From Nocardia sp. BMG111209 (GTDB taxonomy: Bacteria; Actinomycetota; Actinomycetes; Mycobacteriales; Mycobacteriaceae), in the NCBI RefSeq assembly GCF_000381925.1, contig NZ_KB907308.1, forward strand, positions 1,116,001-1,180,000: DNA of 64,000 bases, in the 5' to 3' direction. How positions within the stretch are numbered: position 1 is the first letter of the stretch; each line of letters opens with the position of its first letter. A program made the translations under genes and the position numbers. Of this stretch, positions 1 through 64,000 are shown one piece after another. The notes below the pieces were generated by a model, which saw only the letters and a program-made list of their open reading frames with translations, had not been told where the DNA came from and ran no database searches.

Positions 1-1
1 C

Positions 2-1081
2 GGGCAGTCCGCCGACGCCATCCCCGCGCCCGAGAAACCCGGCGGCACGGTGATTCTCACCAGCGGCACCACCGGCACCCCGAAGGGCGCGCCCCGGGAC
101 AAGGTGAGCCCGCTCATCTCCGCGCAGTTCCTGGATCGAATCCCGTTGCCGCGCAACTCGTCCATGGTGGTGGCGGCGCCGATCTTCCACGCCACCGGCC
201 TGTCCCAGTTCACTCTCGGCCTGGCCCTGGGCAATCGGATGATCTTCCAGCAGCGCCGGTTCGATCCGGAGCGCACGCTGGCGAATATCGTTGCGTTCCA
301 AGCGGAATCGCTGGTCGTGGTGCCGACCATGTTGCAGCGCATCCTGGATCTGCCGCCCGAGACGCTGGCGAAGTACGACATGTCCTCGCTGCGGGTGATC
401 TTCGCGGCCGGTTCGGCGATCCCGCCGGACGTGGTGACCCGTAGCCTCGACTACTTCGGCGACGCGCTCTACAACGTGTACGGCTCCACCGAATGCGCGA
501 TCATCACCGTCGCCACCCCCGCCGACCTGCGGCTGGCCCCCGACACCGCGGGCCGCACGCCGGTCGGGATCCGGCTGGCCCTCTACGACGAGAACCGCAA
601 GCGCATCACCCGCCCGAACGTGACGGGCACGATCTTCATCGCCAACGCGCACTCGTTCAAGGCGTACACCGACGGCCGCACCAAGGAGACCGTCGACGGC
701 CTGATGTCCAGTGGTGACGTCGGCCACTTCGACGAGCACGGCCTGCTGTTCATCGACGGCCGCGACGACGACATGATCGTCTCCGGCGGCGAGAACGTCT
801 TCCCGCAGGAGGTCGAGCACCTGATCGCGAACCGGCCGGACGTACTGGAGGCGGCGGTGATCGGCGTCGACGACCGGGAATTCGGGAAACGCTTGCGCGC
901 CTTCGTGGTTCAGGGACCGGACGGTACCCGCGATCCCCAGGAGATCAAGGACTGGGTGAAGTCCAACCTGGCCCGCTACAAGGTGCCGCGCGAGGTGATC
1001 TTCCTCGACGAACTGCCGCGCAACGCCACCGGCAAGCTGCTGCGCAGGTCCCTGGTGGAGATGGACGTCCCGGCGGAGTAA
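2..1081 (+). CDS. Acyl-CoA ligase (AMP-binding), 5' end missing
   Basis: C-terminal 359 residues of a fatty-acyl-CoA synthetase that activates a carboxylic acid through an acyl-adenylate and transfers it to CoA. The reading frame is open from base 2, so the start lies outside the window. Visible motifs are the AMP-binding P-loop TSGTTGTPKG (about residues 20-29 of the fragment), the YGSTEC adenine-binding motif, the GRDDDMIVSGGENVFP hinge region and the C-terminal catalytic lysine in NATGKLLRR. The P-loop continues as GAPR, which resembles mycobacterial FadD12-type ligases, but the substrate cannot be read from sequence. The stop lies 30 bases before the next gene on the same strand. The family call is secure; the chain-length class is unknown. 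Confidence 0.93.
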   Translation, partial: GQSADAIPAPEKPGGTVILTSGTTGTPKGAPRDKVSPLISAQFLDRIPLPRNSSMVVAAPIFHATGLSQFTLGLALGNRMIFQQRRFDPERTLANIVAFQAESLVVVPTMLQRILDLPPETLAKYDMSSLRVIFAAGSAIPPDVVTRSLDYFGDALYNVYGSTECAIITVATPADLRLAPDTAGRTPVGIRLALYDENRKRITRPNVTGTIFIANAHSFKAYTDGRTKETVDGLMSSGDVGHFDEHGLLFIDGRDDDMIVSGGENVFPQEVEHLIANRPDVLEAAVIGVDDREFGKRLRAFVVQGPDGTRDPQEIKDWVKSNLARYKVPREVIFLDELPRNATGKLLRRSLVEMDVPAE

Positions 1082-1111
1082 CCCGCCCCCGCCGCCGGAT
1101 ACCATCGGCAC

Positions 1112-1693
1112 GTGATCATCGACCCCGGCCGCCGTCCCGGCCGCAGCCTCGCCACGGCGCATGCGCGCCGGGTGGCGGTGGCGCGGCTGCGCGGCGGCTG
1201 CGCCGGGGCGATGTCGGCGGCGCTGGCGATCGCCGCCCACGGCTGGGCCTCCGGCGGCATGCCGGTGTCGTCCGGCTCGCTGGGACTGCTGCTGGCCGGC
1301 GCGAGCGTGATCGGCGCCCTGATCACCGGCCTGGGCTCCGCCGGCGGTGGCATCGCCACGCTGACGGCGGCGCTGCTCGGCGGCCAGCTGCTCGGCCACG
1401 CCACCCTCACCATGGATATGGCCGGAATGCCGCACCGGTCGCCCTGGACCCCCGCCATGCTCGCCGCGCACACGATGGCCGCCTGCTGCGCCGCCGTCCT
1501 GATCCGCGGCGCCGAGGCGGCCTACGGCATCGCCTGCGCCGCCGCATCCCGAGCCCTCCCTCTCCTGCTGCGCACCCCCGCCCCGGCGGGACCCCCGGCC
1601 CTCCCGATCGCTCACCGCGATCGAGTGATCCTGCGAATCTTCCCTGCGGACACCTTCCGCACCCGCGGTCCACCCGCACCGCTCGCCGCCTGA
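1112..1693 (+). CDS. Met/His-bearing membrane protein, possibly copper-linked
   Basis: A 193-residue protein starting at GTG. It has Ala/Gly/Leu-rich membrane segments at about residues 30-45, 52-95 and 117-135, then a Pro/Arg-rich tail. A short Met/His cluster, TMDMAGMPHR, sits between the second and third segments. The sequence pattern (two membrane segments, Met/His loop, then an AAHTMAA helix followed by a GAEAAY loop) resembles uncharacterised integral membrane proteins found beside CopC/CopD/YcnI copper genes in other actinobacteria. Here the downstream neighbour is a PepSY membrane protein carrying its own His cluster, 1.1 kb away. The metal link is inference. I recognise no domain with a known activity. 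Confidence 0.65.
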   Translation: MIIDPGRRPGRSLATAHARRVAVARLRGGCAGAMSAALAIAAHGWASGGMPVSSGSLGLLLAGASVIGALITGLGSAGGGIATLTAALLGGQLLGHATLTMDMAGMPHRSPWTPAMLAAHTMAACCAAVLIRGAEAAYGIACAAASRALPLLLRTPAPAGPPALPIAHRDRVILRIFPADTFRTRGPPAPLAA

Positions 1694-2816
1694 ATCCTTC
1701 AGCATCCGTTGGCTTTTGCGACTTTCGGTTGCAGCTGCCGGTGTACCGAACCGTGCCGAACGAGCAGTCCCGCTCCGGGAATACACCCGGCCCACTCCGC
1801 ATGCCGGTGCGGAGCCGCGCCGAGGTGAGTGCCTGGTTGTCGTGCGGGCATGTGTCCCACGCGGATACGCCCGCCTCCTGCCGATACGACAGGAAGTTGC
1901 GTATCCACCACGGCAGTCACGTGCTGCCGCGGAGTGGCACCGTCGCGGAGTCGTGCCGCTCGTCCGCTCGGAGGCTGCCGACATCACCACGGCCGCACCC
2001 GCAACGGCACCGCTGCCGCGGGTGGCGACTCGGTCGGCGCGGGACTCTGCCGGGTCCCTCGCGCCGAACCGGTCGACGCCGGGACCTCGCGGTTTCCATA
2101 TTCGGTTGGCGGCCGAGCGGATCCACCCCGTACCGGCGGAGTTGGAAACGACCGAGTTGCGACCGCCGGGTAGCCGGAAATCGCGGTTCGACCGGCCGGA
2201 CGTCGTGTCGAACCACGAGTGTGGGGCTGAAGCGATCCGCACGACCACGGAAGGCCGTCACCGCCAACGGGTTCGGCCGGTGGGCCACAAGCGCTGCCGG
2301 TATGGGACAGCGATAGCGGACCGCTGCTGCTCCCGGCGATGGCGGATGCGGCCCTCGCAATAGGCAGTATCGCCAACTGGGATACAGCCAGTGCAGGTCG
2401 CACCGCCAACGGCGAATGCAGCGGCCGCAGTAGGCGGTACCGCTGACGCTGGACGCGGCTGGTGTAGGCGGCATCCGCCGTCGGCGACGCAACAGGCGGC
2501 ACGCCGACGGCGGATGCGTCCGACGCAATCGGCGGTACTGCCACCGGCGCCACGACCGGCGCACCGGGCCGCACCACCACGGCCGACTCGACCGACGCAA
2601 CAGACGGCCTACCGACGGCGGGCGCAACCGGTGCAACGGGCGGTACGACCAACGGCGGATGCGTCCGATGTATCGGCGGCACCACCCACGGCGAGCGTGA
2701 CCGGTGCCACTCGTGGCGGATGCGGTCGGTCCGGACTGAACGGTGGCACGGGTGTGAACGACAGCGCGGCGGGTGGGGCCGGGCTCTGGTGAACCTTTTT
2801 CGAAACAGGAGTTGTT
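1694..2816. other. 1.1 kb stretch with no supportable gene
   Basis: Several frames on both strands are open for up to 240 codons, but none has a ribosome binding site, a recognisable domain or a sensible composition; the products are Arg/Pro/Ala-rich. The right half (about 2390-2700) is low-complexity, built of degenerate GGCGGTAC / GGCGGATGCGTCC elements. Read on the minus strand it gives a Val-Pro-Ala periodic peptide. It could be an eroded repeat-rich gene or a non-coding spacer. The promoter and Shine-Dalgarno of the following PepSY gene lie at its right end (AGGAG at 2807-2811). Confidence 0.5.
2506..2682 (+). repeat. Imperfect 32-bp direct repeat pair
   Basis: Two near-identical 32-base copies lie at 2506-2537 and 2651-2682. 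They share the core CGGCGGATGCGTCCGA followed by ATCGGCGG. A related element in inverted orientation (GGCATCCGCCGTCGGCGACGC region, 2470-2490) lies just upstream. Shorter GGCGGTAC and GGCGGCAC words recur between them. No insertion-sequence ends or target duplications are visible. Confidence 0.6.
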
Positions 2817-4250
2817 GTGAGTCTTACCGATTTAACGGATGTGGTGGATGCCGAGGCGCCGCCCGGCGAGGAACCGCATCGATATTCGATGCGAAAGGCG
2901 TTGGCCGCGTTGGCGTTGCGGCTGCATTTCTATGCCGGAGTGTTCGTGGCTCCGTTCATTCTGGTCGCGGCGGTGACCGGGGGGCTGTACGCGGTCGCCC
3001 CGACCGTGGAGTCGATCGTGAATCATGATCTGCTGCACGTGGATTCGACCGGGCCCGCGCGGTCGCTGGCCGAGCAGGTGGCGGCGGCGCGCGGTGTGGA
3101 GCCGAATCTCGTGCTCTCCGCGGTGGATCCGGCACAGCGGACCGGGGACACCACCCGGGTGCTGTTCACCGATCCCACGCTGGGGGAATCGGAGAACCGG
3201 GCGGTGTTCATCGATCCGCAGACCGCGCATCCGGTCGGTGACCGGGTGGTCTACGGCAGTACCGGGGCACTGCCGCTGCGAACCTGGATCGACCGGTTGC
3301 ATCGCAACCTGCATCTCGGGGAGACCGGCCGGCTCTACAGCGAGTTGGCGGCATCGTGGTTGTGGGTTGTCGCGCTCGCGGGGCTGGTGCTCTGGGTGCG
3401 ACGATCGCGGAGAGGTGGAGTGCGGCGGCTGCTGTGGCCGGATCGGTCGCGGGCCGGTCGGCGGCGGACGGTGGGTTGGCATGCGGCCGTGGGGGTCTGG
3501 ATCCTGCTGCCGCTGCTGTTCCTGTCCGCGACCGGGATGACGTGGTCGACCCACGCCGGTGCGCACATCGATCGGCTGCGTGCGGAACTGAGCTGGACCA
3601 CACCGTCGGTGCGGACGGCACTGCCCGGTGCCGGACAGTCCGCTGTCCCCGCCGGGGAGCACGACCATCACGGTTCGCATGCGGTGGCCTCCGGCGATCG
3701 GGACAGGCAGCTGGACGCGGTGTTCGCGACCGCTCGCGCACAGGGGCTCGACGGGCCGGTGGAGATCACCGTCCCGGCGACCGGCGCCGATGCTGTCACC
3801 GTCAAGGAGCGTCGGCTGTCGGGTGTGCTCACGCAGGACGCGGTGGCTGTGGACGGGTCCACGGGTGCCGTCACCGATATCCAGCGCTTCGCCGACTGGC
3901 CGCTGGCGGCGAAGTTGGCCAACTGGGGCATTCAGCTGCACATGGGCATGATGTTCGGCCTGGCCAATCAGCTGTTGTTGCTGGCCACCATGATCGGGCT
4001 GCTCACGGTGATCGTCCGCGGCTACCTGATGTGGTGGCAGCGACGGCCCGTGCGTACCGGACAGCGACCGTCCTTCGGACGGCCACCCCGGCGCGGCGCA
4101 CTCCGCCGCACCCCGGTTGCGCTGCTGGTCCCTCTGGCCGTGATCGCGGCCGCGGTCGGCTGGTTCGCCCCGCTGATCGGGATACCGCTGCTGGTGTTCC
4201 TGGCCGTCGATGTTCTGCTCGGCCTGCTCCGGAGGCCGCGCACAGCGTGA
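2817..4250 (+). CDS. PepSY-associated transmembrane protein
   Basis: A 477-residue inner-membrane protein of the PepSY-TM family, which is often tied to iron or copper acquisition and to flavin- or siderophore-reductase-type functions. The GTG start is supported by AGGAG five bases upstream. Membrane helices are at about residues 33-60, 180-198, 219-243, 370-400 and 435-472. The conserved LHRNLHLGETGRLY block precedes the second helix. A large outside loop (about 245-360) carries a metal-ligand-like cluster HDHHGSH. The fourth segment contains the WGIQLHMGMMFGLANQ motif with two candidate heme or metal ligands. It appears to be transcribed alone and is followed by a strong hairpin at 4431-4490. 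The substrate is unknown. Confidence 0.88.
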   Translation: MSLTDLTDVVDAEAPPGEEPHRYSMRKALAALALRLHFYAGVFVAPFILVAAVTGGLYAVAPTVESIVNHDLLHVDSTGPARSLAEQVAAARGVEPNLVLSAVDPAQRTGDTTRVLFTDPTLGESENRAVFIDPQTAHPVGDRVVYGSTGALPLRTWIDRLHRNLHLGETGRLYSELAASWLWVVALAGLVLWVRRSRRGGVRRLLWPDRSRAGRRRTVGWHAAVGVWILLPLLFLSATGMTWSTHAGAHIDRLRAELSWTTPSVRTALPGAGQSAVPAGEHDHHGSHAVASGDRDRQLDAVFATARAQGLDGPVEITVPATGADAVTVKERRLSGVLTQDAVAVDGSTGAVTDIQRFADWPLAAKLANWGIQLHMGMMFGLANQLLLLATMIGLLTVIVRGYLMWWQRRPVRTGQRPSFGRPPRRGALRRTPVALLVPLAVIAAAVGWFAPLIGIPLLVFLAVDVLLGLLRRPRTA

Positions 4251-4430
4251 GAACGGTCCTCACAACCGAAATCGGCCCACCACAACCCGAGAATCGCTCC
4301 ACCGCAGGTGGATTCGGATACGACAGCCGGATCCAGATGCGGCACCCGGACGCGGCGTAGCAATCGGATTCGGTGCCGCAACCGGATGCGGTAGCAAGCT
4401 GCACACCTGCCGATCGGATGAACGTAGTGC

Positions 4431-4490
4431 GAGACGGTGCCGGAGTGCGTCGGCGGTGACGCCGAATGAGGGGCACGCCGGCACCGTCTC
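4431..4490. terminator. Long-stem hairpin between convergent genes
   Basis: The arms GAGACGGTGCCGG (4431-4443) and CCGGCACCGTCTC (4478-4490) are perfect 13-bp complements. The 34-base loop contains a second inverted repeat, GCGTC / GACGC, so the RNA could form a branched structure. There is no T-tract. It lies between the PepSY gene (plus) and the small membrane protein gene (minus), the expected place for a bidirectional terminator. Confidence 0.65.
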
Positions 4491-4497
4491 GTAACTG

Positions 4498-4920
4498 CTA
4501 CTCGGACAACCGATTCGGTGCGGACCCCGGCTCACCGTCGGGGCGACTCTGCGAGGTGCCCGGCTCATCGCCGGGACGAGTCCGGGTGGTTCCCGCGTCG
4601 TCGGCGGGGCGGCTCGATGGAGCGCCCGGCTCACCGGTCCCACCCCGGGTCCCCTTCTCCCCGGCGGGTGCGTCGGAGCCGGCCGGGACGGGTTCGGTGC
4701 CGTCGTGAGCGACCCGCCGCTTCTCGACCGGCCGCAGGCGGACCCAGGTGAGGAAGAGGATCGCGACGACGATGAGGCCGATTCCCGCCCACAGGTTGAT
4801 GTTCCAGCCGCCGGTGCGGTCCTGGTCCGCGGTGGTGTCGTTGATCAGGCCGGTGCCGGTCAGGATGATGCCGTAGATGCCGAGCAGCGCGCCGACGATG
4901 GTGCGGATGTCGAAGAGCAT
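4498..4920 (-). CDS. Small two-helix membrane protein with repetitive tail
   Basis: A 140-residue protein with two membrane helices (about residues 7-26 and 43-61), then a hydrophilic tail rich in Gly, Pro, Glu, Arg and Ser. In the tail a unit like RPxDEPGT/S recurs about four times, so that part is probably disordered. The start is fixed by GGAGGAACACA just before the ATG. It lies 25 bases downstream of the symporter gene on the same strand, so the two are probably co-transcribed and it may be an accessory subunit. No named family is recognised. Confidence 0.75.
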   Translation of the reverse strand: MLFDIRTIVGALLGIYGIILTGTGLINDTTADQDRTGGWNINLWAGIGLIVVAILFLTWVRLRPVEKRRVAHDGTEPVPAGSDAPAGEKGTRGGTGEPGAPSSRPADDAGTTRTRPGDEPGTSQSRPDGEPGSAPNRLSE

Positions 4921-4945
4921 TGTGTTCCTCCGGTTTTCGAGGCAG

Positions 4946-6679
4946 CTAGCCGACGAAGATGTTCAGCGCGATGACGATCACCAGCGCGATCCCGGCCAGC
5001 AGCACCGGACGCTGATACCAGGGCAGTGTGGCGGCATCCGGGTCGTTCAGCTGCTCTTTCGGGGTTTCCGAATACACCAGTCCGACCAGTTCCGCGGCGG
5101 GTTTCGGCGTGGTCACCGCGCTGACCGCGACGCTGAGCACGATGTCCACCACGAACGCCACACCCGCGGCGACGAAGCTGGATCCCTGACCGGACAGGTG
5201 GATCACCTCGGTCTTGTTCAGCACGAACACCACGATCGCCGACAGCGTGCCGAACACCAGGCCGACCCAACCGGCGGTCGGGGTCATCCGCTTCCAGAAC
5301 ATGCCCAGGATGAACGTCGCGAACAGTGGCGCGTTGAAGAACGAGAACAGGGTCTGGAGATAGTCCATCATGTTCGAGAAATGACCGGCGATGAACGCGG
5401 TGAAGATCGCGATCACGGTGGCGCCGACGGTCGCGAGCCGGCCGACGGTGAGGTAGTAGCCGTCCGGCCGATCCTTCTTCACGTACTGCTGCCACAGGTC
5501 GTAGCTGAACACCGTGTTGAAGGCGGAGATATTGGCGGCCATACCGGCCATGAACGCGGCCAGCAATCCGGTCAGCGCGATACCCAGCAACCCGTTGGGC
5601 AGTACCGACTTCATCAGATACAGCAGCGCCTGGTTGTAGGTGGCGTCACCGTGCCCGGTCGCCTTCAGCTCGGCGATCTGCGGCACGAGCAGCGCGCTGA
5701 TCATGCCCGGAATCACGACGATGAACGGAATGAACATCTTCGGATAGGCGCCGATGATCGGCGTGCGGCGGGCCGCGGAGATGGAATGCGTGGCCAGCGC
5801 GCGCTGCACCTCCACGAAATTGGTGGTCCAGTACCCGAACGACAGCACGAACCCGAGTCCGAACACGATGCCGATCACCGACAACACGTTGTTCGAGAAT
5901 CCGCTCAGCTCGTTACCCGGCCACGAATGCCACTGCTGCGACCCGTCGGACAGCCCGGTCACCTTGTCCCGCAACCCGTTCCAGCCGCCGATCCGGTGCA
6001 GCCCGACCAGCGTCAACGGCAGCAGCGCCGCCACGATGACGAAGAACTGCAACACCTCGTTGTAGATCGCCGCGGACAATCCGCCGAGGGTGATGTAGGA
6101 GAGCACGATGATCGCCGCGACCACCACCGAAATCCACAACGGCCACCCCAGCAGCACATTGAGAATCGAGCCGAGCAGATACAGATTCACCCCGGCGATG
6201 AGTACCTGCGCCACCGCGAAACTCAGCGCGTTCACCAGATGCGCACCGGTCCCGAAACGCCGCCGCATGAACTCCGGCACGCTACGCACTTTCGAGCCAT
6301 AATAAAATGGCATCATAACAATTCCGAGGAACAGCATGGCCGGTACCGCGCCGATCCAGAAATAGTGCATCGTCGGCATGCCGTATTCGGCTCCGTTGGC
6401 CGACATGCCCATGATCTCGACCGCACCCAGATTCGCCGAGATGAACGCCAGCCCGGTCACCCACGCCGGCAGCGACCGCCCGGAGAGGAAGAAGTCGATA
6501 CTCGACGACACCCGTTGCCGGGCCAGCAACCCGATCCCCAGCACGAAGACGAAATAGATGGCGACCAGCACATAATCGACCGGCGCGGCATCCAGGCGCA
6601 GCGTGCCCGCCGCCAGCGCGGGTGGGCCGCCCGCCACCGTGGAACCGATCGTGTGCCCTGCGACAGCGGTGGGCGGCAT
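4946..6679 (-). CDS. Sodium:solute symporter (SSS family)
   Basis: A 577-residue polytopic membrane protein of the sodium:solute symporter family, which imports sugars, inositols, amino acids or vitamins with Na+. Typical features are the early FFLSGRSLPAWVTGLAFISANLGAVE region, the later GYWTTNFVEVQRALA motif, and about 13-14 hydrophobic segments. An AGGAGAG sequence precedes the ATG by five bases. The length is normal for SGLT-like members. The FVEVQRALA region resembles the sugar/inositol branch, but the substrate is inference. A small membrane protein follows in the same direction. Confidence 0.92.
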   Translation of the reverse strand: MPPTAVAGHTIGSTVAGGPPALAAGTLRLDAAPVDYVLVAIYFVFVLGIGLLARQRVSSSIDFFLSGRSLPAWVTGLAFISANLGAVEIMGMSANGAEYGMPTMHYFWIGAVPAMLFLGIVMMPFYYGSKVRSVPEFMRRRFGTGAHLVNALSFAVAQVLIAGVNLYLLGSILNVLLGWPLWISVVVAAIIVLSYITLGGLSAAIYNEVLQFFVIVAALLPLTLVGLHRIGGWNGLRDKVTGLSDGSQQWHSWPGNELSGFSNNVLSVIGIVFGLGFVLSFGYWTTNFVEVQRALATHSISAARRTPIIGAYPKMFIPFIVVIPGMISALLVPQIAELKATGHGDATYNQALLYLMKSVLPNGLLGIALTGLLAAFMAGMAANISAFNTVFSYDLWQQYVKKDRPDGYYLTVGRLATVGATVIAIFTAFIAGHFSNMMDYLQTLFSFFNAPLFATFILGMFWKRMTPTAGWVGLVFGTLSAIVVFVLNKTEVIHLSGQGSSFVAAGVAFVVDIVLSVAVSAVTTPKPAAELVGLVYSETPKEQLNDPDAATLPWYQRPVLLAGIALVIVIALNIFVG

Positions 6680-6866
6680 ACAACTCTCCTGTCGGTGCTG
6701 TTGGTCCCGGAGCTCAGTCGTCGCGCGTCTGGGATCCTAGCCACCGGGTACCCCGCCGGACCGCCGCCTCACCCGGGCGGGCCGATGTGGGTGCGCCGTC
6801 GTCGGAGTTCGGGACCGCACCGAGAACGGCCCCTATTCTGTACCGGTCCATGAAGTGAGGTGGCAC

Positions 6867-7511
6867 ATGCCGACGCCCCGGTTTCCGTCGAACACCCTCG
6901 ACAACCAGGGAACACCACTGTGGATCAGCGGGTTGGCGAACGACGACCCGAACCACTGTGTCCACGTGGTGCGTGGGCTCGAGCCCACCGCGGCATTGGA
7001 AGTACTGGGAGCCAAGCCCCGGTGGTTCCGGACATGCGAGCTGCCCGGTTCGAGGCCGGACGAGTGGACCTCGCTGCCTGCGGCTGCCCTCGCCGCCGAC
7101 GAACGTGAGGGCGCGGCGTTGCTCGCGGGACGCATCGGTGAGTGGACATTCGTCTACGACGACTCCGGTGCCACCGACCACAGCAGCACGCGCCTCCTGT
7201 CCGCCGACGGCCGTGTTGCCGCGACGAGCATGCTGTCGATCAACGCAGACGCGAGTCTGACCTATTGGGTCGACGGAAACGAGCTCGCCTGGGTCGACGT
7301 GGACAATCTGGATCTCGAAGCGGATCTGCCCGGCATGCCGGATGAATTGCGTGTCGCGTTCGAGAACGCCGGTACCTTCGACCTCGACTACCTCGACCCT
7401 GGGATGCCCGACTATTCGATCGGTATGCGCGCGGTCAGCATGCTTGCCGGTATGTGCTGCACCCTCGACGACTTGCGCAGGATCCCACTGGTGGTCACGC
7501 TCCTCGGGTGA
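6867..7511 (+). CDS. DUF6461-like hypothetical protein
   Basis: A 214-residue soluble acidic protein with no signal peptide or membrane helix. The ATG at 6867 is chosen over the upstream GTG because AGGTGG sits five bases before it. It resembles the DUF6461 group of actinobacterial proteins: an N-terminal CVHVVRGLEPTAALEVLG segment followed by a WTFVYDD strand and a long acidic C-terminal half. Members have no known function. The next gene begins 22 bases downstream on the same strand, so they may share a transcript. Confidence 0.7.
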   Translation: MPTPRFPSNTLDNQGTPLWISGLANDDPNHCVHVVRGLEPTAALEVLGAKPRWFRTCELPGSRPDEWTSLPAAALAADEREGAALLAGRIGEWTFVYDDSGATDHSSTRLLSADGRVAATSMLSINADASLTYWVDGNELAWVDVDNLDLEADLPGMPDELRVAFENAGTFDLDYLDPGMPDYSIGMRAVSMLAGMCCTLDDLRRIPLVVTLLG

Positions 7512-7533
7512 AACGTCCTGTACGAGAGTGAGT

Positions 7534-7929
7534 ATGAGTACCGACCCCCTCACCCGGAAGATCGGGATCAAGCCCGGTCACACCGTTCATCTCCACCACC
7601 GGCCCGCGGGCTGGCCGGTGCCGGAACTGCCCGCCGGCTGCACGATCGGCGACGGCGGCCCGGCGGGTGCGGAGGTGACGATCGCGTTCTACCGCGAGCT
7701 GGACGACGTGCGTTGCGAGGCAGCGGATCTGGCCGCGGCGCTGGACGACCACGCGATGCTGTGGATCGCGTGGCCCCGGCGAGCGGCCGGTCACGACAGC
7801 GACATCACGGACAACCTGGTGCGCGAACTCCTCCTCGCCACCGGCCTCGTGGATGTGAAGGTCGCCGCGCTCGGCGAGGACTGGTCCGGCCTGAAATTCG
7901 TCCGCCGCGTGGCGAATCGGCGACGCTGA
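7534..7929 (+). CDS. DUF3052 family protein
   Basis: A 131-residue cytoplasmic protein. The N-terminal KIGIKPGHTVHL, the central LWIAWPRRA and the C-terminal TGLVDVKVAALGEDWSGLKF segments match the actinobacterial DUF3052 pattern, in which a short Rossmann-like domain keeps KxG..PG at the start and WSGLKxV at the end. The function is unknown. The ATG is preceded closely by an in-frame GTG at 7528 that could also serve. It is preceded by the DUF6461-like gene and followed by a convergent transporter gene. Confidence 0.82.
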   Translation: MSTDPLTRKIGIKPGHTVHLHHRPAGWPVPELPAGCTIGDGGPAGAEVTIAFYRELDDVRCEAADLAAALDDHAMLWIAWPRRAAGHDSDITDNLVRELLLATGLVDVKVAALGEDWSGLKFVRRVANRRR

Positions 7930-7963
7930 GCCCACGCCCGCGGCCACCGGACGGCGGCCGAGG

Positions 7964-9508
7964 TCAGACCGCCGGTTCACCGGGTGCGAGTCGCGGTGTC
8001 CCGCTGCCCGGGTCCGGCTCCTGTGCCTTCGACAACGGATCGGCGATGTCCTCGAGCGATTTGCCCTCGGCGGCGATCCCGAAGAACCAGGCGATCAGGC
8101 CGCCGACGATCATCGTCACCGCCCCGATCACGTAGCCCCAGGTCAGTGGCACGCGGTCCGGGTTGGGGTTGTCGGAACCGCCGATCAGATGTCCGAACAG
8201 GTACGGCGCGACCACGCCGCCGGCGCCCTGGGCGATGGCGAAGAAGAACGAGATGGCCTGGCCGCGCAGTTCCAGCGGGAAGATCTCGCTGACGGTCAGA
8301 TACGCCGAGGACGCGCCCGCCGAGGCGAAGAAGAAGATCACGCACCAGAACACGGTCTGCGTCGTGGCATTCAGGATTCCGGCGTGGAAGGCCCACGCCG
8401 AACCGAGTAGCAACACGCCGGACAGCAGATAGGTGCCGCTGATCATGATCCGCCGGCCGACGGTGTCGAACAGCGGCCCGAGTACCAGCGGTCCGAGCAG
8501 GTTGCCGATCGCGAACGGGAAGAAGTAGTACCCGGTGTGGTCCGACGGCACATGATAGAAGTGGATCAGTACCAGGCCCTCGGTGAAGAAGATGGCGTTG
8601 TAGAGGAAGGCCTGCGTCGCCATCATCGAGAAGCCGAGGAACGAGCGAGCGGGGTAGCGGCCGAAGAAGATTCGCGCCATCTGCGGATAACTGAGCCGGT
8701 CGGTCTCCGTCAGCGCCAGCATCCTGCTCTCGTCCACCGGTGGTAGCGAAACCCCGTACTCCTGCAATCGATTCTCGATCTCGTCGACGGTGCGTTCGGC
8801 CTCCTCGGCACGGCCGTGGGTGAGCAACCACCGCGGGCTCTCCGGGATCCCGCGCCGCACGAAGATGATGAACAGGCCGAGCACCGGCCCGATGAAGAAG
8901 CCCAGCCGCCAACCCCATTGCACCGGAACGTAATTCTCGTTGTACAGGATCAGGCTGGCCGCCGCGCCCAATGCCGCACCGGCCCAATAGGTTCCGTTCA
9001 CGGCGATATCGACCCGGCCGCGGTACCGGGACGGGATGATCTCGTCGATGGCGGAGTTGATCGCGGTGTACTCGCCACCGATCCCGGTCCCGGCCAGGAA
9101 CCGCAGCAGGAACAGAGACCAAGCGTTCCAGGCGAATCCGGCCAGTCCGCTGCCGAGCAGATAGATCGCCAGCGTCAGGATGAACAGCTTCTTGCGGCCG
9201 AGCCGGTCGGTGAGACGGCCGAAGAACAGCGCGCCGACCACCTGTCCGGCCAGATACCAGGACGCGGTCGCGCCGACCTGGCCGCTGCTCAGATGCAGCG
9301 TGCGGATGTCCCCGAGCGGTCCGCCCATACTGCTGACGATCTGGATCTCGAGTCCGTCGAGGATCCAGGACACGCCCAGACCCACGACGACGAGCCAGTG
9401 GAACCTGGTCCACGGCAGCCGGTCCATGCGGGCCGGGACCAGGCTTCGGACGATCCGGGCCGGCGTCCGCGATGGCGCCGGTGGCGGTGGGGTGTGCGAG
9501 GTTGACAT
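7964..9508 (-). CDS. MFS transporter, metabolite:proton symporter type
   Basis: A 514-residue major facilitator with 12 predicted helices. The loop 2-3 signature GRLTDRLGRKK and the loop 8-9 copy DTVGRR are both present, as are the helix-4 region RFLAGTGIGGEYTAINS and the PESPRWLL motif shared by sugar porters and aromatic-acid/organic-acid symporters. The first 30 residues are Pro/Ser-rich and cytoplasmic. It is probably an importer of a sugar or organic acid; the substrate cannot be told. It reads away from the VirB6-like gene 36 bases upstream and may be co-transcribed with it. Confidence 0.9.
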   Translation of the reverse strand: MSTSHTPPPPAPSRTPARIVRSLVPARMDRLPWTRFHWLVVVGLGVSWILDGLEIQIVSSMGGPLGDIRTLHLSSGQVGATASWYLAGQVVGALFFGRLTDRLGRKKLFILTLAIYLLGSGLAGFAWNAWSLFLLRFLAGTGIGGEYTAINSAIDEIIPSRYRGRVDIAVNGTYWAGAALGAAASLILYNENYVPVQWGWRLGFFIGPVLGLFIIFVRRGIPESPRWLLTHGRAEEAERTVDEIENRLQEYGVSLPPVDESRMLALTETDRLSYPQMARIFFGRYPARSFLGFSMMATQAFLYNAIFFTEGLVLIHFYHVPSDHTGYYFFPFAIGNLLGPLVLGPLFDTVGRRIMISGTYLLSGVLLLGSAWAFHAGILNATTQTVFWCVIFFFASAGASSAYLTVSEIFPLELRGQAISFFFAIAQGAGGVVAPYLFGHLIGGSDNPNPDRVPLTWGYVIGAVTMIVGGLIAWFFGIAAEGKSLEDIADPLSKAQEPDPGSGTPRLAPGEPAV

Positions 9509-9544
9509 ATCGGTTCCTCTATCGGTGACGCGTCCGCGTGGGTG

Positions 9545-11884
9545 TCATTTGGTCCACAGGTTGAGACTGGCCTGGTCGCTGGTGAGTAAACGGTCGATCC
9601 GCATCGCGCTGCGGGCGATCTCCATCGCCGCGACGTGGTTGGCGTCGGTGGGGTCGAGGTGGAATCGGGTACTGGTCTCCTTGAGCCGTTGTGCGATCTC
9701 GACACCTACCTTGCGACGGGTGTCGTCGGTGACGGAACGCCACTCGGAGACCGGAATCCGATCCTTGATCTCCTGCAGATCGGCGTGGCTGTCCACGAGA
9801 TGCAGTGCCCGCGCGACGAATGCGCGATCCACATCGTGTTCGTCGTCCCACAGCGGCCGGGTGGCCGCGCGCTCGAACAGGCTCGCCGCCTCGGCCACCT
9901 GCGCGGTGTACGCCCCGCGCCGGTCCGGCGAGTACTCGCGGGTGCGCGAGGCCAATCGCAGCGCGGCGGCGGCCTCGCCGAGCGGCTGGTAGGTGACATC
10001 GCTGGTCTTGGCCTCGTCCAGCATGTGCCGATGTACCCGGACCGCGTGCTCCGCCATCCTCGGCGAGAAGCCCGCGGCCAGCAGGGCGCCCTGCGCGTCG
10101 GCGCCGTCGCCACCGAGCTCCAGCACATTGGTGACCGCGGCCGCCGCGGCGCGAGAGTTGTACCCGCCGAACGTTTCCGCGGCCGCGCGGGCCGCACCGT
10201 CGTGCGCGTTCTTGCCGGCGGTGAGCCGGGCCATCCAGCCGCCGGCCGCCTCGGGCGGGATCTCACCGAGCAGCAGCCGGTAGTTCAGCTCGTTCATGTG
10301 CTGCATCTGCTTCGAATAGAAACCGAACGGGTTGGGGCGCCGGAACATCCACGAGGTGACCGGGTTGGCGTTGATCGCACCCAGCTCGTTGAATCCGGCC
10401 ATGGCCCGCCCGGCCAGATGTCCGGGCGACAGGCTGTAGCGCAGCGAGGCGGCGCTCATCTCCGCCGGTGACGCGGCGCCGGTGGCGGCGGGACGGCCGG
10501 CGAGCGCGGCCCGGATCTGCTCGACCACCCGGACCTGGCCGCCGGCGATGCTCAGATCCAGCCGCCGGAACAGCGCGAATCCGGCGACCAGCACCATCGC
10601 CCCGACGAAGATCACCGCCATCCCGCTGCCCGGCGCGGAGCGGAACAGCGCGTCCAGCAGCAGCGTGTACACCCCCAGGAAGACCGTGTAGACGACCATC
10701 GCCACGGCGTCGGCGAAGATGTCGACCAGGTTCCGGATCAGGAAGGCCTGGGTCGGCCCGTACACGAAACCGCCTGCGGCGAAACCGAAGACGGCGAGGA
10801 TGCCGTGATACACCGACGACAGCGCGGCCAGGAACACCTTGATCGCCAGATACGCCAGGAACAACAGCAGGATCGTCGCGAAGACGATCAGCACCAGGCC
10901 GGTACCGACCTGGCCGAAGCTCGGATTGTCGATCTTGGCGTGCGCGTAGGCATCTCCGCAGCCGGCCAGCTCGTTCGCCATCTGCGTCTGACTGCCCGCG
11001 CGCACCCCCGCCGACCAGGCCGCGCGGCAGCCGGGCCGATCGTCGACCACATGCCCGAAGTTCCACACCTGCAACGGATGTCGCGCGAAATTGTCGGACA
11101 GGGTGCCCTGCAGTCCGGTGAGGATCTCGCCGGACCGCGGGTTGTCCTGTCCGGCGACGCCGGCCGCGATCGTGATGCCGACGTTACGGCCCTGTGCGAG
11201 CAGGCCGTTCGAGGACAGCACATCGGCCAGGGGATGCGCGAGATAGGTGGCGCCCAGCACCGCGACGGCCAGCATCGCCGCCACCTGCAGCGCCGCCTTG
11301 GCGTGATATCCGCGCAATACGAACCAGCCCACCAGGAATGCGCCCGCGGTGGCGCTCACGGCCAGCACGATCGGCGTCGCGATCTGATGGGTCAGCGCGT
11401 CGCCGATCGCGGTCAGGGGTTTGCCCAGCCAGTCCAGCCAGCGGAAGCTCAGGACATAGCCGGTCACCCAGACGGCACTGATCACCACGACCATGAAGAT
11501 CGTGAATTCGACGCCGAGCACCAGCGCCAGCGCGGTGGTCCCGGGGTGCAGCAGGTTGCCGGAATCGGTCGCGAACAGGTAGCTGGACAGGGGGACGTCG
11601 GAGGTGTCCCGGACGTCCGTCCAGGACAAACCGTCGATAGCCGACATACTGCCGCCGGATAATGTGCCGTTGTTCGCGTCGGCCACGGAACCGCCGATCA
11701 GCCACAGCGTCAGCAGTATCAGCGGCGCCGCGAACAGCCGCACCAGCACCCGCCGCGTCCGGGTCGCGGACAGCCACGCGCGGTAGCGCCGCAACAGAAC
11801 GCGCGGTCTGTCCAACTCCGCGTACCACTCCAGCGAACGGCTCGGCAGATACTCGAAACGGGCTTCCCGGACGCGTGACGACAT
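9545..11884 (-). CDS. VirB6/TrbL-like polytopic membrane protein
   Basis: A 779-residue protein (783 if the GTG at 11896 is used). The N-terminal 60 residues are basic and cytoplasmic. Helices follow at about 55-75, 115-150 and 170-215, then a periplasmic loop, then a cluster at about 325-450. The C-terminal 300 residues are hydrophilic and Ala-rich. This layout matches VirB6/TrbL channel-type components of type IV secretion or conjugation systems in actinobacteria. No ATPase, relaxase or coupling protein lies nearby, so the gene stands alone. The two start choices have weak ribosome binding sites. The function is inferred from topology and general similarity only. Confidence 0.65.
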   Translation of the reverse strand: MSSRVREARFEYLPSRSLEWYAELDRPRVLLRRYRAWLSATRTRRVLVRLFAAPLILLTLWLIGGSVADANNGTLSGGSMSAIDGLSWTDVRDTSDVPLSSYLFATDSGNLLHPGTTALALVLGVEFTIFMVVVISAVWVTGYVLSFRWLDWLGKPLTAIGDALTHQIATPIVLAVSATAGAFLVGWFVLRGYHAKAALQVAAMLAVAVLGATYLAHPLADVLSSNGLLAQGRNVGITIAAGVAGQDNPRSGEILTGLQGTLSDNFARHPLQVWNFGHVVDDRPGCRAAWSAGVRAGSQTQMANELAGCGDAYAHAKIDNPSFGQVGTGLVLIVFATILLLFLAYLAIKVFLAALSSVYHGILAVFGFAAGGFVYGPTQAFLIRNLVDIFADAVAMVVYTVFLGVYTLLLDALFRSAPGSGMAVIFVGAMVLVAGFALFRRLDLSIAGGQVRVVEQIRAALAGRPAATGAASPAEMSAASLRYSLSPGHLAGRAMAGFNELGAINANPVTSWMFRRPNPFGFYSKQMQHMNELNYRLLLGEIPPEAAGGWMARLTAGKNAHDGAARAAAETFGGYNSRAAAAAVTNVLELGGDGADAQGALLAAGFSPRMAEHAVRVHRHMLDEAKTSDVTYQPLGEAAAALRLASRTREYSPDRRGAYTAQVAEAASLFERAATRPLWDDEHDVDRAFVARALHLVDSHADLQEIKDRIPVSEWRSVTDDTRRKVGVEIAQRLKETSTRFHLDPTDANHVAAMEIARSAMRIDRLLTSDQASLNLWTK

Positions 11885-12185
11885 TCTCTGCACCACTTAC
11901 ATTGCGAACCAGATGAACTGCAGATTGCAGACAAGTTACACAGATGATGGCACGATGTAAACAGTGCCGATAGATGATGGCACGTCATCTAACAGGCCGA
12001 ATTGTGCCGTTTTCACCCCACGTGCCGATTCGACTTCGCTATCACCGAGTACCCCGTCAACAGGGATGAACATACCCGCGCGAGGTCGGCACCTGCGGTC
12101 ACTCGCCCGCGGAGGCACGCCGAGCCAATTTGCCGCAACACCAGCCTTTTAAATGCGACACTGGGACGGCAGGGGAAGGACGCAC
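11885..12185. promoter_or_regulatory. Divergent intergenic region with repeated GATGATGGCAC
   Basis: The 300-base spacer separates the divergent VirB6-like and arginine decarboxylase genes. AGATGATGGCACG occurs twice, at 11942-11954 and 11972-11984, exactly 30 bases apart. The second copy extends to a palindrome with arms AGATGA and TCATCT (11972-11990). This looks like a regulator site near the VirB6-like promoter. An unusually AT-rich TTTTAAATGCGACACTGG (12147-12164) and the GGGAAGGA ribosome site (12173-12180) precede the decarboxylase start. Confidence 0.5.
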
Positions 12186-12827
12186 ATGATCGCGACCTAT
12201 GGACACCACAGTTTCGACGCGCTCGGTGACGATGTGCGCCAATCGAATCGGACCGCGGCACCGGCCATCGAGGTGGGCGCCGCGGCGGGGGCCGGGGCGA
12301 CCCCGATCGCCGCGTTCGACGCGGCGTTGCGCGATCTCGGCGTGGGCGACGCGAATCTGATCCGGTTGTCGTCGGTGATCCCACCGCGGGCGACCATCGA
12401 ACGGACCCGCCGGGTGCGCAAACCGATCGTCTGGGGCGATCGGCTGTACTGCGTCTACGCCGCCGGGTACGCCGCCGAGCCGGGGGCGCGCGCCGCCGCC
12501 GGACTGGGCTGGACATTGCAGTCCGATGGCTCCGGCGCCGGGCTGTTCGTCGAGCACGAGGGCGAAACCGCAAGGGAGGTGGACGATCTCATCCATGCCA
12601 GCCTCGCGGACATGACCGCCGGCCGGCCGCAGCGCTTCGGTCCGGTACGCACCTGCACGATCGAGGCGCGGGCCGACGGGCGACCGGTGTGCGCACTGGT
12701 CCTGGCCGCCTACGCCACCGCGGGCTGGGGCGAACCGGCGCTCCGGGCCGACGCGGCGGCCTGCGCGGACACCGGCGGCCGAAGATTGCTCGGCCGCAAC
12801 CGTTCCGGCGGCCGGAGCCGGTCGTGA
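12186..12827 (+). CDS. Pyruvoyl-dependent arginine decarboxylase-like protein
   Basis: A 213-residue protein resembling PvlArgDC, the self-cleaving enzyme that turns arginine into agmatine. The hallmark is the segment AAFDAALRDLGVGDANL followed by IRLSSVIPP. In the family, backbone cleavage between two residues at this place (here Ser62-Ser63) makes a small beta chain and an alpha chain whose new N-terminus becomes the pyruvoyl cofactor. The family is usually 150-195 residues; this one has a C-terminal Arg/Gly-rich extension. The start is set by GGGAAGGA six bases upstream. Its stop overlaps the GTG of the next gene (GTGA), so translation is coupled. Activity on arginine is inferred; relatives can act on other amino acids. 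Confidence 0.8.
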   Translation: MIATYGHHSFDALGDDVRQSNRTAAPAIEVGAAAGAGATPIAAFDAALRDLGVGDANLIRLSSVIPPRATIERTRRVRKPIVWGDRLYCVYAAGYAAEPGARAAAGLGWTLQSDGSGAGLFVEHEGETAREVDDLIHASLADMTAGRPQRFGPVRTCTIEARADGRPVCALVLAAYATAGWGEPALRADAAACADTGGRRLLGRNRSGGRSRS

Positions 12828-13423
12828 CGGCCGGCGCGGAATATTCGGTCGCCGCCGCGGCGATCCACGTCGGCATCGAGACCACGATCCCCGATGCCGA
12901 GATCGATGCTTTCCATCGGCTGTACGAGACCGCGTTCGGCCCGTTGCGCACCCGGGCAATTGCACGGCAAGTCTTGTACCGCAACGAGTTTCACGAAGAG
13001 ATGACCGACCCCCGGGTGCAGAAACATGTGGCCCGGACCACCGGCGGCACCCCCGTGGGCCTCAGTACCCTGACCCGGCACCTGGAGACGGTGCCGTGGA
13101 TCAGCCCGGACTACTTCGCAGCACGTTTTCCGTTACACGCGGCCCGCGGCGCGATCTATTATGCCGGATTCACATTGGTCGACCCGACCGCGCGACAGGG
13201 CACGGCATTTCATGCCATGATCACTTCGATTGTCCGGATCCTGGCGGCCGAACGCGCGGTCGTCGGCTGGGACATCTGCTCGTACAACAACTCTCGTTTT
13301 TCGTTCGCCGATGCGCTGCGAGCAGCGCTCGATGAGCAGGCGGATGCTGACGTCGCGGTGGAGGACGCACAAACCTACTACGCGGCACGGTTCACAGGGG
13401 ACTACGTGGACAAGGGGGGCTGA
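12824..13423 (+). CDS. GNAT-like acyltransferase
   Basis: A 199-residue protein starting at the GTG inside the GTGA overlap with the decarboxylase stop. The fold pattern looks like an N-acyltransferase. An N-terminal helix pair with FHRLYETAFGPLRTRA leads into a strand-turn region GGTPVGLSTL, then a strand-helix unit YYAGFTLVDPTARQGTAFHAMI in the place where GNATs hold acyl-CoA. The usual R/QxxGxG/A loop is not clear, so the donor could be something other than acetyl-CoA. Coupling to the decarboxylase suggests that it acts on agmatine or a related amine, but that is inference. The stop overlaps the next ATG by one base. Confidence 0.6.
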   Translation: MTAGAEYSVAAAAIHVGIETTIPDAEIDAFHRLYETAFGPLRTRAIARQVLYRNEFHEEMTDPRVQKHVARTTGGTPVGLSTLTRHLETVPWISPDYFAARFPLHAARGAIYYAGFTLVDPTARQGTAFHAMITSIVRILAAERAVVGWDICSYNNSRFSFADALRAALDEQADADVAVEDAQTYYAARFTGDYVDKGG

Positions 13424-14943
13424 TGGCAGCCGACGGACATCGCACCGATCGCAACTGGTGCCGAACCAGGTCGCCCTGGTGGGCGACCACGCCCGTCCTG
13501 ATCCTGGCGGTGATCACGGTGCCGCTGGCGGGACGGCCGCTCGCGCTGGTGGCCATGCTCGTGGTGGTGGCCGCCACGCTGGCGATGATCTGTACCGGGG
13601 TGCACCGCCATCGGCCGCCGGCCCCGGTGGCGTGGTTCCTGCTCGCGGCCTCCTCGGTCCTGTTCTGCGTCGGCACCACGCTGCGCGACTTCCTGGAGTG
13701 GCCCATACCGCCGCCGCTGGCCGATCTGTTCACCCTCGGGGGGTACGTGGGTGTCGGTGCGGCGGCGGTGCTGTGGCTGGTGCCGCGGCGCACCTTCCAC
13801 ATCGATCTGATCCTGGATTCCTGGCTGATCGGACTGGGCGCGCTGCTGGCCTCCTGGACCTTCCTGATCTCCCCGGTCCTGCACGCGGCGCGGGTCTTCG
13901 ACGGGCCCACCCTGATCCGGGTGACCTATCCGATCGTCGACGCGCTGCTGCTGACGGTGGTCACCCATTCGATGGTCACCGCCGGGCGTTCGGAGACCTC
14001 GCTGCGGCTGGTGCACAGCTGCCTGCTGACCGTGCTCGCCGGCGATCTCGGCTACAACCTCGACGCCGCCGGATATCTCACCCTCGGCCCGAATCTGCTG
14101 CTCATCCCCGAACTGCTGGCCTTCCTGCTGGTCGGCCTGGCCGCATTGCATCCGACCATGGTCACCGTCGGGCAGCCGCGGCACATCCATCCGCATCAGT
14201 CCCGGCAGCGGGCCAGCTTCATCGCGGTACTGCTGGTGGTGGCCTCACTCGGGCCGGTGGTCGGGGCCAATCTCGACACCCTGGATCGCGCGGTGGTCTC
14301 CGCACTGCTGGCGGTACTGCTCGTCGGCGTGCTGGCCCGCAGCGAGCGCGCGGTCGTGCGTAGTCTGCGCAGCGAACGGCGGGCCCAGTACCAGGCCGAT
14401 CACGACCTGCTGACCGGCCTGGCGAACCGGGCCGCGCTGCTGCGCGCACCCAGGGTGTACGCGGACCGCTGGGCGGGGCGGCCGCTGTGCCTGTTGTTCC
14501 TCGACCTCGACGGATTCAAGGCCATCAACGACACCCACGGCCACGCCGTCGGCGACGAGTTGATCGCCGGCGCCGCGGACCGGATCCGCCACGTGATCGG
14601 TCACGACGATCTGGCGGCCCGGTACGGCGGCGACGAATTCGTGGTGCTGGGCTGTGCGAACCGGCAGGAGTCCGCGATTCTGGCCGAGCGGCTGCTCGCC
14701 GCCTTCCGGGAACCGTTCGAACTCACCGCCGGCCCGGTATCGGTGGCCACCAGCATCGGGATCGCCTGCGACGCCCCGCGCAGTGCCGACGACACCGTGT
14801 ACGACCTACTGCGCGAGGCGGATTCGGCGATGTACCACGCGAAGGAGTATTCGCTGGGGTACGTGTTCTACGACGACATCCGCCATCTCGGCCATGCGGC
14901 GGCGGGCAGCCGGCGCAACTGGCGGCGGGAGACCGCGGTCTAG
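13423..14943 (+). CDS. Membrane diguanylate cyclase (GGDEF)
   Basis: A 506-residue protein with about nine N-terminal membrane helices (residues about 20-320) followed by a GGDEF domain. The active-site loop RYGGDEF is intact at residues 402-406, and FLDLDGFKAINDTHGHAVGD holds the metal and guanine ligands. The domain should condense two GTP to cyclic di-GMP. The RxxD inhibitory site that normally lies just before the GG(D/E)EF loop is absent (GHDD), so feedback inhibition at that site is unlikely. No EAL domain is present. The ATG overlaps the previous stop as TGATG, so this is the third gene of a coupled operon. The sensor ligand is unknown. Confidence 0.92.
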   Translation: MAADGHRTDRNWCRTRSPWWATTPVLILAVITVPLAGRPLALVAMLVVVAATLAMICTGVHRHRPPAPVAWFLLAASSVLFCVGTTLRDFLEWPIPPPLADLFTLGGYVGVGAAAVLWLVPRRTFHIDLILDSWLIGLGALLASWTFLISPVLHAARVFDGPTLIRVTYPIVDALLLTVVTHSMVTAGRSETSLRLVHSCLLTVLAGDLGYNLDAAGYLTLGPNLLLIPELLAFLLVGLAALHPTMVTVGQPRHIHPHQSRQRASFIAVLLVVASLGPVVGANLDTLDRAVVSALLAVLLVGVLARSERAVVRSLRSERRAQYQADHDLLTGLANRAALLRAPRVYADRWAGRPLCLLFLDLDGFKAINDTHGHAVGDELIAGAADRIRHVIGHDDLAARYGGDEFVVLGCANRQESAILAERLLAAFREPFELTAGPVSVATSIGIACDAPRSADDTVYDLLREADSAMYHAKEYSLGYVFYDDIRHLGHAAAGSRRNWRRETAV

Positions 14944-15698
14944 CCGGAGAGTTCGTCGAGCAGCCGGCGCGCGTTCTCCAGTTCGGTCTGCAACTGCTCG
15001 ACCTTGGCCCGCTGACTGGTACGCACCGACTCCAGTACCGAATCGACGACCTCGGCGACCTCCGGATGCAGCAGACTCGCCGCCTGGGCGACCGCGGCGC
15101 CGGACACCGACAGGCCGCGCACGGTGCGCTTCTTGCCGTTGACCACGTCGACGGTCCATTCGCCGTCGGCGGTGCCGGACAGCGTCACGGTGACCTCCGC
15201 CACCTTCGCCTTCTTCGGGGCCGCAGGAGCCTTCTCCCGGGGTGCGCGGGCGGCGCCGGCGGGCTTCGCGCCGGCCGGGTCGGCGCCCGCTCCCGGCGCC
15301 GCGGCGGGTGTCGCCGGGGCCGGATTCGGCTCGGCGGCAACGTGGTTCGCCGGCTCCTGACTCGGCGCCGACGCTGGGGTCACGGTGGACGGGGTCGTCA
15401 AGGCGGGGTCCTTCCTGGAACTCGGGGCCGCGGGCGTGGTGCGCCGGGCCGGTTTGGTCAACGTCACTTCGGTGGGCGAGAACGACAGCACATCTTTGGA
15501 ACCGGTGGGCCGAACCTGCAGGAAGTCGCCCTCGGTGGGATCTCCGAGGGCAACCACCTTGCCGGAACGGCCTTCCGGCACGCCGACAGCCTCCGCGGTG
15601 AACCACACCATCGGCGGTGTGCCGGCGGTGATGTCCGCGGCGATCTGCCGGATCTCGGTGTCGGACAGCGGTTGTGGCTTCGTTCGACGGGACGACAT
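14940..15698 (-). CDS. DUF6319-like protein with Ala/Pro-rich linker
   Basis: A 252-residue protein. The N-terminal domain (1-80) begins with a helix typical of small regulatory proteins, SDTEIRQIAADITAG. The middle (about 85-165) is a low-complexity Ala/Pro/Lys linker, and the C-terminal part has a KKRTVRGLSVSGAAVAQAA unit followed by a coiled-coil tail (about 215-250). It matches the architecture of actinobacterial DUF6319 proteins of unknown function, sometimes misnamed IF-2-like because of the linker. The start at 15698 is preceded by CCGGAGTACCCC. Its stop overlaps the GGDEF stop by four bases in convergent orientation. Confidence 0.7.
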   Translation of the reverse strand: MSSRRTKPQPLSDTEIRQIAADITAGTPPMVWFTAEAVGVPEGRSGKVVALGDPTEGDFLQVRPTGSKDVLSFSPTEVTLTKPARRTTPAAPSSRKDPALTTPSTVTPASAPSQEPANHVAAEPNPAPATPAAAPGAGADPAGAKPAGAARAPREKAPAAPKKAKVAEVTVTLSGTADGEWTVDVVNGKKRTVRGLSVSGAAVAQAASLLHPEVAEVVDSVLESVRTSQRAKVEQLQTELENARRLLDELSG

Positions 15699-15968
15699 GG
15701 GGTACTCCGGACGGGCTCGTGGACAGTCTGCGTGCCAAGAGCATGCCCCATGACACCGACAAGTCCACATCGGCAGGTTGCCGAGGCCCACTCCCCGCAT
15801 ATCGGCTACGATCGAGCTACATTGCGGTTCGGCCGGTTTCGGCGCACGAGACCGGCCAACTGCATGGTAGGCGCTCGAGCTCCGGTCCGGTGGCGGGTTG
15901 CCGGAACCGGTGACCTCGGCGGAAACGAGCGGCAAATTATCTCGCATCCGCCCAGCAACATCGACTCG

Positions 15969-17186
15969 TCAGGCGGCGGAGCGGACCGATTCGCCGATCA
16001 CCGCCGGTCGGTCCCCGATCAGGGTGCGCAGGAACCGTTCCTGACGGCGGCGGCCGTGCAGCGCGGCGCGCGCCGGCCCGCCCGGCAGCATCCGGGTGAT
16101 CGCGCTGCGGGCCAGATTCACCGGAATGCGCGCCAGCGGGTACCACGGCGGCACGGTCGCGGGCAGGCCCAGTTGCCGCATCGAGGTGGGGCCGAGGAAC
16201 ATACTCGCGATCGAGAGGTGCTGCGCCCGCGCGATCCGACCGCGCAGCCCGGCCAGATTCGGATAGTGCCAGCCCAGTGGATCGTCGGCCATCGGCATGG
16301 CCAGCTGCGCGCTGGTCTCGTCCGGATTCGTGATCGCGGTCATGCAGTGGTACAGGATGCGCACCGAATCCCGGAAACCGTCGGGCAGCCACTCGTCCCG
16401 CACCCCGATCAGCCAGCCCACGTACCGGGTCAGGTGGGCCGCGGCGGCCAGATCGCCGCGGGCCGGCACCACCCCCATCGGCATCGCGCCCAGGAACGGC
16501 GAGATGAGCGCACCGACCAGGGTGGCCGCCATATCCGTCTGGTTGATCGGCAGCCCCCATGCGGCGCTGTCCCAATCCGGTTGCGCCGCCACATGTTTGC
16601 GGACCAGCGCGTGGATCAGCCGCACCTGCATCGTCGCCCGGTAGCCGGGGCCGAGCGGCCGCATCCCCTCCTCGGAGGTGACGTCCAGGGCCCATTGCAG
16701 GGTCTCGGCGAACCGCTTGGCCGGTCCCTTCTCCAGCGCACCGGTGCGGATCAGCGTCTTGTTGAATCCGGAGGCCAGATAGCCACCGAGCAGTGCGACG
16801 TCGCGGGCGATGTACAACCCGTCGGTGCCGCCCATCCGGAAGACCTGCTCGGCGCGGCGGATGGTGGGCCAGTCCACCCAGTCCGGCGCCGTCTCGTACC
16901 GGCCGAAGAACTCCCGCAACGGTTCCGGCGCATCGGGAATCGACGAGATCCCTTCGCGCAGAGCGCGTTCGAACAGCGGGCGGGTGGTCGCCGGGCCGCC
17001 GGCGCGCTCGCCGGACATCCACTCGACCAGCCGGTCCATCGGCTCGTCGCCGACGAGCAGCGCCTCACCGAGCGCCTGCCATTCCCGCGGATCCGGCGTG
17101 CCGATGTTCAGCAGGACGGCGAAGGCCCGCAGGCCGGGCACCTTACGGGGCGTCGCGGGATGACGATGCGGGACGGGTGAATTCAT
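15969..17186 (-). CDS. MpaB/DUF2236 family oxygenase
   Basis: A 405-residue protein of the oxygenase MpaB / latex-clearing protein family (DUF2236), which includes heme-dependent oxygenases. Supporting segments are WPTIRRAEQVFRMGG, the long helical region with RATMQVRLIHALVRKH, and LPINQTDMAATLVGALISPF, all arranged as in other actinobacterial DUF2236 members. There is no signal peptide. The ATG is preceded by AAGGAGACCACCG and lies inside the last 44 bases of the TetR gene, so the two are translationally linked. The physiological substrate is unknown. Confidence 0.85.
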   Translation of the reverse strand: MNSPVPHRHPATPRKVPGLRAFAVLLNIGTPDPREWQALGEALLVGDEPMDRLVEWMSGERAGGPATTRPLFERALREGISSIPDAPEPLREFFGRYETAPDWVDWPTIRRAEQVFRMGGTDGLYIARDVALLGGYLASGFNKTLIRTGALEKGPAKRFAETLQWALDVTSEEGMRPLGPGYRATMQVRLIHALVRKHVAAQPDWDSAAWGLPINQTDMAATLVGALISPFLGAMPMGVVPARGDLAAAAHLTRYVGWLIGVRDEWLPDGFRDSVRILYHCMTAITNPDETSAQLAMPMADDPLGWHYPNLAGLRGRIARAQHLSIASMFLGPTSMRQLGLPATVPPWYPLARIPVNLARSAITRMLPGGPARAALHGRRRQERFLRTLIGDRPAVIGESVRSAA

Positions 17187-17790
17187 CGGTGGTCTCCTTC
17201 GGGCCGATGCCGTGTTTCACCAGCGGCACGACGGCGGCGCGCACGAATTCCCGTGCGCGATCGTGATCCTTGAAGTCGACGCCGCCCCCGGGGGTGAGGA
17301 ACAGCGAATGTGCCAGCCGGGCAAGGAGTTCGGCCACCGGACGCGGATCGTAGTCGTCGATCAGGCCGCGCTGCCGGGTCAGTTCGAGGACGGCGACGAT
17401 GTAGTCGACACCCTGCCGGATCATCTCCTCGCCGCGCACGGTGTAGAAGCTCATCGCCTCGTCGGGGGCGACGTTGAGCAACTGGGTCACCAGCGGATGG
17501 CTGCGGGTGGTGCGCAACACGTACAGGACGGCGGCCTCGATCTGGGCGTCGACGCCCTCGGTCGTGGTGACGACCGTGGTCACCTCGGCGAGCATGCGCC
17601 GGGTCTCCCGGGCCAGCGTGGCCTCGACCAGATTGTCCTTACCCGCGAAACGGCGATAGATGGTGATGCGATTGAGCCCGGCGCGGCGCGCGATATCGTC
17701 GAGACTCGCGCGGCGGATACCCACTTGGAGAATGCGCTCCAAGGCCGCGTCCATGATTCGTTCATCCACATCGTCGCGATCCGTCCCCAT
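17143..17790 (-). CDS. TetR-family regulator of the MpaB-like gene
   Basis: A 215-residue TetR regulator. The DNA-binding helix-turn-helix is in the first 50 residues (RRASLDDIARRAGLNRITIYRRF), followed by an all-helical ligand domain. The ATG at 17790 is preferred over the upstream TTG at 17799. A perfect inverted repeat lies at once upstream (17791-17819), overlapping the start region, which points to autoregulation. The downstream oxygenase gene overlaps its end and should be under the same control. Confidence 0.92.
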   Translation of the reverse strand: MGTDRDDVDERIMDAALERILQVGIRRASLDDIARRAGLNRITIYRRFAGKDNLVEATLARETRRMLAEVTTVVTTTEGVDAQIEAAVLYVLRTTRSHPLVTQLLNVAPDEAMSFYTVRGEEMIRQGVDYIVAVLELTRQRGLIDDYDPRPVAELLARLAHSLFLTPGGGVDFKDHDRAREFVRAAVVPLVKHGIGPKETTDEFTRPASSSRDAP

Positions 17791-17819
17791 ATGAAACAAT
17801 GTACGATCATTTGTTTCAT
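17791..17819. promoter_or_regulatory. TetR operator, 9-bp inverted repeat
   Basis: ATGAAACAA (17791-17799) and TTGTTTCAT (17811-17819) are perfect inverted repeats separated by 11 bases. They lie directly in front of the TetR start and 200 bases from the divergent methyltransferase gene, so binding here could repress the TetR/oxygenase transcript. Confidence 0.7.
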
Positions 17820-18026
17820 CGTGTCAACGAATCAGTGGGAACCCGGCCACCGCCCGGCAGCGCCGGCGAGCGCCGCACGCGCCGGTTTCCCCTGGTAGCG
17901 GACAAGATCGACGTCCGGCGCCGATGAGACTAATATCCGCTGGTATACCCGTGCCGCCGATTCGGCGCACGCCGGGTGGCCGCTCGGGCGGAGACTCGGA
18001 AATACAAGCGCAAGAGGGGTTTTCGC

Positions 18027-18836
18027 GTGGACAGACCGGCATGGGCACCCGACGGTGTGGACATGACGCGGGCCAGCCCGGCCCGGATGTACGACGCGTT
18101 GCTGGGTGGTTCGCACAACTTCGAGATCGATCGGCTCGTCGCGGAACAGGCCAAGAAACTCGTCCCGGATCTGCCACGGCTGGCGCTGAGCAACCGGGCC
18201 TTCCTGCGCCGGGTGGTCCGCTTCCTCGCCGACTCGGGTATCCGGCAGTTCCTCGACATCGGTTCCGGCATCCCGACCGCCGGCAATGTGCACGAGATCG
18301 TGCAGTCGATCGATCCCGGCATCCGGGTGCTCTACGCCGACATCGATCCGGTGGCGGTCACGCATTCGCGCACCATCCTCGCGAACGTGCCGGGGGCGGA
18401 CGCGATCCAGGCCGATCTGCGCAAGCCGGAGGAACTGCTCGCCACGGCCGCCGGCACCGGCCTGATCGATGTCGGCGAGCCGATCGGGCTGCTGCTGATC
18501 GCGGTGCTGCACCTGCTCCAGGACGACGAGCGGCCCGCCGAACGGGTCGCGGCGCTGCGGGCCGCGCTGCCGGTGGGCAGCTACGTGGCCATCTCGCATC
18601 TGACCTCCGCGCTGCGCCCCGACGACGCGGCGCTGCTGGGTGACCACTCCGCCAACACGAGTCACGTCGGCATCCGCTTCCGCGACCGCGCGGCCATCAC
18701 CGCGATGTTCGACGGCTGGGAGATGATCGAGCCCGGTGTGGTGGAGTTGCCGCAGTGGCGGCCGGAATCCGACCGCGATCTGCACGAGGCCCCCGGACGC
18801 TCCCTCGGTCTGGCGGGGGTGGGACGCAGGATCTGA
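18027..18836 (+). CDS. DUF574-type SAM-dependent methyltransferase
   Basis: A 269-residue protein of the actinobacterial SAM-dependent methyltransferase family DUF574. The N-terminal block SPARMYDALLGGSHNFEIDR is diagnostic. A Rossmann glycine motif FLDIGSGIPTAGNVHE binds SAM, and VLYADIDPVAV holds the acidic ribose ligand. The C-terminal region ends in LAGVGRR, usual for the family. The GTG at 18027 is chosen because AGAGGGG precedes it. These enzymes are abundant in actinomycetes and substrates are unknown. The PAS-GGDEF gene follows after 106 bases. Confidence 0.9.
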   Translation: MDRPAWAPDGVDMTRASPARMYDALLGGSHNFEIDRLVAEQAKKLVPDLPRLALSNRAFLRRVVRFLADSGIRQFLDIGSGIPTAGNVHEIVQSIDPGIRVLYADIDPVAVTHSRTILANVPGADAIQADLRKPEELLATAAGTGLIDVGEPIGLLLIAVLHLLQDDERPAERVAALRAALPVGSYVAISHLTSALRPDDAALLGDHSANTSHVGIRFRDRAAITAMFDGWEMIEPGVVELPQWRPESDRDLHEAPGRSLGLAGVGRRI

Positions 18837-18942
18837 GCGCGCCGGCGGGTGCGGGGGCGCCGCGGCAGCTGCCGAGCCGGGCGCGCACACTCGCCGGAAC
18901 AGGAACTATGTCGAGGATCGACGATACGGCAGGGGTGTAGCT

Positions 18943-20232
18943 GTGGGTTCGCACGAGTTGGGGGTGCGCTGGGCCGACGCGCTCGACGGCGTGGTCGCAC
19001 CCACCCTCACGCGAACCCGGATCGAGGCGCTGCTGGCCGGGCTCGGCGAGCAACTGCTGGCGGTCCTGCGCGGCACGGCCGAGCCGGGCGTGGCGCGGGC
19101 GGCCGCGTCCGCGCTGGTCGAGGCCAACTATCGGGACGCGACCGCGGTGAGCCGCTCGATCGCGGTGATCTGCCGCGACATGGTCGACGCCGCCTGCCCG
19201 GACCGGGCCGGACCGGAATACGAGCGGGTGCGGCAGCGCGCGATCGACGCGGCGAGCGAATTCGCCGCGGGTTTCACCGCGGCGCTGCGCTCCGCCGCAC
19301 TGGCCGAGCAGGAGAGCACCCTCGCGGCGGCGCTGGCCGCCGTGCGCGAGGCGCAGTCCCAGCGCCAGCTGTCGGAGGCGCGGTTCGCCGCGGTGTTCGC
19401 CGGGGCCTCGGTGGGTATCGGCACCATCGACGCCGAGACCGGGCGGGTCCTGGACGTGAACGCGGCCTTCGCCGAGATGCTCGGCGTCCCGCAGGACCGC
19501 ATCCCCGGTCACACCGTGCTGGAGATTCTCGGCGCCGACAACATCGGCCCCGCGTACGACCGGTTCCGGCTGCTGTTGCTCGGCGAGGTCGACCGGTTCC
19601 GGATGGAGACCCACACCATCCGGCCCGACGGCAGCCACACCGATATCGACCTGTCGATGTCGGTGGTACGCGATGCCGACGGACGGGTGCGGTTCCTGAT
19701 CGGCGTCGCGGTCGACATCACCGAGCGCAAGGCCCTCGCCGACCGGCTGTGGCACGACGCCCACCACGACAATCTCACCGGCCTGGCCAATCGGGTCCTG
19801 TTCTTCGACCGGCTCGCCCATGTCACCGGCCCGATCGGGCTGTGCTATCTGGATCTGGACCGGTTCAAGGCGATCAACGACGCGCACGGCCACACCGTCG
19901 GCGACCGCGTCCTGCGTACGGTGGCCGAACGGCTGCGCGACGCCGCCGCGCCGGAGGGGCTCGCCGCCCGTATCGGTGGCGACGAATTCATCGTGCTGAT
20001 CGAGGACTGCACCGGCCCGCGGCAACTGGCCGAAGTCACCGATCGCCTCCTCGCCGCCGTCTCCCAGCCGATAGTCGTAGCCGGCGAACCGGTTTCGATC
20101 GGGGCCAGCGTCGGCACCACCCTGGTCGACCGGCGCCCACAGGATATCGACGCGCTCATGCACACGGTGGACTCGGCGATGTACCGGGACAAGGCGATCC
20201 GGCCCCGGGACCTGCCGGATCGGCCGCGCTGA
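18943..20232 (+). CDS. PAS-GGDEF diguanylate cyclase
   Basis: A 429-residue soluble protein. Residues 1-130 form a helical N-terminal domain. A PAS domain spans about 140-265 (ARFAAVFAGASVGIGTIDAETG through VAVDITERKALADRL), and a GGDEF domain occupies 270-425. The active loop RIGGDEF (345-349) and YLDLDRFKAINDAHGH are intact, so it should synthesise cyclic di-GMP in response to a cue sensed by the PAS domain. The RxxD inhibitory site is missing. There is no EAL domain. The GTG start has AGGGGTG upstream. It is the second cyclase within 4 kb and convergent with the Eis-like gene. Confidence 0.92.
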   Translation: MGSHELGVRWADALDGVVAPTLTRTRIEALLAGLGEQLLAVLRGTAEPGVARAAASALVEANYRDATAVSRSIAVICRDMVDAACPDRAGPEYERVRQRAIDAASEFAAGFTAALRSAALAEQESTLAAALAAVREAQSQRQLSEARFAAVFAGASVGIGTIDAETGRVLDVNAAFAEMLGVPQDRIPGHTVLEILGADNIGPAYDRFRLLLLGEVDRFRMETHTIRPDGSHTDIDLSMSVVRDADGRVRFLIGVAVDITERKALADRLWHDAHHDNLTGLANRVLFFDRLAHVTGPIGLCYLDLDRFKAINDAHGHTVGDRVLRTVAERLRDAAAPEGLAARIGGDEFIVLIEDCTGPRQLAEVTDRLLAAVSQPIVVAGEPVSIGASVGTTLVDRRPQDIDALMHTVDSAMYRDKAIRPRDLPDRPR

Positions 20233-20244
20233 GCCGGCCGCGGT

Positions 20245-21444
20245 TCAGAAGAACGTGCCGCCGAACGGCTGAATGCCGGTGGCGAACAACGTATCCGCGG
20301 CATCGACCGCACCCGGGCGATGTTCGTGGACGCGGCCCGCGAGCGCCAGTTGCCGCCAGGCGGTGCCACCGAGGTACACGGCGGCCAGGGCCGCGACATC
20401 GAGGCTCAGATCGGCCGGATCGCCGGTGGGGACGGCTCCCTCGGCCGAGATCCGGTAGTGGCCGGAGTTGGCGGGCAGGATCGAATCGGTGACCGCCACG
20501 ACCACCGGCGTACCCCCGCGGTAGGTGCGGCGATCCAGCGCCGCGGGCACATCCACCAACCGCAGCCACGTCTCGTCGGCGACCCCGGTGACCGTGACCG
20601 CGCGCTCGTCGGTGAACAGATGCCGCAACGGACTGTCCAGCGGGGTGAAGGTGACGATCAGCCGATCGAGGATGTCGTGGGACAGCAGATGCCGCACCAG
20701 CCCGTGGAAGGCGGCAGGTGTGGTCGCCACGAAATCGTCCACCACCACCGTGCGCCGCGGTTGCCGCGGCCAGCCGTCGGTATCGGCGGCCCGATAGCGC
20801 AGGAAACCGTCCTCGGCGCCGGGTTCACCGTGCACCACGGTCCATCCGCCACCGGCCGCGACCGATTCCTGTAACCGCCACCAGTATTCGGGACGATCGA
20901 TCGCACCGGTCCACGAGAAGCCCTCGGTGGCATAGATCTTCGGCAGCGCCGCCCAGCGCGCCGCGGGGTCGAGGTAGCGGACCGGTCCGCCGTCGGGCAC
21001 GGTGTCGCGCAGCCGGGCACGCCGGAGATCCACCTCGACCGTGGCGGACGAGGTGGCCACGCCGTACCCGAACCGCTCGTAGATACCACCCTGGGTCGCA
21101 CGCAGGCTCGCCACGACCTCGCCGCGAGCGGCCACCTCGGTCAGCTGATGCCGCAACAGCGCGCTGACCACGCCGCGCCGGGTGTGCGTCGGCAGGACCC
21201 CGACATGGGTGACCGCCGCATGCGAAACCCACTGCCCGCCCGGCACCGCCAGCCGGCTGGTGTAGGAATCGGCCCCGCCCACGAGTTCCCCGTCGAGCCG
21301 CGCGCCGAGGGTGCGACCGGGTTCGACGAGGCTGTCGGCCACCTCCGCCGGCACCGGCGGCAGGCCGACCATCGCGGTCCGGAATATCGCCCCGGCGGCC
21401 CGCACCTCGGCGGGATCGGTCAGGGTGTCGATCTCGATCGTCAC
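20245..21444 (-). CDS. Eis-like N-acetyltransferase
   Basis: A 399-residue protein with the length and two-GNAT-plus-sterol-carrier-like layout of mycobacterial Eis, which acetylates amines including aminoglycosides. The acetyl-CoA loop VGVLPTHTRRGV (81-92) is complete. FGYG provides the general acid Tyr (about residue 127), and the chain ends in Phe, whose terminal carboxylate is the catalytic base in Eis. The GTG start is supported by GAGGAGACGAACCG. It lies 48 bases downstream of the last ABC ATPase gene on the same strand and is probably the last gene of that operon. The true substrate is unknown. Confidence 0.9.
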   Translation of the reverse strand: MTIEIDTLTDPAEVRAAGAIFRTAMVGLPPVPAEVADSLVEPGRTLGARLDGELVGGADSYTSRLAVPGGQWVSHAAVTHVGVLPTHTRRGVVSALLRHQLTEVAARGEVVASLRATQGGIYERFGYGVATSSATVEVDLRRARLRDTVPDGGPVRYLDPAARWAALPKIYATEGFSWTGAIDRPEYWWRLQESVAAGGGWTVVHGEPGAEDGFLRYRAADTDGWPRQPRRTVVVDDFVATTPAAFHGLVRHLLSHDILDRLIVTFTPLDSPLRHLFTDERAVTVTGVADETWLRLVDVPAALDRRTYRGGTPVVVAVTDSILPANSGHYRISAEGAVPTGDPADLSLDVAALAAVYLGGTAWRQLALAGRVHEHRPGAVDAADTLFATGIQPFGGTFF

Positions 21445-21492
21445 CGGTTCGTCTCCTCGGTCTCGGACGGAAACTGTGCGCCGCACATCGCA

Positions 21493-22287
21493 TCACCCCG
21501 GCAGCGTCGGCACCGCGCGCAGCAACTTTCGCGTGTAGGGATGCTGTGGATCGTCGAGAACGGTTGCGGTCGAGCCGGATTCGACCATCGTCCCATCCTT
21601 CAGCACGAGCAGTTCGGCACACAACTGCTGCACGACCCCGATATCGTGCGACACCAGGATCAGCGACAGGCCGAAGCGCGCCGCGAGATCGCGGACCAGT
21701 TCGATGATCTGGGCCCGGACCGAGGCGTCCAGCGCGGAGAAGGGTTCGTCGCCGACGAGGACCGCCGGCTGCGGGGCCAGGGCGCGGGCGATCGCGATGC
21801 GCTGCCGCTGGCCGCCGGAGAATTCGTGCGGATAACGCTCGGCCGCATCGGGTTCCAGGCCGACGGCGGTGAGCAGTTCGGCGATGCGGGCATCGTGGTC
21901 ACCCGGGATGCGCAGGCATTCCAGGGGTTCGGCGATCGAATCGCGCACCGTACCGCGCGGATCCAGCGAGTCCAGCGGATCCTGCAACACCACTTGCACA
22001 TCGCGGCGGAACCAGCGCAGGTCACGACCGGCCACCACGCGGCCGCGGTAGCGGACCGTCCCCGCGTCGGCCGGTTCCAGCGCCAGCAGCAGGCGCAGCA
22101 GGGTCGACTTCCCGGAACCGGACTCGCCGACGATGCCCAGCCGGCCACCCTCGGGCAGGTCGAAACCGACCTCACGCACGGCATGCCGGATCTGCGGGCG
22201 TTCCCACAGGCCCCGCCGGGGCAAGCGGTAGCTGCGGGTGAGGCCGGTGGCTGTCAGCAGCGGGGGTACCTCCCCGTCGGTGGTCAT
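21493..22287 (-). CDS. Oligopeptide ABC importer ATPase (DppF/OppF type)
   Basis: A 264-residue ATP-binding subunit. The Walker A GESGSGKS, signature FSGGQRQR, Walker B VLVGDEP and His-loop LVSHD are all present. The closing PQHPYTRKLL is the hallmark of the oligopeptide/dipeptide branch. Its start overlaps the stop of the preceding ATPase (ATGA). It pairs with that subunit to drive import through the two permeases upstream. It is shorter than usual because it lacks the C-terminal oligopeptide extension with the Fe-S motif. Confidence 0.95.
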   Translation of the reverse strand: MTTDGEVPPLLTATGLTRSYRLPRRGLWERPQIRHAVREVGFDLPEGGRLGIVGESGSGKSTLLRLLLALEPADAGTVRYRGRVVAGRDLRWFRRDVQVVLQDPLDSLDPRGTVRDSIAEPLECLRIPGDHDARIAELLTAVGLEPDAAERYPHEFSGGQRQRIAIARALAPQPAVLVGDEPFSALDASVRAQIIELVRDLAARFGLSLILVSHDIGVVQQLCAELLVLKDGTMVESGSTATVLDDPQHPYTRKLLRAVPTLPG

Positions 22288-23180
22288 CGGGTTCCCTCCG
22301 TCGAGTCCGAGCGGACCGGATTCGCGGCCTCGGCAGCCGGATTCGGAGCCCCGGCAGTCGGGGGCGCGGGCTCGGGGTCCCCGGCGGAGTGGGTCGCGGC
22401 AGGGCCGCGGAAGGCGGCGGCGCGGGCCAGGTCCAGAAGTGTTCGGGTGTAAGGGTGTTGCGGGTCGTGCAGGATCCGGTCCAGGGGGCCGTATTCCAGG
22501 ACCCGGCCGTCGCCGAGGACCAGCACGCGCTGCACCACCTGGGCCAGCACCGCCAGATCGTGGGTCACGAACAGCAGGGCGGTGCCCTGTTCGGCGACGA
22601 GATCGGCCAGCAGCGCGAGGATGTCGGCCTGCACGGTGACGTCCAGCGCGGTGGTCGGTTCGTCGGCGAGCAGCAACGCGGGCCGGGAGGCGACGGCCAT
22701 CGCGATACCCACCCGCTGCCGCTGGCCGCCGGACAGCTGATGCGGATAGGCGCGCACCAGCACCTCCGGATCGGGCAGACCCACCTTCGCGGCCAGCGAA
22801 ACCGCCTCGGCCAGAGCCTCTCTGCGGGACAGCCCGCGATGCCGGCGCAACGGCTCGGCGATCTGCTTGCCCACGCGCATCAGCGGATTCAGCGCCGACA
22901 GCGGTTCCTGGAAGACCATGGCGATGCGGTTGCCGCGGATCCGCGACAGCTCCCGGTCGCCGCGGCCGAGCAGTTCGGCGCCGTCCAGGCGGACGCTGCC
23001 GGACACCTCGGCCTCGTCCGGCAGCAGGCCCAGAATCGCCAGGGCCGTCAGCGTTTTCCCGGATCCGGACTCGCCGATCAGGCCGAGGCGCTCCCCGGCG
23101 TCGAGCTCGAATCCGACGTCGTCGACGACCGTCCGGCCGCCGAGGCGCACGGTCAGGTCCGCTACCCGCAGCAGTGTCAC
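22284..23180 (-). CDS. Oligopeptide ABC importer ATPase (DppD/OppD type)
   Basis: A 298-residue ATP-binding subunit. Walker A is GESGSGKT, the signature LSGGQRQR, Walker B LLADEPT and the switch FVTHD. The C-terminal PQHPYTRTLL belongs to the oligopeptide family, and the last 40 residues are a Pro/Ala-rich tail not shared with the partner. The GTG at 23180 overlaps the permease stop as GTGA. The same frame stays open far upstream inside the permease gene, but that part has no ABC features and is a shadow. Confidence 0.94.
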   Translation of the reverse strand: MTLLRVADLTVRLGGRTVVDDVGFELDAGERLGLIGESGSGKTLTALAILGLLPDEAEVSGSVRLDGAELLGRGDRELSRIRGNRIAMVFQEPLSALNPLMRVGKQIAEPLRRHRGLSRREALAEAVSLAAKVGLPDPEVLVRAYPHQLSGGQRQRVGIAMAVASRPALLLADEPTTALDVTVQADILALLADLVAEQGTALLFVTHDLAVLAQVVQRVLVLGDGRVLEYGPLDRILHDPQHPYTRTLLDLARAAAFRGPAATHSAGDPEPAPPTAGAPNPAAEAANPVRSDSTEGTR

Positions 23181-24178
23181 GCGGAACTCCCGGCGTCGGC
23201 GGCGCGGCGCTCGGTGGCGACCACGTCGGACTCGGCGATCACGGCGCCGACCGCCAGGGGCGATCCGGCACCCCCACGCCGGCCGATCCGGCCCTGCCGC
23301 AGTCGCGGATCGGTGGCATCGCGCAGGGCGTCCCCGAGCAGGTTGAGGCCCAGCACCGTCAGGGCGACGGCCAGGCCGGGCCACACCACCAGCAGCGGCC
23401 GGGCCGAGATGTAGGCCTGTTGTTCGTGCAGCAGCCCACCCCACGACGGGGTCGACGGTGAACTGCCGTAGCCGAGGTAGGTGAGCGCGGCCTCGGTCAG
23501 CACCGACACCGCCATCACCAGCGACAGCTGCACGATGAGGGTGGGAGCGATATTGGGCAGCAGATGTTTTCGCACGATCCGCGGCGTCGAGGCGCCCGCG
23601 GCGCGGGCCGCCAGCACGAAATCCGCGGCCAGCACCCGCGCGATCTCCCCGCGCGACACCCGCGCCACCGCCACCCCGGCGCTGATCCCGATCGCGGCGA
23701 GCACCGTGGCCAGTGAGCTGCCGTAGACCGCGGCCAGCACCATCGCCAGCAGCAGCGCCGGGAACGCGATCATCAGATCGATCGCCTGCGCCACCACCGC
23801 GCCGAGGCGGCGCGGGGCGAGTGCGGCCGTGATACCCAGGGCCAGGCCGATGATCGCGGCGAGCAGCGCCGAACCGGCGGCGACGACCAGGGTTTCGCGA
23901 CTGCCCGCCAGCAGTTCGCTGAACTGGTCCCGGCCCACCCGGTCGGTGCCCAGCACATGTCCGCGCTGAAAGGGCAACAGCCAGGCCGCATGTGGATCGG
24001 TGGCCTGCGGATCGAACGGCGTCCACCACACCGAGACGAGCGCGGCGACCACCAGGATCACCACCACCGCCAGGCCGAACACCCCGGCCGGCCGGCGCAC
24101 CAGCGCCCGCAGCACCGTGCGCAGCGCTCGGCCGCGCCGTCGCCACGCGGCGACCCGGCGGGGGCCGAACCCGCTCAC
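23177..24178 (-). CDS. Oligopeptide ABC importer permease (DppC type)
   Basis: A 333-residue inner-membrane permease. It has an N-terminal helix (about 34-50), the GTDRVGRDQFSELLAGSRETL block typical of DppC, five core helices, and an EAA loop EIARVLAADFVLAARAAGAS that contacts the ATPases. The last 45 residues are an Arg/Ala-rich tail. Its ATG overlaps the DppB stop as ATGA. Confidence 0.95.
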   Translation of the reverse strand: MSGFGPRRVAAWRRRGRALRTVLRALVRRPAGVFGLAVVVILVVAALVSVWWTPFDPQATDPHAAWLLPFQRGHVLGTDRVGRDQFSELLAGSRETLVVAAGSALLAAIIGLALGITAALAPRRLGAVVAQAIDLMIAFPALLLAMVLAAVYGSSLATVLAAIGISAGVAVARVSRGEIARVLAADFVLAARAAGASTPRIVRKHLLPNIAPTLIVQLSLVMAVSVLTEAALTYLGYGSSPSTPSWGGLLHEQQAYISARPLLVVWPGLAVALTVLGLNLLGDALRDATDPRLRQGRIGRRGGAGSPLAVGAVIAESDVVATERRAADAGSSA

Positions 24179-25125
24179 CGCGCGGCCCCGAGGCGCGGAT
24201 CGATCAGCCGATGGGCGATGTCGACGAGAAATCCGATGATCGTGATGGCGGCGACGAGCAGCAGCATCTCGCCCTGCACCTTCACCAGATCACGGTTGCC
24301 GACGTCGGCCACCAGCATGTTGCCGACGCCGGGCAGGGTGAACACCGTCTCCACCACCACTCCCCCGACCAGCAGCGTCGCGACCTGCAGACCCAGGATC
24401 GAGACCACAGGCAGCGCGGCATTGCGGAAACCGTGCCGCAGCAACGCCTGTCCGCGGGTGAGACCCTTCGATCGCGCGGTGCGCAGGAAGTCCGCGTGCA
24501 GCACACCCAGCACCGCCGACCGCACGAACCGCAGCAGCACCGCGCCCTCGGTCAGGCCCAGGGCGAGGCACGGCAGCACCAGACTGCGGATCGCCTGCCC
24601 CGGATGCGCCCAGCCGTCCACCGGGAACCCTTGCGCGGGCAGCCATTTCAGCTCGACCGCGAAGACCGTGATCAGCAGCAGCGCCAGCCACAGCCCGGGG
24701 ATCGCGATACCCAGCTGCGACAGTGCCGACAGCGCACCGCCGGCGACGGTGCGGTTGCGCATCGCCGCCCAGGTGCCCAGCGGCACGGCCAGACTCAGCG
24801 ACACCGCGATCGCGCCGATCACCAGCGGACCGGAAACCTCCAGCTTCCGGCCCAGTTCGGCGCTCACCGAGGTGCCGTTGAGCTGGGATCGGCCGAAATC
24901 ACCGTGCACCACACCGCCGATCCACGACAGGTACTGCATCGGCAGCGGCCGATCGAGCCCCAGATCCGCTCGCAGCGCGGCCAATTGGGCCGGGCTGTAG
25001 TTGATACCGCCGATGGTGGCGGCCACATCGCCGGGCAGCAGCCGCAGCAACGCGAACACCACGACGCTGGCCACCGCCAGCGACACCACCAGCAACCCCG
25101 TGCGGCGCAACAGGAATACGGTCAC
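24175..25125 (-). CDS. Oligopeptide ABC importer permease (DppB type)
   Basis: A 316-residue permease. The first helix (about 4-24) is followed by the periplasmic segment LGLDRPLPMQYLSWIGGVVHGDFGRS, the characteristic DppB pattern. The EAA loop reads LHADFLRTARSKGLTRGQAL. It starts ten bases after the substrate-binding protein stop. Confidence 0.95.
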   Translation of the reverse strand: MTVFLLRRTGLLVVSLAVASVVVFALLRLLPGDVAATIGGINYSPAQLAALRADLGLDRPLPMQYLSWIGGVVHGDFGRSQLNGTSVSAELGRKLEVSGPLVIGAIAVSLSLAVPLGTWAAMRNRTVAGGALSALSQLGIAIPGLWLALLLITVFAVELKWLPAQGFPVDGWAHPGQAIRSLVLPCLALGLTEGAVLLRFVRSAVLGVLHADFLRTARSKGLTRGQALLRHGFRNAALPVVSILGLQVATLLVGGVVVETVFTLPGVGNMLVADVGNRDLVKVQGEMLLLVAAITIIGFLVDIAHRLIDPRLGAAR

Positions 25126-25135
25126 GACGGCAGTA

Positions 25136-26707
25136 TCACTTGCCGACCGCGAGCGTGCTCAGATCGAACCGGTTGCTGGTCTCGGCCTGCGGTACCCCGT
25201 AGACCCCGTTGCGCACCACGGTCGTGGTCTCCACCAGCAGCAGCCAATCCGTGGCGGCGTCCTGCGAGATCTGCCGGGCCACGTTCTTCAGCAGCGTGTC
25301 CCGTTCGGCGTCGGAGGCGGCGGTGCGGGCCTGGGCGTACCACTGCTGCACCTGCTTGTTGTCGTAACCGAAGTAGTAGGTGGGCTTGGTGTAGTTGTCC
25401 AGATCGTGCGGCTCGGCATGGTCGACCAGGCTGAGCTGGAAGTCCTTGTTGGTGTACACCTTCTGCAGCCAGGTCTGGAACTCCACCTGCCGCACCACGA
25501 GCGTGACGCCGACCTTCTTCAGATCCGAGACCAGCACATCGGTGACCGACGGCGGATAGATGTTGGGCACGTCGAGGGTCAGTTGCAGCCCGTTGGCGAA
25601 ACCGGCGGCGGCGAGCAGTTTCTTCGCGTTGTCCGGGTTGTAGGCGTCGATGCCGGTGAGGTCCTCGTACCAGGGATCCTGCGGCGGCACGTCACTGCCG
25701 ATCACCACGCCGGCGCCGTAGGTCTGCACCGCCGACTTCTTGTCGATGGCCTGCCGGATCGCGTGCCGCACATCGGGATTGGTGAACGGCGCCTGCGAGC
25801 CGTTGAACGCGAGGACGAACTTGTCCGTGGTGGTGCCGCGCAGCACCGTGAATTTGCCGTTGCCTGTGAACGGTTGCAGCAGGGTCGGATCGGCGGCCAC
25901 CTGGATATCGGTCTGCCCGGTGGATTCCGCGTTGTTCGCCGCGTTGGGGTCCTTGATGTAGTGGAACACCACCTTCGCGACCTTCGGCTTCGCGCCCGCG
26001 TAGGAATCGTCGCGCTGCAACGTGATCGAGGAGCCCCGGTTCCACTGGGTCAGCCGGAAGGGGCCGGACCCGTTCTCCGCACCGTCCAGGGTGGCGAAGT
26101 CGGTGCCCTGCTTGTAGACGATGCCGCCGCGACCGGCGAGCGACCACAGCAGCTGGGTGTCGCGCTGCTTCAGGGTGAGCCGGACGGTCGCGGGATCGGG
26201 CGCGGTGACCTCGGCGACGGAGCTGAAGTTGGCCGCGCGCACCGATTTCGAGCCGGGCGCGATCTGCTGGTTCAGCGACCAGACCGCGTCCGCGGCGGTC
26301 AGCGGGGACCCGTCGTGGAATTTCGCGCCGGGCGCCAGATGGAAGGTGTAGGACAGCCCGTCCGGCGCGACCTCCCACGCGCTCGCCAGGCCGGGGACGA
26401 TCTTGTCCTTGGCATTGGTGTCGATGCTCAGCAAGCTCCGATAGACGTTGTCCAGCAACAGCTGTTCCAGGGCGGTGCCCGCGGTGCCGAAGATGTTGAG
26501 GCTGGTCGGTTCCAGCGTCAGGCGGACGTTGACCGTGGCCCCGGTGTCGAGTTCGGTGTCCGGCGGCGTCGCCGCCTGACTGGTCTGCGCGACGGTGCCC
26601 GGGCCGGTGTCGCCGCCGGTACCGCAGCCCGCGAGGGCGAGGCAGGCCAGCAGCGCGGTGGCGGCGGCCGCGGCCGCCGCCACCGGATTCCGGTGTGCGC
26701 GTGTCAT
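25136..26707 (-). CDS. ABC solute-binding lipoprotein (SBP_bac_5)
   Basis: A 523-residue extracytoplasmic binding protein for the importer. Residues 1-27 are a lipoprotein signal with lipobox LAGC (Cys28), so the mature protein is tethered to the outer face of the membrane. The YTFHLAPGAKFHDGSPLTAADAV segment is the SBP_bac_5 signature for peptide/nickel/opine binders. Residues 29-60 are a Thr/Gly/Gln spacer. The start is the ATG in front of the basic n-region. Whether it binds peptides or a modified sulfur compound is not determined. Confidence 0.95.
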   Translation of the reverse strand: MTRAHRNPVAAAAAAATALLACLALAGCGTGGDTGPGTVAQTSQAATPPDTELDTGATVNVRLTLEPTSLNIFGTAGTALEQLLLDNVYRSLLSIDTNAKDKIVPGLASAWEVAPDGLSYTFHLAPGAKFHDGSPLTAADAVWSLNQQIAPGSKSVRAANFSSVAEVTAPDPATVRLTLKQRDTQLLWSLAGRGGIVYKQGTDFATLDGAENGSGPFRLTQWNRGSSITLQRDDSYAGAKPKVAKVVFHYIKDPNAANNAESTGQTDIQVAADPTLLQPFTGNGKFTVLRGTTTDKFVLAFNGSQAPFTNPDVRHAIRQAIDKKSAVQTYGAGVVIGSDVPPQDPWYEDLTGIDAYNPDNAKKLLAAAGFANGLQLTLDVPNIYPPSVTDVLVSDLKKVGVTLVVRQVEFQTWLQKVYTNKDFQLSLVDHAEPHDLDNYTKPTYYFGYDNKQVQQWYAQARTAASDAERDTLLKNVARQISQDAATDWLLLVETTTVVRNGVYGVPQAETSNRFDLSTLAVGK

Positions 26708-26717
26708 CGTGGATCCT

Positions 26718-27509
26718 TTACAGCTGCTCGTCGATGAAGGCCACCACGGCACGGTAGACCTCGTCGCGGTCGATTTCGTTGAGGATGTTGTGCCGATCCT
26801 CCGGGAAGATCGCGGCGCGGGCATCCGGAAGCGCCGCCACGGCCTGCCGGACCCCGGCGACCGGGGCCATATCGTCGTCCTCGCCGTGCACGAACAGCAC
26901 GGGCAGCGTGAGTGCGCCGAGGGCCGTGGGGATCCGGGGCGCGACCTCGCCGAGCGCGCCGAGCGTCTGCAAGCGCAGGCCACCCTGCCAGGTCAGCGGA
27001 TCTTCGCGAATCTGCTGCGCGTAGGCGGGATTTCGCACCATCTCGCTCGGATCCCGGCGCAGCTCCCAGGGATCGGTGCCCGCGGCCAGCACCTTCAGCA
27101 CCCAGCTTTCCCCGGCGACGACCAGCGAGGACCCGGCCAGCACCAGAGCCGTTGCGGGCACCTGACGTTCGGCGACGAGCAGCGTGGACACCAACGCGCC
27201 CAGGGAATGTCCGGCCACGATCAGCGGTAGTTCCGGATGTTGCCGCCGCGCCAGCCCGATCAGGGTCGCGGCGTCGGTGACCAGATCATCCACCGACGTG
27301 ATCAGTACGCGCTCGCCCGCACTGCGGCCGTGCCCGGCGTGATCCGCGGCCCAGAACGCGAATCCGGCGTCCCGCAACGCCGCCGCGAACGGCTCGTAGC
27401 TGCCGATGTGCTCCCCGAGACCGTGGAAGAACACCACCAGGGCCCGCGGCCGCGGCGGCTCCCAGCGCTGATGGTGCACGGTTCCGGTCGTGCCGGCGAA
27501 TTCAGCCAC
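26718..27509 (-). CDS. Alpha/beta hydrolase, monoacylglycerol lipase type
   Basis: A 263-residue serine hydrolase. The oxyanion motif FFHGLGEH is near residue 30, the nucleophile elbow AGHSLGA at about residue 98, the acidic residue in VHGEDDDMAP and the His in EDRHNILNE. The pattern is that of monoacylglycerol-lipase-like hydrolases. The ATG overlaps the stop of the MetY-like gene by eight bases, and the binding-protein gene follows 10 bases later. The position in the operon suggests that it cleaves an ester or thioester linked to the imported compound, which is inference. Confidence 0.92.
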   Translation of the reverse strand: MAEFAGTTGTVHHQRWEPPRPRALVVFFHGLGEHIGSYEPFAAALRDAGFAFWAADHAGHGRSAGERVLITSVDDLVTDAATLIGLARRQHPELPLIVAGHSLGALVSTLLVAERQVPATALVLAGSSLVVAGESWVLKVLAAGTDPWELRRDPSEMVRNPAYAQQIREDPLTWQGGLRLQTLGALGEVAPRIPTALGALTLPVLFVHGEDDDMAPVAGVRQAVAALPDARAAIFPEDRHNILNEIDRDEVYRAVVAFIDEQL

Positions 27510-28788
27510 CCAATCCCTCTTCCAGATCCGCGATCAGATCGCGTGTCCCTTCCAGGCCCGCCGACAGGCGCACCAGACCGGGGGTCACCCCGCTGTCGAG
27601 CTGCTGCCGGGCGTCCAGCTGCGCATGTGTGGTCGACGCCGGATGGATCACCAGACTGCGCACATCGCCGATATTGGCGAGATGGCTGAACAGGCGCAAC
27701 CGGTCCACCAACCGGCGGCCCGCGGCCAGCCCGCCGGTCAGCTCGAAGGCCAGCACGCCGCCCGCGCCCTGCGGCAGATACCGTTTCGCGGCCGCGTGCC
27801 AGCGGCTCGACGGCAGCCCGGCGTAGTGCACCCGCTCGACCTCCGGCCGGGTGGACAGCCATTCCGCGATCGCGAACGCGTTCTCGCTGTGCCGGGCCAC
27901 CCGCAGCGACAGCGTCTCCAGCCCGTGCAGCAACAGGAAACTGTTGAACGGCGATACCGCCGGGCCGAGATCGCGAAGCAGCCTGGTACGCAACCGGGTC
28001 AGATAGCCGAGCGCACCGAACTCGGCGCCGAAGACCAGACCCCGATAGCTCGGGTCCGGGGTGTTCAGTTGCGGCCAGCGCCGCGGCTCGGCGCCGAAAT
28101 CGAAACGGCCGCTGTCGATCACGGCGCCGCCGATGGCGGTGCCGTGCCCGGAGAGGAATTTCGTGGTCGAATGCACCACGATGTCGGCATCGTGCTCGAT
28201 CGGGCGCAGCAGATACGGTGTGGGAACGGTGTTGTCGACCACCAGCGGGATCCCGGCGGCATGCGCGATCTCGGCGACCGCGGCCACGTCGAGCACGTTG
28301 CCGAGCGGATTGCCCACGGTTTCGGCGAACAGCGCCTTGGTGTTCGGGCGGATCGCCGACCGCCACCGCGCCGGATCGTCGGGATCGTGCACGAAATCGA
28401 CGGTGACGCCGAGATCGGCGAAGGTGTAGGCGAGCAGGTTGTAGGTGCCGCCGTAAAGCGTTGCGGCCGCGACGATGTGGTCACCGGCGCGCGCGATCGT
28501 CAACAGCGCCAGCGATACCGCCGCCTGCCCGCTGGCCACCGCCACCGCACCCACCCCGCCCTCCAGCGCGGCCAGCCGGGCCTCGGCGACCGCGGTGGTC
28601 GGATTCGACACCCGGGTGTAGGCGTGGGTCTCCGGGTCGCGCAACGCGAAGGTCCGCGCGGCGTGCTCGGCGTCGTGGAAGACGTACGAGGTGGTCTGGT
28701 AGACCGGCGTGGCCCGCGCACCCGTGGCCGGATCCGGTTGTGCCCCACTGTGAATCTGCCGCGTCTCGAAAGACCAATCCTCCGTCAA
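27502..28788 (-). CDS. MetY-like O-acetylhomoserine sulfhydrylase family enzyme
   Basis: A 428-residue PLP enzyme of the Cys/Met metabolism family. The fold-type I features are SGQAA (about 86), the aspartate in VVDNTVPTPYLL and the Schiff-base lysine in HSTTKFLSGHG (Lys210). The length and the LYGGTYNLL motif place it with O-acetylhomoserine/O-acetylserine sulfhydrylases, which add sulfide or a thiol to make homocysteine or related products. The TTG start is chosen because it overlaps the previous stop as TTGA and has CCGGAGCAG just upstream; a GTG at 28812 is the alternative. It is the second gene of the operon. Confidence 0.92.
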   Translation of the reverse strand: MTEDWSFETRQIHSGAQPDPATGARATPVYQTTSYVFHDAEHAARTFALRDPETHAYTRVSNPTTAVAEARLAALEGGVGAVAVASGQAAVSLALLTIARAGDHIVAAATLYGGTYNLLAYTFADLGVTVDFVHDPDDPARWRSAIRPNTKALFAETVGNPLGNVLDVAAVAEIAHAAGIPLVVDNTVPTPYLLRPIEHDADIVVHSTTKFLSGHGTAIGGAVIDSGRFDFGAEPRRWPQLNTPDPSYRGLVFGAEFGALGYLTRLRTRLLRDLGPAVSPFNSFLLLHGLETLSLRVARHSENAFAIAEWLSTRPEVERVHYAGLPSSRWHAAAKRYLPQGAGGVLAFELTGGLAAGRRLVDRLRLFSHLANIGDVRSLVIHPASTTHAQLDARQQLDSGVTPGLVRLSAGLEGTRDLIADLEEGLGG

Positions 28789-29792
28789 GACTGCTCCGGC
28801 ACATCGGACCACCAGCGCTGGGCCACCTTCGGATGCGAACGCAGCCAGCCGATCAGGGCGTTCTCCCCGTAGGCGGCCAGCAGCGGATTGTCCGCCTCGT
28901 CGCTGATGCCACGGGCCAGCGGCGCGAGATCCGCTGGGAGCGTGAGCGGTTCGACCACCGCGTCCAGCCGGGGGCCGAGGAAGAACGGCACCGAGTACCG
29001 GTCCACGCCCGGCGCCGGGCTGACCACCCGATGCCGGGTCGCGATCAGATAGCCCCGCGTGGCGATCTCGAGCATCTCACCGATGTTGAACACGAAACTG
29101 CCCGGCACCGGCGTCGCGTCGATCCACCCGTCCGGGCCCTGCACCTGCAAACCGCCGACCTCGTCCTGTTGCAGCAGGGCGAGATAGCCGTAGTCCTTGT
29201 GCGCGCCGACCCCCTGGTCCGAATCGCCGGTGTCACGACCCGGATAGTGGATGATCTTCACGTGGGTGGACGCCTGCTCGTCGAACCAGGCGTCGAAATA
29301 GCCCTCGTCCTGGCCGAGCGCAACGGACAAGGCGCGCAACACCTCCCGGCTCACCCGCAGCGCCTCGGCCTGCCAGGCCAGCGTGGTCTCGCGCAGCCGC
29401 GGCAGTTGCGCCGGCCATTGGTTGGGACCGATCAGCCGGGTCCAGGCGGGGGCCCCGGGCACCGGTGCGAGCACCTCGCGCTCGGGTCCGATGTCGATCT
29501 GCTCCCGGCGGTCCGGGGCGCCGGCGGTGTATTCGTGCCCGGTGCTGGTGTATCCGCGGAACTGCGGTGAGTGGATGTTCGAGATCTCCAGGCGCTGCGC
29601 GGCCGGTAGCGCGAAGAACTGCCGGGCCACGTCGAAGATCCCGGCGGTCAGCTCGTCCGGTACGCCGTGGCCGACGACATAGAAGAAGCCGATCTCGTGC
29701 GCGGCGTGCCGCAGGTCGTCGAGGAATGCCGCCCGGTCGGCGGCGGACCCCCGGAACCGGGAGATATCGATCAACGGCAAGCGGGCAGTCAC
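28785..29792 (-). CDS. IPNS-like Fe(II)/2-oxoglutarate oxygenase
   Basis: A 335-residue non-heme iron oxygenase of the isopenicillin N synthase-like family. The iron ligands are His198 and Asp200 (GAHKDYGYLAL) and His254 (ATRHRVVS), and the co-substrate motif is RYS (265-267). It is the first gene of the operon, so it may hydroxylate or dealkylate the substrate handled by the MetY-like enzyme. The start is uncertain: GTG at 29792 gives a family-like N-terminus, but an in-frame ATG at 29813 is also possible, and neither has a well-spaced ribosome site. Confidence 0.92.
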   Translation of the reverse strand: MTARLPLIDISRFRGSAADRAAFLDDLRHAAHEIGFFYVVGHGVPDELTAGIFDVARQFFALPAAQRLEISNIHSPQFRGYTSTGHEYTAGAPDRREQIDIGPEREVLAPVPGAPAWTRLIGPNQWPAQLPRLRETTLAWQAEALRVSREVLRALSVALGQDEGYFDAWFDEQASTHVKIIHYPGRDTGDSDQGVGAHKDYGYLALLQQDEVGGLQVQGPDGWIDATPVPGSFVFNIGEMLEIATRGYLIATRHRVVSPAPGVDRYSVPFFLGPRLDAVVEPLTLPADLAPLARGISDEADNPLLAAYGENALIGWLRSHPKVAQRWWSDVPEQS

Positions 29793-29864
29793 TCTTCCGG
29801 ATAGTAGGCGCATCGGGTTACGGGCAGGCCCCTTTGATTCACGGTGAGTCGATTCGCGGACGAC

Positions 29865-29898
29865 CGGACCCGCCGTGCCCGCAGGCGCGGCGGGTCCG
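29865..29898. terminator. Hairpin downstream of the exporter gene
   Basis: CGGACCCGCC (29865-29874) and GGCGGGTCCG (29889-29898) form a perfect 10-bp stem with a 14-base loop. It lies directly after the exporter gene and before the oxygenase operon on the same strand, so it should separate the two transcripts. There is no T-tract. Confidence 0.6.
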
Positions 29899-29912
29899 AT
29901 CGGGGCCGGCGC

Positions 29913-31337
29913 TCAGTTCGCCGGTCGCCGGAAGGTGGTCGCGATCAGCAGGGTGAGTACCCCGACGACCGCCGAACCGGCGAACGCGGCGGTCACGCCC
30001 TCGGTCAGCACGTGATGTGCCGAACCGGTGGCGTGCCGGGTCGCGGTGCCGAACACCGTGACCAGGATGGCCAGTCCGAGCGCGGATCCGGTCTGCTGCA
30101 ACGTCTGTAGCGCACCGCCGGCCGCACCGGCCTCGGCGGGCGGCACATTCGCCATGATCAGCACGTTCAACGGGGAGAAGGCCAGGCCGATCCCGATACC
30201 GATCACCGTCGTCGCCACGAAGATCAGTGGGAAATACGCGGTGTCGGTGCCGAGGAAGGTCAGCAGCACCAGCGCGCCGGTCATCAGGACGGTGCCGGTC
30301 ATGGTCATCACCTTCGGCCCCAGCCGCGGCAGCAGCCGCGGGATCAGGCGCACCAGGGTGAACATCGTCACCGCCGTCGGCAGGAACGCGAAACCCGTTG
30401 TCAGCGAGCTCATTCCGCGTACCTCTTGCAGATATTGGGTGAGGAAGAAGAACATCGACATGCCCGCCATCGGACCGAGGAAGAAATTGGCGTAGGCGGC
30501 CGAGCGATTGCGGTCGGCGAACAGGTGCATCGGCAACAGCGGTTGCGCGGTACGGAATTCGATCGCCACGAAGGCCACGATCAGCAACGCCCCGGCCGCC
30601 AGCGAGATGTCGGTCACCGCGGCGGACCAGCCGTGCGCGGCGGCGTTGATGAATCCGTAGACCAGGGCGGCGACACCGCCGGTCGCGGTGAAGGCGCCGG
30701 GCAGATCCAGCCGGGCCGGCTGCCGCGGCGTCTCCGGCAGATACCGCAGCCCCGCCACCACCACCGCCGCGCCGATCGGCACGTTGATGAACAGCACGGA
30801 CCGCCAGCCGAACCACTGCGTGAGCAGTCCGCCCACGATCAGACCGATCGCGAATCCGGCGCTGCCGATCGTGGAAAACCATGCCAGCGCACGGATTCGG
30901 GCCTTCGGTTCGCTGAATGTGGTGGTGAGGATCGCCAGGGTGCTGGGTCCGGCGAGCGCGCCGCCGATGCCCTGCACCACCCGCGCGACCAGCAGCCACG
31001 CCGCCGACGGCGCCAGCCCGCCGCCGAGCGAGGCCAGCGTGAACAGGGCGATGCCGAGCAGGAACAGCCGGCGTCTGCCGAACAGATCGCCGGCGCGGCC
31101 GCCGAGCAGCAACAACCCGCCGAACACCAGCGTGTAGGAGTTCATCACCCAGGACAGGCCGGTCGGACTGAAGTCCAGGTCGGACCGGATCCGCGGCAGT
31201 GCCACGTTCATGACGGTGATGTCGAGCATGATCATCAGCTGACCGCTGAGCAGCGTGGTCAGCACGACGCCGGGTCTAATTTGCCCGAATCGGGCGCGAA
31301 CCGGCGTGTCGGAGGACACAGTAGTGGTAGTAGACAA
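29913..31337 (-). CDS. 14-helix MFS drug exporter (DHA2)
   Basis: A 474-residue drug:proton antiporter of the EmrB/QacA type. It has the motif VMNVALPRI in the first helix, GGRAGDLFGRRR in loop 2-3, and the motif GIGGALAGPSTLAIL in helix 5. The TTG start is supported by GGAGCATCC. It is divergent from a TetR gene, with two 21-bp operators between them. The substrate is unknown; dye or antibiotic efflux is the usual role of the family. Confidence 0.93.
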   Translation of the reverse strand: MSTTTTVSSDTPVRARFGQIRPGVVLTTLLSGQLMIMLDITVMNVALPRIRSDLDFSPTGLSWVMNSYTLVFGGLLLLGGRAGDLFGRRRLFLLGIALFTLASLGGGLAPSAAWLLVARVVQGIGGALAGPSTLAILTTTFSEPKARIRALAWFSTIGSAGFAIGLIVGGLLTQWFGWRSVLFINVPIGAAVVVAGLRYLPETPRQPARLDLPGAFTATGGVAALVYGFINAAAHGWSAAVTDISLAAGALLIVAFVAIEFRTAQPLLPMHLFADRNRSAAYANFFLGPMAGMSMFFFLTQYLQEVRGMSSLTTGFAFLPTAVTMFTLVRLIPRLLPRLGPKVMTMTGTVLMTGALVLLTFLGTDTAYFPLIFVATTVIGIGIGLAFSPLNVLIMANVPPAEAGAAGGALQTLQQTGSALGLAILVTVFGTATRHATGSAHHVLTEGVTAAFAGSAVVGVLTLLIATTFRRPAN

Positions 31338-31360
31338 GGATGCTCCATCGGTGAGGAACT

Positions 31361-31447
31361 AAGCGGAGAGACTCTCCGTTTCCGATGGAGATAGCATAGG
31401 GAGATGGCCTCCGCTTACGCAAGAGTAAACGGAGAGTCTGTCCGTTT
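31361..31447. promoter_or_regulatory. Two TetR operators between exporter and regulator
   Basis: Two 21-base palindromes lie at 31361-31381 and 31427-31447. The first has perfect CGGAGAG/CTCTCCG arms around one base. The second has outer arms AAACGGA and TCCGTTT. Their half-sites agree at nine of ten positions (AAACGGAGAG). The first sits 24 bases before the exporter start and the second 15 bases before the TetR start, so each can block one promoter. Confidence 0.82.
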
Positions 31448-31462
31448 CTAGTGGGAGGGTTC

Positions 31463-32029
31463 GTGGACGCACCGTCTCCAGGGCGGCCGATGCGCGCCGA
31501 CGCGCGGCGCAACTACGAGCGCATCATCGAATGCGCCCGTCAGGCCTTCACCGAGCACGGGCCCGAGGCGCCCCTGGACGACATCGCGCGCCGCGCCTGC
31601 GTCGGCGCGGGCACGCTGTACCGCCACTTCCCCAACCGGGAGGCGCTCATCGAGGCCGTCTACCGCGCCCGGATCGAGCACCTGGCCGGTCGCGCCTTCG
31701 AGCTGATCGAGACCCTCGAGCCGATGAAGGCCCTGGAGCAGTGGCTGCACGACCAGGTCGCCTATGTGCTGAGCGAGCACAGCCTCGCGCTCACCCTGAA
31801 GGCCTCGATGGACCAGACCACCGAAACCTTCAACCTGTGCCGCACCATGATGACCGATGCGGCCGCGGCCGTGCTGATCCCGGCCCAGCAGGCCGGTCTG
31901 GTCCGCACCGACCTCGAACCCCGCGACCTGATCCGCCTGGGTCACGGCATCGCGACCGCGTGCGAGCACTCCCCCGAGGCCGCCCCCCGCCTGCTGTCGG
32001 TCGCGGTCAACGGCCTGCGCCCGGTCTGA
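31463..32029 (+). CDS. TetR-family repressor of the exporter
   Basis: A 188-residue TetR regulator. The helix-turn-helix is APLDDIARRACVGAGTLYRHFPNREALI near the N-terminus, and the ligand-binding domain resembles the TetR_C_21-type group. The GTG at 31463 is chosen over that at 31451 because GGGAGGG lies just before it. It is divergent from the MFS exporter with matching operators for both promoters, so it most likely represses the exporter and itself. Confidence 0.92.
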   Translation: MDAPSPGRPMRADARRNYERIIECARQAFTEHGPEAPLDDIARRACVGAGTLYRHFPNREALIEAVYRARIEHLAGRAFELIETLEPMKALEQWLHDQVAYVLSEHSLALTLKASMDQTTETFNLCRTMMTDAAAAVLIPAQQAGLVRTDLEPRDLIRLGHGIATACEHSPEAAPRLLSVAVNGLRPV

Positions 32030-32094
32030 GCTCCGGTCCAGCGACCCGCCGGTGGCTCTGGTGCCGCGGGTCCCGGCGGTTCGACACTGAGACC

Positions 32095-33147
32095 ATGCAG
32101 CCCCTCGCACCCGGCGAATTCGCCCCCGACGCCACGTATCTCAACACCGCGAGCTACGGCCTGCCCCCGGCCCGGGTGCTCGCCGCGGTACGCGCGGTCA
32201 CCGACGACTGGGCGGCCGGGCGGGCCGCGCCGAACGCGCACGACGACCGCGTGGATTCGGCCCGCGCGGCCTTCGCACGACTGCTGACCGGTGCGACCGC
32301 CGGCGATGTGGCGGTCGGCAGCACGGTGGCCGCCCTGATCGGCCCGGTCGCCGCGGCCCTGCCCGCCGGTGCGGAAGTACTGGTCGCCGCAGGCGATTTC
32401 GCCTCGGTACCGGGCCCGTTCCGCTACCGGGGCGACCTGTCGCTGCGCACCGTACCGCTCGAACGCCTCGCCGCCGAGGTACGCCCGCAGACCGCGCTGG
32501 TCGCCGCGAGCCTGGTCCAATCCGCCGACGGCCGCCTCCTCGACCTGGCCGAATTGCGCACGGCGACAAGAGCTCACGGCGCCCGCCTGCTGCTCGACGC
32601 CAGCCAGGCCGCCGGGTGGCTACCGCTGCATTTCGACGACGCCGACTACTGGGTCTGCGCCACCTTCAAATGGCTGCTCGGCGCTCGCAGCGTGACCTTC
32701 CTCGCCGCCGGCCCCGAGGCCACCGAAAGCCTGCGTCCCCTCGCCCCCGGCTGGTACGCCGCCGCCGACCGATGGTCGGAAATGTATGCGCCCCAACGTC
32801 TCGCCGCCACGATCCGCCGCCTCGACGACACTCCCGACTGGCTCGGCGTCACCGCCACCCTCGCCGGTCTGGACCTCGTGGAGCATCTGACGGTCGACGC
32901 CGTCCGCGCTCACGACCTCACCCTCGCCGACCACTTCCGCACGGGCCTGTCCGCCCTGTCCATCCCCGTCCTCCCCGCCCCCGGCTCCCCCATCGTCACC
33001 ATCCCCGACGCGACCCGCCTCGCCCCACTGCTGTCCCCCGCGGGCATCGTCGCCACCGCGCGAAACGCCAACCTGCGCTTCTCCTTCCACCTCCACAACA
33101 CCATCGACGATGTCGATCACGCTCTGAAGACTCTCGGTGGTGCGTGA
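32095..33147 (+). CDS. Class V aminotransferase-like PLP enzyme
   Basis: A 350-residue protein of the aminotransferase class V / cysteine desulfurase-like fold. The start LNTASYGLPP, the LLLDASQAAGWLPL aspartate motif and ATFKWLLG, which holds the Schiff-base lysine (about residue 192), are all present. It is somewhat shorter than typical members. It lies 65 bases after the TetR gene in the same direction and may be read through from it. The reaction is not known; there are no SufU or IscU partners nearby. Confidence 0.85.
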   Translation: MQPLAPGEFAPDATYLNTASYGLPPARVLAAVRAVTDDWAAGRAAPNAHDDRVDSARAAFARLLTGATAGDVAVGSTVAALIGPVAAALPAGAEVLVAAGDFASVPGPFRYRGDLSLRTVPLERLAAEVRPQTALVAASLVQSADGRLLDLAELRTATRAHGARLLLDASQAAGWLPLHFDDADYWVCATFKWLLGARSVTFLAAGPEATESLRPLAPGWYAAADRWSEMYAPQRLAATIRRLDDTPDWLGVTATLAGLDLVEHLTVDAVRAHDLTLADHFRTGLSALSIPVLPAPGSPIVTIPDATRLAPLLSPAGIVATARNANLRFSFHLHNTIDDVDHALKTLGGA

Positions 33148-33168
33148 CCGGCCGACTTCGGGTGACGC

Positions 33169-34305
33169 TCAGTCGGCGTAGGGGTCGTCCAAGGTGACCG
33201 GAGTACGAGCGAGACTCAGGGCCGAGTCCGGGAACGAGTGACCGGCCACATAGAACCTGGCCCGGGTCCGCCCGACCGGTTCCAGGATCCCGCGTGACAC
33301 GACTTCGCGGAGATCCCGCTGTGCCTGTTGCACACTCAGCGCCTCACCGTGTTCGTAGCGGGTCCGGCGGACCCGCCCGGACATCGCGACATCGTGTAGC
33401 GCGGTCACCAGGCGCTCGTCGAGTCCGGCCCCGGAAGTGAACTCCGTCAACGCATTCCACACCCGGCCGGACCGGACGAACCGCGCGTGCACCGTCTGGG
33501 CCTGCTGGTGATACGCCACCAGATTGAAGCGAATCCATTCGGAGACATCCTGATCCGGGCGATAGGTCGGCCCGCGACGGCCCAGCACCTGGTAGTACTC
33601 CCAGGTGTTACCGGGACGCCCGAGCCACGCCTCGATCGACGAGAACTCCGGCGCCAGAACACCTTCCCGCGCGATCATCAAGGTCTGGAGAGATCGGGAC
33701 ATCCGGCCGCTACCGTCGGACCACGGATGGATCGACACCAGATGCAGATGGGCCATCGCCGCCCGGATCAGCGGATGCGACCGGTCGTCACCGTTGAGCC
33801 AATCGACGAGCTCCGCCATCAACCCGGGCACGGAATCGGCCTCGGGCGCGGTGTAAGCCGCGATGCTCGGGTCACGCGCGGCGGTGACATAGACCGGACC
33901 GGGACGCCATTGCCCCGCGGGCCCGCGCTCGGTGTGCCGATGCCCCTGCAACATCCAGTGCAGGGCATTCAGCAGCCCCTTGCCGTACTCGAAATCCGCG
34001 ACCGAGTGCAGGGTTTGGATATAGGTCATCATCTGCTGATATGCCAGGGTCTCCGCCCGGTTCTCCTCGGACACGTCGACATCGCGCTCCCCCGCCATCA
34101 GGTCCACGACATCGACGGTGGAAACCTTGAACCCCTCGATCGCATTGGAGGCCCCGACCGCATCCGCGGTCAGGAACCGGCGCAGGCCACCCGTCCACTT
34201 CGCGGGCCTGCCCTGTAGTTGATACCGCAGTCCGTCCCGCATACGATCCACGTCGGCCAGCACACGCTCGTCGGCAGCGGTCAGGGCAGGCATCGGAAAT
34301 AGCAT
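33169..34305 (-). CDS. Fic-domain protein with C-terminal winged helix
   Basis: A 378-residue Fic protein. Fic domains transfer AMP or other nucleotides to protein hydroxyls. The N-terminal inhibitory helix SNAIEG (53-58) fits the S/TxxxE(G/N) motif, so it belongs to the class with the inhibitor inside the protein. The active loop is HPWSDGSGR (193-201), which differs from the usual HPFxDGNGR by Trp for Phe and Ser for Asn; His, Asp and Arg are kept. The C-terminal region (about 290-370) is a winged-helix DNA-binding domain. A palindrome just upstream (34319-34341) suggests that it regulates its own gene. Confidence 0.92.
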   Translation of the reverse strand: MLFPMPALTAADERVLADVDRMRDGLRYQLQGRPAKWTGGLRRFLTADAVGASNAIEGFKVSTVDVVDLMAGERDVDVSEENRAETLAYQQMMTYIQTLHSVADFEYGKGLLNALHWMLQGHRHTERGPAGQWRPGPVYVTAARDPSIAAYTAPEADSVPGLMAELVDWLNGDDRSHPLIRAAMAHLHLVSIHPWSDGSGRMSRSLQTLMIAREGVLAPEFSSIEAWLGRPGNTWEYYQVLGRRGPTYRPDQDVSEWIRFNLVAYHQQAQTVHARFVRSGRVWNALTEFTSGAGLDERLVTALHDVAMSGRVRRTRYEHGEALSVQQAQRDLREVVSRGILEPVGRTRARFYVAGHSFPDSALSLARTPVTLDDPYAD

Positions 34306-34318
34306 CTCTGCATAATAC

Positions 34319-34341
34319 TATGACGCAATTATTACGTCATA
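34319..34341. promoter_or_regulatory. Palindrome upstream of the Fic gene
   Basis: TATGACG (34319-34325) and CGTCATA (34335-34341) are perfect inverted repeats; the extended arms TATGACGCAAT and ATTACGTCATA differ at one base. The site lies 14 bases before the Fic start and overlaps its AT-rich promoter. It is the natural binding site for the winged helix of the Fic protein or for another repressor. Confidence 0.6.
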
Positions 34342-34378
34342 CGTTTCGCGCGCAAGCCTGCGGAGCCGCGAAATCCCT

Positions 34379-34852
34379 TCAGGCGAACCGCTTCTCGAAG
34401 CAGTGGGACAGGGGCAGGACCTCGTAGGGCGGGAAATGCGGGATGCGCTGGTATCCGTTGCGCTCGTAGAAGCGGACCGCTTCCGGTTGGAGGTGGCCGG
34501 TCTGGAGGATCAGGCGGGGCAGGGCGAGGGTGCGGGCGGTGTGTTCGGCGGCCTCGAGCAGGACCGCGGCGGTGCGGGAGCCGCGGTAGCGGGGGCGGAC
34601 GAACATGCGCTTCAGTTCCAGGTCGCCGCCGTTCCAGCGGACGGCCGCGTGGCCGGCCGGGCCGTCGGCGTAGGCCAGGTAGGTGCGGACCACCGTGTCC
34701 GGGTCGACGTGGTTGGGGTTCACCGGGAGCTCACGCATCAGGCCGGCGTAGCGCGGGCCCACCTCGGCGGCCATCTCGCCGCGCAGCAGCACCGCGTCCG
34801 GGTGGTCCCACTCGACTTCCAGCACGGTCAGGTCGGTGGGCACACTCGTCAT
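34379..34852 (-). CDS. GNAT acetyltransferase
   Basis: A 157-residue GNAT protein. The acetyl-CoA loop is VRPRYRGSRTAAVLLEAAEHTAR, with the R-x-x-G-S/A region intact, and the C-terminal motif PEAVRFYERNGYQRIPHF is typical. It is a single-domain enzyme of unknown substrate. It stands between the Fic gene and the aldehyde dehydrogenase, with its own start and no clear operon partner. Confidence 0.88.
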   Translation of the reverse strand: MTSVPTDLTVLEVEWDHPDAVLLRGEMAAEVGPRYAGLMRELPVNPNHVDPDTVVRTYLAYADGPAGHAAVRWNGGDLELKRMFVRPRYRGSRTAAVLLEAAEHTARTLALPRLILQTGHLQPEAVRFYERNGYQRIPHFPPYEVLPLSHCFEKRFA

Positions 34853-34912
34853 GGCCGCGACGGTAGCGCAGCGACATCGGGCCGACGAGGGTTGCGCTCA
34901 GCGGGATCCGGA

Positions 34913-36373
34913 TCAGCCGGGGAACTGCGCGTGTTCGGTGGCGAGGGTGACCCAGCGGGTGTTCGAGAACGCCTCGATACCCCACCGGCCGCCGAAACGG
35001 CCGTAGCCGGAGGCCTTGAATCCGCCGAAGGGGGCCTGCGGTTCGTCGCCGACGGACTGGTCGTTGATGTGCACGATGCCGGTGCGCAGGCGGGCCGCGA
35101 CCTTCAGGCCGTGCGTGCCGTTCTCGGTGATGATGCCCGCGGACAGGCCGTTCGCGGTGTCGTCGGCCAGCGCGATCGCCTCGTCGTCGGTGGCGAAGGT
35201 CTCGACCACCGAGACCGGGCCGAAGATCTCCGCCTGCGCGATCTCGGCGGTGGCGGGCACATTCGTCAGCACGGTGGCGGGGTGCAGGGCGCCGGTGGGC
35301 TCGCCGCCACCGGCCAGCACCGTCGCACCCCGCGCCACGGCGTCGGCGATCAGCGCCGAGACACGCTGGGCGGCAGCGGCGTTCACCAACGGACCGATCA
35401 CGGTCGCCGGATCCTCGGGGCCGCCGGTGGGCAGGTTCGCGACCACCGCGGCGAGTTTCGCGGTGAACTCCGCCGCCAGCGATTCGTGCACCAGGATGCG
35501 GTCGGCGGACATGCAGATCTGGCCCGAATTGGCGAAGGTCGCGAAAACCGTTGCCCGGACGGCATAGTCGACATCGGCGTCGGCGAGGACCAGTACCGAG
35601 TTCTTACCGCCGAGTTCCAGGACGGCCGGCTTGAGGTGTTGTGCGGCAAGCGTTCCCACGATGCGGCCGACCGCGGTCGAGCCGGTGAAGTTGACCGCCC
35701 GGACCCGCTCGTCGGCGATCAGCGCCGCCACCACCGCGGGACCGTCGGCCGGCGCGTTGGTGACGACGTTCAGGACCCCCGCGGGCAGTCCGGCATCGCG
35801 CAGCACATCGGCGACGAACAGGCCGCTGGACAGGGGCGCGGCCTCACTGGGCTTGAGTACCACCGTATTTCCCGCGGCCAGCGGTGCGGCGACCGCGCGG
35901 GCCGACAGGATCAGCGGGGCGTTCCAGGGGGCGATCGCCGCGACCACGCCGACCGGCTCGCGCAGTGCCATACCCAGCACCCCGGGCTGCTGCGCGGTCA
36001 GCACCTCACCGCGCGGCGCGGTGATCGCGGCCGCCGCCTCACGGAAGACGTTGGCGGCCAAGCCGACATTGAAGTACGCCCAGCCGCGGGTGGCGGCGAC
36101 CTCGCCGGCCATGGTGTCGGCGGCCGCCTCGATCCGCTGCTCCAGCAGATCCGCGGCGGTCAGGAAGATCGCGCGCCGCTCGAACGGGCCCAGCGCCGAC
36201 CAGGATTCGAATTCGTGCGCCGCGGCATCGACGGCGGCGGTGACGTCGGCCGGTGCGGCCGCGGCGACCGTGACGAACCGAATTCCGGTGTGCGGGTTCA
36301 CCACCTCGACGGTGCGGCCGGATCGCGCGGGGGTCTCCTTGCCGCCGATCAGCAGCTCACGGATGACGCTCAT
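34913..36373 (-). CDS. Aromatic aldehyde dehydrogenase
   Basis: A 486-residue NAD(P)-dependent aldehyde dehydrogenase. The glutamate motif LELGGKNSVLVL, the catalytic Cys in SGQICMSADR and the NFTGSTAVG cofactor region are present. Similarity is best to benzaldehyde/salicylaldehyde/vanillin-type enzymes. It lies next to a PobA gene and its IclR regulator and carries a copy of the same palindrome in its promoter (36418-36430), so the likely role is 4-hydroxybenzaldehyde to 4-hydroxybenzoate. The start is uncertain: ATG at 36373 or 36385. Confidence 0.9.
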   Translation of the reverse strand: MSVIRELLIGGKETPARSGRTVEVVNPHTGIRFVTVAAAAPADVTAAVDAAAHEFESWSALGPFERRAIFLTAADLLEQRIEAAADTMAGEVAATRGWAYFNVGLAANVFREAAAAITAPRGEVLTAQQPGVLGMALREPVGVVAAIAPWNAPLILSARAVAAPLAAGNTVVLKPSEAAPLSSGLFVADVLRDAGLPAGVLNVVTNAPADGPAVVAALIADERVRAVNFTGSTAVGRIVGTLAAQHLKPAVLELGGKNSVLVLADADVDYAVRATVFATFANSGQICMSADRILVHESLAAEFTAKLAAVVANLPTGGPEDPATVIGPLVNAAAAQRVSALIADAVARGATVLAGGGEPTGALHPATVLTNVPATAEIAQAEIFGPVSVVETFATDDEAIALADDTANGLSAGIITENGTHGLKVAARLRTGIVHINDQSVGDEPQAPFGGFKASGYGRFGGRWGIEAFSNTRWVTLATEHAQFPG

Positions 36374-36417
36374 GCAGCGGAGCATGAACGGTCCGGGACG
36401 CCGAGCACCACCCGGGA

Positions 36418-36430
36418 TCCATTCAATGGA
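36418..36430. promoter_or_regulatory. IclR-type operator before the aldehyde dehydrogenase
   Basis: TCCATTCAATGGA is a perfect 13-base palindrome around a central C. It is 45 bases upstream of the aldehyde dehydrogenase start and after the stop of the IclR gene. The core CCATTCAATGG is repeated in front of pobA (37263-37273), which marks it as the binding site of the local IclR regulator. Confidence 0.75.
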
Positions 36431-36459
36431 AGGAAATTTCGCGACCTCGGCGGCCGGGA

Positions 36460-37227
36460 TCAGCCGGTGGCGGCGAAACCCGGGGATTGGAGGGTGCGGG
36501 AGATGCCGCGGGCGGCGGCGAGCAGGGCGGGCAGGATCGAGCGCGCGGAGCCGTCCCGGGGGACGATCACCGACAGCGCCGCGACCACATGGTCACCGCG
36601 GCCGCGCAGCGGGGCCGCGACGGCGGTGGAGAGGTCGTCGATGAAGCCGTCGCAGTAGGCGTAGCCGGTGCGCCGGATCTCGCCGAGCAGGGTGCGCAGG
36701 GTGCGCGAATCGCCCGGGGTGCGTTCGGTGAAGGCGCGCAACGGGCCCGACAGGATCGACTCCTGGAGTTCGACCGGGCCGTACGCCAGCAGCACCAGTC
36801 CCGGCGAGGTGGCGTGCAGCGGCATCCGGCCGCCGAACCGGCTGACGTTGCGGACCGCACCCGGCGCCGACAACCGGTCGACATAGAGCACCTCACGATG
36901 GTGCAGCACACCGAGCTGGACGTGATGCCCGACGACGGCGTGCAGATCCTCCATATAGGGCATGGCCGCCTCGCGCAGGCCGAGGGTCGGGGACGCGCGC
37001 ACCGCCAGTTCCCACATCCGCACCCCGATCCGGACCCGGCGGTCGGCGTCGCGACGCAACCAGCCGTATCCGACCAGCTCCCCGACCAGGCGCGACGCGG
37101 TCGCCGGCGGTAATCCGGCGCGCCGGGCCAGCTCGGTCACCGTGATCGCGGGGGTCTCCGTGTCGAACGCCTCGAAGATGCGCACGACCCGTTCCAGGAC
37201 CGATTCACCGCTGGTCGACCTCGCCAT
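36460..37227 (-). CDS. IclR-family regulator (PobR-like)
   Basis: A 255-residue IclR regulator. The N-terminal winged helix (about 10-75) contains ITVTELARRAGLPPATASRL, and the C-terminal half is the effector domain ending with LLAAARGISRTL. It is divergent from the 4-hydroxybenzoate hydroxylase gene with 158 bases between them, and the palindrome CCATTCAATGG lies 36 bases before its start. Members of this family control aromatic catabolism with the substrate as effector; 4-hydroxybenzoate is the inferred ligand. Confidence 0.9.
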   Translation of the reverse strand: MARSTSGESVLERVVRIFEAFDTETPAITVTELARRAGLPPATASRLVGELVGYGWLRRDADRRVRIGVRMWELAVRASPTLGLREAAMPYMEDLHAVVGHHVQLGVLHHREVLYVDRLSAPGAVRNVSRFGGRMPLHATSPGLVLLAYGPVELQESILSGPLRAFTERTPGDSRTLRTLLGEIRRTGYAYCDGFIDDLSTAVAAPLRGRGDHVVAALSVIVPRDGSARSILPALLAAARGISRTLQSPGFAATG

Positions 37228-37262
37228 GAATCAGTTCTACCAGCACAAACCGGCATTTTCAC

Positions 37263-37273
37263 CCATTCAATGG
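37263..37273. promoter_or_regulatory. IclR-type operator in the pobA promoter region
   Basis: CCATTCAATGG is an exact copy of the palindrome at 36419-36429. It lies in the divergent spacer, 36 bases before the IclR start and 112 bases before pobA, where one bound dimer could act on both promoters. Confidence 0.75.
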
Positions 37274-37385
37274 AACAGTGGTGGTGGCCCGTGATCCCGG
37301 TACCGCATCCTCAGGAGGACCGGCGGGCGGCGTGTCGCGCGCCGGATTCCGGTACCCCATCCCGATCCGACGAGGAGTCACGCAC

Positions 37386-38561
37386 ATGCGAACCCGTGTG
37401 GCGATCATCGGCGCCGGCCCGGCCGGGCTGCTGCTGGCGCATCTGCTCGATGCCGCGGGCATCGACTCGGTGCTGATCGAACGGCAGAGCGCCGAGCATG
37501 TGGCCGCGCGCGTCCGCGCCGGAATCCTGGAGGCGGGCAGCGTCGATCTGCTGCGCCGCGCGGGACTCGGCACACGCCTGGACCGAGAAGGTATGGAACA
37601 CCGCGGGATTCATCTGCAGTGGCCCGGCGAGCGGCACCATCTGGACTTCGTGGACCTGATCGGACGCTCGGTGTGGGTGTACGGGCAGACCGAGGTCACC
37701 AAGGATCTGCTGGCGGCCCGCGAACGCGCCGGACAGGCCGCGTTCTACCAGGCGACGGAGGTGACGCCGCACGAGATCGACGGCGAGCGACCGTATGTCG
37801 GCTTCGTCGACGCCGCCGGTCACCCGCGCCGCGTCGACGCCGAGATCGTGGTGGGCTGCGACGGTTACCACGGCCCGAGCAAGCAGGCGATCCCGGATGC
37901 GTTGCGGCACACCTGGGAACGGAACTACCCGTTCGCCTGGCTGGGGGTGCTCGCCGATGTGGAGCCGTCCACCGACGAACTGATCTACGCCTGGCATCCG
38001 GACGGTTTCGCGCTGCACAGTATGCGCTCGCACACGGTCAGCCGCTTCTACCTCCAGGTGACGCCCGACGAGGACATCGACCGGTGGAGCGACGACCGGA
38101 TCTGGGACAACCTCGCCACCCGCTTCGCACTCGACGGCTGGACGCTGAAAACCGGTGTCATCACGGAGAAGAGCGTGCTGCCGATGCGCAGTTTCGTCAC
38201 CACTCCGCTGCGGCACGGCCGGTTGTTCCTCGCCGGCGACGCCGGGCACATCGTGCCGCCCACCGGCGCCAAGGGCCTGAACCTGGCGATCGCCGACGTG
38301 GCCCTGCTGTCCCGCGCCCTGATCGCCTGGCTGCGCGACGGCGATACCGCCCCTGCCGCAGCGTATTCCGACACCGCGCTGGAACGGGTGTGGCGCTGCA
38401 CCCATTTCTCGTGGTGGATGACCACGATGCTGCACCGGCACGGCGACGACTTCGACGCCCGGCTGCAACTGTCCCAGCTCCGGCGCGTCGTCGGATCACG
38501 CGCCGCCGCAACGGAACTCGCGGAGAACTACGCGGGACTGCCGATGCCCGGACTCGACTGA
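37386..38561 (+). CDS. pobA: 4-hydroxybenzoate 3-monooxygenase
   Basis: A 391-residue FAD monooxygenase that hydroxylates 4-hydroxybenzoate to protocatechuate using NAD(P)H and O2. The FAD motif GAGPAG (9-14), the DG motif region VGCDGYHGPSK and the second FAD motif LAGDAGHIVPPTGAKG are intact, as is the early substrate-binding part ERQSAEHVAARVRAGILE. The length matches PobA (about 394). GAGGAG precedes the ATG. The divergent IclR gene and shared palindrome suggest induction by the substrate. Confidence 0.95.
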   Translation: MRTRVAIIGAGPAGLLLAHLLDAAGIDSVLIERQSAEHVAARVRAGILEAGSVDLLRRAGLGTRLDREGMEHRGIHLQWPGERHHLDFVDLIGRSVWVYGQTEVTKDLLAARERAGQAAFYQATEVTPHEIDGERPYVGFVDAAGHPRRVDAEIVVGCDGYHGPSKQAIPDALRHTWERNYPFAWLGVLADVEPSTDELIYAWHPDGFALHSMRSHTVSRFYLQVTPDEDIDRWSDDRIWDNLATRFALDGWTLKTGVITEKSVLPMRSFVTTPLRHGRLFLAGDAGHIVPPTGAKGLNLAIADVALLSRALIAWLRDGDTAPAAAYSDTALERVWRCTHFSWWMTTMLHRHGDDFDARLQLSQLRRVVGSRAAATELAENYAGLPMPGLD

Positions 38562-38785
38562 ACCGCTCCCCACGCGCCCGCCGCCGCGGCCGCCGCGACG
38601 AAATCCTCGAACGAACGGGCCGCCCGGCCGAGGGCGCGCTCGACGCCGTCGGTGACCGCGCTGCCGGGACGGTGGTCGGCGTTGTCGCGGGCGGCGGTCC
38701 GCACCGAATACTGTGCGGCGCACAGACGATGGGCGATGCGGCGGCCGGTCGTACCGGTACCGCCGAGAATCAGGATGTCGGTCAT
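38528..38785 (-). pseudogene. Internally deleted NmrA-like NAD(P)H-binding protein
   Basis: The frame encodes 85 residues. The N-terminus TDILILGGTGTTGRRIAHRL is the Rossmann start of an NmrA/SDR-like oxidoreductase. After about 47 residues the frame jumps to VERALGRAARSFEDFVAAA, which is the C-terminal end seen in such proteins. The middle (about 200 residues) is missing without a frame break, so it looks like an in-frame deletion remnant. It is divergent from the AraC gene, the usual partner for such oxidoreductases. It overlaps the end of pobA by 34 bases on the other strand. Confidence 0.65.
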
Positions 38786-38815
38786 GGAATCCACTCAACC
38801 GCGATCCGGTGAGAC

Positions 38816-38870
38816 GATCCATGGGTTATGGTCCGCATTTCCTTTGTGATCGTCCACGGGTTATCGTGCC
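38816..38870 (+). promoter_or_regulatory. Direct repeat in the AraC promoter
   Basis: Two similar 20-base words begin at 38816 and 38851, 35 bases apart. They share TCCAYGGGTTATSGT. The second one runs up to the ribosome site of the AraC gene. Direct repeats of this kind are typical AraC-family sites, suggesting control of the regulator and of the divergent remnant gene. Confidence 0.5.
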
Positions 38871-38873
38871 GGC

Positions 38874-39818
38874 ATGGATGTGCTCAGCGATCTGCTGTGC
38901 CGCGCGCAGACCGGTCGGTCGACGATCCGGCAGTTGATCCAGCGGCCACCGTGGGCACTGGCCTTCGCCGAGCCACCGGATCTCACGCTGGTGGCGGTGC
39001 TCGGCGGGCACGGCTGGATCCGATTCGACGATCCGGGACGACCGCCGCGCCGACTCGCCGCCGGTGACATCGCACTGCTCACCGGCGACACCGACCACAC
39101 GATCTGCGACGATCCCGGCACGCCGCCACAGGTCGTGATCCGCGGTGGCCGCAAGCAGCCGCTCGACGCGGATCCCGTGGCGTCCCGCCCGGTCGGCCCC
39201 CGCAGCTACGGCGACGGACTCCCCGGCGCCACCGTGCTGCTGCGCGGGGCCTACGAACTACACGGCGCCGTCGGCACGCGGCTACTGGAACTACTCCCGC
39301 CACTGGCGATCGTCGCGGCCGGACCGCGCACCCGCACACCGCTCGAGTTGCTGTCCGCCGAGGTCGCGCGCGACGAACCGGGCCAGGACGCGGTGCTGCA
39401 CCGCATGCTGGATCTGCTCCTGGTACTGGCACTTCGAGAGTGGTGCGTCCGGCCCGGCGGCGAAATCCCGGACCGCACACGCGCTCTCGCGGACCTCGCG
39501 ATCGGCCGAGCCCTGGACCTGTTGCACGACAGACCCGCTCATCGCTGGTCGGTGGCCGAACTGGCAACCGGCGCCGGAATGTCCCGCGCCGCCTTCGCCG
39601 CACGGTTCACCGAACTGGTGGGCCGTCCACCCCTCGCCTACCTCACCGACTGGCGGATGACCCTGGCGGCGGATCTGTTGCGGGACAACGACACCCCGAT
39701 CGCGACAGTGGCCCGCACGGTCGGTTACCAGGACGCCTTCGCCTTCAGCACCGCCTTCAAACGCGCCCGCGGCATCAGCCCGTCGGCCTGGCGCCGGGCC
39801 GCCGTCCCGTCCGAATAG
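38874..39818 (+). CDS. AraC-family regulator with cupin domain
   Basis: A 314-residue regulator. The N-terminal cupin-like domain (about 1-190) should sense a ligand, and the C-terminal 100 residues hold two helix-turn-helix units: WSVAELATGAGMSRAAFAARF and PIATVARTVGYQDAFAFSTAF followed by KRARGISPSAWRR. The layout is that of the AraC_binding/cupin_6 group commonly paired with an NAD(P)H-binding oxidoreductase, which here is a remnant on the other side. Confidence 0.93.
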   Translation: MDVLSDLLCRAQTGRSTIRQLIQRPPWALAFAEPPDLTLVAVLGGHGWIRFDDPGRPPRRLAAGDIALLTGDTDHTICDDPGTPPQVVIRGGRKQPLDADPVASRPVGPRSYGDGLPGATVLLRGAYELHGAVGTRLLELLPPLAIVAAGPRTRTPLELLSAEVARDEPGQDAVLHRMLDLLLVLALREWCVRPGGEIPDRTRALADLAIGRALDLLHDRPAHRWSVAELATGAGMSRAAFAARFTELVGRPPLAYLTDWRMTLAADLLRDNDTPIATVARTVGYQDAFAFSTAFKRARGISPSAWRRAAVPSE

Positions 39819-39909
39819 GGCTGCGCACCGGCAACTTCGCCGCGACAGCCCCGGCGTGCGCGGGCACCGTATCCCCCCGGTCGGCCGGTCGGCTCTCTAG
39901 GCTGGGCCG

Positions 39910-41019
39910 ATGGAGCTCGAGGGTGCGGAACTGCGGTGGCTGGAGCTGCCGTTGCGCGAACCGTTCCGGACCTCGATGGGTACCGAGCGGCATCGCTGGA
40001 TCCTGTTGCTGCGGCTGATGACCCCGGAGGCCGAGGGGTGGGGTGAATGCGTCGCGCTGCCCGATCCGAGCTATTCCGCCGAATATCTCGATGGCGCGGC
40101 CGAGGTCGTCCGCCGGTTCCTGTTGCCGGCGCTGGCGGCGCACGGTGATCCGGAACCGGCGGACATCGCGCCGGTATTCGCCCGGGTGCGGGGCAACCCG
40201 ATGGCGAAGGCCACTGTCGAGACGGCGCTGCTGGATGCCTGGCTGCGTGCCCGGAACCTCTCCTGCGCAACCTATCTCGGTGGCACGCGGACGGTGGTCG
40301 CCTCGGGTGTGTCGATCGGCATCATGGACGGCATCCCCGCGCTGCTCGACACCGTCGCGACCCATCTCGGCGAGGGGTACCGACGGATCAAGCTGAAGAT
40401 CGAGCCCGGCTGGGATGTCGAACCGGTTCGCGCGGTGCGCGAGCGCTTCGGCGACGACGTCCTGCTCCAGGTCGATGCCAATGCCGCCTACACCCTCGCC
40501 GATGCCGACCGGCTCACCGTGCTCGACGAATTCGGGCTCGCCATGCTGGAACAGCCCTTCGCCGAGGAGGATATCCGCGACCATGCCGTCCTGGCCCGCC
40601 GCCTGCGTACGCCGATCTGCCTGGACGAGTCGATCGTGTCGGCCCGCGCCGCCGCGGCGGCGATCGAGCTGGGTGCCTGCGCGGTGGTGAACATCAAACC
40701 CGGCCGGGTCGGCGGTCTGCTGGAATCGCTTCGCGTGCACGATGTCTGCGTCGCCGCGGGCATTCCCGCCTGGTGCGGCGGCATGCTGGAGACCGGTCTC
40801 GGCCAGGCCGCCAATCTGGCGGTGGCCGCGCTGCCCGGGTGCACCGAACCCGCGGACATCACGCCGTCGAGCCGCTACTATCACCGGGACGTCACCGAGC
40901 CGATCGCGATGTCGGACGGGTACATTCGCGTCCCCGGCGGTCCCGGGCTCGGTATCGAACCGCTGCCCGACGCGCTCGCCGCCGCCACGACCGGCACGGA
41001 ATGGATTCCGCTGCGATGA
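39910..41019 (+). CDS. o-Succinylbenzoate synthase / N-succinylamino acid racemase
   Basis: A 369-residue enolase-superfamily enzyme. The two catalytic lysines are in the KxK motif KLK (Lys161, Lys163) and in NIKPGRVGG (Lys263); the metal ligands are Asp189 (VDANAAYT), Glu214 (EQPF) and Asp239 (LDES). This set is the MenC/NSAR pattern, and the length agrees. It could be the menaquinone enzyme or an N-acyl amino acid racemase; no other men gene is in the window, so the role is open. The gene stands alone. Confidence 0.88.
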   Translation: MELEGAELRWLELPLREPFRTSMGTERHRWILLLRLMTPEAEGWGECVALPDPSYSAEYLDGAAEVVRRFLLPALAAHGDPEPADIAPVFARVRGNPMAKATVETALLDAWLRARNLSCATYLGGTRTVVASGVSIGIMDGIPALLDTVATHLGEGYRRIKLKIEPGWDVEPVRAVRERFGDDVLLQVDANAAYTLADADRLTVLDEFGLAMLEQPFAEEDIRDHAVLARRLRTPICLDESIVSARAAAAAIELGACAVVNIKPGRVGGLLESLRVHDVCVAAGIPAWCGGMLETGLGQAANLAVAALPGCTEPADITPSSRYYHRDVTEPIAMSDGYIRVPGGPGLGIEPLPDALAAATTGTEWIPLR

Positions 41020-41043
41020 TGTCCGCCGGGCTCGGGCCGCCGA

Positions 41044-41322
41044 TCAGCCGATGACGGCGTTCATGATGGTGCCGGCGCTGGTTGCGACGATCCCGCCGAT
41101 CATGGCCCCCGCCACCATCTTCGGCGACTGCGATCCGCCGCCGGTCCACTTCTCCCAGGCGAAATGCCCACCGGCATAGGTGATCGCCAGCACGCCGGAC
41201 AGGAGTACGAACCAGGTGAAGTACCGCACGAGCTTCATCAGCTTGTCCGCCGCCGGCGGGGTCTCCGGGGTGGGGTTGCCGACCTGAGCGAGAAGCGTGT
41301 CGTGGAGGGCCGCGATGATCAT
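41044..41322 (-). CDS. Small two-helix membrane protein, pilin-like
   Basis: A 92-residue protein with an N-terminal Pro-rich segment and two membrane helices (about 33-52 and 68-88) joined by a short Gly/Ser/Lys loop. The arrangement resembles VirB2/TrbC-type pilin-like subunits of actinobacterial type IV secretion systems, but no characteristic motif is present to prove it. The ATG is preceded by AAAGAGCTCGCC. A VirB6-like gene lies 30 kb away at 9545-11884. No partner is adjacent. Confidence 0.7.
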   Translation of the reverse strand: MIIAALHDTLLAQVGNPTPETPPAADKLMKLVRYFTWFVLLSGVLAITYAGGHFAWEKWTGGGSQSPKMVAGAMIGGIVATSAGTIMNAVIG

Positions 41323-41626
41323 GGCGAGCTCTTTTCGCAGTCGTTGGGCTTACCCGGTTCCTATCGCGAGAATGATAGTGGCGTAAGGCGATTGACTGCC
41401 AGCGAACCCGATGTGGCTGCCCTGGTGCGCAGGTCGGGAACGTGATACGGGTGCGCCGCGATCACGCAGCGCACCCGTACCGACCGGTGTGTAGTTGTGA
41501 TTCCGAACCATGTTGCCGGACCGGACCGTTCGCCGATCCGGACCGGCGTCACCCGTCCCGGGACGGTGACGTACGACCGGAGCCGCTGTCACCGCCGGAG
41601 CCGATGTCACACGGCCGGAGCCGATA
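41323..41626. other. Spacer holding a terminator, no gene
   Basis: The 304 bases between the two minus-strand genes hold the promoter of the 92-residue protein (right of 41323) and the strong hairpin at 41446-41479. No supportable reading frame is present; GC-rich repeats of the word GGAGCCGATGTCAC near 41597-41630 are visible. Confidence 0.6.
41446..41479. terminator. Perfect 11-bp hairpin
   Basis: TACGGGTGCGC (41446-41456) and GCGCACCCGTA (41469-41479) are perfect complements with a 12-base loop. It lies 148 bases beyond the stop of the secreted protein gene and before the small membrane protein, as expected for the end of the secreted protein transcript. Confidence 0.65.
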
Positions 41627-42421
41627 TCACTTCGGCGGAGCCGGGGCTGCCGGGTCGACGCAGTACGTACCCGGGCCGGAGCACGGCGACAGGATGGTCG
41701 AGAAGTACTGGAAGGCCGAGAACAGCACGACCGGACCGGCGACCAGGGCGGCGCCCGCCAGGGTGCCGACCGAACCGACCAGTGCGACACCGGCGATGCA
41801 GCCGACCACCGCACCCGGCAGGAATCCGCCGAGCAGCGTGGTGATGGCCGCGGACACCGAACCCACGACCGCACCGGCGATGCAGCCGATGCCGCCGCCG
41901 ACGATCGCGCCGACGACGGCGCCGACGGTGCTCGCGATGCTGGCGCGCTGCGAGAACGCACCGAGCTCCTGCTGATCGCGCGGGGTGAAGGATTCGATCG
42001 GCTTGGCCGCCGCGATGGCCTCGGCGGCGAGCGGGCCGTCGGCGGCGACGCCACCGGCGACGGCCGGGGTCAGCCGGGCCGTGTGATCGTCGATCTGCGC
42101 GGCGATCGGGAAGGCGACATTGTCCTTGCGGTAGTTCAGCGGCAGCGCGTCGACCGCGTTGCCGTCGGCGTCGTTCACGACCAGGTTGCCGTCGACGGTG
42201 TCGAAGCTGCCGTCGGGAGCGGTGAGCAGGACCGAGTCGCCGTCGCGGCCGAGGGTGTAGTGGACGCCGTTGACGTCCATCTCCTGGCCGACGTCCTGAC
42301 GCTGCTCGAGGGTGTGCACCTGCACGGATTGCGGGGTGGATGCCTGATCGGCATAGGCGACGCCCGTGGTGACGCCGACCGCCACGGTGGCGAGCGCGGC
42401 GATGGTTGTTAGCTTCCTCAT
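41627..42421 (-). CDS. Secreted protein with glycine-zipper segment (DUF8020-like)
   Basis: A 264-residue exported protein. Residues 1-24 are a Sec signal peptide ending in AYA. The folded part (about 30-130) is a beta-rich domain with NGVHYTLGRDGDSVLLTA, and the second half (about 155-230) is a long Gly/Ala/Val stretch with many GxxxG/GxxG steps, a glycine-zipper membrane segment. A Cys pair near the C-terminus (SPCSGPGTYC) may be disulfide-bonded. Nocardia genomes encode many such proteins (DUF8020-like); the function is unknown. The upstream spacer holds a CRP-like site. Confidence 0.78.
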   Translation of the reverse strand: MRKLTTIAALATVAVGVTTGVAYADQASTPQSVQVHTLEQRQDVGQEMDVNGVHYTLGRDGDSVLLTAPDGSFDTVDGNLVVNDADGNAVDALPLNYRKDNVAFPIAAQIDDHTARLTPAVAGGVAADGPLAAEAIAAAKPIESFTPRDQQELGAFSQRASIASTVGAVVGAIVGGGIGCIAGAVVGSVSAAITTLLGGFLPGAVVGCIAGVALVGSVGTLAGAALVAGPVVLFSAFQYFSTILSPCSGPGTYCVDPAAPAPPK

Positions 42422-42912
42422 CTGAATCTCAGGTACTTCCTGGGTATGGCGATGCCTCCAACCCGTCTGCCTCGGGTTTTCCACGATCGCAAGCAAACTG
42501 TGATCACCGGGGATGCTAGAGCCCGGCTAATAATCGGCGCATCCTCAGAATTGTCGTGACGGCGTGCACAAGGTTAATTTGCGGTGAAGTTGCCACTTGT
42601 CCGATCGGGATTCCGTTGCGCACCAGCCCAACTCGGACATCACCCGACCGTCAGTGATTTACATCACATTGATGCCGGAGTGCGGCGATTCCGCTTGACC
42701 GGACAATCGAATCCTGCTGCCGACCGGGGTGGAACCGTCTGCGCTGGTCACGGCACTGAGCTCACCCGTGGCCCGAGACCCCCGGGGCCGGAACGGCATT
42801 ACCACCCAGCACATGAATACCGTTGGCGGCGAACTTGTCAACTGTATTTCCGGCAGGTTTCCGCGCTCACCGGAACATCGACGCCGTGGCTCGATCGACG
42901 TAGCGTCGAAGT
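42422..42912. promoter_or_regulatory. Divergent 490-bp regulatory spacer
   Basis: The region separates the secreted protein (minus) from the MoxR operon (plus). It is clearly less GC-rich than its surroundings and holds no supportable gene. A CRP-type site is at 42653-42668. A TAATAATCGG stretch (42530s) and a TTAATTTGCGG stretch (42570s) mark likely promoter elements of the secreted protein gene. Confidence 0.5.
42653..42668. promoter_or_regulatory. CRP/GlxR-type site
   Basis: AGTGATTTACATCACA matches the actinobacterial CRP consensus TGTGA-N6-TCACA at nine of ten positions. It lies 232 bases from the secreted protein start and 245 bases from the MoxR start, midway in the divergent spacer. 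Confidence 0.5.
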
Positions 42913-44307
42913 GTGACAGTTCCTGAACACCTGCCCACCACCGCAGGCGAGCTGCGCTCGGCCGGCTACCTGCCACGCACGATCAAGACCGAGATCCGCG
43001 AGAATCTGCTGGCCCGGCTGGGTGCGGGCGAGGATCCGTGGCCCGGCATCGTCGGCTTCGACCGGACCGTGCTGCCGCAGTTGGAGCGCGCGCTGCTGGC
43101 CGGCCACGACGTGGTGCTGCTCGGTGAGCGCGGCCAGGGCAAGACCCGACTGCTGCGTACCCTGATCGGCCTGCTGGACGAGTGGACCCCCGTGATCGCC
43201 GACGCCGAACTCGGCGAGCACCCGCTCGAGCCGATCAGCCCGGCCGGGCGCCGGCTGGCCGCCGAACTCGGCGACAACCTGCCCGTGGCCTGGCGGCATC
43301 GCTCCGAGCGCTACGCCGAGAAGCTCGCCACCCCCGACACCTCCGTCGGCGACCTGATCGGCGATGTCGACCCGGTCAAGGTGGCCGAGGGCCGCAGCCT
43401 CGGCGATCCGGAGACCATCCACTTCGGCCTGGTGCCGCGCTCGCATCGCGGCATCGTCGCTATCAACGAGCTACCCGACCTCGCCGAGCGCATCCAGGTG
43501 GCGCTGCTGAACGTGATGGAGGAGCGCGACATCCAGGTCCGCGGCTACACGCTGCGCCTGCCGCTGGACGTGCTGCTCGTCGCCACCGCCAATCCCGAGG
43601 ACTACACCAACCGCGGCCGGATCATCACCCCGCTGAAGGACCGGTTCGGCGCGGAGATCCGCACCCACTACCCGCTGACGGTCGAGGCCGAGATGGCCCT
43701 GATCCGGCAGGAGGCCGACCTGGTGGCCGAGGTCGGCGATCCGCTGGTCGAGGTGCTGGCCCGATTCGTCCGGCAGCTGCGCGAATCCTCCGCTATCGAC
43801 CAGCGGTCCGGCGTGTCGGCGCGGTTCGCCGTCGCCGCGGCCGAGACCGTCGCCGCCGCGGCGCTGCGCCGATCCGCGCTGATCGGTGAGACGCCGGCGG
43901 TCGCCCGGCCGGTCGATCTCGACGCGGTCCCCGCGGTCCTGCGCGGCAAGCTCGAATTCGAATCCGGCGAGGAGGGCCGCGAACAGGAACATCTCACCCA
44001 CCTGCTGCGCCGCTCCTTCGCGGAGACCGCGCGCGGCCGGCTCGGCGGGTTGGACCTGCGGCCGCTGGCCGAGGCCGTGGGCGACGGACATCTGGTCACC
44101 ACCGGCGAGCGGGTGGCGGGCACCGAGGTACTGGCCGCGCTGCCGGAACTGCCCGTGCTGCACGAGGTGGCCCGGCGCCTGGGCGCCGAGGCCGCCGATC
44201 CGCCGACCCGGATCGCGGCGGCCGTCGAATTCGGCCTCGAGGCGCTGTATCTGGCCCGCCAGATCGCCAAGGATTCCGACGACGGCATGGCGGTGTACGG
44301 GCGATGA
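42913..44307 (+). CDS. MoxR-type AAA+ ATPase (Mg-chelatase-like)
   Basis: A 464-residue AAA+ ATPase resembling M. tuberculosis Rv0958. Walker A GERGQGKT (71-78), the Walker B/sensor region [11 protein letters not shown] and the sensor-1 Asn in [14 protein letters not shown] are present, and the C-terminal part is the AAA lid. Such ATPases work with VWA-domain partners as chaperones or metal-insertion machines, and the partner is the next gene, whose start overlaps the stop (ATGA). The GTG start fits the spacing. Confidence 0.93.
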
Positions 44308-46259
44308 CCGTCCCCGGCCGCTACTCCTACGGGCCGTACCACGACGGCCCCGATCCGCTGGCGCCCCCACTGGATCTGCGCGAGGCGCTCGACCAGATCG
44401 GGCGCGAGGTCATGGAGGGTAGCTCGCCGCGCACGGCGCTGCAGGAGCTGTTGCGGCGCGGTACCCGCAACATGAGCGGGCTCGAGGAGCTGACCCGGCG
44501 GCTGTGGCAGCGCCGGGCCGAGATCACCCGGCGCAACCGGCTCGACGGCACCCTGCAGGAGGTGCGGCGACTGCTGGACGAGGCCGTCGAGGCCGAGCGC
44601 GGCGCCCTGTTCCCCGATCCCTCCGACGATGCCCGCTTCGCCGAGGCCCAGCTCGACGCGCTGCCGTCGAGTACCGCGGCCGCGGTCAACGAACTGTCCG
44701 AATACCGGTGGAAGTCCGAGACCGGCCGCGAGAACTACCGCAAGATCCGGGATCTGCTCGGCCAGGAGCTGATGGAATCCCGGTTCCAGGGCATGAAACA
44801 GGCGCTGCAGGGCACCACGCCCGAGGATGTCGAGCGGATCCGCGAGATGCTGTCCGATCTCAACGATCTGCTCGCGACCCACGCGCGCGGGGAGGACACC
44901 GAGCGGCAGTTCGCCGATTTCATGACCAAGCACGGCGAGTTCTTCCCCGAGAATCCGCGCAACACCGACGAGTTGATCGATGCGCTCGCCGCGCGTGCGG
45001 CGGCCGCGCAGCGGATGCTCAACTCGATGTCGGAGGAGCAGCGGGCGGAACTGTCCGAGCTGATCGGTCAGGCGTTCGGCGATCCGCGCATCGCCGGGCA
45101 GGTCGCCGCCCTCGATGCGAATCTGCGCGCGCTGCGTCCCGGTGAGGACTGGGAGTCGTCCCAGCGCTTCCGCGGGCAGGATCCGCTCGGCCTCGGCGAG
45201 GGGGCGCAGGCGCTGCAGGATCTGGCCGAATTGGACGCGCTCGCAGAACAACTCGCGCAGTCCTATCCCGGCGCCCGGCTGGAGGACATCGATCTCGACG
45301 CGCTGGCCCGCCAGCTCGGCGAGGACGCGAGCGTCGACGCGAAACGGCTCGCCGAACTCGAGCGGGAACTGCGCCGCCAGGGCCTGTTCGAGCGCACCTC
45401 CGACGGATCGCTTCGCTTGACGCCCAAGGCCTTACGCCGTCTCGGTGAGGTGGCGCTGCGAGATATCGTGGGCCGGTTGCGATCCCGGCGCGGCGAGCGC
45501 GACACCGCGCGGGCCGGCGCCGCGGGCGAGCCGACCGGCGGTTCCCGGCAGTGGCAGTTCGGCGACACCGAACCGTGGGACGTGTCGCGCACCGTGCGCA
45601 ACGCGGTGCTGCGGTCCGCGTCGACCGGGCGGCGCGAGGTACGGATTGACGTCTCCGACGTCGAGATCATGGAGACCGAGCAGCGCTCCCGCGCCGCCGT
45701 CGCGCTCTGCGTCGACACCTCGTGGTCGATGGTGCAGGACGGACGCTGGCTGCCGATGAAGCGCACCTCGCTCGCGTTGCACCAGCTGATCAGCACCCGA
45801 TTCCGTTCCGACGCACTGGAATTGATCACCTTCGGGCGGCACGCGGGCACGGTGGACATCGGCGAGCTGACCGCCCTGGAGGCGGTCTGGGAGCAGGGCA
45901 CCAACCTGCACCACGCGCTGCTGCTCGCGGCCCGGCATCTGCGCCGCCATCCCGACGCGGTGCCGGTCGTCCTGGTCGTCACCGACGGCGAGCCGACCGC
46001 GCATCTGGAACCGGGCGGCGACACCTGGTTCAACTGGCCGCCGGATCAGCGCACCCTGGCGGTGACCATGGCCCAGGTGGACGCGCTCGCGAAACTCGGT
46101 GCGTCGGTGACGGTGTTCATGCTCGGCGAGGATCCGCGGCTGCAGGCCTTCGTCGATCTGGTCGCCCGCCGCAGCGGCGGTCGCGTGGTCGCACCGGATC
46201 TGGACGGGCTGGGCACGGCAGTGGTCTCGGACTACCTACGCGGACGGCGGCGCGCATGA
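44304..46259 (+). CDS. VWA-domain partner of the MoxR ATPase
   Basis: A 651-residue protein resembling Rv0959. The N-terminal two thirds are long charged helices (probable coiled coils, about 60-380), followed by a VWA domain (about 460-640). The metal-ion-dependent adhesion site DTSWS (471-475) is intact, and VVTDGEPTAH is the second MIDAS element. The protein lacks a signal peptide, so the pair acts in the cytoplasm. It is coupled on both sides by four-base overlaps. Confidence 0.92.
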   Translation: MTVPGRYSYGPYHDGPDPLAPPLDLREALDQIGREVMEGSSPRTALQELLRRGTRNMSGLEELTRRLWQRRAEITRRNRLDGTLQEVRRLLDEAVEAERGALFPDPSDDARFAEAQLDALPSSTAAAVNELSEYRWKSETGRENYRKIRDLLGQELMESRFQGMKQALQGTTPEDVERIREMLSDLNDLLATHARGEDTERQFADFMTKHGEFFPENPRNTDELIDALAARAAAAQRMLNSMSEEQRAELSELIGQAFGDPRIAGQVAALDANLRALRPGEDWESSQRFRGQDPLGLGEGAQALQDLAELDALAEQLAQSYPGARLEDIDLDALARQLGEDASVDAKRLAELERELRRQGLFERTSDGSLRLTPKALRRLGEVALRDIVGRLRSRRGERDTARAGAAGEPTGGSRQWQFGDTEPWDVSRTVRNAVLRSASTGRREVRIDVSDVEIMETEQRSRAAVALCVDTSWSMVQDGRWLPMKRTSLALHQLISTRFRSDALELITFGRHAGTVDIGELTALEAVWEQGTNLHHALLLAARHLRRHPDAVPVVLVVTDGEPTAHLEPGGDTWFNWPPDQRTLAVTMAQVDALAKLGASVTVFMLGEDPRLQAFVDLVARRSGGRVVAPDLDGLGTAVVSDYLRGRRRA

Positions 46260-47137
46260 AGATTCGGTTCGGGGTCGGGTCCGGGGCACAGACGGCGGCC
46301 GAGGAACTGCCCGCGATGGTGGACCGGCTGGAGGCCGCGGGGATCGACTCGCTGTGGCTGTCGGAGATCGTCTACTCCGAGGCGGTGGAGCCGATCGTCG
46401 GCATGGCGTTCGCGCTGTCGCGGACCACCCGGCTGAAGGTCGGCACCTCGGTGGCGATCCTGCCGGGACGCAATCCGGTGCTGGTCGCCAAACAGCTGGC
46501 CTCGCTGGCCGCGCTGGCGCCGAAGCGGGTGCTGCCGGTGTTCGGATTGCAGCCGGCCCGGCCCGGCGAGCGCGCGCTGTTCCCGGTGCCCGAGGGGAAA
46601 CGCGGTGCGGTCTTCGACGAGTCGCTGCGGCTGCTGCGCGCCGCGCTCGACGGCGGCGAGGGCCCGTTCACCGGCGAATTCTTCGAGGTGCCGGAGGTGG
46701 CGTTGCGGCCGCGTTCGGCCCGGCCGCTGGACATCTGGCTCGGCGGTTCCGCGCCCGGCGCATTCCGCCGCATCGGCCGGTACGGCGACGGCTGGCTGGG
46801 CAGTTTCCTGACCGCGGCCGAGGCCGACGCGGGCATCCGCGCCATCCGCGCGGCCGCCGCCGAGGCCGGCCGGGAGATCGAACCGGATCACTTCGGCATC
46901 AACCTGACCCTGGCCGACGGCGAACTGCCCGCGGACCTGGCGGCGGCGATCCGCCGCCGCCGGCCCGACAGTGACCCGCGCGACCTGATCGCCGCCGACT
47001 GGCCCGCACTGCACCGCCTGATCGACGGTTATCTCGCGGCCGGGCTGACCAAATTCGTCGTCACACCCACCGGCAAACAGCCGTTCGACGAGTTCACCGA
47101 GCGCTTCGCCGCGGAACTGCTGCCCCGCCAGAACTGA
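46256..47137 (+). CDS. LLM-class F420-dependent oxidoreductase
   Basis: A 293-residue luciferase-like TIM barrel. The start KIRFGVGSGAQTAAEELP, the GTSVAILPGRNP segment and the DIWLGGSAPGAFRRIGRYGDGWL motif match the TIGR03854-type F420-dependent oxidoreductases. It resembles Rv0953c of M. tuberculosis, near Rv0958-Rv0959 in that genome. The ATG overlaps the VWA stop as ATGA, so it is the third gene of the operon. The substrate is unknown. Confidence 0.9.
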   Translation: MKIRFGVGSGAQTAAEELPAMVDRLEAAGIDSLWLSEIVYSEAVEPIVGMAFALSRTTRLKVGTSVAILPGRNPVLVAKQLASLAALAPKRVLPVFGLQPARPGERALFPVPEGKRGAVFDESLRLLRAALDGGEGPFTGEFFEVPEVALRPRSARPLDIWLGGSAPGAFRRIGRYGDGWLGSFLTAAEADAGIRAIRAAAAEAGREIEPDHFGINLTLADGELPADLAAAIRRRRPDSDPRDLIAADWPALHRLIDGYLAAGLTKFVVTPTGKQPFDEFTERFAAELLPRQN

Positions 47138-47144
47138 TCGGCCC

Positions 47145-47504
47145 CTAGGCCGACGTGGCGGGGTCAAGCCGGATCTGCACGCGCACGCCCTTGTCGTCGC
47201 GCTGCGTCACCGCGTGCCCGGTCCGGGCCACGCCGTCGAGTGTGATGGTGATCGGCCCGCCGTCGCCGAGGAAATTGCGCCACCACGACTTCTGCTCCGG
47301 CATCGAGACGGCGATGGTGACGTCGTCACCGGAGCGGGTGTAGCCGATCGGCGTCGTGATGGTGCGGCCGGATTTCCTTCCCACATAGGTGATCTCGGTG
47401 ATGTACCGGCTCACCCGGGGCCCGATCCACGGCGCCTTCGTCAGGGCGACGATCCCGCCGTTGAACCCGTGGATCACCGGTGCCAGCACCTTGCCCAACT
47501 CCAT
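47145..47504 (-). CDS. Ddn-like deazaflavin-dependent nitroreductase
   Basis: A 119-residue protein of the DUF385/FDOR family, the deazaflavin (F420)-dependent nitroreductases. The TKAPWIGPRVSRYITEITYVGRKSG segment and the WWRNFLGDGGPITITLDG motif hold the cofactor. The start at 47504 is chosen because GGAGG precedes it; the longer frame to 47543 lacks this. It is convergent with the F420-type oxidoreductase gene, which shares the cofactor family. Confidence 0.9.
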   Translation of the reverse strand: MELGKVLAPVIHGFNGGIVALTKAPWIGPRVSRYITEITYVGRKSGRTITTPIGYTRSGDDVTIAVSMPEQKSWWRNFLGDGGPITITLDGVARTGHAVTQRDDKGVRVQIRLDPATSA

Positions 47505-47570
47505 CGTGCCCTCCTGTTCGCTGATCGGATACCGGCCCCCCAACCTAGCCGAACCGGCCGGGATCGGCCG

Positions 47571-48594
47571 TCACCCCGCGTAGGCGGCCGAGACCGTGGC
47601 GAAGACGGCCTTGGGCTCCCAGGACAGGCCGGGATAGGTCGTGCCCGTGCCCTTTTCGAGGACCCGCACGATGCCGTAACTCGCCAGATCGAGATCGCGC
47701 CGGGATTCGCCGGGCCGATGCGGGAAGTCGTGCAGGGCGAAGGTGAAGACGAAGGTGGCGTCGACGCCCTCGGTGTCGAAGATGTCGAGCAGTTCGCGCA
47801 CGTATCGCGCCTGCCCGGCCTCGTCGCGGAGATAGTCGCCGTCCAGATGCGAAGGGGCGCCGGTGTTCTCGTCCTTCACGACGATGTCCAGCCCACTCGC
47901 GCCGCGATCGGGGGCGCCTGCGAAGCTCGCGCAGCCGAATTCGGTGATCGCGACCGGTTTGCCTTGGGCCACCACGGTTCTCACCCCCTCGGCGAAGGCG
48001 TCGGCGACCTCGGCCGATCGATACAGATCCACCGAGACGATATCGAACAGCGACCAGTCGACCCGCTCCAACGGGACCGCGGCATAGGTGATCGGACCGC
48101 CGAAGCGCTCCCGGATCGTCGCGGCGGCCGCGGCGAGGAAGTCGTTGATCCGCGGGGTGACCTCGGCGATCACGGCGGGCAGGCGGTCGCGATGACGCAA
48201 CAGCCCGTCGAGTCGTTGCGCCAAGGTGTCCCCGGTGAGGAAACCCGGAACCATCAGGGACAGTTCGGCGCCCGCTACGAAGACCACCTCCGCGCCGCCG
48301 CGCCGCAGCCGCTCCGCCTCGTCGGCGCAGGCGGCGAAGAGCGCGAGGATCTCGTCGGCGTTCAGATCGAGAGGGTACGGTGAGTACCACACCTCCAGGC
48401 CGAGATCGGCGGCGAGGCGCGCGGCCAGGGCCAGTCGCCCGGGATCCCCGCCCATCACCCGGACGGCGTTGCAGTGCAGATCGTCGCGAACTATCCGCAG
48501 TTCACGCGCGACCACCTCCGGATCGAGGTCGGGACGGGAGAACGTGCCGTTCTGCAGGAAGCCGGGTGTCGTAGCTGATACCTCTGGCGCGCAT
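47571..48594 (-). pseudogene. TIM-barrel hydrolase-like gene with one-base frameshift
   Basis: Two overlapping frames form one protein. The start MRARGISYDT is in one frame (ATG at 48594, AAGGG upstream), and GFLQNGTFSRPDLDPEVVARE onward is in the next frame. Removing one C from the CCC run (GGG on the plus strand, 48563-48565) gives a continuous 340-residue protein. The remainder looks like a glycoside-hydrolase-like TIM barrel: LHCNAVRVMGGDPGRL, VDWSLFDIVSVDLYR and the acidic AITEFGCASF at the barrel end. It may be a real pseudogene, programmed frameshift or sequencing error. A palindrome is between it and the divergent TetR. Confidence 0.8.
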
Positions 48595-48620
48595 GATCGA
48601 ACCCTTCATCGGGAAAATAC

Positions 48621-48635
48621 GGTACTTGAAGTACC
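48621..48635. promoter_or_regulatory. TetR operator between divergent genes
   Basis: GGTACTTGAAGTACC is a perfect palindrome around a central G. The outer bases extend the match (ATACGGTACTT against AAGTACCCTAT, ten of eleven). It lies between the frameshifted barrel gene and the TetR gene, 27 bases from the former start, where it can control both. Confidence 0.7.
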
Positions 48636-48692
48636 CTATTGCCGAGGAGTGCGGGACCGCAAGCATGTGGGTGCGGGGTACCGTGGGTAACC

Positions 48693-49298
48693 GTGTCGGA
48701 AGCAGCGGAGACGGAAGGCGGCGCGGGGACCCGGCGGCGGGGGGCCGCCCTGGAAGCGGCAATCCTGCGCGCGGCCGCCGACGAACTCACCGAATCGGGT
48801 TTCGCCGGGCTCACCATGGACAAGGTGGCGCAGCGGGCCGGCACCAACAAGAACGCCCTGTACCGGCGCTGGCCGAACCGCCTGGCGCTCGGTATCGCCG
48901 CCTACCGGCAGCTGACCACCGAGGTCGACCGGCCGGACACCGGCGACCTGCGCGGTGACATGCTCGAACTGCTCCGCCGCGCGAATCGGCACTGGAGTTC
49001 ACCGCTCGGCACGATCCTGCGCGAGTTGCTGGCGGCCGCCGGCGGCGCCACCGAACTGGTGGCCCGGCTGCCCGAGCAGTCCGCCGACGGCATGACCGCC
49101 GACTGTCTCACCATTCTGGGCCGGGCCGTCGCGCGCGGCGAGGCCGCCCCGGAGGCCCTGCATCCCCGCGTCGCGACGGTCGCAATGGTGTTGCTGCGCA
49201 ACGAATTCGTCGTCCGCGGCGTCCCCAGCGCACCCGACGACGTGCTCGTCGACATCATCGACGAGGTCTACCTGCCGCTGATCCGCGGCCGCGGCTGA
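48693..49298 (+). CDS. TetR-family regulator
   Basis: A 201-residue TetR regulator. The helix-turn-helix is FAGLTMDKVAQRAGTNKNALYRRW; the C-terminal part is a TetR_C_33-like ligand domain. The start is uncertain: GTG at 48693 gives the usual N-terminus, an upstream TTG at 48639 is in frame. It is divergent from the frameshifted TIM-barrel gene, and the palindrome at 48621-48635 is in the spacer. Confidence 0.88.
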   Translation: MSEAAETEGGAGTRRRGAALEAAILRAAADELTESGFAGLTMDKVAQRAGTNKNALYRRWPNRLALGIAAYRQLTTEVDRPDTGDLRGDMLELLRRANRHWSSPLGTILRELLAAAGGATELVARLPEQSADGMTADCLTILGRAVARGEAAPEALHPRVATVAMVLLRNEFVVRGVPSAPDDVLVDIIDEVYLPLIRGRG

Positions 49299-49330
49299 TC
49301 CGGTCCCGCACCGGCGGCCGGTGTGCCGGA

Positions 49331-50473
49331 CTAGGCCCCGGCCAGATGCCGGGCGATGACCAGGCGCTGGATCTGGTTGGTGCCCTCGAAGATCTGCATC
49401 ACCTTCGCCTCCCGCATATAGCGCTCGACCGGGAAGTCCTGGGTGTAGCCGTAGCCACCGAACACCTGGACCGCATCGGTGGTGACCTTCATGGCGGCAT
49501 CCGTGGCCGCCAGTTTCGCGACACTGGCCTGACGGGAGTACGCCAGCCCCGCGTCCCGGCGGCGGGCGGCGTCGAGGTAGGTGGCCCGCGCGGTGTCGAC
49601 GGCCGCGGCCATATCGGCCAGGACGAATCCCAGGCCCTGATGATCGATGATCCTGCGGCCGAACGCCTCCCGCTCCTTGGCGTAGGCGACCGCGTCGTCC
49701 AGGGCGCGCTGCGCGAGTCCGGTGGCGACGGCGGCGATACCCAGCCGGCCGGAATCGAGTGCGCTGAACGCGATCGAAAGTCCCTGCCCCGGTTCACCGA
49801 TACGCCGCTCGGCGGGGACGAACGCATCGTCGTAGGACGCCGTGGTGGTGGGTACCGCGCGCAGCCCCATCTTCTCCTCGGGCCGGCCGAAGTCGAGCCC
49901 TTCCGTATCGGCCGACACCAGGAAACAGGAGATCCCGCGCGATCCCTCGCCGGTCCGGGCGAACAGGGTGTAGTAATCGGCCTTGCCGCCGTTGGTGATC
50001 CACGCCTTGGAACCGGTGACGCGGTACCCGCCGGGCGCCTCGGTGGCCCGGCACCGCAGTGCGGCCGCATCCGATCCGGCCTGCGGTTCGGACAGGCTGT
50101 AGGCGCCGATCAGAGTGCCGGACAACATATCCGGCAGCCACCGCTGCTTCTGCTCGGCGGTGCCGTAGGCGAACAGCGGATGGCACGACAGACTGTGCAC
50201 GCTCACCGCGACCGCGACCGCCGCCCACCGGTACCCGATCTCCTCCAGCACCTGCAGGTACACCTCGTACGGCTGCCCGCCGCCACCGAACTCCTCCGGG
50301 TACGGCAGGCTCAGCAATCCGGCCGCCCCCAGCGCGCGGAACGCCTCCCCCGGATAGGTCTCGTTCTTCTCGGCCGGGACGACCTGGGGTTCGAGCACCT
50401 TCTCGGCGATCTCCCGGGTCAGCTCCAGCAGGTCCCGGGCCTCCGGGGTGGGCAGCAGGCGGTCCACCGGCAT
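49331..50473 (-). CDS. Acyl-CoA dehydrogenase
   Basis: A 380-residue FAD enzyme that introduces a double bond into an acyl-CoA. The segments AYSLSEPQAGSDAAAL and GSKAWITNGGKADYYTLFA are the ACAD signatures, and the catalytic Glu lies in QIFEGTNQIQRLV near the C-terminus. GGTGAGGAGAGG precedes the ATG at 50473. It is divergent from a TetR gene with 105 bases between; that regulator probably controls it. The chain-length preference cannot be told. Confidence 0.93.
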   Translation of the reverse strand: MPVDRLLPTPEARDLLELTREIAEKVLEPQVVPAEKNETYPGEAFRALGAAGLLSLPYPEEFGGGGQPYEVYLQVLEEIGYRWAAVAVAVSVHSLSCHPLFAYGTAEQKQRWLPDMLSGTLIGAYSLSEPQAGSDAAALRCRATEAPGGYRVTGSKAWITNGGKADYYTLFARTGEGSRGISCFLVSADTEGLDFGRPEEKMGLRAVPTTTASYDDAFVPAERRIGEPGQGLSIAFSALDSGRLGIAAVATGLAQRALDDAVAYAKEREAFGRRIIDHQGLGFVLADMAAAVDTARATYLDAARRRDAGLAYSRQASVAKLAATDAAMKVTTDAVQVFGGYGYTQDFPVERYMREAKVMQIFEGTNQIQRLVIARHLAGA

Positions 50474-50578
50474 GTCGTCCCTCTCCTCACCGCATTCGAC
50501 GTCGTTGCTCATCACATTACGTACCGCACTTGATTACATGCAAGACAGCACGCAATTTGTCCCCGCTAGACTGGACCG

Positions 50579-51184
50579 ATGACCTCTCCTCTGCCGCCCA
50601 ACAAACATCAGGAGAAGAGTCTGCGGACCCGGGCGCTGCTGCTGGACGCGGCGATCGACTCACTGGCGGAGGTCGGCTACGGCAGCGCCTCGATCGCGGA
50701 CATCACCGCGCGCGCCGGGGTCACCCGCGGTGCGCAACTGCACCACTTCCACACCCGCGCGGAACTGTTCGCCCAGACCATCGGCCATCTGACCCAACGC
50801 CAGCGCGAGGCGATGCAGCGGCGCGCCCGCGCCCTCGGCGAGAACGTCACCGCCGGTGGCGTTCTGGTGGAGCTGGTGACGGCGACCTTCGCCGGCAAGC
50901 TGGGGCGCGCGGCGGTGGAACTCTACGTCGGCATCGCCTACGAGCGCGCGCTGCGGCGCGAAATGCTGCGCGTACAGCACGATCTCACTGTCGAACTGCT
51001 CGACATGTGCACCGCCCGGCTGGATCCGGCGCTCCCCCGCGAACGCCTGGAGTCCGCGTTCTGGATCACCATCAACGTGGTACGCGGCGCCACCCTCGAC
51101 GATATGGTCGGCCGGGACCGGGCCCGCCGCAAACAGGTCCTGGCCGACTGGACCGCCCTGGCCGACCACGCGTTGCGCGGCTGA
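50579..51184 (+). CDS. TetR-family regulator of the acyl-CoA dehydrogenase
   Basis: A 201-residue TetR regulator with the helix-turn-helix YGSASIADITARAGVTRGAQLHHF. The divergent acyl-CoA dehydrogenase gene is the probable target. The spacer (50474-50578) is AT-rich and contains the words CATTACGTAC and GATTACATGC, but I find no convincing dyad. The hydrolase gene lies convergent downstream. Confidence 0.9.
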   Translation: MTSPLPPNKHQEKSLRTRALLLDAAIDSLAEVGYGSASIADITARAGVTRGAQLHHFHTRAELFAQTIGHLTQRQREAMQRRARALGENVTAGGVLVELVTATFAGKLGRAAVELYVGIAYERALRREMLRVQHDLTVELLDMCTARLDPALPRERLESAFWITINVVRGATLDDMVGRDRARRKQVLADWTALADHALRG

Positions 51185-51205
51185 TCCCGGCCGGACGATC
51201 GGCGG

Positions 51206-53020
51206 TCAGCTTGCGGCGGAACGGAATTCGGCGACCGCGGCGGCCACCACCGCGGTCCGGTCCGCCGGCAGCAACAGTCGCGCCGACACCAGCCGGTCGG
51301 CGGCGGCCGCGGCGGCCGCGACGGCGGTGCGGTAGGCGGCCACGGTCGGGTAGCGCTGCGCCACCGTGGGCCGGCCGGGCGGGAAATCGACCTTGCTGCC
51401 GAGCCTTTCGTACAGCACATCGGGGAGTCCCGGCATCGGCCGGCGCGGATTCCAGCCGGTGTAGGCGGCCACCGGGACCTCGACGGCGGGCAGGCGGATC
51501 CCGGCGATCTCGTTGCCGTCGTCGTCGACCGCGGACACCAGCGCGGGATACGGCTCGCCGAGCCGGGCGGGCCACTGCCCGATGCCCTGATCGGCGCCGG
51601 GCCCCAGATCGAGGTGACGCGGGACGGCCAGCGCGCCCGGATCGGGCCGGTGCACATGCGCGAATCGGCCCAGCACCTCCGCACGCGGCACCGCGGTGCC
51701 GTCCACGACGCGCGGCACCCGGCTGTCCGGCGGGTCGGCCTCGCCGCGCACCCATTGCTCCAGCGCCATCAGCAGGGCGCGCAGCACCGGCGTCATATCC
51801 AGGTCGTGCGGCGGATTCGCGGCGGGGAAGAATGCCTTCACACCACCCATCGGCGGAAAGTGATCGGTCCCGGCGACGAGGTAGTCCCGCACATCCGGAT
51901 CCTCGGGCAGGTCGGCGCCGGTCGCGGCGTCGACGTGGATCAGCGCCGAATCGCCGCGCCAGTATTCGGCGGCCGTGTTGACCTGCACCACCTTCGGGAC
52001 CCCGCCCAGGGCCCGCTGGCGGGCCAGCAGGCCCGCGGTGTCGAACGGTGGCAGCGTGCCGAAACCGTCGACCCCGGTCACCGACGGCTGTGCGTACCGG
52101 TGGTCGAACTCGCCACGGTGGGCGCCGGCCCGATCGATGTGCACGCCGTCGAAGACCCGCCGCCCGGACTCGTCGAGATTCATTCCGTCCCACAGGAATT
52201 GCCGCAGGAAGCGGCCGGATTGCGAGATGCCGTAGGCGAAGGTGTGCTCGAAGCCGGTGCGCAGGTGGGAGACCAGATCCCGGACCGCCAGCAGGCCGCA
52301 GCCGGCGATCGGGGCCCGGGAGGTCCGGAACACCAGCCGATACCAGTGGAAGGGTCGGAAGCCGCCGGTCAGCGCGATATGCGTGGGGTCGGTGAAATAC
52401 CAATCGCCACGCGGGATCTCGACCGCCTCGGCATCCGGCGCGGTGCGCACGGTCAGCACCGCCGCCGGGTCGGTGAGGTCGGCGGTCGGATATTCGGTGA
52501 ACGAGAACAGCGCGCCGAGACCGGCCATGGCATCGGCGAGCGGATGTTCCTTCTCCGCGATGTCGGCACGCCATTCGACACGCATCCAGCCGGGTTCGAC
52601 CGCCGCCTCCGGCGCGGTCAGGCCGAGTTGTCCCGGCCCGCGGCGCACATCCCACTGCCAGCCGCACCACGCGACGGTCCAGCCGCGGTCCAGCAGGAAT
52701 CCGTCACCGGGCGGGACGTTCTCGAGATTCGTGTAGTCCGGGGTGCCGCCCATACTCAGTGGCAGGCCGCCGAGCATGCCGCGATTGGGTACCAGCAGCA
52801 ACAGGTTCCGGCTGCCGGCGCCGACCGGGCGCACCATCCGCAGATCGGCCTCGAATCGCACCGCTCCGTCGCCGTCGCGCGGCGCGAGGGCGAGATCGGT
52901 GATCCGCGCGTTCGCCGGATGCGCGGGGTCGACGGCGAAGGCGACCGTGCCCCGGACCGATTCGTAGCGGGGGTCGACATACGGTTCGACCGTCTCGATC
53001 CGGACGGCTTCGACGGCCAT
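51206..53020 (-). CDS. Large alpha/beta-hydrolase-domain protein
   Basis: A 604-residue protein of the alpha/beta-hydrolase-domain family (Abhydrolase_10 type). The nucleophile elbow is GISQSGRFLRQFLWDGMN (Ser at about 267), and conserved segments GWTVAWCGWQWDVRRGPGQ and FHWYRLVFRTS lie before it. There is no signal peptide. It is probably an esterase of unknown substrate. It stands alone, with a very strong terminator structure of the neighbouring gene to its right. Confidence 0.85.
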   Translation of the reverse strand: MAVEAVRIETVEPYVDPRYESVRGTVAFAVDPAHPANARITDLALAPRDGDGAVRFEADLRMVRPVGAGSRNLLLLVPNRGMLGGLPLSMGGTPDYTNLENVPPGDGFLLDRGWTVAWCGWQWDVRRGPGQLGLTAPEAAVEPGWMRVEWRADIAEKEHPLADAMAGLGALFSFTEYPTADLTDPAAVLTVRTAPDAEAVEIPRGDWYFTDPTHIALTGGFRPFHWYRLVFRTSRAPIAGCGLLAVRDLVSHLRTGFEHTFAYGISQSGRFLRQFLWDGMNLDESGRRVFDGVHIDRAGAHRGEFDHRYAQPSVTGVDGFGTLPPFDTAGLLARQRALGGVPKVVQVNTAAEYWRGDSALIHVDAATGADLPEDPDVRDYLVAGTDHFPPMGGVKAFFPAANPPHDLDMTPVLRALLMALEQWVRGEADPPDSRVPRVVDGTAVPRAEVLGRFAHVHRPDPGALAVPRHLDLGPGADQGIGQWPARLGEPYPALVSAVDDDGNEIAGIRLPAVEVPVAAYTGWNPRRPMPGLPDVLYERLGSKVDFPPGRPTVAQRYPTVAAYRTAVAAAAAAADRLVSARLLLPADRTAVVAAAVAEFRSAAS

Positions 53021-53062
53021 GCGCGCTCCTCGGGGTTGGGTGACCGGCCCCGAATACGGTAC

Positions 53063-53091
53063 GCGCGGCGATCCGTATCGGATCGCCGCGC
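53063..53091. terminator. Perfect 13-bp hairpin with three-base loop
   Basis: GCGCGGCGATCCG (53063-53075) and CGGATCGCCGCGC (53079-53091) are perfect complements around TAT. It lies directly after the stop of the small secreted protein gene on the minus strand and is almost certainly its terminator. There is no T-tract. Confidence 0.75.
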
Positions 53092-53123
53092 CGGTCGTAG
53101 GCCCGCCTCGTCAGCGGGAACGG

Positions 53124-53390
53124 TCACCACGCATGGCAGCGGCCGTCGTCGTGCCCCCAGCCGTCGTGCTCGTCGTCGTGCCAGCGGCCGTGCCGGTCGC
53201 AGTGCCAGTCGTTGTGGAACGGATCCGCCGGATCGGCCCAGCCGGGCCGGTTGAATCCACCCCAGTCCGGACCCGGCTGCTGGTGTGCCCATCCGGGTAC
53301 GTCGGCCAGCGCGGAGCCGACCATCGGCCCGGCAACGAGCGCACCCGACGCAGCGGCCACGAACAATGTACCGATCAGTTTTCGTTTCAC
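53124..53390 (-). CDS. Small secreted His/Asp/Trp-rich protein, copy A
   Basis: An 88-residue exported protein with a signal peptide of about 29 residues (cleavage after SALA). The mature part is about 60 residues, rich in Trp, His and Asp, with a paralogous neighbour. The common block NDWHCDRHGRWH and the end GRCHAW contain two Cys, probably one disulfide or a metal site. GTG start, AAAGGG upstream. It resembles its paralogue at 53582-53875 and the third His-rich protein at 61902. The role may be metal binding at the cell surface; that is inference. Confidence 0.8.
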   Translation of the reverse strand: MKRKLIGTLFVAAASGALVAGPMVGSALADVPGWAHQQPGPDWGGFNRPGWADPADPFHNDWHCDRHGRWHDDEHDGWGHDDGRCHAW

Positions 53391-53531
53391 GTCGAAATCC
53401 CTTTCTTTCTTCCGGGAATCGCGGGGACCTGAATCAGTACAGTGCAGCGGCGGCGAAACCTCCAGGAAAAACAGCAAACCGTAAGCATTCTCTGCCCCCG
53501 TACACAGCCCGTCACATACGCCGAATACGGG

Positions 53532-53558
53532 TGCGGCGCCACCGGGAAGGTGGCGCCG
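53532..53558. terminator. Perfect 11-bp hairpin between the paralogues
   Basis: GCGGCGCCACC (53532-53542) and GGTGGCGCCGC (53548-53558) form a perfect stem with the loop GGGAA. It lies 23 bases beyond the stop of copy B and before copy A, so it ends the copy B transcript. Confidence 0.75.
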
Positions 53559-53581
53559 CGAGCGCATCGATCAGGGATGCG

Positions 53582-53875
53582 TCACCAGGCGTGGCAACGC
53601 CCGAAATCGTCATGGCCCCAACGGTCGTGCTCGTCCTCGTGCCAGCGGCCGTGCCGGTCGCAGTGCCAGTCGTTGCGGAACGGATCCCGCGGGTCGAACC
53701 AGCCCGGTCGCTCGAATCCGCCCCAGCCGTCGTGGTCACGATCGTGGTCCCACGGCTGCTGGTGCGCGATGCCCGGCAGGTCGGCCGGCGATGCCGAGGC
53801 CGCCCCGATCGCGGGCACCATCATCATGCTCGCGGCCGCGCCGATGAACAGAGTGGCAAGCAATTTCGATTTCAC
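53582..53875 (-). CDS. Small secreted His/Asp/Trp-rich protein, copy B
   Basis: A 97-residue exported protein and paralogue of copy A. The signal peptide covers about 30 residues (ending ASAS). The mature part again has the block NDWHCDRHGRWH and the end GRCHAW with the same two Cys, but an acidic insertion DHDRDHDGWG follows the N-terminus. GTG start with AGAGG upstream. The two copies are separated by a terminator, so each has its own promoter. Confidence 0.8.
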   Translation of the reverse strand: MKSKLLATLFIGAAASMMMVPAIGAASASPADLPGIAHQQPWDHDRDHDGWGGFERPGWFDPRDPFRNDWHCDRHGRWHEDEHDRWGHDDFGRCHAW

Positions 53876-54058
53876 AACTAATACCTCTTCCGGTTGTCGC
53901 CGGTCATAGGGACCGCTAACATTGCACGCCATTCCTCTCGACATCGCAATGCATTCCGCAGATCCCCAGCGAACTCACAACCGATTCCAAGCGGATCGTG
54001 ATATCCGTGTCGAATTCCCGCAACCCGCCGTGCACCCGGATGCCGCCCGCCTCGTTCA

Positions 54059-54081
54059 AGCACTTGATTTAATCACTTGAT
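54059..54081 (+). promoter_or_regulatory. Two ATCA-N2-TGAT boxes before the acyl-CoA operon
   Basis: AGCACTTGAT (54059-54068) and ATCACTTGAT (54072-54081) lie 13 bases apart, 35 bases before the first gene of the operon. The same paired boxes with the same 13-base step occur in the promoter of the TetR gene at 61649-61671. Confidence 0.65.
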
Positions 54082-54115
54082 TGAGGCAGACTCCGGGCTC
54101 GGAGGAAGGAGCGCG

Positions 54116-54574
54116 ATGGCCGACGACGACGGAGCCGAGAGCCTGTGCGCGGGATACGAGATCGCGTTCCCGTTCGAGCGGACCGTGGGGACGGTGGTCG
54201 GCACCTTCCTGGGTGGCCTGCGGGACCGGCGACTGCTCGGGGTGCGGACCCGGCGCGGCACGATCCTGTGTCCCCCGGCGGAATTCGACCCGGTCACCGG
54301 CGAATCACTGGACGAGCTGGTCGATCTGGAGCCATACGGCAGTGTCGAGGCGTGGACGTGGGTGCCGCACCGCGACGGTGATCCGGTGGACCACGATTTC
54401 GCCTGGGCACTGGTCGCCGTCGACGGCGCCGAGGGCAGCTTCTTCCGCGCGGTCGACACCGGCGGCGATCCGGACCGGGTGCGGCACGGGTTGCGGGTCC
54501 GGGCCCGCTGGGCCGACGAGCCGCGCGGCGAACTACGCGACCTGGTGTGCTTCGAACCGCTGGAGGAATCGTGA
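54116..54574 (+). CDS. DUF35 OB-fold protein without zinc ribbon
   Basis: A 152-residue OB-fold protein of the DUF35 family, subunits that sit beside thiolase-fold enzymes. The ATG at 54116 has GGAGGAAGGA directly upstream. The OB fold (about 60-145) is recognisable (LGVRTRRGTILCPPAEF, SVEAWTWVP), but the zinc-ribbon Cys set is gone; only one Cys remains. It is the first gene of the operon, and its stop overlaps the next GTG. In steroid side-chain degradation a DUF35 protein (ChsH2) supports the aldolase Ltp2; the parallel is inference. Confidence 0.8.
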   Translation: MADDDGAESLCAGYEIAFPFERTVGTVVGTFLGGLRDRRLLGVRTRRGTILCPPAEFDPVTGESLDELVDLEPYGSVEAWTWVPHRDGDPVDHDFAWALVAVDGAEGSFFRAVDTGGDPDRVRHGLRVRARWADEPRGELRDLVCFEPLEES

Positions 54575-55059
54575 ATCGTCCACTGCCGGAAGCAGTCACG
54601 GTGATGCCCACCCCGCTGCGGATGCGGTACACGTTCGTCGCCGGGGCCGGCCGGTCCGGCTTCCTGCGCGGGCTCGCGCAGCGGCGGCTGCTCGCGCGGG
54701 CGTGCCCGTCGTGTCACCGGGTCTACCTGCCGGCGCCCGAATTCTGCGCGCGGTGCCTGGTCGAACTCGGCGCCACCACCGAACTCGACGGGCGCGGAAC
54801 GGTTTCCACCTTCTGTGTGGTGAGCTTCCCGTTTCCCGGGCAGGAGATCGATCCGCCGTACGTGGTGGCGCACATCCGGCCGCACGGGGCCGACACCCGG
54901 CTGATGCATCTGATCCGCGAGGTCGACGTGGCGGATGTGCACATCGGCATGGAGGTGGAACCGGTCTGGACCGACGGCGATCCGGCGCCGTCGTGGACCA
55001 GCATCCGGCACTATCGGCCGGTGCCGCAGCACGATTCGGCCGGAGCCGGCGATGCGTGA
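54571..55059 (+). CDS. DUF35 zinc-ribbon OB-fold protein
   Basis: A 162-residue DUF35 protein. The rubredoxin-like ribbon has four Cys at 45, 48, 59 and 62 (CPSCHRVYLPAPEFCARC), then an OB fold. Proteins like this bind to thiolase-like partners and may hold the acyl-CoA. The GTG overlaps the previous stop as GTGA, and its stop overlaps the start of the thiolase-like gene. It is the zinc-carrying partner to the zinc-less copy upstream. Confidence 0.88.
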   Translation: MNRPLPEAVTVMPTPLRMRYTFVAGAGRSGFLRGLAQRRLLARACPSCHRVYLPAPEFCARCLVELGATTELDGRGTVSTFCVVSFPFPGQEIDPPYVVAHIRPHGADTRLMHLIREVDVADVHIGMEVEPVWTDGDPAPSWTSIRHYRPVPQHDSAGAGDA

Positions 55060-56131
55060 GGTGGCCGTCGTCGGCGACGCCCAGTCGGTCTGCGCGGCCG
55101 CGAACCGGCGCGACGATATGGCGGGCATCCTGCTGCCGGTGATCCGGGCGGCGCTCGCCGGACTCGGATTGGAGCGTGGCCGTATCGATTTCGTGTGCTC
55201 TGGTAGTCACGACTTCCACGAGGGCCGCACCTTCGCGTACATCGAATCGCTGGACGCGGTGGGCGCATGGCCGCCGATCTCCGAATCGCACGTGGAGATG
55301 GACGCCGCCTGGGCCTTCCACGAGGCGTGGACGTGGCTGCAACTGGGCCACGGCGATATCGCGCTGGTGTACGGAATCGGCCGCGGCTCACTGCCGGCGG
55401 ATCTCGACGAGGTCGTCCCCACGCAGCTGGACCCCTACTATCTGACGCCGCTGCGACCACATCGGGACGCGATCGCCGGAATTCAGGCCGACGCGCTGAT
55501 CCGCGCCGGTGTGACCACCGAACGCGAGATGGCCCGCATCGTCGCCCGCAGCCTCGCCGCCGCGCGGTCGAATCCGTACGCCCAGGTGTCGGGCGCCGTC
55601 GCGGCCGATACCCTGCTCGCCGCCCCGTATGTGGCCAGTCCGCTACGCGCCCACGACATCTCACCGATCGGCGATGCCGCGGCGGTGGTGGTGCTGGCGG
55701 CCGGTGACGCCGCCCGGGACCTCACCGACCGGCCCGCCTGGGTCCGCGGGATCGACCACCGGATGGACACCCACTATCCGGGTTCGCGCGACCTGACCCG
55801 GGCGCCGTCGGCGCGGCTGGCCGCCGAGAAGGCCGCGGCCACCGCCGGTTTCGCGGCGGCCGCGGTCGACGTCGCCGAACTGCACGTGGAGTATTCGGCG
55901 CAGGAACCCCTGCTGGTCCGCGAATTCGGCCTCACCGGGACGACCGTCGTCAACCCCTCGGGCGGCCCGCTGGCCGGACGGCCCGCCACCGCGACCGGAC
56001 TGCTGCGCATCGCCGAGGCGGCCGCCGCGATCCGCACCGGCCGGGCCGGCCGCGCGCTGGCGCATGCGACCAACGGCCAAGCGCTGCAGCAGAACCTGGT
56101 GTGCCTGCTGGAAGGAGATCGTCGTGGGTGA
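55052..56131 (+). CDS. Thiolase-fold protein without nucleophilic Cys (first)
   Basis: A 359-residue member of the thiolase fold, lipid-transfer-protein type. At the place of the nucleophilic Cys is ESHVEMDAAWAF (Val81), and the second site reads VNPSGGPLAGRP instead of the usual GGxxxGHP. The usual HDCF is ELHVEYSAQE. Claisen chemistry through a Cys is therefore not possible. Such proteins (Ltp2-like) act as retro-aldol lyases in steroid side-chain degradation with a DUF35 partner. Here two DUF35 genes precede it. The start overlaps the DUF35 stop by eight bases. Confidence 0.85.
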   Translation: MREVAVVGDAQSVCAAANRRDDMAGILLPVIRAALAGLGLERGRIDFVCSGSHDFHEGRTFAYIESLDAVGAWPPISESHVEMDAAWAFHEAWTWLQLGHGDIALVYGIGRGSLPADLDEVVPTQLDPYYLTPLRPHRDAIAGIQADALIRAGVTTEREMARIVARSLAAARSNPYAQVSGAVAADTLLAAPYVASPLRAHDISPIGDAAAVVVLAAGDAARDLTDRPAWVRGIDHRMDTHYPGSRDLTRAPSARLAAEKAAATAGFAAAAVDVAELHVEYSAQEPLLVREFGLTGTTVVNPSGGPLAGRPATATGLLRIAEAAAAIRTGRAGRALAHATNGQALQQNLVCLLEGDRRG

Positions 56132-57284
56132 ACCGGTCGCGGTGATCGGCGTCGGTCAGGGCAAGCAGGCCAAGCGCCGCGAGGTGACGATCGGCGCGCT
56201 GGTCCGGGAGGCCGTCGCCGCCGCCCTCGAGGATGCCGAACTCGGGCTCGGCGAGGTCGACGCGGTGGTGCTGTCGAAGACGCCGGATCTGTTCGATGGC
56301 GTGATGAATCCGGAACTGTATCTCGCGGATGCGCTGGGCGCGTGCGGTTTACCGGTGACCCGGGTGTTCACCGGCGGCAGCGTCGGCGGGCACGCGGCCA
56401 TCTACGGCGCGCACCTGATCCAGGCGGGCCTTGCCCGGCGGGTACTGGTGGCGGCGTATTCCAAGGAATCCGAGGGCAATTTCACCTGGGCGCTGTCGCG
56501 GCCGCTGCCGTTCAGTGCGAAGCTCGGCGCCGGGGCCGGTGGTCATTTCGCGCCGGTGATCCGGGAGTACATCCGCCGCGCGCAGGCCCCCGAGCACATC
56601 GGCTGGCAGGTCGCCGTCAACCACCGGCGCAACGCGCTGCGAAATCCGTACGCGCACATCCACATGCCGGACATCACCGTCGAGAAGGTCCGGGACTCAC
56701 CGATGTTGTGGGATCCGATCCGCTATCTGGAATCGTGCCCGTCCTCCGACGGCGCCGCGGCGATCGTGCTGACCGGCGGGGACGACATCGGCGCGCCGGC
56801 CCGGCCGCCGGCCTGGATCCACGGCATGTCCTGGCGCACGGAGACCGGTCATTTCGCGGGCCGCGACGAGGTGAATCCGCGCGCCGGCGCCGAATGCGCG
56901 GCCGACGCGTACCGGCAGGCCGGTATCACCGATCCGGCCGGCGAGATCGACCTCGCCGAGTTGTACATCCCCTACAGCTGGTACGAGCCGATGTGGCTGG
57001 AGAACATCGGCCTGGCGCCGCCGCACGAGGGCTGGCGGCTGGTGGACGCGGGCGACACCCGGTTCGAGGGCCGGCTGCCGATCAATCCGTCCGGCGGGGT
57101 GCTGTCCGGGAACCCCACCGGCGCAACGGGTCTCGTGCGCTTCCTGGAGGCGGCGCTCCAGGTGCGCGGGCTGGCCGGCGATCGGCAGGTCCCCGGCGCC
57201 CGGCGGGCGATCGGGCACGCGATGGGTGGCGCCTCGCAGTTCCACGCGCTCTGGGTGGTCGGCGGCGATCGGCCGGACGCATGA
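56124..57284 (+). CDS. Thiolase-fold protein without nucleophilic Cys (second)
   Basis: A 386-residue thiolase-fold protein. The Cys place reads TGGSVGGHAA (Ser86), the second site is NPSGGVLSGNPTG, where His of GHP is Asn, and HDCF is replaced by LYIPYSWYEP. It resembles lipid-transfer/thiolase-like proteins of the Ltp group. The last part RRAIGHAMGGASQFHALWVV is typical. GTG start with GGAAGGAGATC upstream, overlapping the stop of the previous gene. It may form a heteromer with it, which is inference. Confidence 0.88.
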   Translation: MGEPVAVIGVGQGKQAKRREVTIGALVREAVAAALEDAELGLGEVDAVVLSKTPDLFDGVMNPELYLADALGACGLPVTRVFTGGSVGGHAAIYGAHLIQAGLARRVLVAAYSKESEGNFTWALSRPLPFSAKLGAGAGGHFAPVIREYIRRAQAPEHIGWQVAVNHRRNALRNPYAHIHMPDITVEKVRDSPMLWDPIRYLESCPSSDGAAAIVLTGGDDIGAPARPPAWIHGMSWRTETGHFAGRDEVNPRAGAECAADAYRQAGITDPAGEIDLAELYIPYSWYEPMWLENIGLAPPHEGWRLVDAGDTRFEGRLPINPSGGVLSGNPTGATGLVRFLEAALQVRGLAGDRQVPGARRAIGHAMGGASQFHALWVVGGDRPDA

Positions 57285-58066
57285 ACGGCCCGGAACCGGT
57301 GCTGCTGCAGCGATCCGGCGCGATCGCGGTGGTCACCATGAACCGCCCGGAACGTCGCAACGCGCTGAATCTGCCGATGATCGAACTGCTCGCGCGGGCC
57401 TGGCAGGATATCGACGCCGACGACACGATCCGGGTCGCGATTCTCACCGGTGCGGGCGAGAGTTATTGCGTCGGTGGCGATCTCGGCGACGGCTGGATGA
57501 CCGACGGGCAGCGGCGCGCGGATTTCGATCCGGGCGTGCTGGGCCGCGGGCTGCTGCTGACCCGGTCGCTGCGCAAACCGCTGATCGCGGCGGTCAACGG
57601 CGCGTGCCTCGGCGGCGGTCTGGAGATGTTGCAGCAGACCGATATCCGGGTGGCCGACGAGCACGCGGTGTTCGGGCTGCCGGAGGTGCGGCGCGGGCTG
57701 ATCCCGGGCGCCGGGTCGACGGTGCGGCTGAAGCGGCAGATCCCGTACACCAAGGCGATGGAGATGATCCTCACCGGCGAACCGCTCACCGCCCGGGAGG
57801 CCTACGAATTCGGGCTCGTCGGGCATGTGGCGCCGGCCGGCACCGCACTGGCCCGCGCGCACGAGCTCGCCGAGCGGGTCGCCCGCAATTCACCGCTGGC
57901 GGTTCAGCACGCGAAGGCGGCGCTGCTGGCCAGTGGCTGGCTGCCCGACGACGAGGCACGCGCCGTCGAGGCGCGGTTCGTGCGCGAGGTGATCACCTCC
58001 GCCGATGCGCGGGAGGGCCGGAAGGCGTTCGTGGAGAAGCGGGAACCGAGATTCACCGGACAGTAG
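57281..58066 (+). CDS. Enoyl-CoA hydratase/isomerase (crotonase)
   Basis: A 261-residue crotonase. The oxyanion hole is formed by GGDLGDGW and NGACLGGGLEM, and the catalytic Glu region is FGLPEVRRGLIPGAGS. It should add water to or isomerise an enoyl-CoA. The ATG overlaps the previous stop (ATGA). It takes the hydration step that normally precedes a retro-aldol or thiolysis step. Confidence 0.92.
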   Translation: MNGPEPVLLQRSGAIAVVTMNRPERRNALNLPMIELLARAWQDIDADDTIRVAILTGAGESYCVGGDLGDGWMTDGQRRADFDPGVLGRGLLLTRSLRKPLIAAVNGACLGGGLEMLQQTDIRVADEHAVFGLPEVRRGLIPGAGSTVRLKRQIPYTKAMEMILTGEPLTAREAYEFGLVGHVAPAGTALARAHELAERVARNSPLAVQHAKAALLASGWLPDDEARAVEARFVREVITSADAREGRKAFVEKREPRFTGQ

Positions 58067-58109
58067 GCCGCGGGCGGTTCATGCTCGAGGGCAGTGGAGG
58101 AGGCACAGG

Positions 58110-59315
58110 ATGCGACGGGTGTTCGTCGTCGGTGTCGGGATGACACCGTTCGTCAAGAACGGGTCCCGGGAGTGGACCTATCCGGAGATGGTGGGTGCGG
58201 CGGTGGGCGCCGCGCTGAGCGATGCCGGAATCGGCTACGACCGGATCCAGCGCGCCGCAGTGGGTTACGTGTTCCAGCCGTCGGCGGCGGGGCAGCGCAC
58301 CCTGTACGACATCGGCCTGACCGGCATCCCGATCGTCAACGTCAACAACAACTGCGCGACCGGGTCGACCGCCCTGATGCTCGCGCGGGAATGGGTCGGC
58401 GCCGGATCGGCGGAGGTGACCCTGGCCGTCGGCTTCGAGCAGATGACGAAGGAGGCCATGGCCGGATCCGGCGCCGCGCCGAAGGTCACCACCATCGACG
58501 CGCATCTGAAGGCGATGGCCGGGCAGTTCGAATTCGGCACCGCGCCGATGACCACCCAGTTCTTCGGCAATGCCGCGATCGAGCACATGCGCCGCTACGG
58601 CACCACCGCCGAGCAGCTGGCCGCGGTGGCGGTGAAGAACCACCAGCACTCGACCCGAAACCCGTTGGCGCAGTTCCGGGATCCGTACACCCTCGAGCAG
58701 GTGCTCGGCGACCGGCCGGTACACGGCCCGCTGACGCGCTCGCAGTGCTCCCCCATGTCCGACGGCGCCGCCGCCGCGGTGATCGCGAGCGAGGATTTCG
58801 TGGTCGCGCACGGGCTCGAGGCGCAGGCGGTGGAGATCCTGGCCCAGGAGCTGGTCACCGACGACGCCTCCGCCTTCGGCGCCGGGTCGATGATCGACGT
58901 GGTCGGCGCGCCGATGACCCGCGCCGCGGCACGAAAGGTGTTCGACGCCGCGGGAATCGGCGTGGACGACGTCGACGTCATCGAGTTGCACGACTGCTTC
59001 TCGATCAACGAGCTGATCACCTACGAGGCGCTGGGCCTGTGCGCGGCGGGCGAATCCGGCGCACTGGTGGAATCCGGGGCCACCGGTTACGGCGGCCGCT
59101 GGGTGGTGAATCCGTCCGGCGGGCTGATCTCCAAGGGGCATCCGCTCGGCGCCACCGGCCTCGCGCAGGCGGCGGAGCTGTCCTGGCAGCTGCGCGGGCT
59201 GGCCCGCGACCGGCAGGTGCCGGGTGCGCGAATCGGCCTGGCACACAACCTCGGACTCGGCGGCGCCTGCATGGTCACCGCCTACGCCGCGCCCGCCGGC
59301 GCGGCACAGAACTGA
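58110..59315 (+). CDS. SCP2-type thiolase with intact catalytic Cys
   Basis: A 401-residue thiolase of the SCP2/lipid-transfer group. The nucleophile is Cys82 (VNNNCATGS), the His/Cys pair is ELHDCFSINE and the C-terminal GGLISKGHPLGATG is complete, so it can perform thiolysis. In contrast to the two thiolase-fold genes before it, it is a normal enzyme. It starts 43 bases after the crotonase with AGTGGAGGAGG upstream. Confidence 0.93.
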   Translation: MRRVFVVGVGMTPFVKNGSREWTYPEMVGAAVGAALSDAGIGYDRIQRAAVGYVFQPSAAGQRTLYDIGLTGIPIVNVNNNCATGSTALMLAREWVGAGSAEVTLAVGFEQMTKEAMAGSGAAPKVTTIDAHLKAMAGQFEFGTAPMTTQFFGNAAIEHMRRYGTTAEQLAAVAVKNHQHSTRNPLAQFRDPYTLEQVLGDRPVHGPLTRSQCSPMSDGAAAAVIASEDFVVAHGLEAQAVEILAQELVTDDASAFGAGSMIDVVGAPMTRAAARKVFDAAGIGVDDVDVIELHDCFSINELITYEALGLCAAGESGALVESGATGYGGRWVVNPSGGLISKGHPLGATGLAQAAELSWQLRGLARDRQVPGARIGLAHNLGLGGACMVTAYAAPAGAAQN

Positions 59316-59338
59316 CGGCAACCGATCGGAGCCCCCTC

Positions 59339-60943
59339 ATGACGACCATCGATCCCGATACGCGGCTGCGGCTTCCGGTGCACAACGGGCATTCCCTGCT
59401 GGCGGGTCTGCGCCGGCACCGCACCGCACCGGTGATGACCCTCGGCGACACCGTGCTCACCGGCGCCGACGTGATCGCCGAGATCAGCCGGTACATCCAG
59501 GCTTTCGCGGCGCACGGCGTCGACACCGGCACCCCGTCGGCGCTGCTGGCGCTGAACCGCACCGAGGTGCTGTTCATCCTCGGCGCGGGCCAGGTGCGCG
59601 GACATCGCCGCACCGCACTGCATCCCATGGGCGGCCTGGACGACCACGCCTACGTGCTGGCCGACGCCGGCATCACCACCCTCATCCTGGATCCGCTGCC
59701 GCCGTTCGTGCAGCGCGCCCGCGCCCTGGTCGATCGGGTCCCGGAGCTCACGAAAGTCCTCGTGCTGGGCCCGGTTCCGGACGAACTGTCCGATGTCGGG
59801 GTGAATCTGCTCGCGGAGGTCGCGAAGTACGAACCCGATCCGGCCATCGAGGCGAACGAACTGGCGCCGGATCACGTCATCTCGATCACCTACACCGGCG
59901 GCACCACCGGTAAGCCGAAGGGTGTGGTCGGCACCGCCGGCGGGATGGCGACGATGACGGCGATCCAACTGCAGGAATGGGAATGGCCGCGGCGGCCGCG
60001 ATTCCTGTTGTGCACGCCGCTGTCCCATGCCGGGGCCGCGTTCTTCCTGCCGACCGTGCTGCTCGGCGGTCAGTGCTTCGTGCTGCCGCGCTTCGACGCC
60101 GGAGAGGTGTTGCGCGCCATCGAGGAATACCGGATCTCCGCGACGATGCTGGTGCCCTCGATGATCTACGCGCTGCTGGATCATCCGGACAGCCGCACCC
60201 GCGACCTGTCGTCGCTGGAGATCGTGTACTACGGCGCCTCCGCGATCGATCCGGCTCGCCTCACCGAGGCCATCGACCGGTTCGGCCCGATCTTCGCCCA
60301 GTACTACGGGCAATCCGAGGCGCCGATGGTGATCAGCTACCTCGCCAAGGACGAACACGACAAGGAGCGGCTGACCTCCTGTGGCCGTCCCGCGGCCGCG
60401 CTGCGCGTGAAACTGCTCGACCCCGAGGACAATTCGGTCGGCGCGGGCGAGGTCGGCGAGATCTGTGTCTCCGGACCGCTGTTGGCGAACGGCTACCGGA
60501 ATCTGCCCGAGGTGACGGCGGATACGTTCCGCAACGGCTGGCTGCGCACCGGCGATCTGGCCCGCGAGGACGCCGACGGCTTCCTGCACATCGTCGGCCG
60601 CAGCAAGGACATGGTGGTCACCGGCGGGTTCAACGTGTTCCCCCGCGAGGTGGAGGATGTCGTCTCCGAACATCCGCAGGTGCTGGAGGTCGCCGTCGTG
60701 GGTGTGGCGGATCCGCAATGGGGTGAGGCGGTGACCGCGGTCGTGGTGCTGAAACCCGAAGCGCGCGACGCGGACAGCGTCGCGGCCGTCACCGCCGAGA
60801 TCCAGGCCGCGGTGAAACGGGCCAAGGGGCCGGTGCAGTCGCCGAAACATGTACTGCCCGTAGACGCGCTGCCGCTGACGGTGCTCGGCAAGCCGGACAA
60901 GAAGGCGATCCGCGCACTGGCGGCGGAGTTGCTCGGCCGCTGA
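59339..60943 (+). CDS. Acyl-CoA ligase (FadD type)
   Basis: A 534-residue AMP-forming ligase. The P-loop YTGGTTGKPKG, the YGQSEAPM adenine motif, the GRSKDMVVTGGFNVFP hinge and the catalytic Lys in TVLGKPDKKAIR are present. It activates the acid that feeds the operon. It begins 23 bases after the thiolase gene and is the last of the seven genes. The substrate could be a steroid side-chain or branched acid. Confidence 0.93.
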   Translation: MTTIDPDTRLRLPVHNGHSLLAGLRRHRTAPVMTLGDTVLTGADVIAEISRYIQAFAAHGVDTGTPSALLALNRTEVLFILGAGQVRGHRRTALHPMGGLDDHAYVLADAGITTLILDPLPPFVQRARALVDRVPELTKVLVLGPVPDELSDVGVNLLAEVAKYEPDPAIEANELAPDHVISITYTGGTTGKPKGVVGTAGGMATMTAIQLQEWEWPRRPRFLLCTPLSHAGAAFFLPTVLLGGQCFVLPRFDAGEVLRAIEEYRISATMLVPSMIYALLDHPDSRTRDLSSLEIVYYGASAIDPARLTEAIDRFGPIFAQYYGQSEAPMVISYLAKDEHDKERLTSCGRPAAALRVKLLDPEDNSVGAGEVGEICVSGPLLANGYRNLPEVTADTFRNGWLRTGDLAREDADGFLHIVGRSKDMVVTGGFNVFPREVEDVVSEHPQVLEVAVVGVADPQWGEAVTAVVVLKPEARDADSVAAVTAEIQAAVKRAKGPVQSPKHVLPVDALPLTVLGKPDKKAIRALAAELLGR

Positions 60944-60944
60944 A

Positions 60945-61610
60945 TCAGGCGGGGGGCCCGGACAGCATCGCGGTCACGACGTCGACGAGTTCGGCGTAGA
61001 CCTGGTCCGGGCTCAGCCGCAGGCCCGAGATGGCCATCAGGTCCTGGGTGCGGTGGACATCGCCGAGCACCTGGAAGGTCAGCGTCATGGCCTGCGCGAG
61101 GCGGAAACGCGCGGTGGCGCCGGGCAATTCGGGCAGCGCGGCGGTGAGCAGCGCCATGAACCGCACGGCCTGCTCGGTGAATCCCTCGGCCACCAGCGAC
61201 AGTGCCGGATGTCCGCTGCCGACGATGCCGGCGATGAACTTGACCCACGCCGCGCCGTCGCCGGTGGCCATCTCCCACACCGGGAGCGCGAATGCCTCGG
61301 CCAGCTGCCGGACGGTGATCGGACCGGCCTGTTCCATCTCGTCCAGCAGGGCGGTGCGCCGGGCCGCGACCTCGTCGCTGCGCTGCCGGATCAACACCTC
61401 GACCAGCGCTTCCTTGGATCCGAAATGGTAGTGCACCGACGCCACATTGGTGCCCGCGGCGGCCATCACCGCGCGCAGCGAGACACCGTCGATGCCCCGT
61501 TCGGCGAACAGTCGTTCCGCCGCCAGCACCAGCCGGCGCTCGGTGGGCATGGCGAGTTCGGCCTCGCTCACCCGCAGGTCACTCCCGTTCGCATCGGTCA
61601 CCAGGCGCAT
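60945..61610 (-). CDS. TetR-family regulator of the acyl-CoA operon
   Basis: A 221-residue TetR regulator (224 if the GTG at 61619 is used). The helix-turn-helix is GVSLRAVMAAAGTNVASVHYHFGSKEALV and the rest is helical, ending with the TetR_C-type dimer face. It is convergent with the operon and only one base from its last stop. Its own promoter holds the same ATCA-N2-TGAT pair found before the first gene of the operon, so it probably represses both. Confidence 0.92.
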   Translation of the reverse strand: MRLVTDANGSDLRVSEAELAMPTERRLVLAAERLFAERGIDGVSLRAVMAAAGTNVASVHYHFGSKEALVEVLIRQRSDEVAARRTALLDEMEQAGPITVRQLAEAFALPVWEMATGDGAAWVKFIAGIVGSGHPALSLVAEGFTEQAVRFMALLTAALPELPGATARFRLAQAMTLTFQVLGDVHRTQDLMAISGLRLSPDQVYAELVDVVTAMLSGPPA

Positions 61611-61901
61611 TCTAATCACGGCCGGGCACTCCGCCGTGCCGAATCTCTATCATGTGATCTAATCAACTGATAGAGGATTCGACCGCCTCGCCGCGCAAGG
61701 ACGATGGCGAACATGCCGCCAATCGATGGCACGTCAGATGGTGACCATCTGGAAAAGTTCCCCACCGACACCGCTCAACTGCCGTTATTGCCTAAGTTTC
61801 CTTGAAACTGGATCTCGCCGATAGATAACGGTACATTGGTCGATGGCATCATTGTGAACGGCTGGTCCGGAATTACCGGCCGTCCGAACTCAGGAGATCC
61901 G
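61611..61901. promoter_or_regulatory. Divergent spacer with no gene
   Basis: The 291 bases hold the TetR boxes at 61649-61671 and the longer dyad CTCTATCA / TGATAGAG around them. A GATGGCACGTCA word (61729-61740) is like the one at 11977-11988 in the other divergent spacer. No supportable reading frame is present. CAGGAGATCC marks the ribosome site of the secreted protein. Confidence 0.5.
61649..61671. promoter_or_regulatory. Two ATCA-N2-TGAT boxes before the TetR gene
   Basis: ATCATGTGAT (61649-61658) and ATCAACTGAT (61662-61671) lie 13 bases apart. The wider dyad uses CTCTATCA and TGATAGAG as outer arms. The site is 39 bases before the TetR start. Confidence 0.7.
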
Positions 61902-62171
61902 ATGTTCCGCAACACAGCACTGACCAGAACGGCCGCCCGCATCGCGGTGGTCGCGGCCGTCGCCGCGGCGCCGGTCGGCCTCACCGCCGCAGCGGCTTTC
62001 GCACAGGGAGTCCCGATCACCCAGCAGCAGCAGGGTGACGAGATCTGGGGCCACCGCGGCCACGACGGCGGCTGGGGCTACCACCCGCCGCGCTGGCACG
62101 ACGGGCCGCCGGTCTGGAGCGGTCCGGGTTACTACCGCCCGCCGACGGGCAGTGCGTCGGGCAGCTACTAG
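61902..62171 (+). CDS. Small secreted His/Trp/Pro-rich protein
   Basis: An 89-residue exported protein. The signal peptide ends at about residue 33 (AAAFA). The mature part of about 55 residues is rich in Gly, His, Pro, Trp and Tyr: GHRGHDGGWGYHPPRWHDG. It has no Cys, unlike the two small proteins at 53.1-53.9 kb. CAGGAGATCC precedes the ATG. It may be a metal-binding or cell-wall peptide; no family is recognised. Confidence 0.78.
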   Translation: MFRNTALTRTAARIAVVAAVAAAPVGLTAAAAFAQGVPITQQQQGDEIWGHRGHDGGWGYHPPRWHDGPPVWSGPGYYRPPTGSASGSY

Positions 62172-62238
62172 ACCCGACTCGGCCCACACCGTTATTTCGC
62201 CCAGCGAATGAGTGTCAACTTCCACATACATCCCATGC

Positions 62239-62265
62239 GAGAATGCTATTCTCCTATTCGAGAAT
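62239..62265. promoter_or_regulatory. Overlapping GAGAAT/ATTCTC dyads
   Basis: GAGAATGCTATTCTC (62239-62253) is a perfect palindrome with a three-base centre. ATTCTC at 62248-62253 pairs also with GAGAAT at 62260-62265. The sites lie 61-87 bases before the TetR gene that follows, in an AT-rich promoter-like stretch, so they are likely its autoregulatory site. Confidence 0.6.
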
Positions 62266-62325
62266 TAGTACGTAGTCGGAGTGTAAGCTTGCTCTCTCCA
62301 ACGCTGGCGAAAGGCCGATCACACG

Positions 62326-63000
62326 GTGGGCACCTTCAGGAAAGAGCCGGTCTGGAAGCAACGCGCGGTGGAGCGGTCCATCCGAACCGCGAAACTTCGT
62401 GCTGAGCAACGGGTTCAGGAATGCCTCGAGGCCGCCCGCGCGCTGATCGTCGAAAAGGGCAATACCGATTTCACCGTCCAGGAGGTGGTGGATCGCTCCG
62501 GACAGTCGCTACGCACGTTCTACCTGCAGTTCAGTGGTAAACACGAATTGCTGCTCGCGCTGTACGAGGACGCGCTGGCACAACTGTCCGACCAGATCCA
62601 CGCCGCGGCCGCCGTCCACACCGACCCGCTGCAGCAGCTGCGGGCGGCCTGTCACGAATTGTTCGAGCTGTCCCGGCCGGACGCGGCCCCGATCCGCCCG
62701 CTGCTCACCGAGTTCGCCACCCAGCTGCTGGTGACGCATCCGGCCGAGGTGCAGCTCGCGCACACCCCGTTGGTGGCGCTGTTCACCGAACTGATCGAAA
62801 AGGTCGGCGCCGCACATCGATTGCGTACCGAGGTCGACGCCGACCGCACCGCCACCCTGATGACGCAGATGGTGCTGTTCCTGGCCCAGTCCATCGGCAG
62901 CAACGACGATCTCCCCGGCCGGCCGATCACGGCCGAGGAGGTCTGGACCTTCTGTGCCTTCGGATTCGCCGACGACGGGCCGGCCGCCGGGACGGCGTGA
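62326..63000 (+). CDS. TetR-family regulator
   Basis: A 224-residue TetR regulator with an N-terminal basic extension of about 25 residues (KEPVWKQRAVERSIRTAK). The helix-turn-helix is TDFTVQEVVDRSGQSLRTFYLQF, and the helical ligand domain follows. GTG start, AAAGG upstream. A GAGAAT/ATTCTC dyad precedes it. The neighbour on the left is a small secreted protein, and no clear target is adjacent. Confidence 0.92.
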   Translation: MGTFRKEPVWKQRAVERSIRTAKLRAEQRVQECLEAARALIVEKGNTDFTVQEVVDRSGQSLRTFYLQFSGKHELLLALYEDALAQLSDQIHAAAAVHTDPLQQLRAACHELFELSRPDAAPIRPLLTEFATQLLVTHPAEVQLAHTPLVALFTELIEKVGAAHRLRTEVDADRTATLMTQMVLFLAQSIGSNDDLPGRPITAEEVWTFCAFGFADDGPAAGTA

Positions 63001-63030
63001 TCGGTACCGCCGCACCGGCATCACGCCCGG

Positions 63031-63055
63031 CCCCGGCCCGGTTACCGGGTCGGGG
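63031..63055. terminator. GC-rich hairpin between convergent genes
   Basis: CCCCGGCCCGG (63031-63041) and CCGGGTCGGGG (63045-63055) can pair with one mismatch around TTA, which is the stop codon of the lipoprotein gene. It could be a bidirectional terminator. Confidence 0.35.
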
Positions 63056-63782
63056 TCGGCCGTGCGGTGGTCGTCGTGCTGGTGTCGGTATCCGGTGACG
63101 AGGAATCCGCACCGGCGCAGGCATATGCGACACCGTGCGTACCGGGATCGGTGCGCTGCAGGCAGCCGACCGGCTGCACACCCGAATCGTTGATCCGCGC
63201 ACCGGATCCGGCGGACTTGTCGACGCAGGTGAGCCCGTTGCTGTCCATCCGGCAGTCGTAGTCGCCGAAGGTGAGCCGGCTGCCGTAGTCCAGCACCGCG
63301 CCGTACCCGTTCACGAACTGACCCGGATCACCGTGCTGGGCGCCGACATTCAGCGCATCGCCGGGATAGTCCAGCCACCCGCCCACCCAGTTGGAATCGG
63401 CGCCGACCGTGGCGGGCCGGGCCGGCGGGTCGACCAGTTGCACCAGGCAGCTGAGCCCCTCGGCGTACGGCGACATCTTGGACGAGGTCATGCATTTGAT
63501 CTTCTGCGACGGACTGGTGAACGCCACATCGTCACCGAGATCGGTGGTGGCGCCGTCGCGGGTGACGGTGTGGAAACCCTTGCGATCCACCGACTGCCCG
63601 GCCTGCACCCACGCCGTCATCTCGGGTAGCGTCGCGCCCGGCGAGACGGCCGCGGCCTTGCTCGTGGGGATCGCGGCGGCCGGGGTATCGGCGGCCGGCA
63701 CCGGGTGACCGTGCAGACCCCCGCAGGAGGTGAGCAACAGGCACAGCGCCCCGATACCGATCGCCGACATTCGCATATTCAT
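63042..63782 (-). CDS. Lipoprotein of unknown function
   Basis: A 246-residue lipoprotein. The signal ends with the lipobox LTSC (Cys20). The mature protein is beta-rich with six Cys beyond the lipid Cys, some in paired spacing (KCMTSS, SCLVQL, DCRMDSNGLTC, GCLQRT, ACAGAD), so it is probably disulfide-bonded outside the membrane. The tail is Thr/Ser-rich. It resembles mycobacterial/nocardial surface lipoproteins without known function. Confidence 0.82.
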   Translation of the reverse strand: MNMRMSAIGIGALCLLLTSCGGLHGHPVPAADTPAAAIPTSKAAAVSPGATLPEMTAWVQAGQSVDRKGFHTVTRDGATTDLGDDVAFTSPSQKIKCMTSSKMSPYAEGLSCLVQLVDPPARPATVGADSNWVGGWLDYPGDALNVGAQHGDPGQFVNGYGAVLDYGSRLTFGDYDCRMDSNGLTCVDKSAGSGARINDSGVQPVGCLQRTDPGTHGVAYACAGADSSSPDTDTSTTTTARPTPTR

Positions 63783-63829
63783 GGAACCTGTCTGTACCCG
63801 ACCGTCATTCGCCGATCAAGCCCCGCTGC

Positions 63830-64000
63830 TCAATCCCGCGTGCGGTGCCGCAGCAGCGCACCTGCGAGCAGATAGCCGCCGATCGCGATGCCGGCGCACC
63901 AGGCCACCGCGAGTACGGCGTCGTGCCAGGTCGGCGTGCCGATCAGCAGGCCCCGGATGGTTTCGGTGATCGGCGTGATCGGCTGATTCGCGGCGAACCA
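63830..64000 (-). CDS. ABC-2 type permease, C-terminal end only
   Basis: The last 56 residues of a membrane permease that continues beyond the right edge. The sequence WFAANQPITPITETIRGLLIG, with the final helix AVLAVAWCAGIAIGGYLLAGALL and a basic tail, is the typical end of DrrB-like ABC-2 permeases for drug or lipid export. The partner ATPase is not in the window. Confidence 0.85.
   Translation of the reverse strand, partial: WFAANQPITPITETIRGLLIGTPTWHDAVLAVAWCAGIAIGGYLLAGALLRHRTRD

Follow-up and report, generated by a model that had tools for sequence, protein, structure and literature searches.

A decarboxylase, a GNAT-fold protein and a membrane GGDEF protein in one overlapping gene array of Nocardia: a possible synthase and receptor of an acylated-amine signal

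Why should a decarboxylase, a protein of GNAT fold and a membrane-bound GGDEF protein be encoded in a single array of overlapping genes? The array (Table 1) lies within a 64,000-nucleotide stretch of the genome of Nocardia sp. BMG111209, here called the window. An original prediction, made from the sequence, saw in it a PvlArgDC-like, a GNAT-like and a GGDEF gene joined by GTGA and TGATG overlaps, and that composition is confirmed. As to function, the operon may comprise the synthase of a small-molecule signal together with its receptor, an acylated amine being read by the membrane cyclase, a reading to which we give an even chance of being right. Alternatively, as also predicted, the operon could link polyamine status to c-di-GMP.

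Table 1. Features of the three-gene array, in coordinates of the window
Feature	Position	Strand	Basis
PvlArgDC-family decarboxylase, 213 aa	12186..12827	+	PF01862, 4.8e-25; D45, N57, S62, S63 and E123 conserved
Codons of Ser62-Ser63, predicted self-cleavage site giving pyruvoyl-63	12369..12374	+	Alignment with 1n2m positions 52-53 and with the Ser-Ser of 2qqd; conserved
GTGA overlap, decarboxylase stop / GNAT start	12824..12827	+	4-base overlap start available in 37/42 Nocardia loci
GNAT-fold protein, 199 aa, constant part of the module	12824..13423	+	AlphaFold2 model and PDB fold match; phylum-wide homologs
TGATG overlap, GNAT stop / GGDEF start	13421..13425	+	Kept in 41/42 Nocardia loci
Membrane GGDEF protein, 506 aa	13423..14943	+	PF00990, 2.8e-35; ortholog in 59/59 genomes of the genus
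Polytopic membrane sensor domain, residues 1-318, ten main helices	13423..14376	+	AlphaFold2, mean pLDDT 86.5
GGDEF domain, residues 325-475, with intact motif; Gly (GHDD) in place of the I-site Arg	14395..14847	+	Read from the sequence

The first protein scores 88.8 bits against PF01862, above the curated cutoff of 22.7. Aligned with the structures 1n2m (M. jannaschii) and 2qqd, it has the Ser-Ser pair and the Asp, Asn and Glu that we take to be, respectively, the site of cleavage and the catalytic residues, and all five positions are at least 97% conserved among 55 family members. Against the NCBIfam model TIGR00286 it scores 61.5 bits, below the cutoff of 106.95, and since that cutoff is set at the equivalog level and asserts arginine as the substrate, the protein is a member of the PF01862 family for which arginine is not secured. 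The original description of a PvlArgDC-like protein holds for the family and the cleavage motif, with the formation of agmatine less secure. The protein belongs to the same Pfam family as the archaeal pyruvoyl-dependent arginine decarboxylase, with the same cleavage motif and with key residues that align, and differs from it in falling below the equivalog cutoff. Also unlike the archaeal enzyme, the actinobacterial PvlArgDC keeps constant company: in a sample of 394 genomes of the class, it lies directly beside a gene of the window's GNAT family in all 12 genomes that have it. When 12 genomes with PvlArgDC were searched for enzymes that consume agmatine, agmatinase exceeded its cutoff in two (with a weak match in three more) and agmatine deiminase in none (with one weaker match). 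Given this scarcity, the two genes are more than just the opening steps of a route to putrescine.

The second protein of the window has no Pfam match; a homolog (L195:5995-6570) scores 31.1 bits against PF00583, whose cutoff is 20.7. The closest structure in fold is NatD, a protein N-terminal acetyltransferase, but its lead over numerous other GNATs is slight, and the fold does not give the substrate. The loop by which GNATs bind CoA is defined by the motif Q/R-x-x-G-x-G/A. The window protein has RQGTAF in its place, and some relatives have Q-x-x-G-x-F. Five polar residues (R48, E55, D150, D181 and Q183) are invariant and would fit an active site. LuxI-type enzymes and FeeM, which take their acyl groups from acyl carrier protein and have no CoA loop, share the fold, and TofI (3p2h, 2.2e-4) and FeeM (2g0b, 2.8e-4) are among the matches; both rank amid generic GNATs, so a common fold rather than a special kinship is what these matches indicate.

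The third protein, with its intact motif, is a putative diguanylate cyclase, and the GGDEF motif occurs in 78 of the 79 GGDEF-matching frames at loci L001-L081. It was originally described as a nine-helix GGDEF protein; the output domain stands, and the AlphaFold2 model has the ten main helices given in Table 1. Its membrane domain is not confined to cyclases. The membrane domains of GGDEF, GGDEF-EAL and PAS-kinase proteins that accompany GNAT genes are homologous by hhalign (E-values of 6e-35, 4.5e-11 and 5e-15, against a best value of 6e-4 in ten reversed or unrelated controls), the EAL domains having been assigned by Pfam scan in two proteins (L191 and L193) and by eye or motif in the rest. 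The window protein has no Pfam match to PF16927 (HisKA_7TM), and six 7TM-kinase domains compared with the three linked sensor groups reach an hhalign probability of at most 0.3%. The membrane domain is not abundant, with one to six copies in each of 17 linked genomes examined, and yet sensors recur near the GNAT gene, as set out below. Its invariant Asp residues are about equally frequent in 20 copies unlinked to a GNAT gene and so lend no support to the binding of an amine.

To judge from its homologs, the GNAT-like protein is the constant component of a module scattered through the Actinomycetota. In 35 of 37 loci from outside Nocardia, the GNAT gene has a sensor gene no more than about 2.5 kb away: 24 of these sensors have the window's membrane domain, with a GGDEF, GGDEF-EAL or PAS-kinase output, and 11 are other histidine kinases (PF16927 was found in three of the four whose membrane part was scanned). 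The decarboxylase varies as well. Near the 37 GNAT genes are 13 of the PvlArgDC type and 12 of the PLP-dependent lysine/ornithine type, and the remaining 12 loci gave no decarboxylase match in the sequence around the GNAT gene, which is counted against a pairing of synthase and receptor. At L119 the nearest solved structure to the PLP enzyme is the lysine/ornithine decarboxylase 2plj (5e-67). In three of the 12 PLP-type loci (L203, L205 and L207, each in a different genome) the decarboxylase and the GNAT are fused in a single open frame, by Pfam in one case; such fusions also appear as three protein-database entries of 602-604 aa. The fusion at L205, whose contig is short and contains N bases, is less certain than the other two. 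A GNAT paralog in Nocardia adjoins AdoMet decarboxylase (PF02675 by Pfam in L082, 81% identical in L162), bringing to three the unrelated decarboxylase families beside which this GNAT family is found. No sensor match was obtained at L119 or at either of the AdoMet decarboxylase loci, of which L162 begins 0.7 kb from a contig end; this too is counted against the pairing.

The partners have apparently been reshuffled. GNATs that adjoin PvlArgDC form one clade (92/87) and face three sensor lineages. Conversely, the window's sensor falls in a clade of 17 rows (99/99), all of them linked to GNATs from different clades, although "all linked" is true of those rows and not of the lineage, since the tree omits receptor-only Nocardia cyclases (G003 and G051, along with one match of 47 residues). 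On the same tree, which includes 20 of 24 non-linked copies and five Nocardia copies, the linked sensors require three label changes, at least two of them forced by starred branches. The GNAT tree has 43 rows and leaves out L073 and most Nocardia. Taken together, the trees show GNATs and sensors that seem to swap partners yet remain linked. Such lasting linkage of a putative synthase gene to the gene of a membrane receptor, across lineages independent of one another, is strong comparative evidence for a functional link among the genes. These tallies are of drawn samples, in which loci within one family are not independent and the species of L072, L073 and L075 may occur in the genome sample as well. 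They rest on profile and BLAST matches, because gene calls made by composition rules overlooked several genes, and since linked loci were the source of profiles A1-A3, it is by construction that linked copies rank first.

Within Nocardia the picture is more uneven. The cyclase has an ortholog in every one of 59 genomes, but PvlArgDC and a full-length GNAT occur together in only 26; one genome has the GNAT alone and six have GNAT fragments. The cyclase is thus found without an intact enzyme pair in 33 of the 59 and does not always depend on the enzymes. This disparity is likewise counted against the pairing. The original prediction was to fall if the three genes were not conserved together. They are adjacent in 42 of 50 loci fetched, 41 of the 42 having the TGATG overlap, and the GNAT remains linked to a sensor outside Nocardia; on this count the prediction survives.

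How might such an operon work? The PvlArgDC-like protein would cleave itself and turn an amino acid into an amine by decarboxylation, in all likelihood arginine into agmatine. The GNAT-like protein would then move an acyl group from acyl-CoA or acyl carrier protein onto the amine, and the cyclase would bind the acylated amine in its polytopic membrane domain and change its output accordingly. In this way c-di-GMP would report the level of the signal, that of the cell's own kind or, if the molecule crosses the envelope, that of its neighbours. This proposal is based on the protein families, the fold, the key residues that decarboxylase and cyclase have conserved and the gene overlaps, and further on a GNAT-sensor linkage that lasts through exchange of decarboxylase and output and on the fusions. 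From these we infer that the GNAT may act on an amine, that it may transfer an acyl group, that the product may be the ligand and that it may leave the cell. The predicted making and reading of an acylated amine is favoured by the comparison across genomes (sensor linkage in 35 of 37 loci, three decarboxylase families, fusions); the TIGR00286 score, the altered CoA loop and the 33 Nocardia genomes are counted against it.

The gene linkage would be equally expected if the GNAT removed a signal instead of making one. The sensor would then read a free amine (agmatine, putrescine or another polyamine), which the decarboxylase makes and whose level the GNAT lowers by acetylation. There are described precedents in Dpa (PMC10267138) and MbaA (PMC8079147), but we consider the idea unlikely. 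However, a fused decarboxylase and GNAT would produce an amine only for destruction within one protein. Also, 12 of 37 loci keep the GNAT and the sensor but show no decarboxylase match, and this tips the balance, though not decisively, towards the product of the GNAT as the shared ligand. Perhaps, on the other hand, the GNAT makes no acyl-amine at all and serves a pyruvoyl decarboxylase as a partner in maturation or in the sensing of CoA. PvlArgDC and AdoMet decarboxylase both belong to the pyruvoyl enzymes and both adjoin members of the GNAT family, and the altered CoA loop would suit a GNAT that is not catalytic. A precedent is PanZ, a GNAT-domain protein that serves PanD (PMC3496974). But the family also accompanies, or is fused to, PLP decarboxylases, which have no pyruvoyl group to mature, so the partner is a pyruvoyl enzyme in two of the three cases and not in the third. 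With the 12 loci that lack a decarboxylase match and the invariant polar residues that fit an active site, this role seems very improbable.

Two further explanations separate the genes from one another. If the GNAT acylates a protein (the sensor, for example, or a ribosomal or regulatory protein), the decarboxylase would have a linked but separate function in polyamine metabolism. NatD as the top fold match favours this, but other GNATs are nearly as close, and three kinds of decarboxylase and the fusions are left unexplained; we consider it improbable. Or the enzymes may belong to ordinary polyamine metabolism, with the cyclase in the operon by chance or through loose co-regulation. All three proteins do come from large families, and one genome (G000) has two agmatinase matches over the cutoff elsewhere in its sequence, matches that are also counted against the pairing of synthase and receptor. 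Little probability attaches to this explanation, however, in view of the invariable adjacency of PvlArgDC and GNAT in the class sample, the sensor genes near GNAT outside Nocardia and the presence of agmatinase over the cutoff in only two of 12 carriers tested.

If an acylated amine is indeed made and read, it would represent a new chemical class of signal, with a new receptor family, in bacterial communication, and would connect c-di-GMP and two-component regulation in actinobacteria with amines derived from amino acids. To our knowledge, few ligands of c-di-GMP enzymes in actinobacteria are known, and the proposal would suggest a definite kind of ligand for GGDEF and histidine-kinase proteins of the membrane that are now orphans. 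With the GNAT fixed and the decarboxylase and output exchanged around it, nature has in effect run an experiment that predicts the amine in each lineage. More tentatively, and with doubt somewhat outweighing belief, acylated (poly)amines may form an undescribed class of cell-cell signals across the Actinomycetota, built on a GNAT core with interchangeable decarboxylases (pyruvoyl arginine, PLP lysine/ornithine and AdoMet) and receptors (c-di-GMP synthesis, c-di-GMP turnover and phosphorelay), many Nocardia being eavesdroppers that retain the receptor after loss of the synthase.

No description of such a three-gene system was found in the open-access literature searched, but several known systems resemble it in part. 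PanZ, described as activating the cleavage of PanD (PMC3496974), is likewise a GNAT-domain protein working with a pyruvoyl decarboxylase, and differs in that the family of the window's GNAT is also found with, or fused to, PLP decarboxylases. Dpa acetylates 1,3-diaminopropane and balances its level, with effects on motility and biofilm (PMC10267138); the resemblance is that of an acetyltransferase that alters an amine and hence biofilm and motility, and the abstract names no linked sensor. In the NspS-MbaA system, MbaA is described as reading periplasmic polyamines and controlling biofilm dispersal (PMC8079147). There, as perhaps here, an amine signal is tied to a GGDEF-type membrane protein, but the window's operon carries putative enzymes to make the ligand, and its sensor is a ten-helix membrane domain. 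A parallel in manner of working is CqsA/CqsS, described as a matched pair of autoinducer synthase and membrane receptor histidine kinase (PMC3285556). The likeness is that of a dedicated synthase paired with a membrane receptor; the Pfam matches of the three proteins name other families, the putative synthase would consist of a decarboxylase together with a GNAT, and the output in the window's version would be that of a diguanylate cyclase.

The PvlArgDC-family, GNAT and GGDEF genes of the window, which belongs to contig 2 of the Nocardia-like genome G000, overlap one another on the plus strand. Aligned with its M. jannaschii counterpart, the encoded decarboxylase retains the Ser-Ser cleavage site as well as the matching Asp, Asn and Glu, residues conserved at 97% or more among 55 relatives. 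Since the protein does not reach the arginine-specific NCBIfam model (61.5 vs 106.95 bits), arginine can be called only its likely substrate. The middle protein has no match in Pfam or NCBIfam family scans, and its AlphaFold2 model (mean pLDDT 85.6, 23 sequences) has a GNAT fold, with NatD as the top fold match; among the matches listed, the nearest named relative by this gene is Nocardia aurantia (93% identity). The protein departs from the usual CoA-loop motif (RQGTAF in the window, Q-x-x-G-x-F in some relatives), so either acyl-CoA or an acyl carrier protein may be the acyl donor. As read from the sequence, the GGDEF motif of the cyclase is intact but its RxxD inhibitory site is absent; RxxD is present in 48 of the 78 GGDEF frames of loci L001-L081.

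Coordinates of the operon, its neighbors and the paralogous locus (window positions unless a locus is named)
Feature	Position	Strand	Remarks
783-aa multi-helix protein	9545-11896	-	near the operon in only 2/42 loci
PvlArgDC-family protein, 213 aa	12186-12827	+	PF01862 4.8e-25 (family scan)
GNAT-fold protein, 199 aa	12824-13423	+	AlphaFold2 model
Membrane GGDEF protein, 506 aa	13423-14943	+	PF00990 2.8e-35 (family scan)
DUF6319 gene	14940-15947	-	convergent with the cyclase gene, overlapping its end
mpaB/rubber-oxygenase family oxygenase	15969-17799	-	PF09995; TetR regulator overlapping upstream
Paralog locus L082	L082:5009-8887 = G000:C1 about 2615744-2619622		in the window's own genome (G000)

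Every one of the 59 Nocardia genomes has a match to the cyclase; 33 have one to the GNAT (27 nearly full-length, 6 fragmentary) and 27 have one to the decarboxylase, or 26 once genome G017 is removed, its match (6e-4, 76 residues, on a different contig) being taken as noise. All 26 genomes with the decarboxylase have a full-length GNAT, and G017 is the single one with a full-length GNAT but no decarboxylase. By these counts, the two enzymes have been lost jointly in the sampled Nocardia, with one exception, while the cyclase has been retained. The three genes are adjacent in 26 of the 31 loci of a first set; the rest are the paralog locus L002 and L028-L031, which lack the decarboxylase. In a second set of 50 they are adjacent in 42, the rest being three non-Nocardia loci without this GGDEF protein and five from Nocardia whose GNAT is degraded; the L069 contig breaks off within the cyclase gene. 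Of these 42 loci, 41 have a cyclase start that overlaps the end of the GNAT gene, and a four-base overlap of GNAT start with decarboxylase stop is available in 37. A decaying or partial GNAT lies just upstream of the cyclase, with no intact decarboxylase, in L028-L031, L074, L077-L080, L163, L165 and L167; L077 still has a decarboxylase fragment, L028 a full GNAT, and L167 is matched weakly (E 0.001). These decaying loci represent parallel loss of the enzymes with retention of the receptor.

Of the neighboring genes, the convergent one for DUF6319 recurs in 40 of 42 Nocardia loci, the window's upstream transporter and membrane-protein genes in only 2; the 783-aa protein has no Pfam match at 0.001. 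A paralog of the GNAT occurs in two Nocardia genomes (L082 and L162, 28% and 27% identical to that of the window), each time 18 bases from an AdoMet_dc-family gene. In L082, where it is the second GNAT of the window's genome, genes for a class-III aminotransferase and an aldehyde dehydrogenase come before the paralog and the AdoMet_dc gene after it, with a PucR-type regulator divergent. Another genome, G054, has a second PvlArgDC (L228:3842-4486) whose N-terminal twin-arginine-like leader, RRSFLVVGG, is that of a protein that may be exported.

Beyond the genus, the GNAT family occurs in 19 of 394 genomes of the class and 18 of 396 of the phylum (including G000 and G018). PvlArgDC occurs in 12 of the class genomes and directly adjoins the GNAT in every one (ten by locus inspection, G018 by coordinates, with 21 bases between the genes, plus G000). 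In the Nocardioides-type families f29, f44 and f47, the gene for a membrane PAS-histidine kinase precedes the pair; a response regulator directly follows the GNAT in 7 of the 8 loci L103-L110 and also in L072 and L075. In f13 the decarboxylase comes after the GNAT, and a membrane GGDEF-EAL protein (PAS, GAF and EAL assigned by eye) stands head to head with them; in f11 and f42 the GNAT is tail to tail with such a protein and no decarboxylase is matched. The gene ahead of the GNAT in f18 encodes a PLP decarboxylase that is closest, among solved structures, to a lysine/ornithine decarboxylase, and PLP decarboxylase, GNAT and histidine kinase occur together in f62, f76, f83 and f68. In f69 and f87 the GNAT lies beside a protein with the window-type membrane domain and GGDEF, EAL being confirmed in both proteins scanned. 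Three f62 genomes also have, beside the pair, a conserved 358-aa protein (L195:8667-9743, L196:8542-9618, L197:2789-3865) whose start (YGAGMSGMVAAWNL) resembles a dinucleotide-binding segment.

Among 37 loci outside Nocardia, 35 have a sensor gene within about 2.5 kb, with the window-type membrane domain in 24 and another histidine kinase in 11; the exceptions are L119 and L073, whose contig leaves just 208 bases on the upstream side of the GNAT match. Over the 37 loci, the decarboxylase is PvlArgDC in 13, a PLP enzyme in 12, and without a match within the stretch in 12. In hhalign comparisons, the window cyclase's membrane domain proves homologous to its counterparts in the GGDEF-EAL partners (E 6e-35) and the PAS-kinase partners (4.5e-11), which also match each other (5e-15), whereas the best of ten reversed or unrelated control domains is no better than 6e-4. 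The f69 and f87 domains belong to the same group. Six of the other histidine kinases were tested and show no detectable homology to it; PF16927 is found in 3 of 4 scanned. Because the domain has few copies per genome (0-6 in 22 genomes, 1-6 in the 17 with a linked locus, that is, one encoded near a GNAT-family gene) and the GNAT is rare, their repeated adjacency is not expected by chance.

When 29 linked and 20 non-linked domains are placed on one tree, the label that separates them needs 3 changes (mean of shuffled labels 15.8; none of 500 shuffles as low), and the starred branches force at least 2. The window's sensor falls in a 17-row clade with every row linked (support 99/99). The tree includes no cyclase from enzyme-lost Nocardia genomes, but these, as orthologs, would be expected in that clade. 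In the GNAT tree, a single clade (92/87) unites the rows adjacent to PvlArgDC and spans Nocardia, Nocardioides and f13. The two phylogenies disagree while the linkage persists, so GNATs and sensors have swapped partners.

The most likely mechanism is that a membrane sensor reads the product of the decarboxylase and GNAT. The decarboxylase, where present, would provide an amine, the GNAT would acylate it, and the membrane domain would read the product and drive a cyclic di-GMP or phosphorelay output. Fusions of decarboxylase and GNAT (in a single frame at L203, L205 and L207, and in three database entries of 602-604 aa), together with the recruitment of three unrelated decarboxylases, point to an amine as the GNAT substrate, and the loci where a sensor is the GNAT's only partner suggest that the ligand is the GNAT product. 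Against this, 33 of 59 Nocardia genomes keep the cyclase without an intact enzyme pair, which fits a receptor listening to others and equally a cyclase with another input. The sensor's invariant acidic residues are general to its family, not specific to linked copies, and the second decarboxylase of G054 sits apart from that genome's only GNAT match. Also, some carriers may put agmatine to a different use, since among 12 tested, agmatinase is over the cutoff in 2 (including G000) with 3 weak matches, and agmatine deiminase has 1 match, below the cutoff.

Within the library and terms searched, no description of a decarboxylase-GNAT-sensor module was found in the open literature. PanZ (PMC3496974) and Dpa (PMC10267138) exemplify the two main alternative uses of a GNAT-type protein near amines or their enzymes. 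The module resembles CqsA/CqsS as a synthase-receptor pair (PMC3285556) and MbaA in sensing from polyamine to cyclic di-GMP (PMC8079147), but it differs from both in its enzymes and, as far as described, in its receptor.
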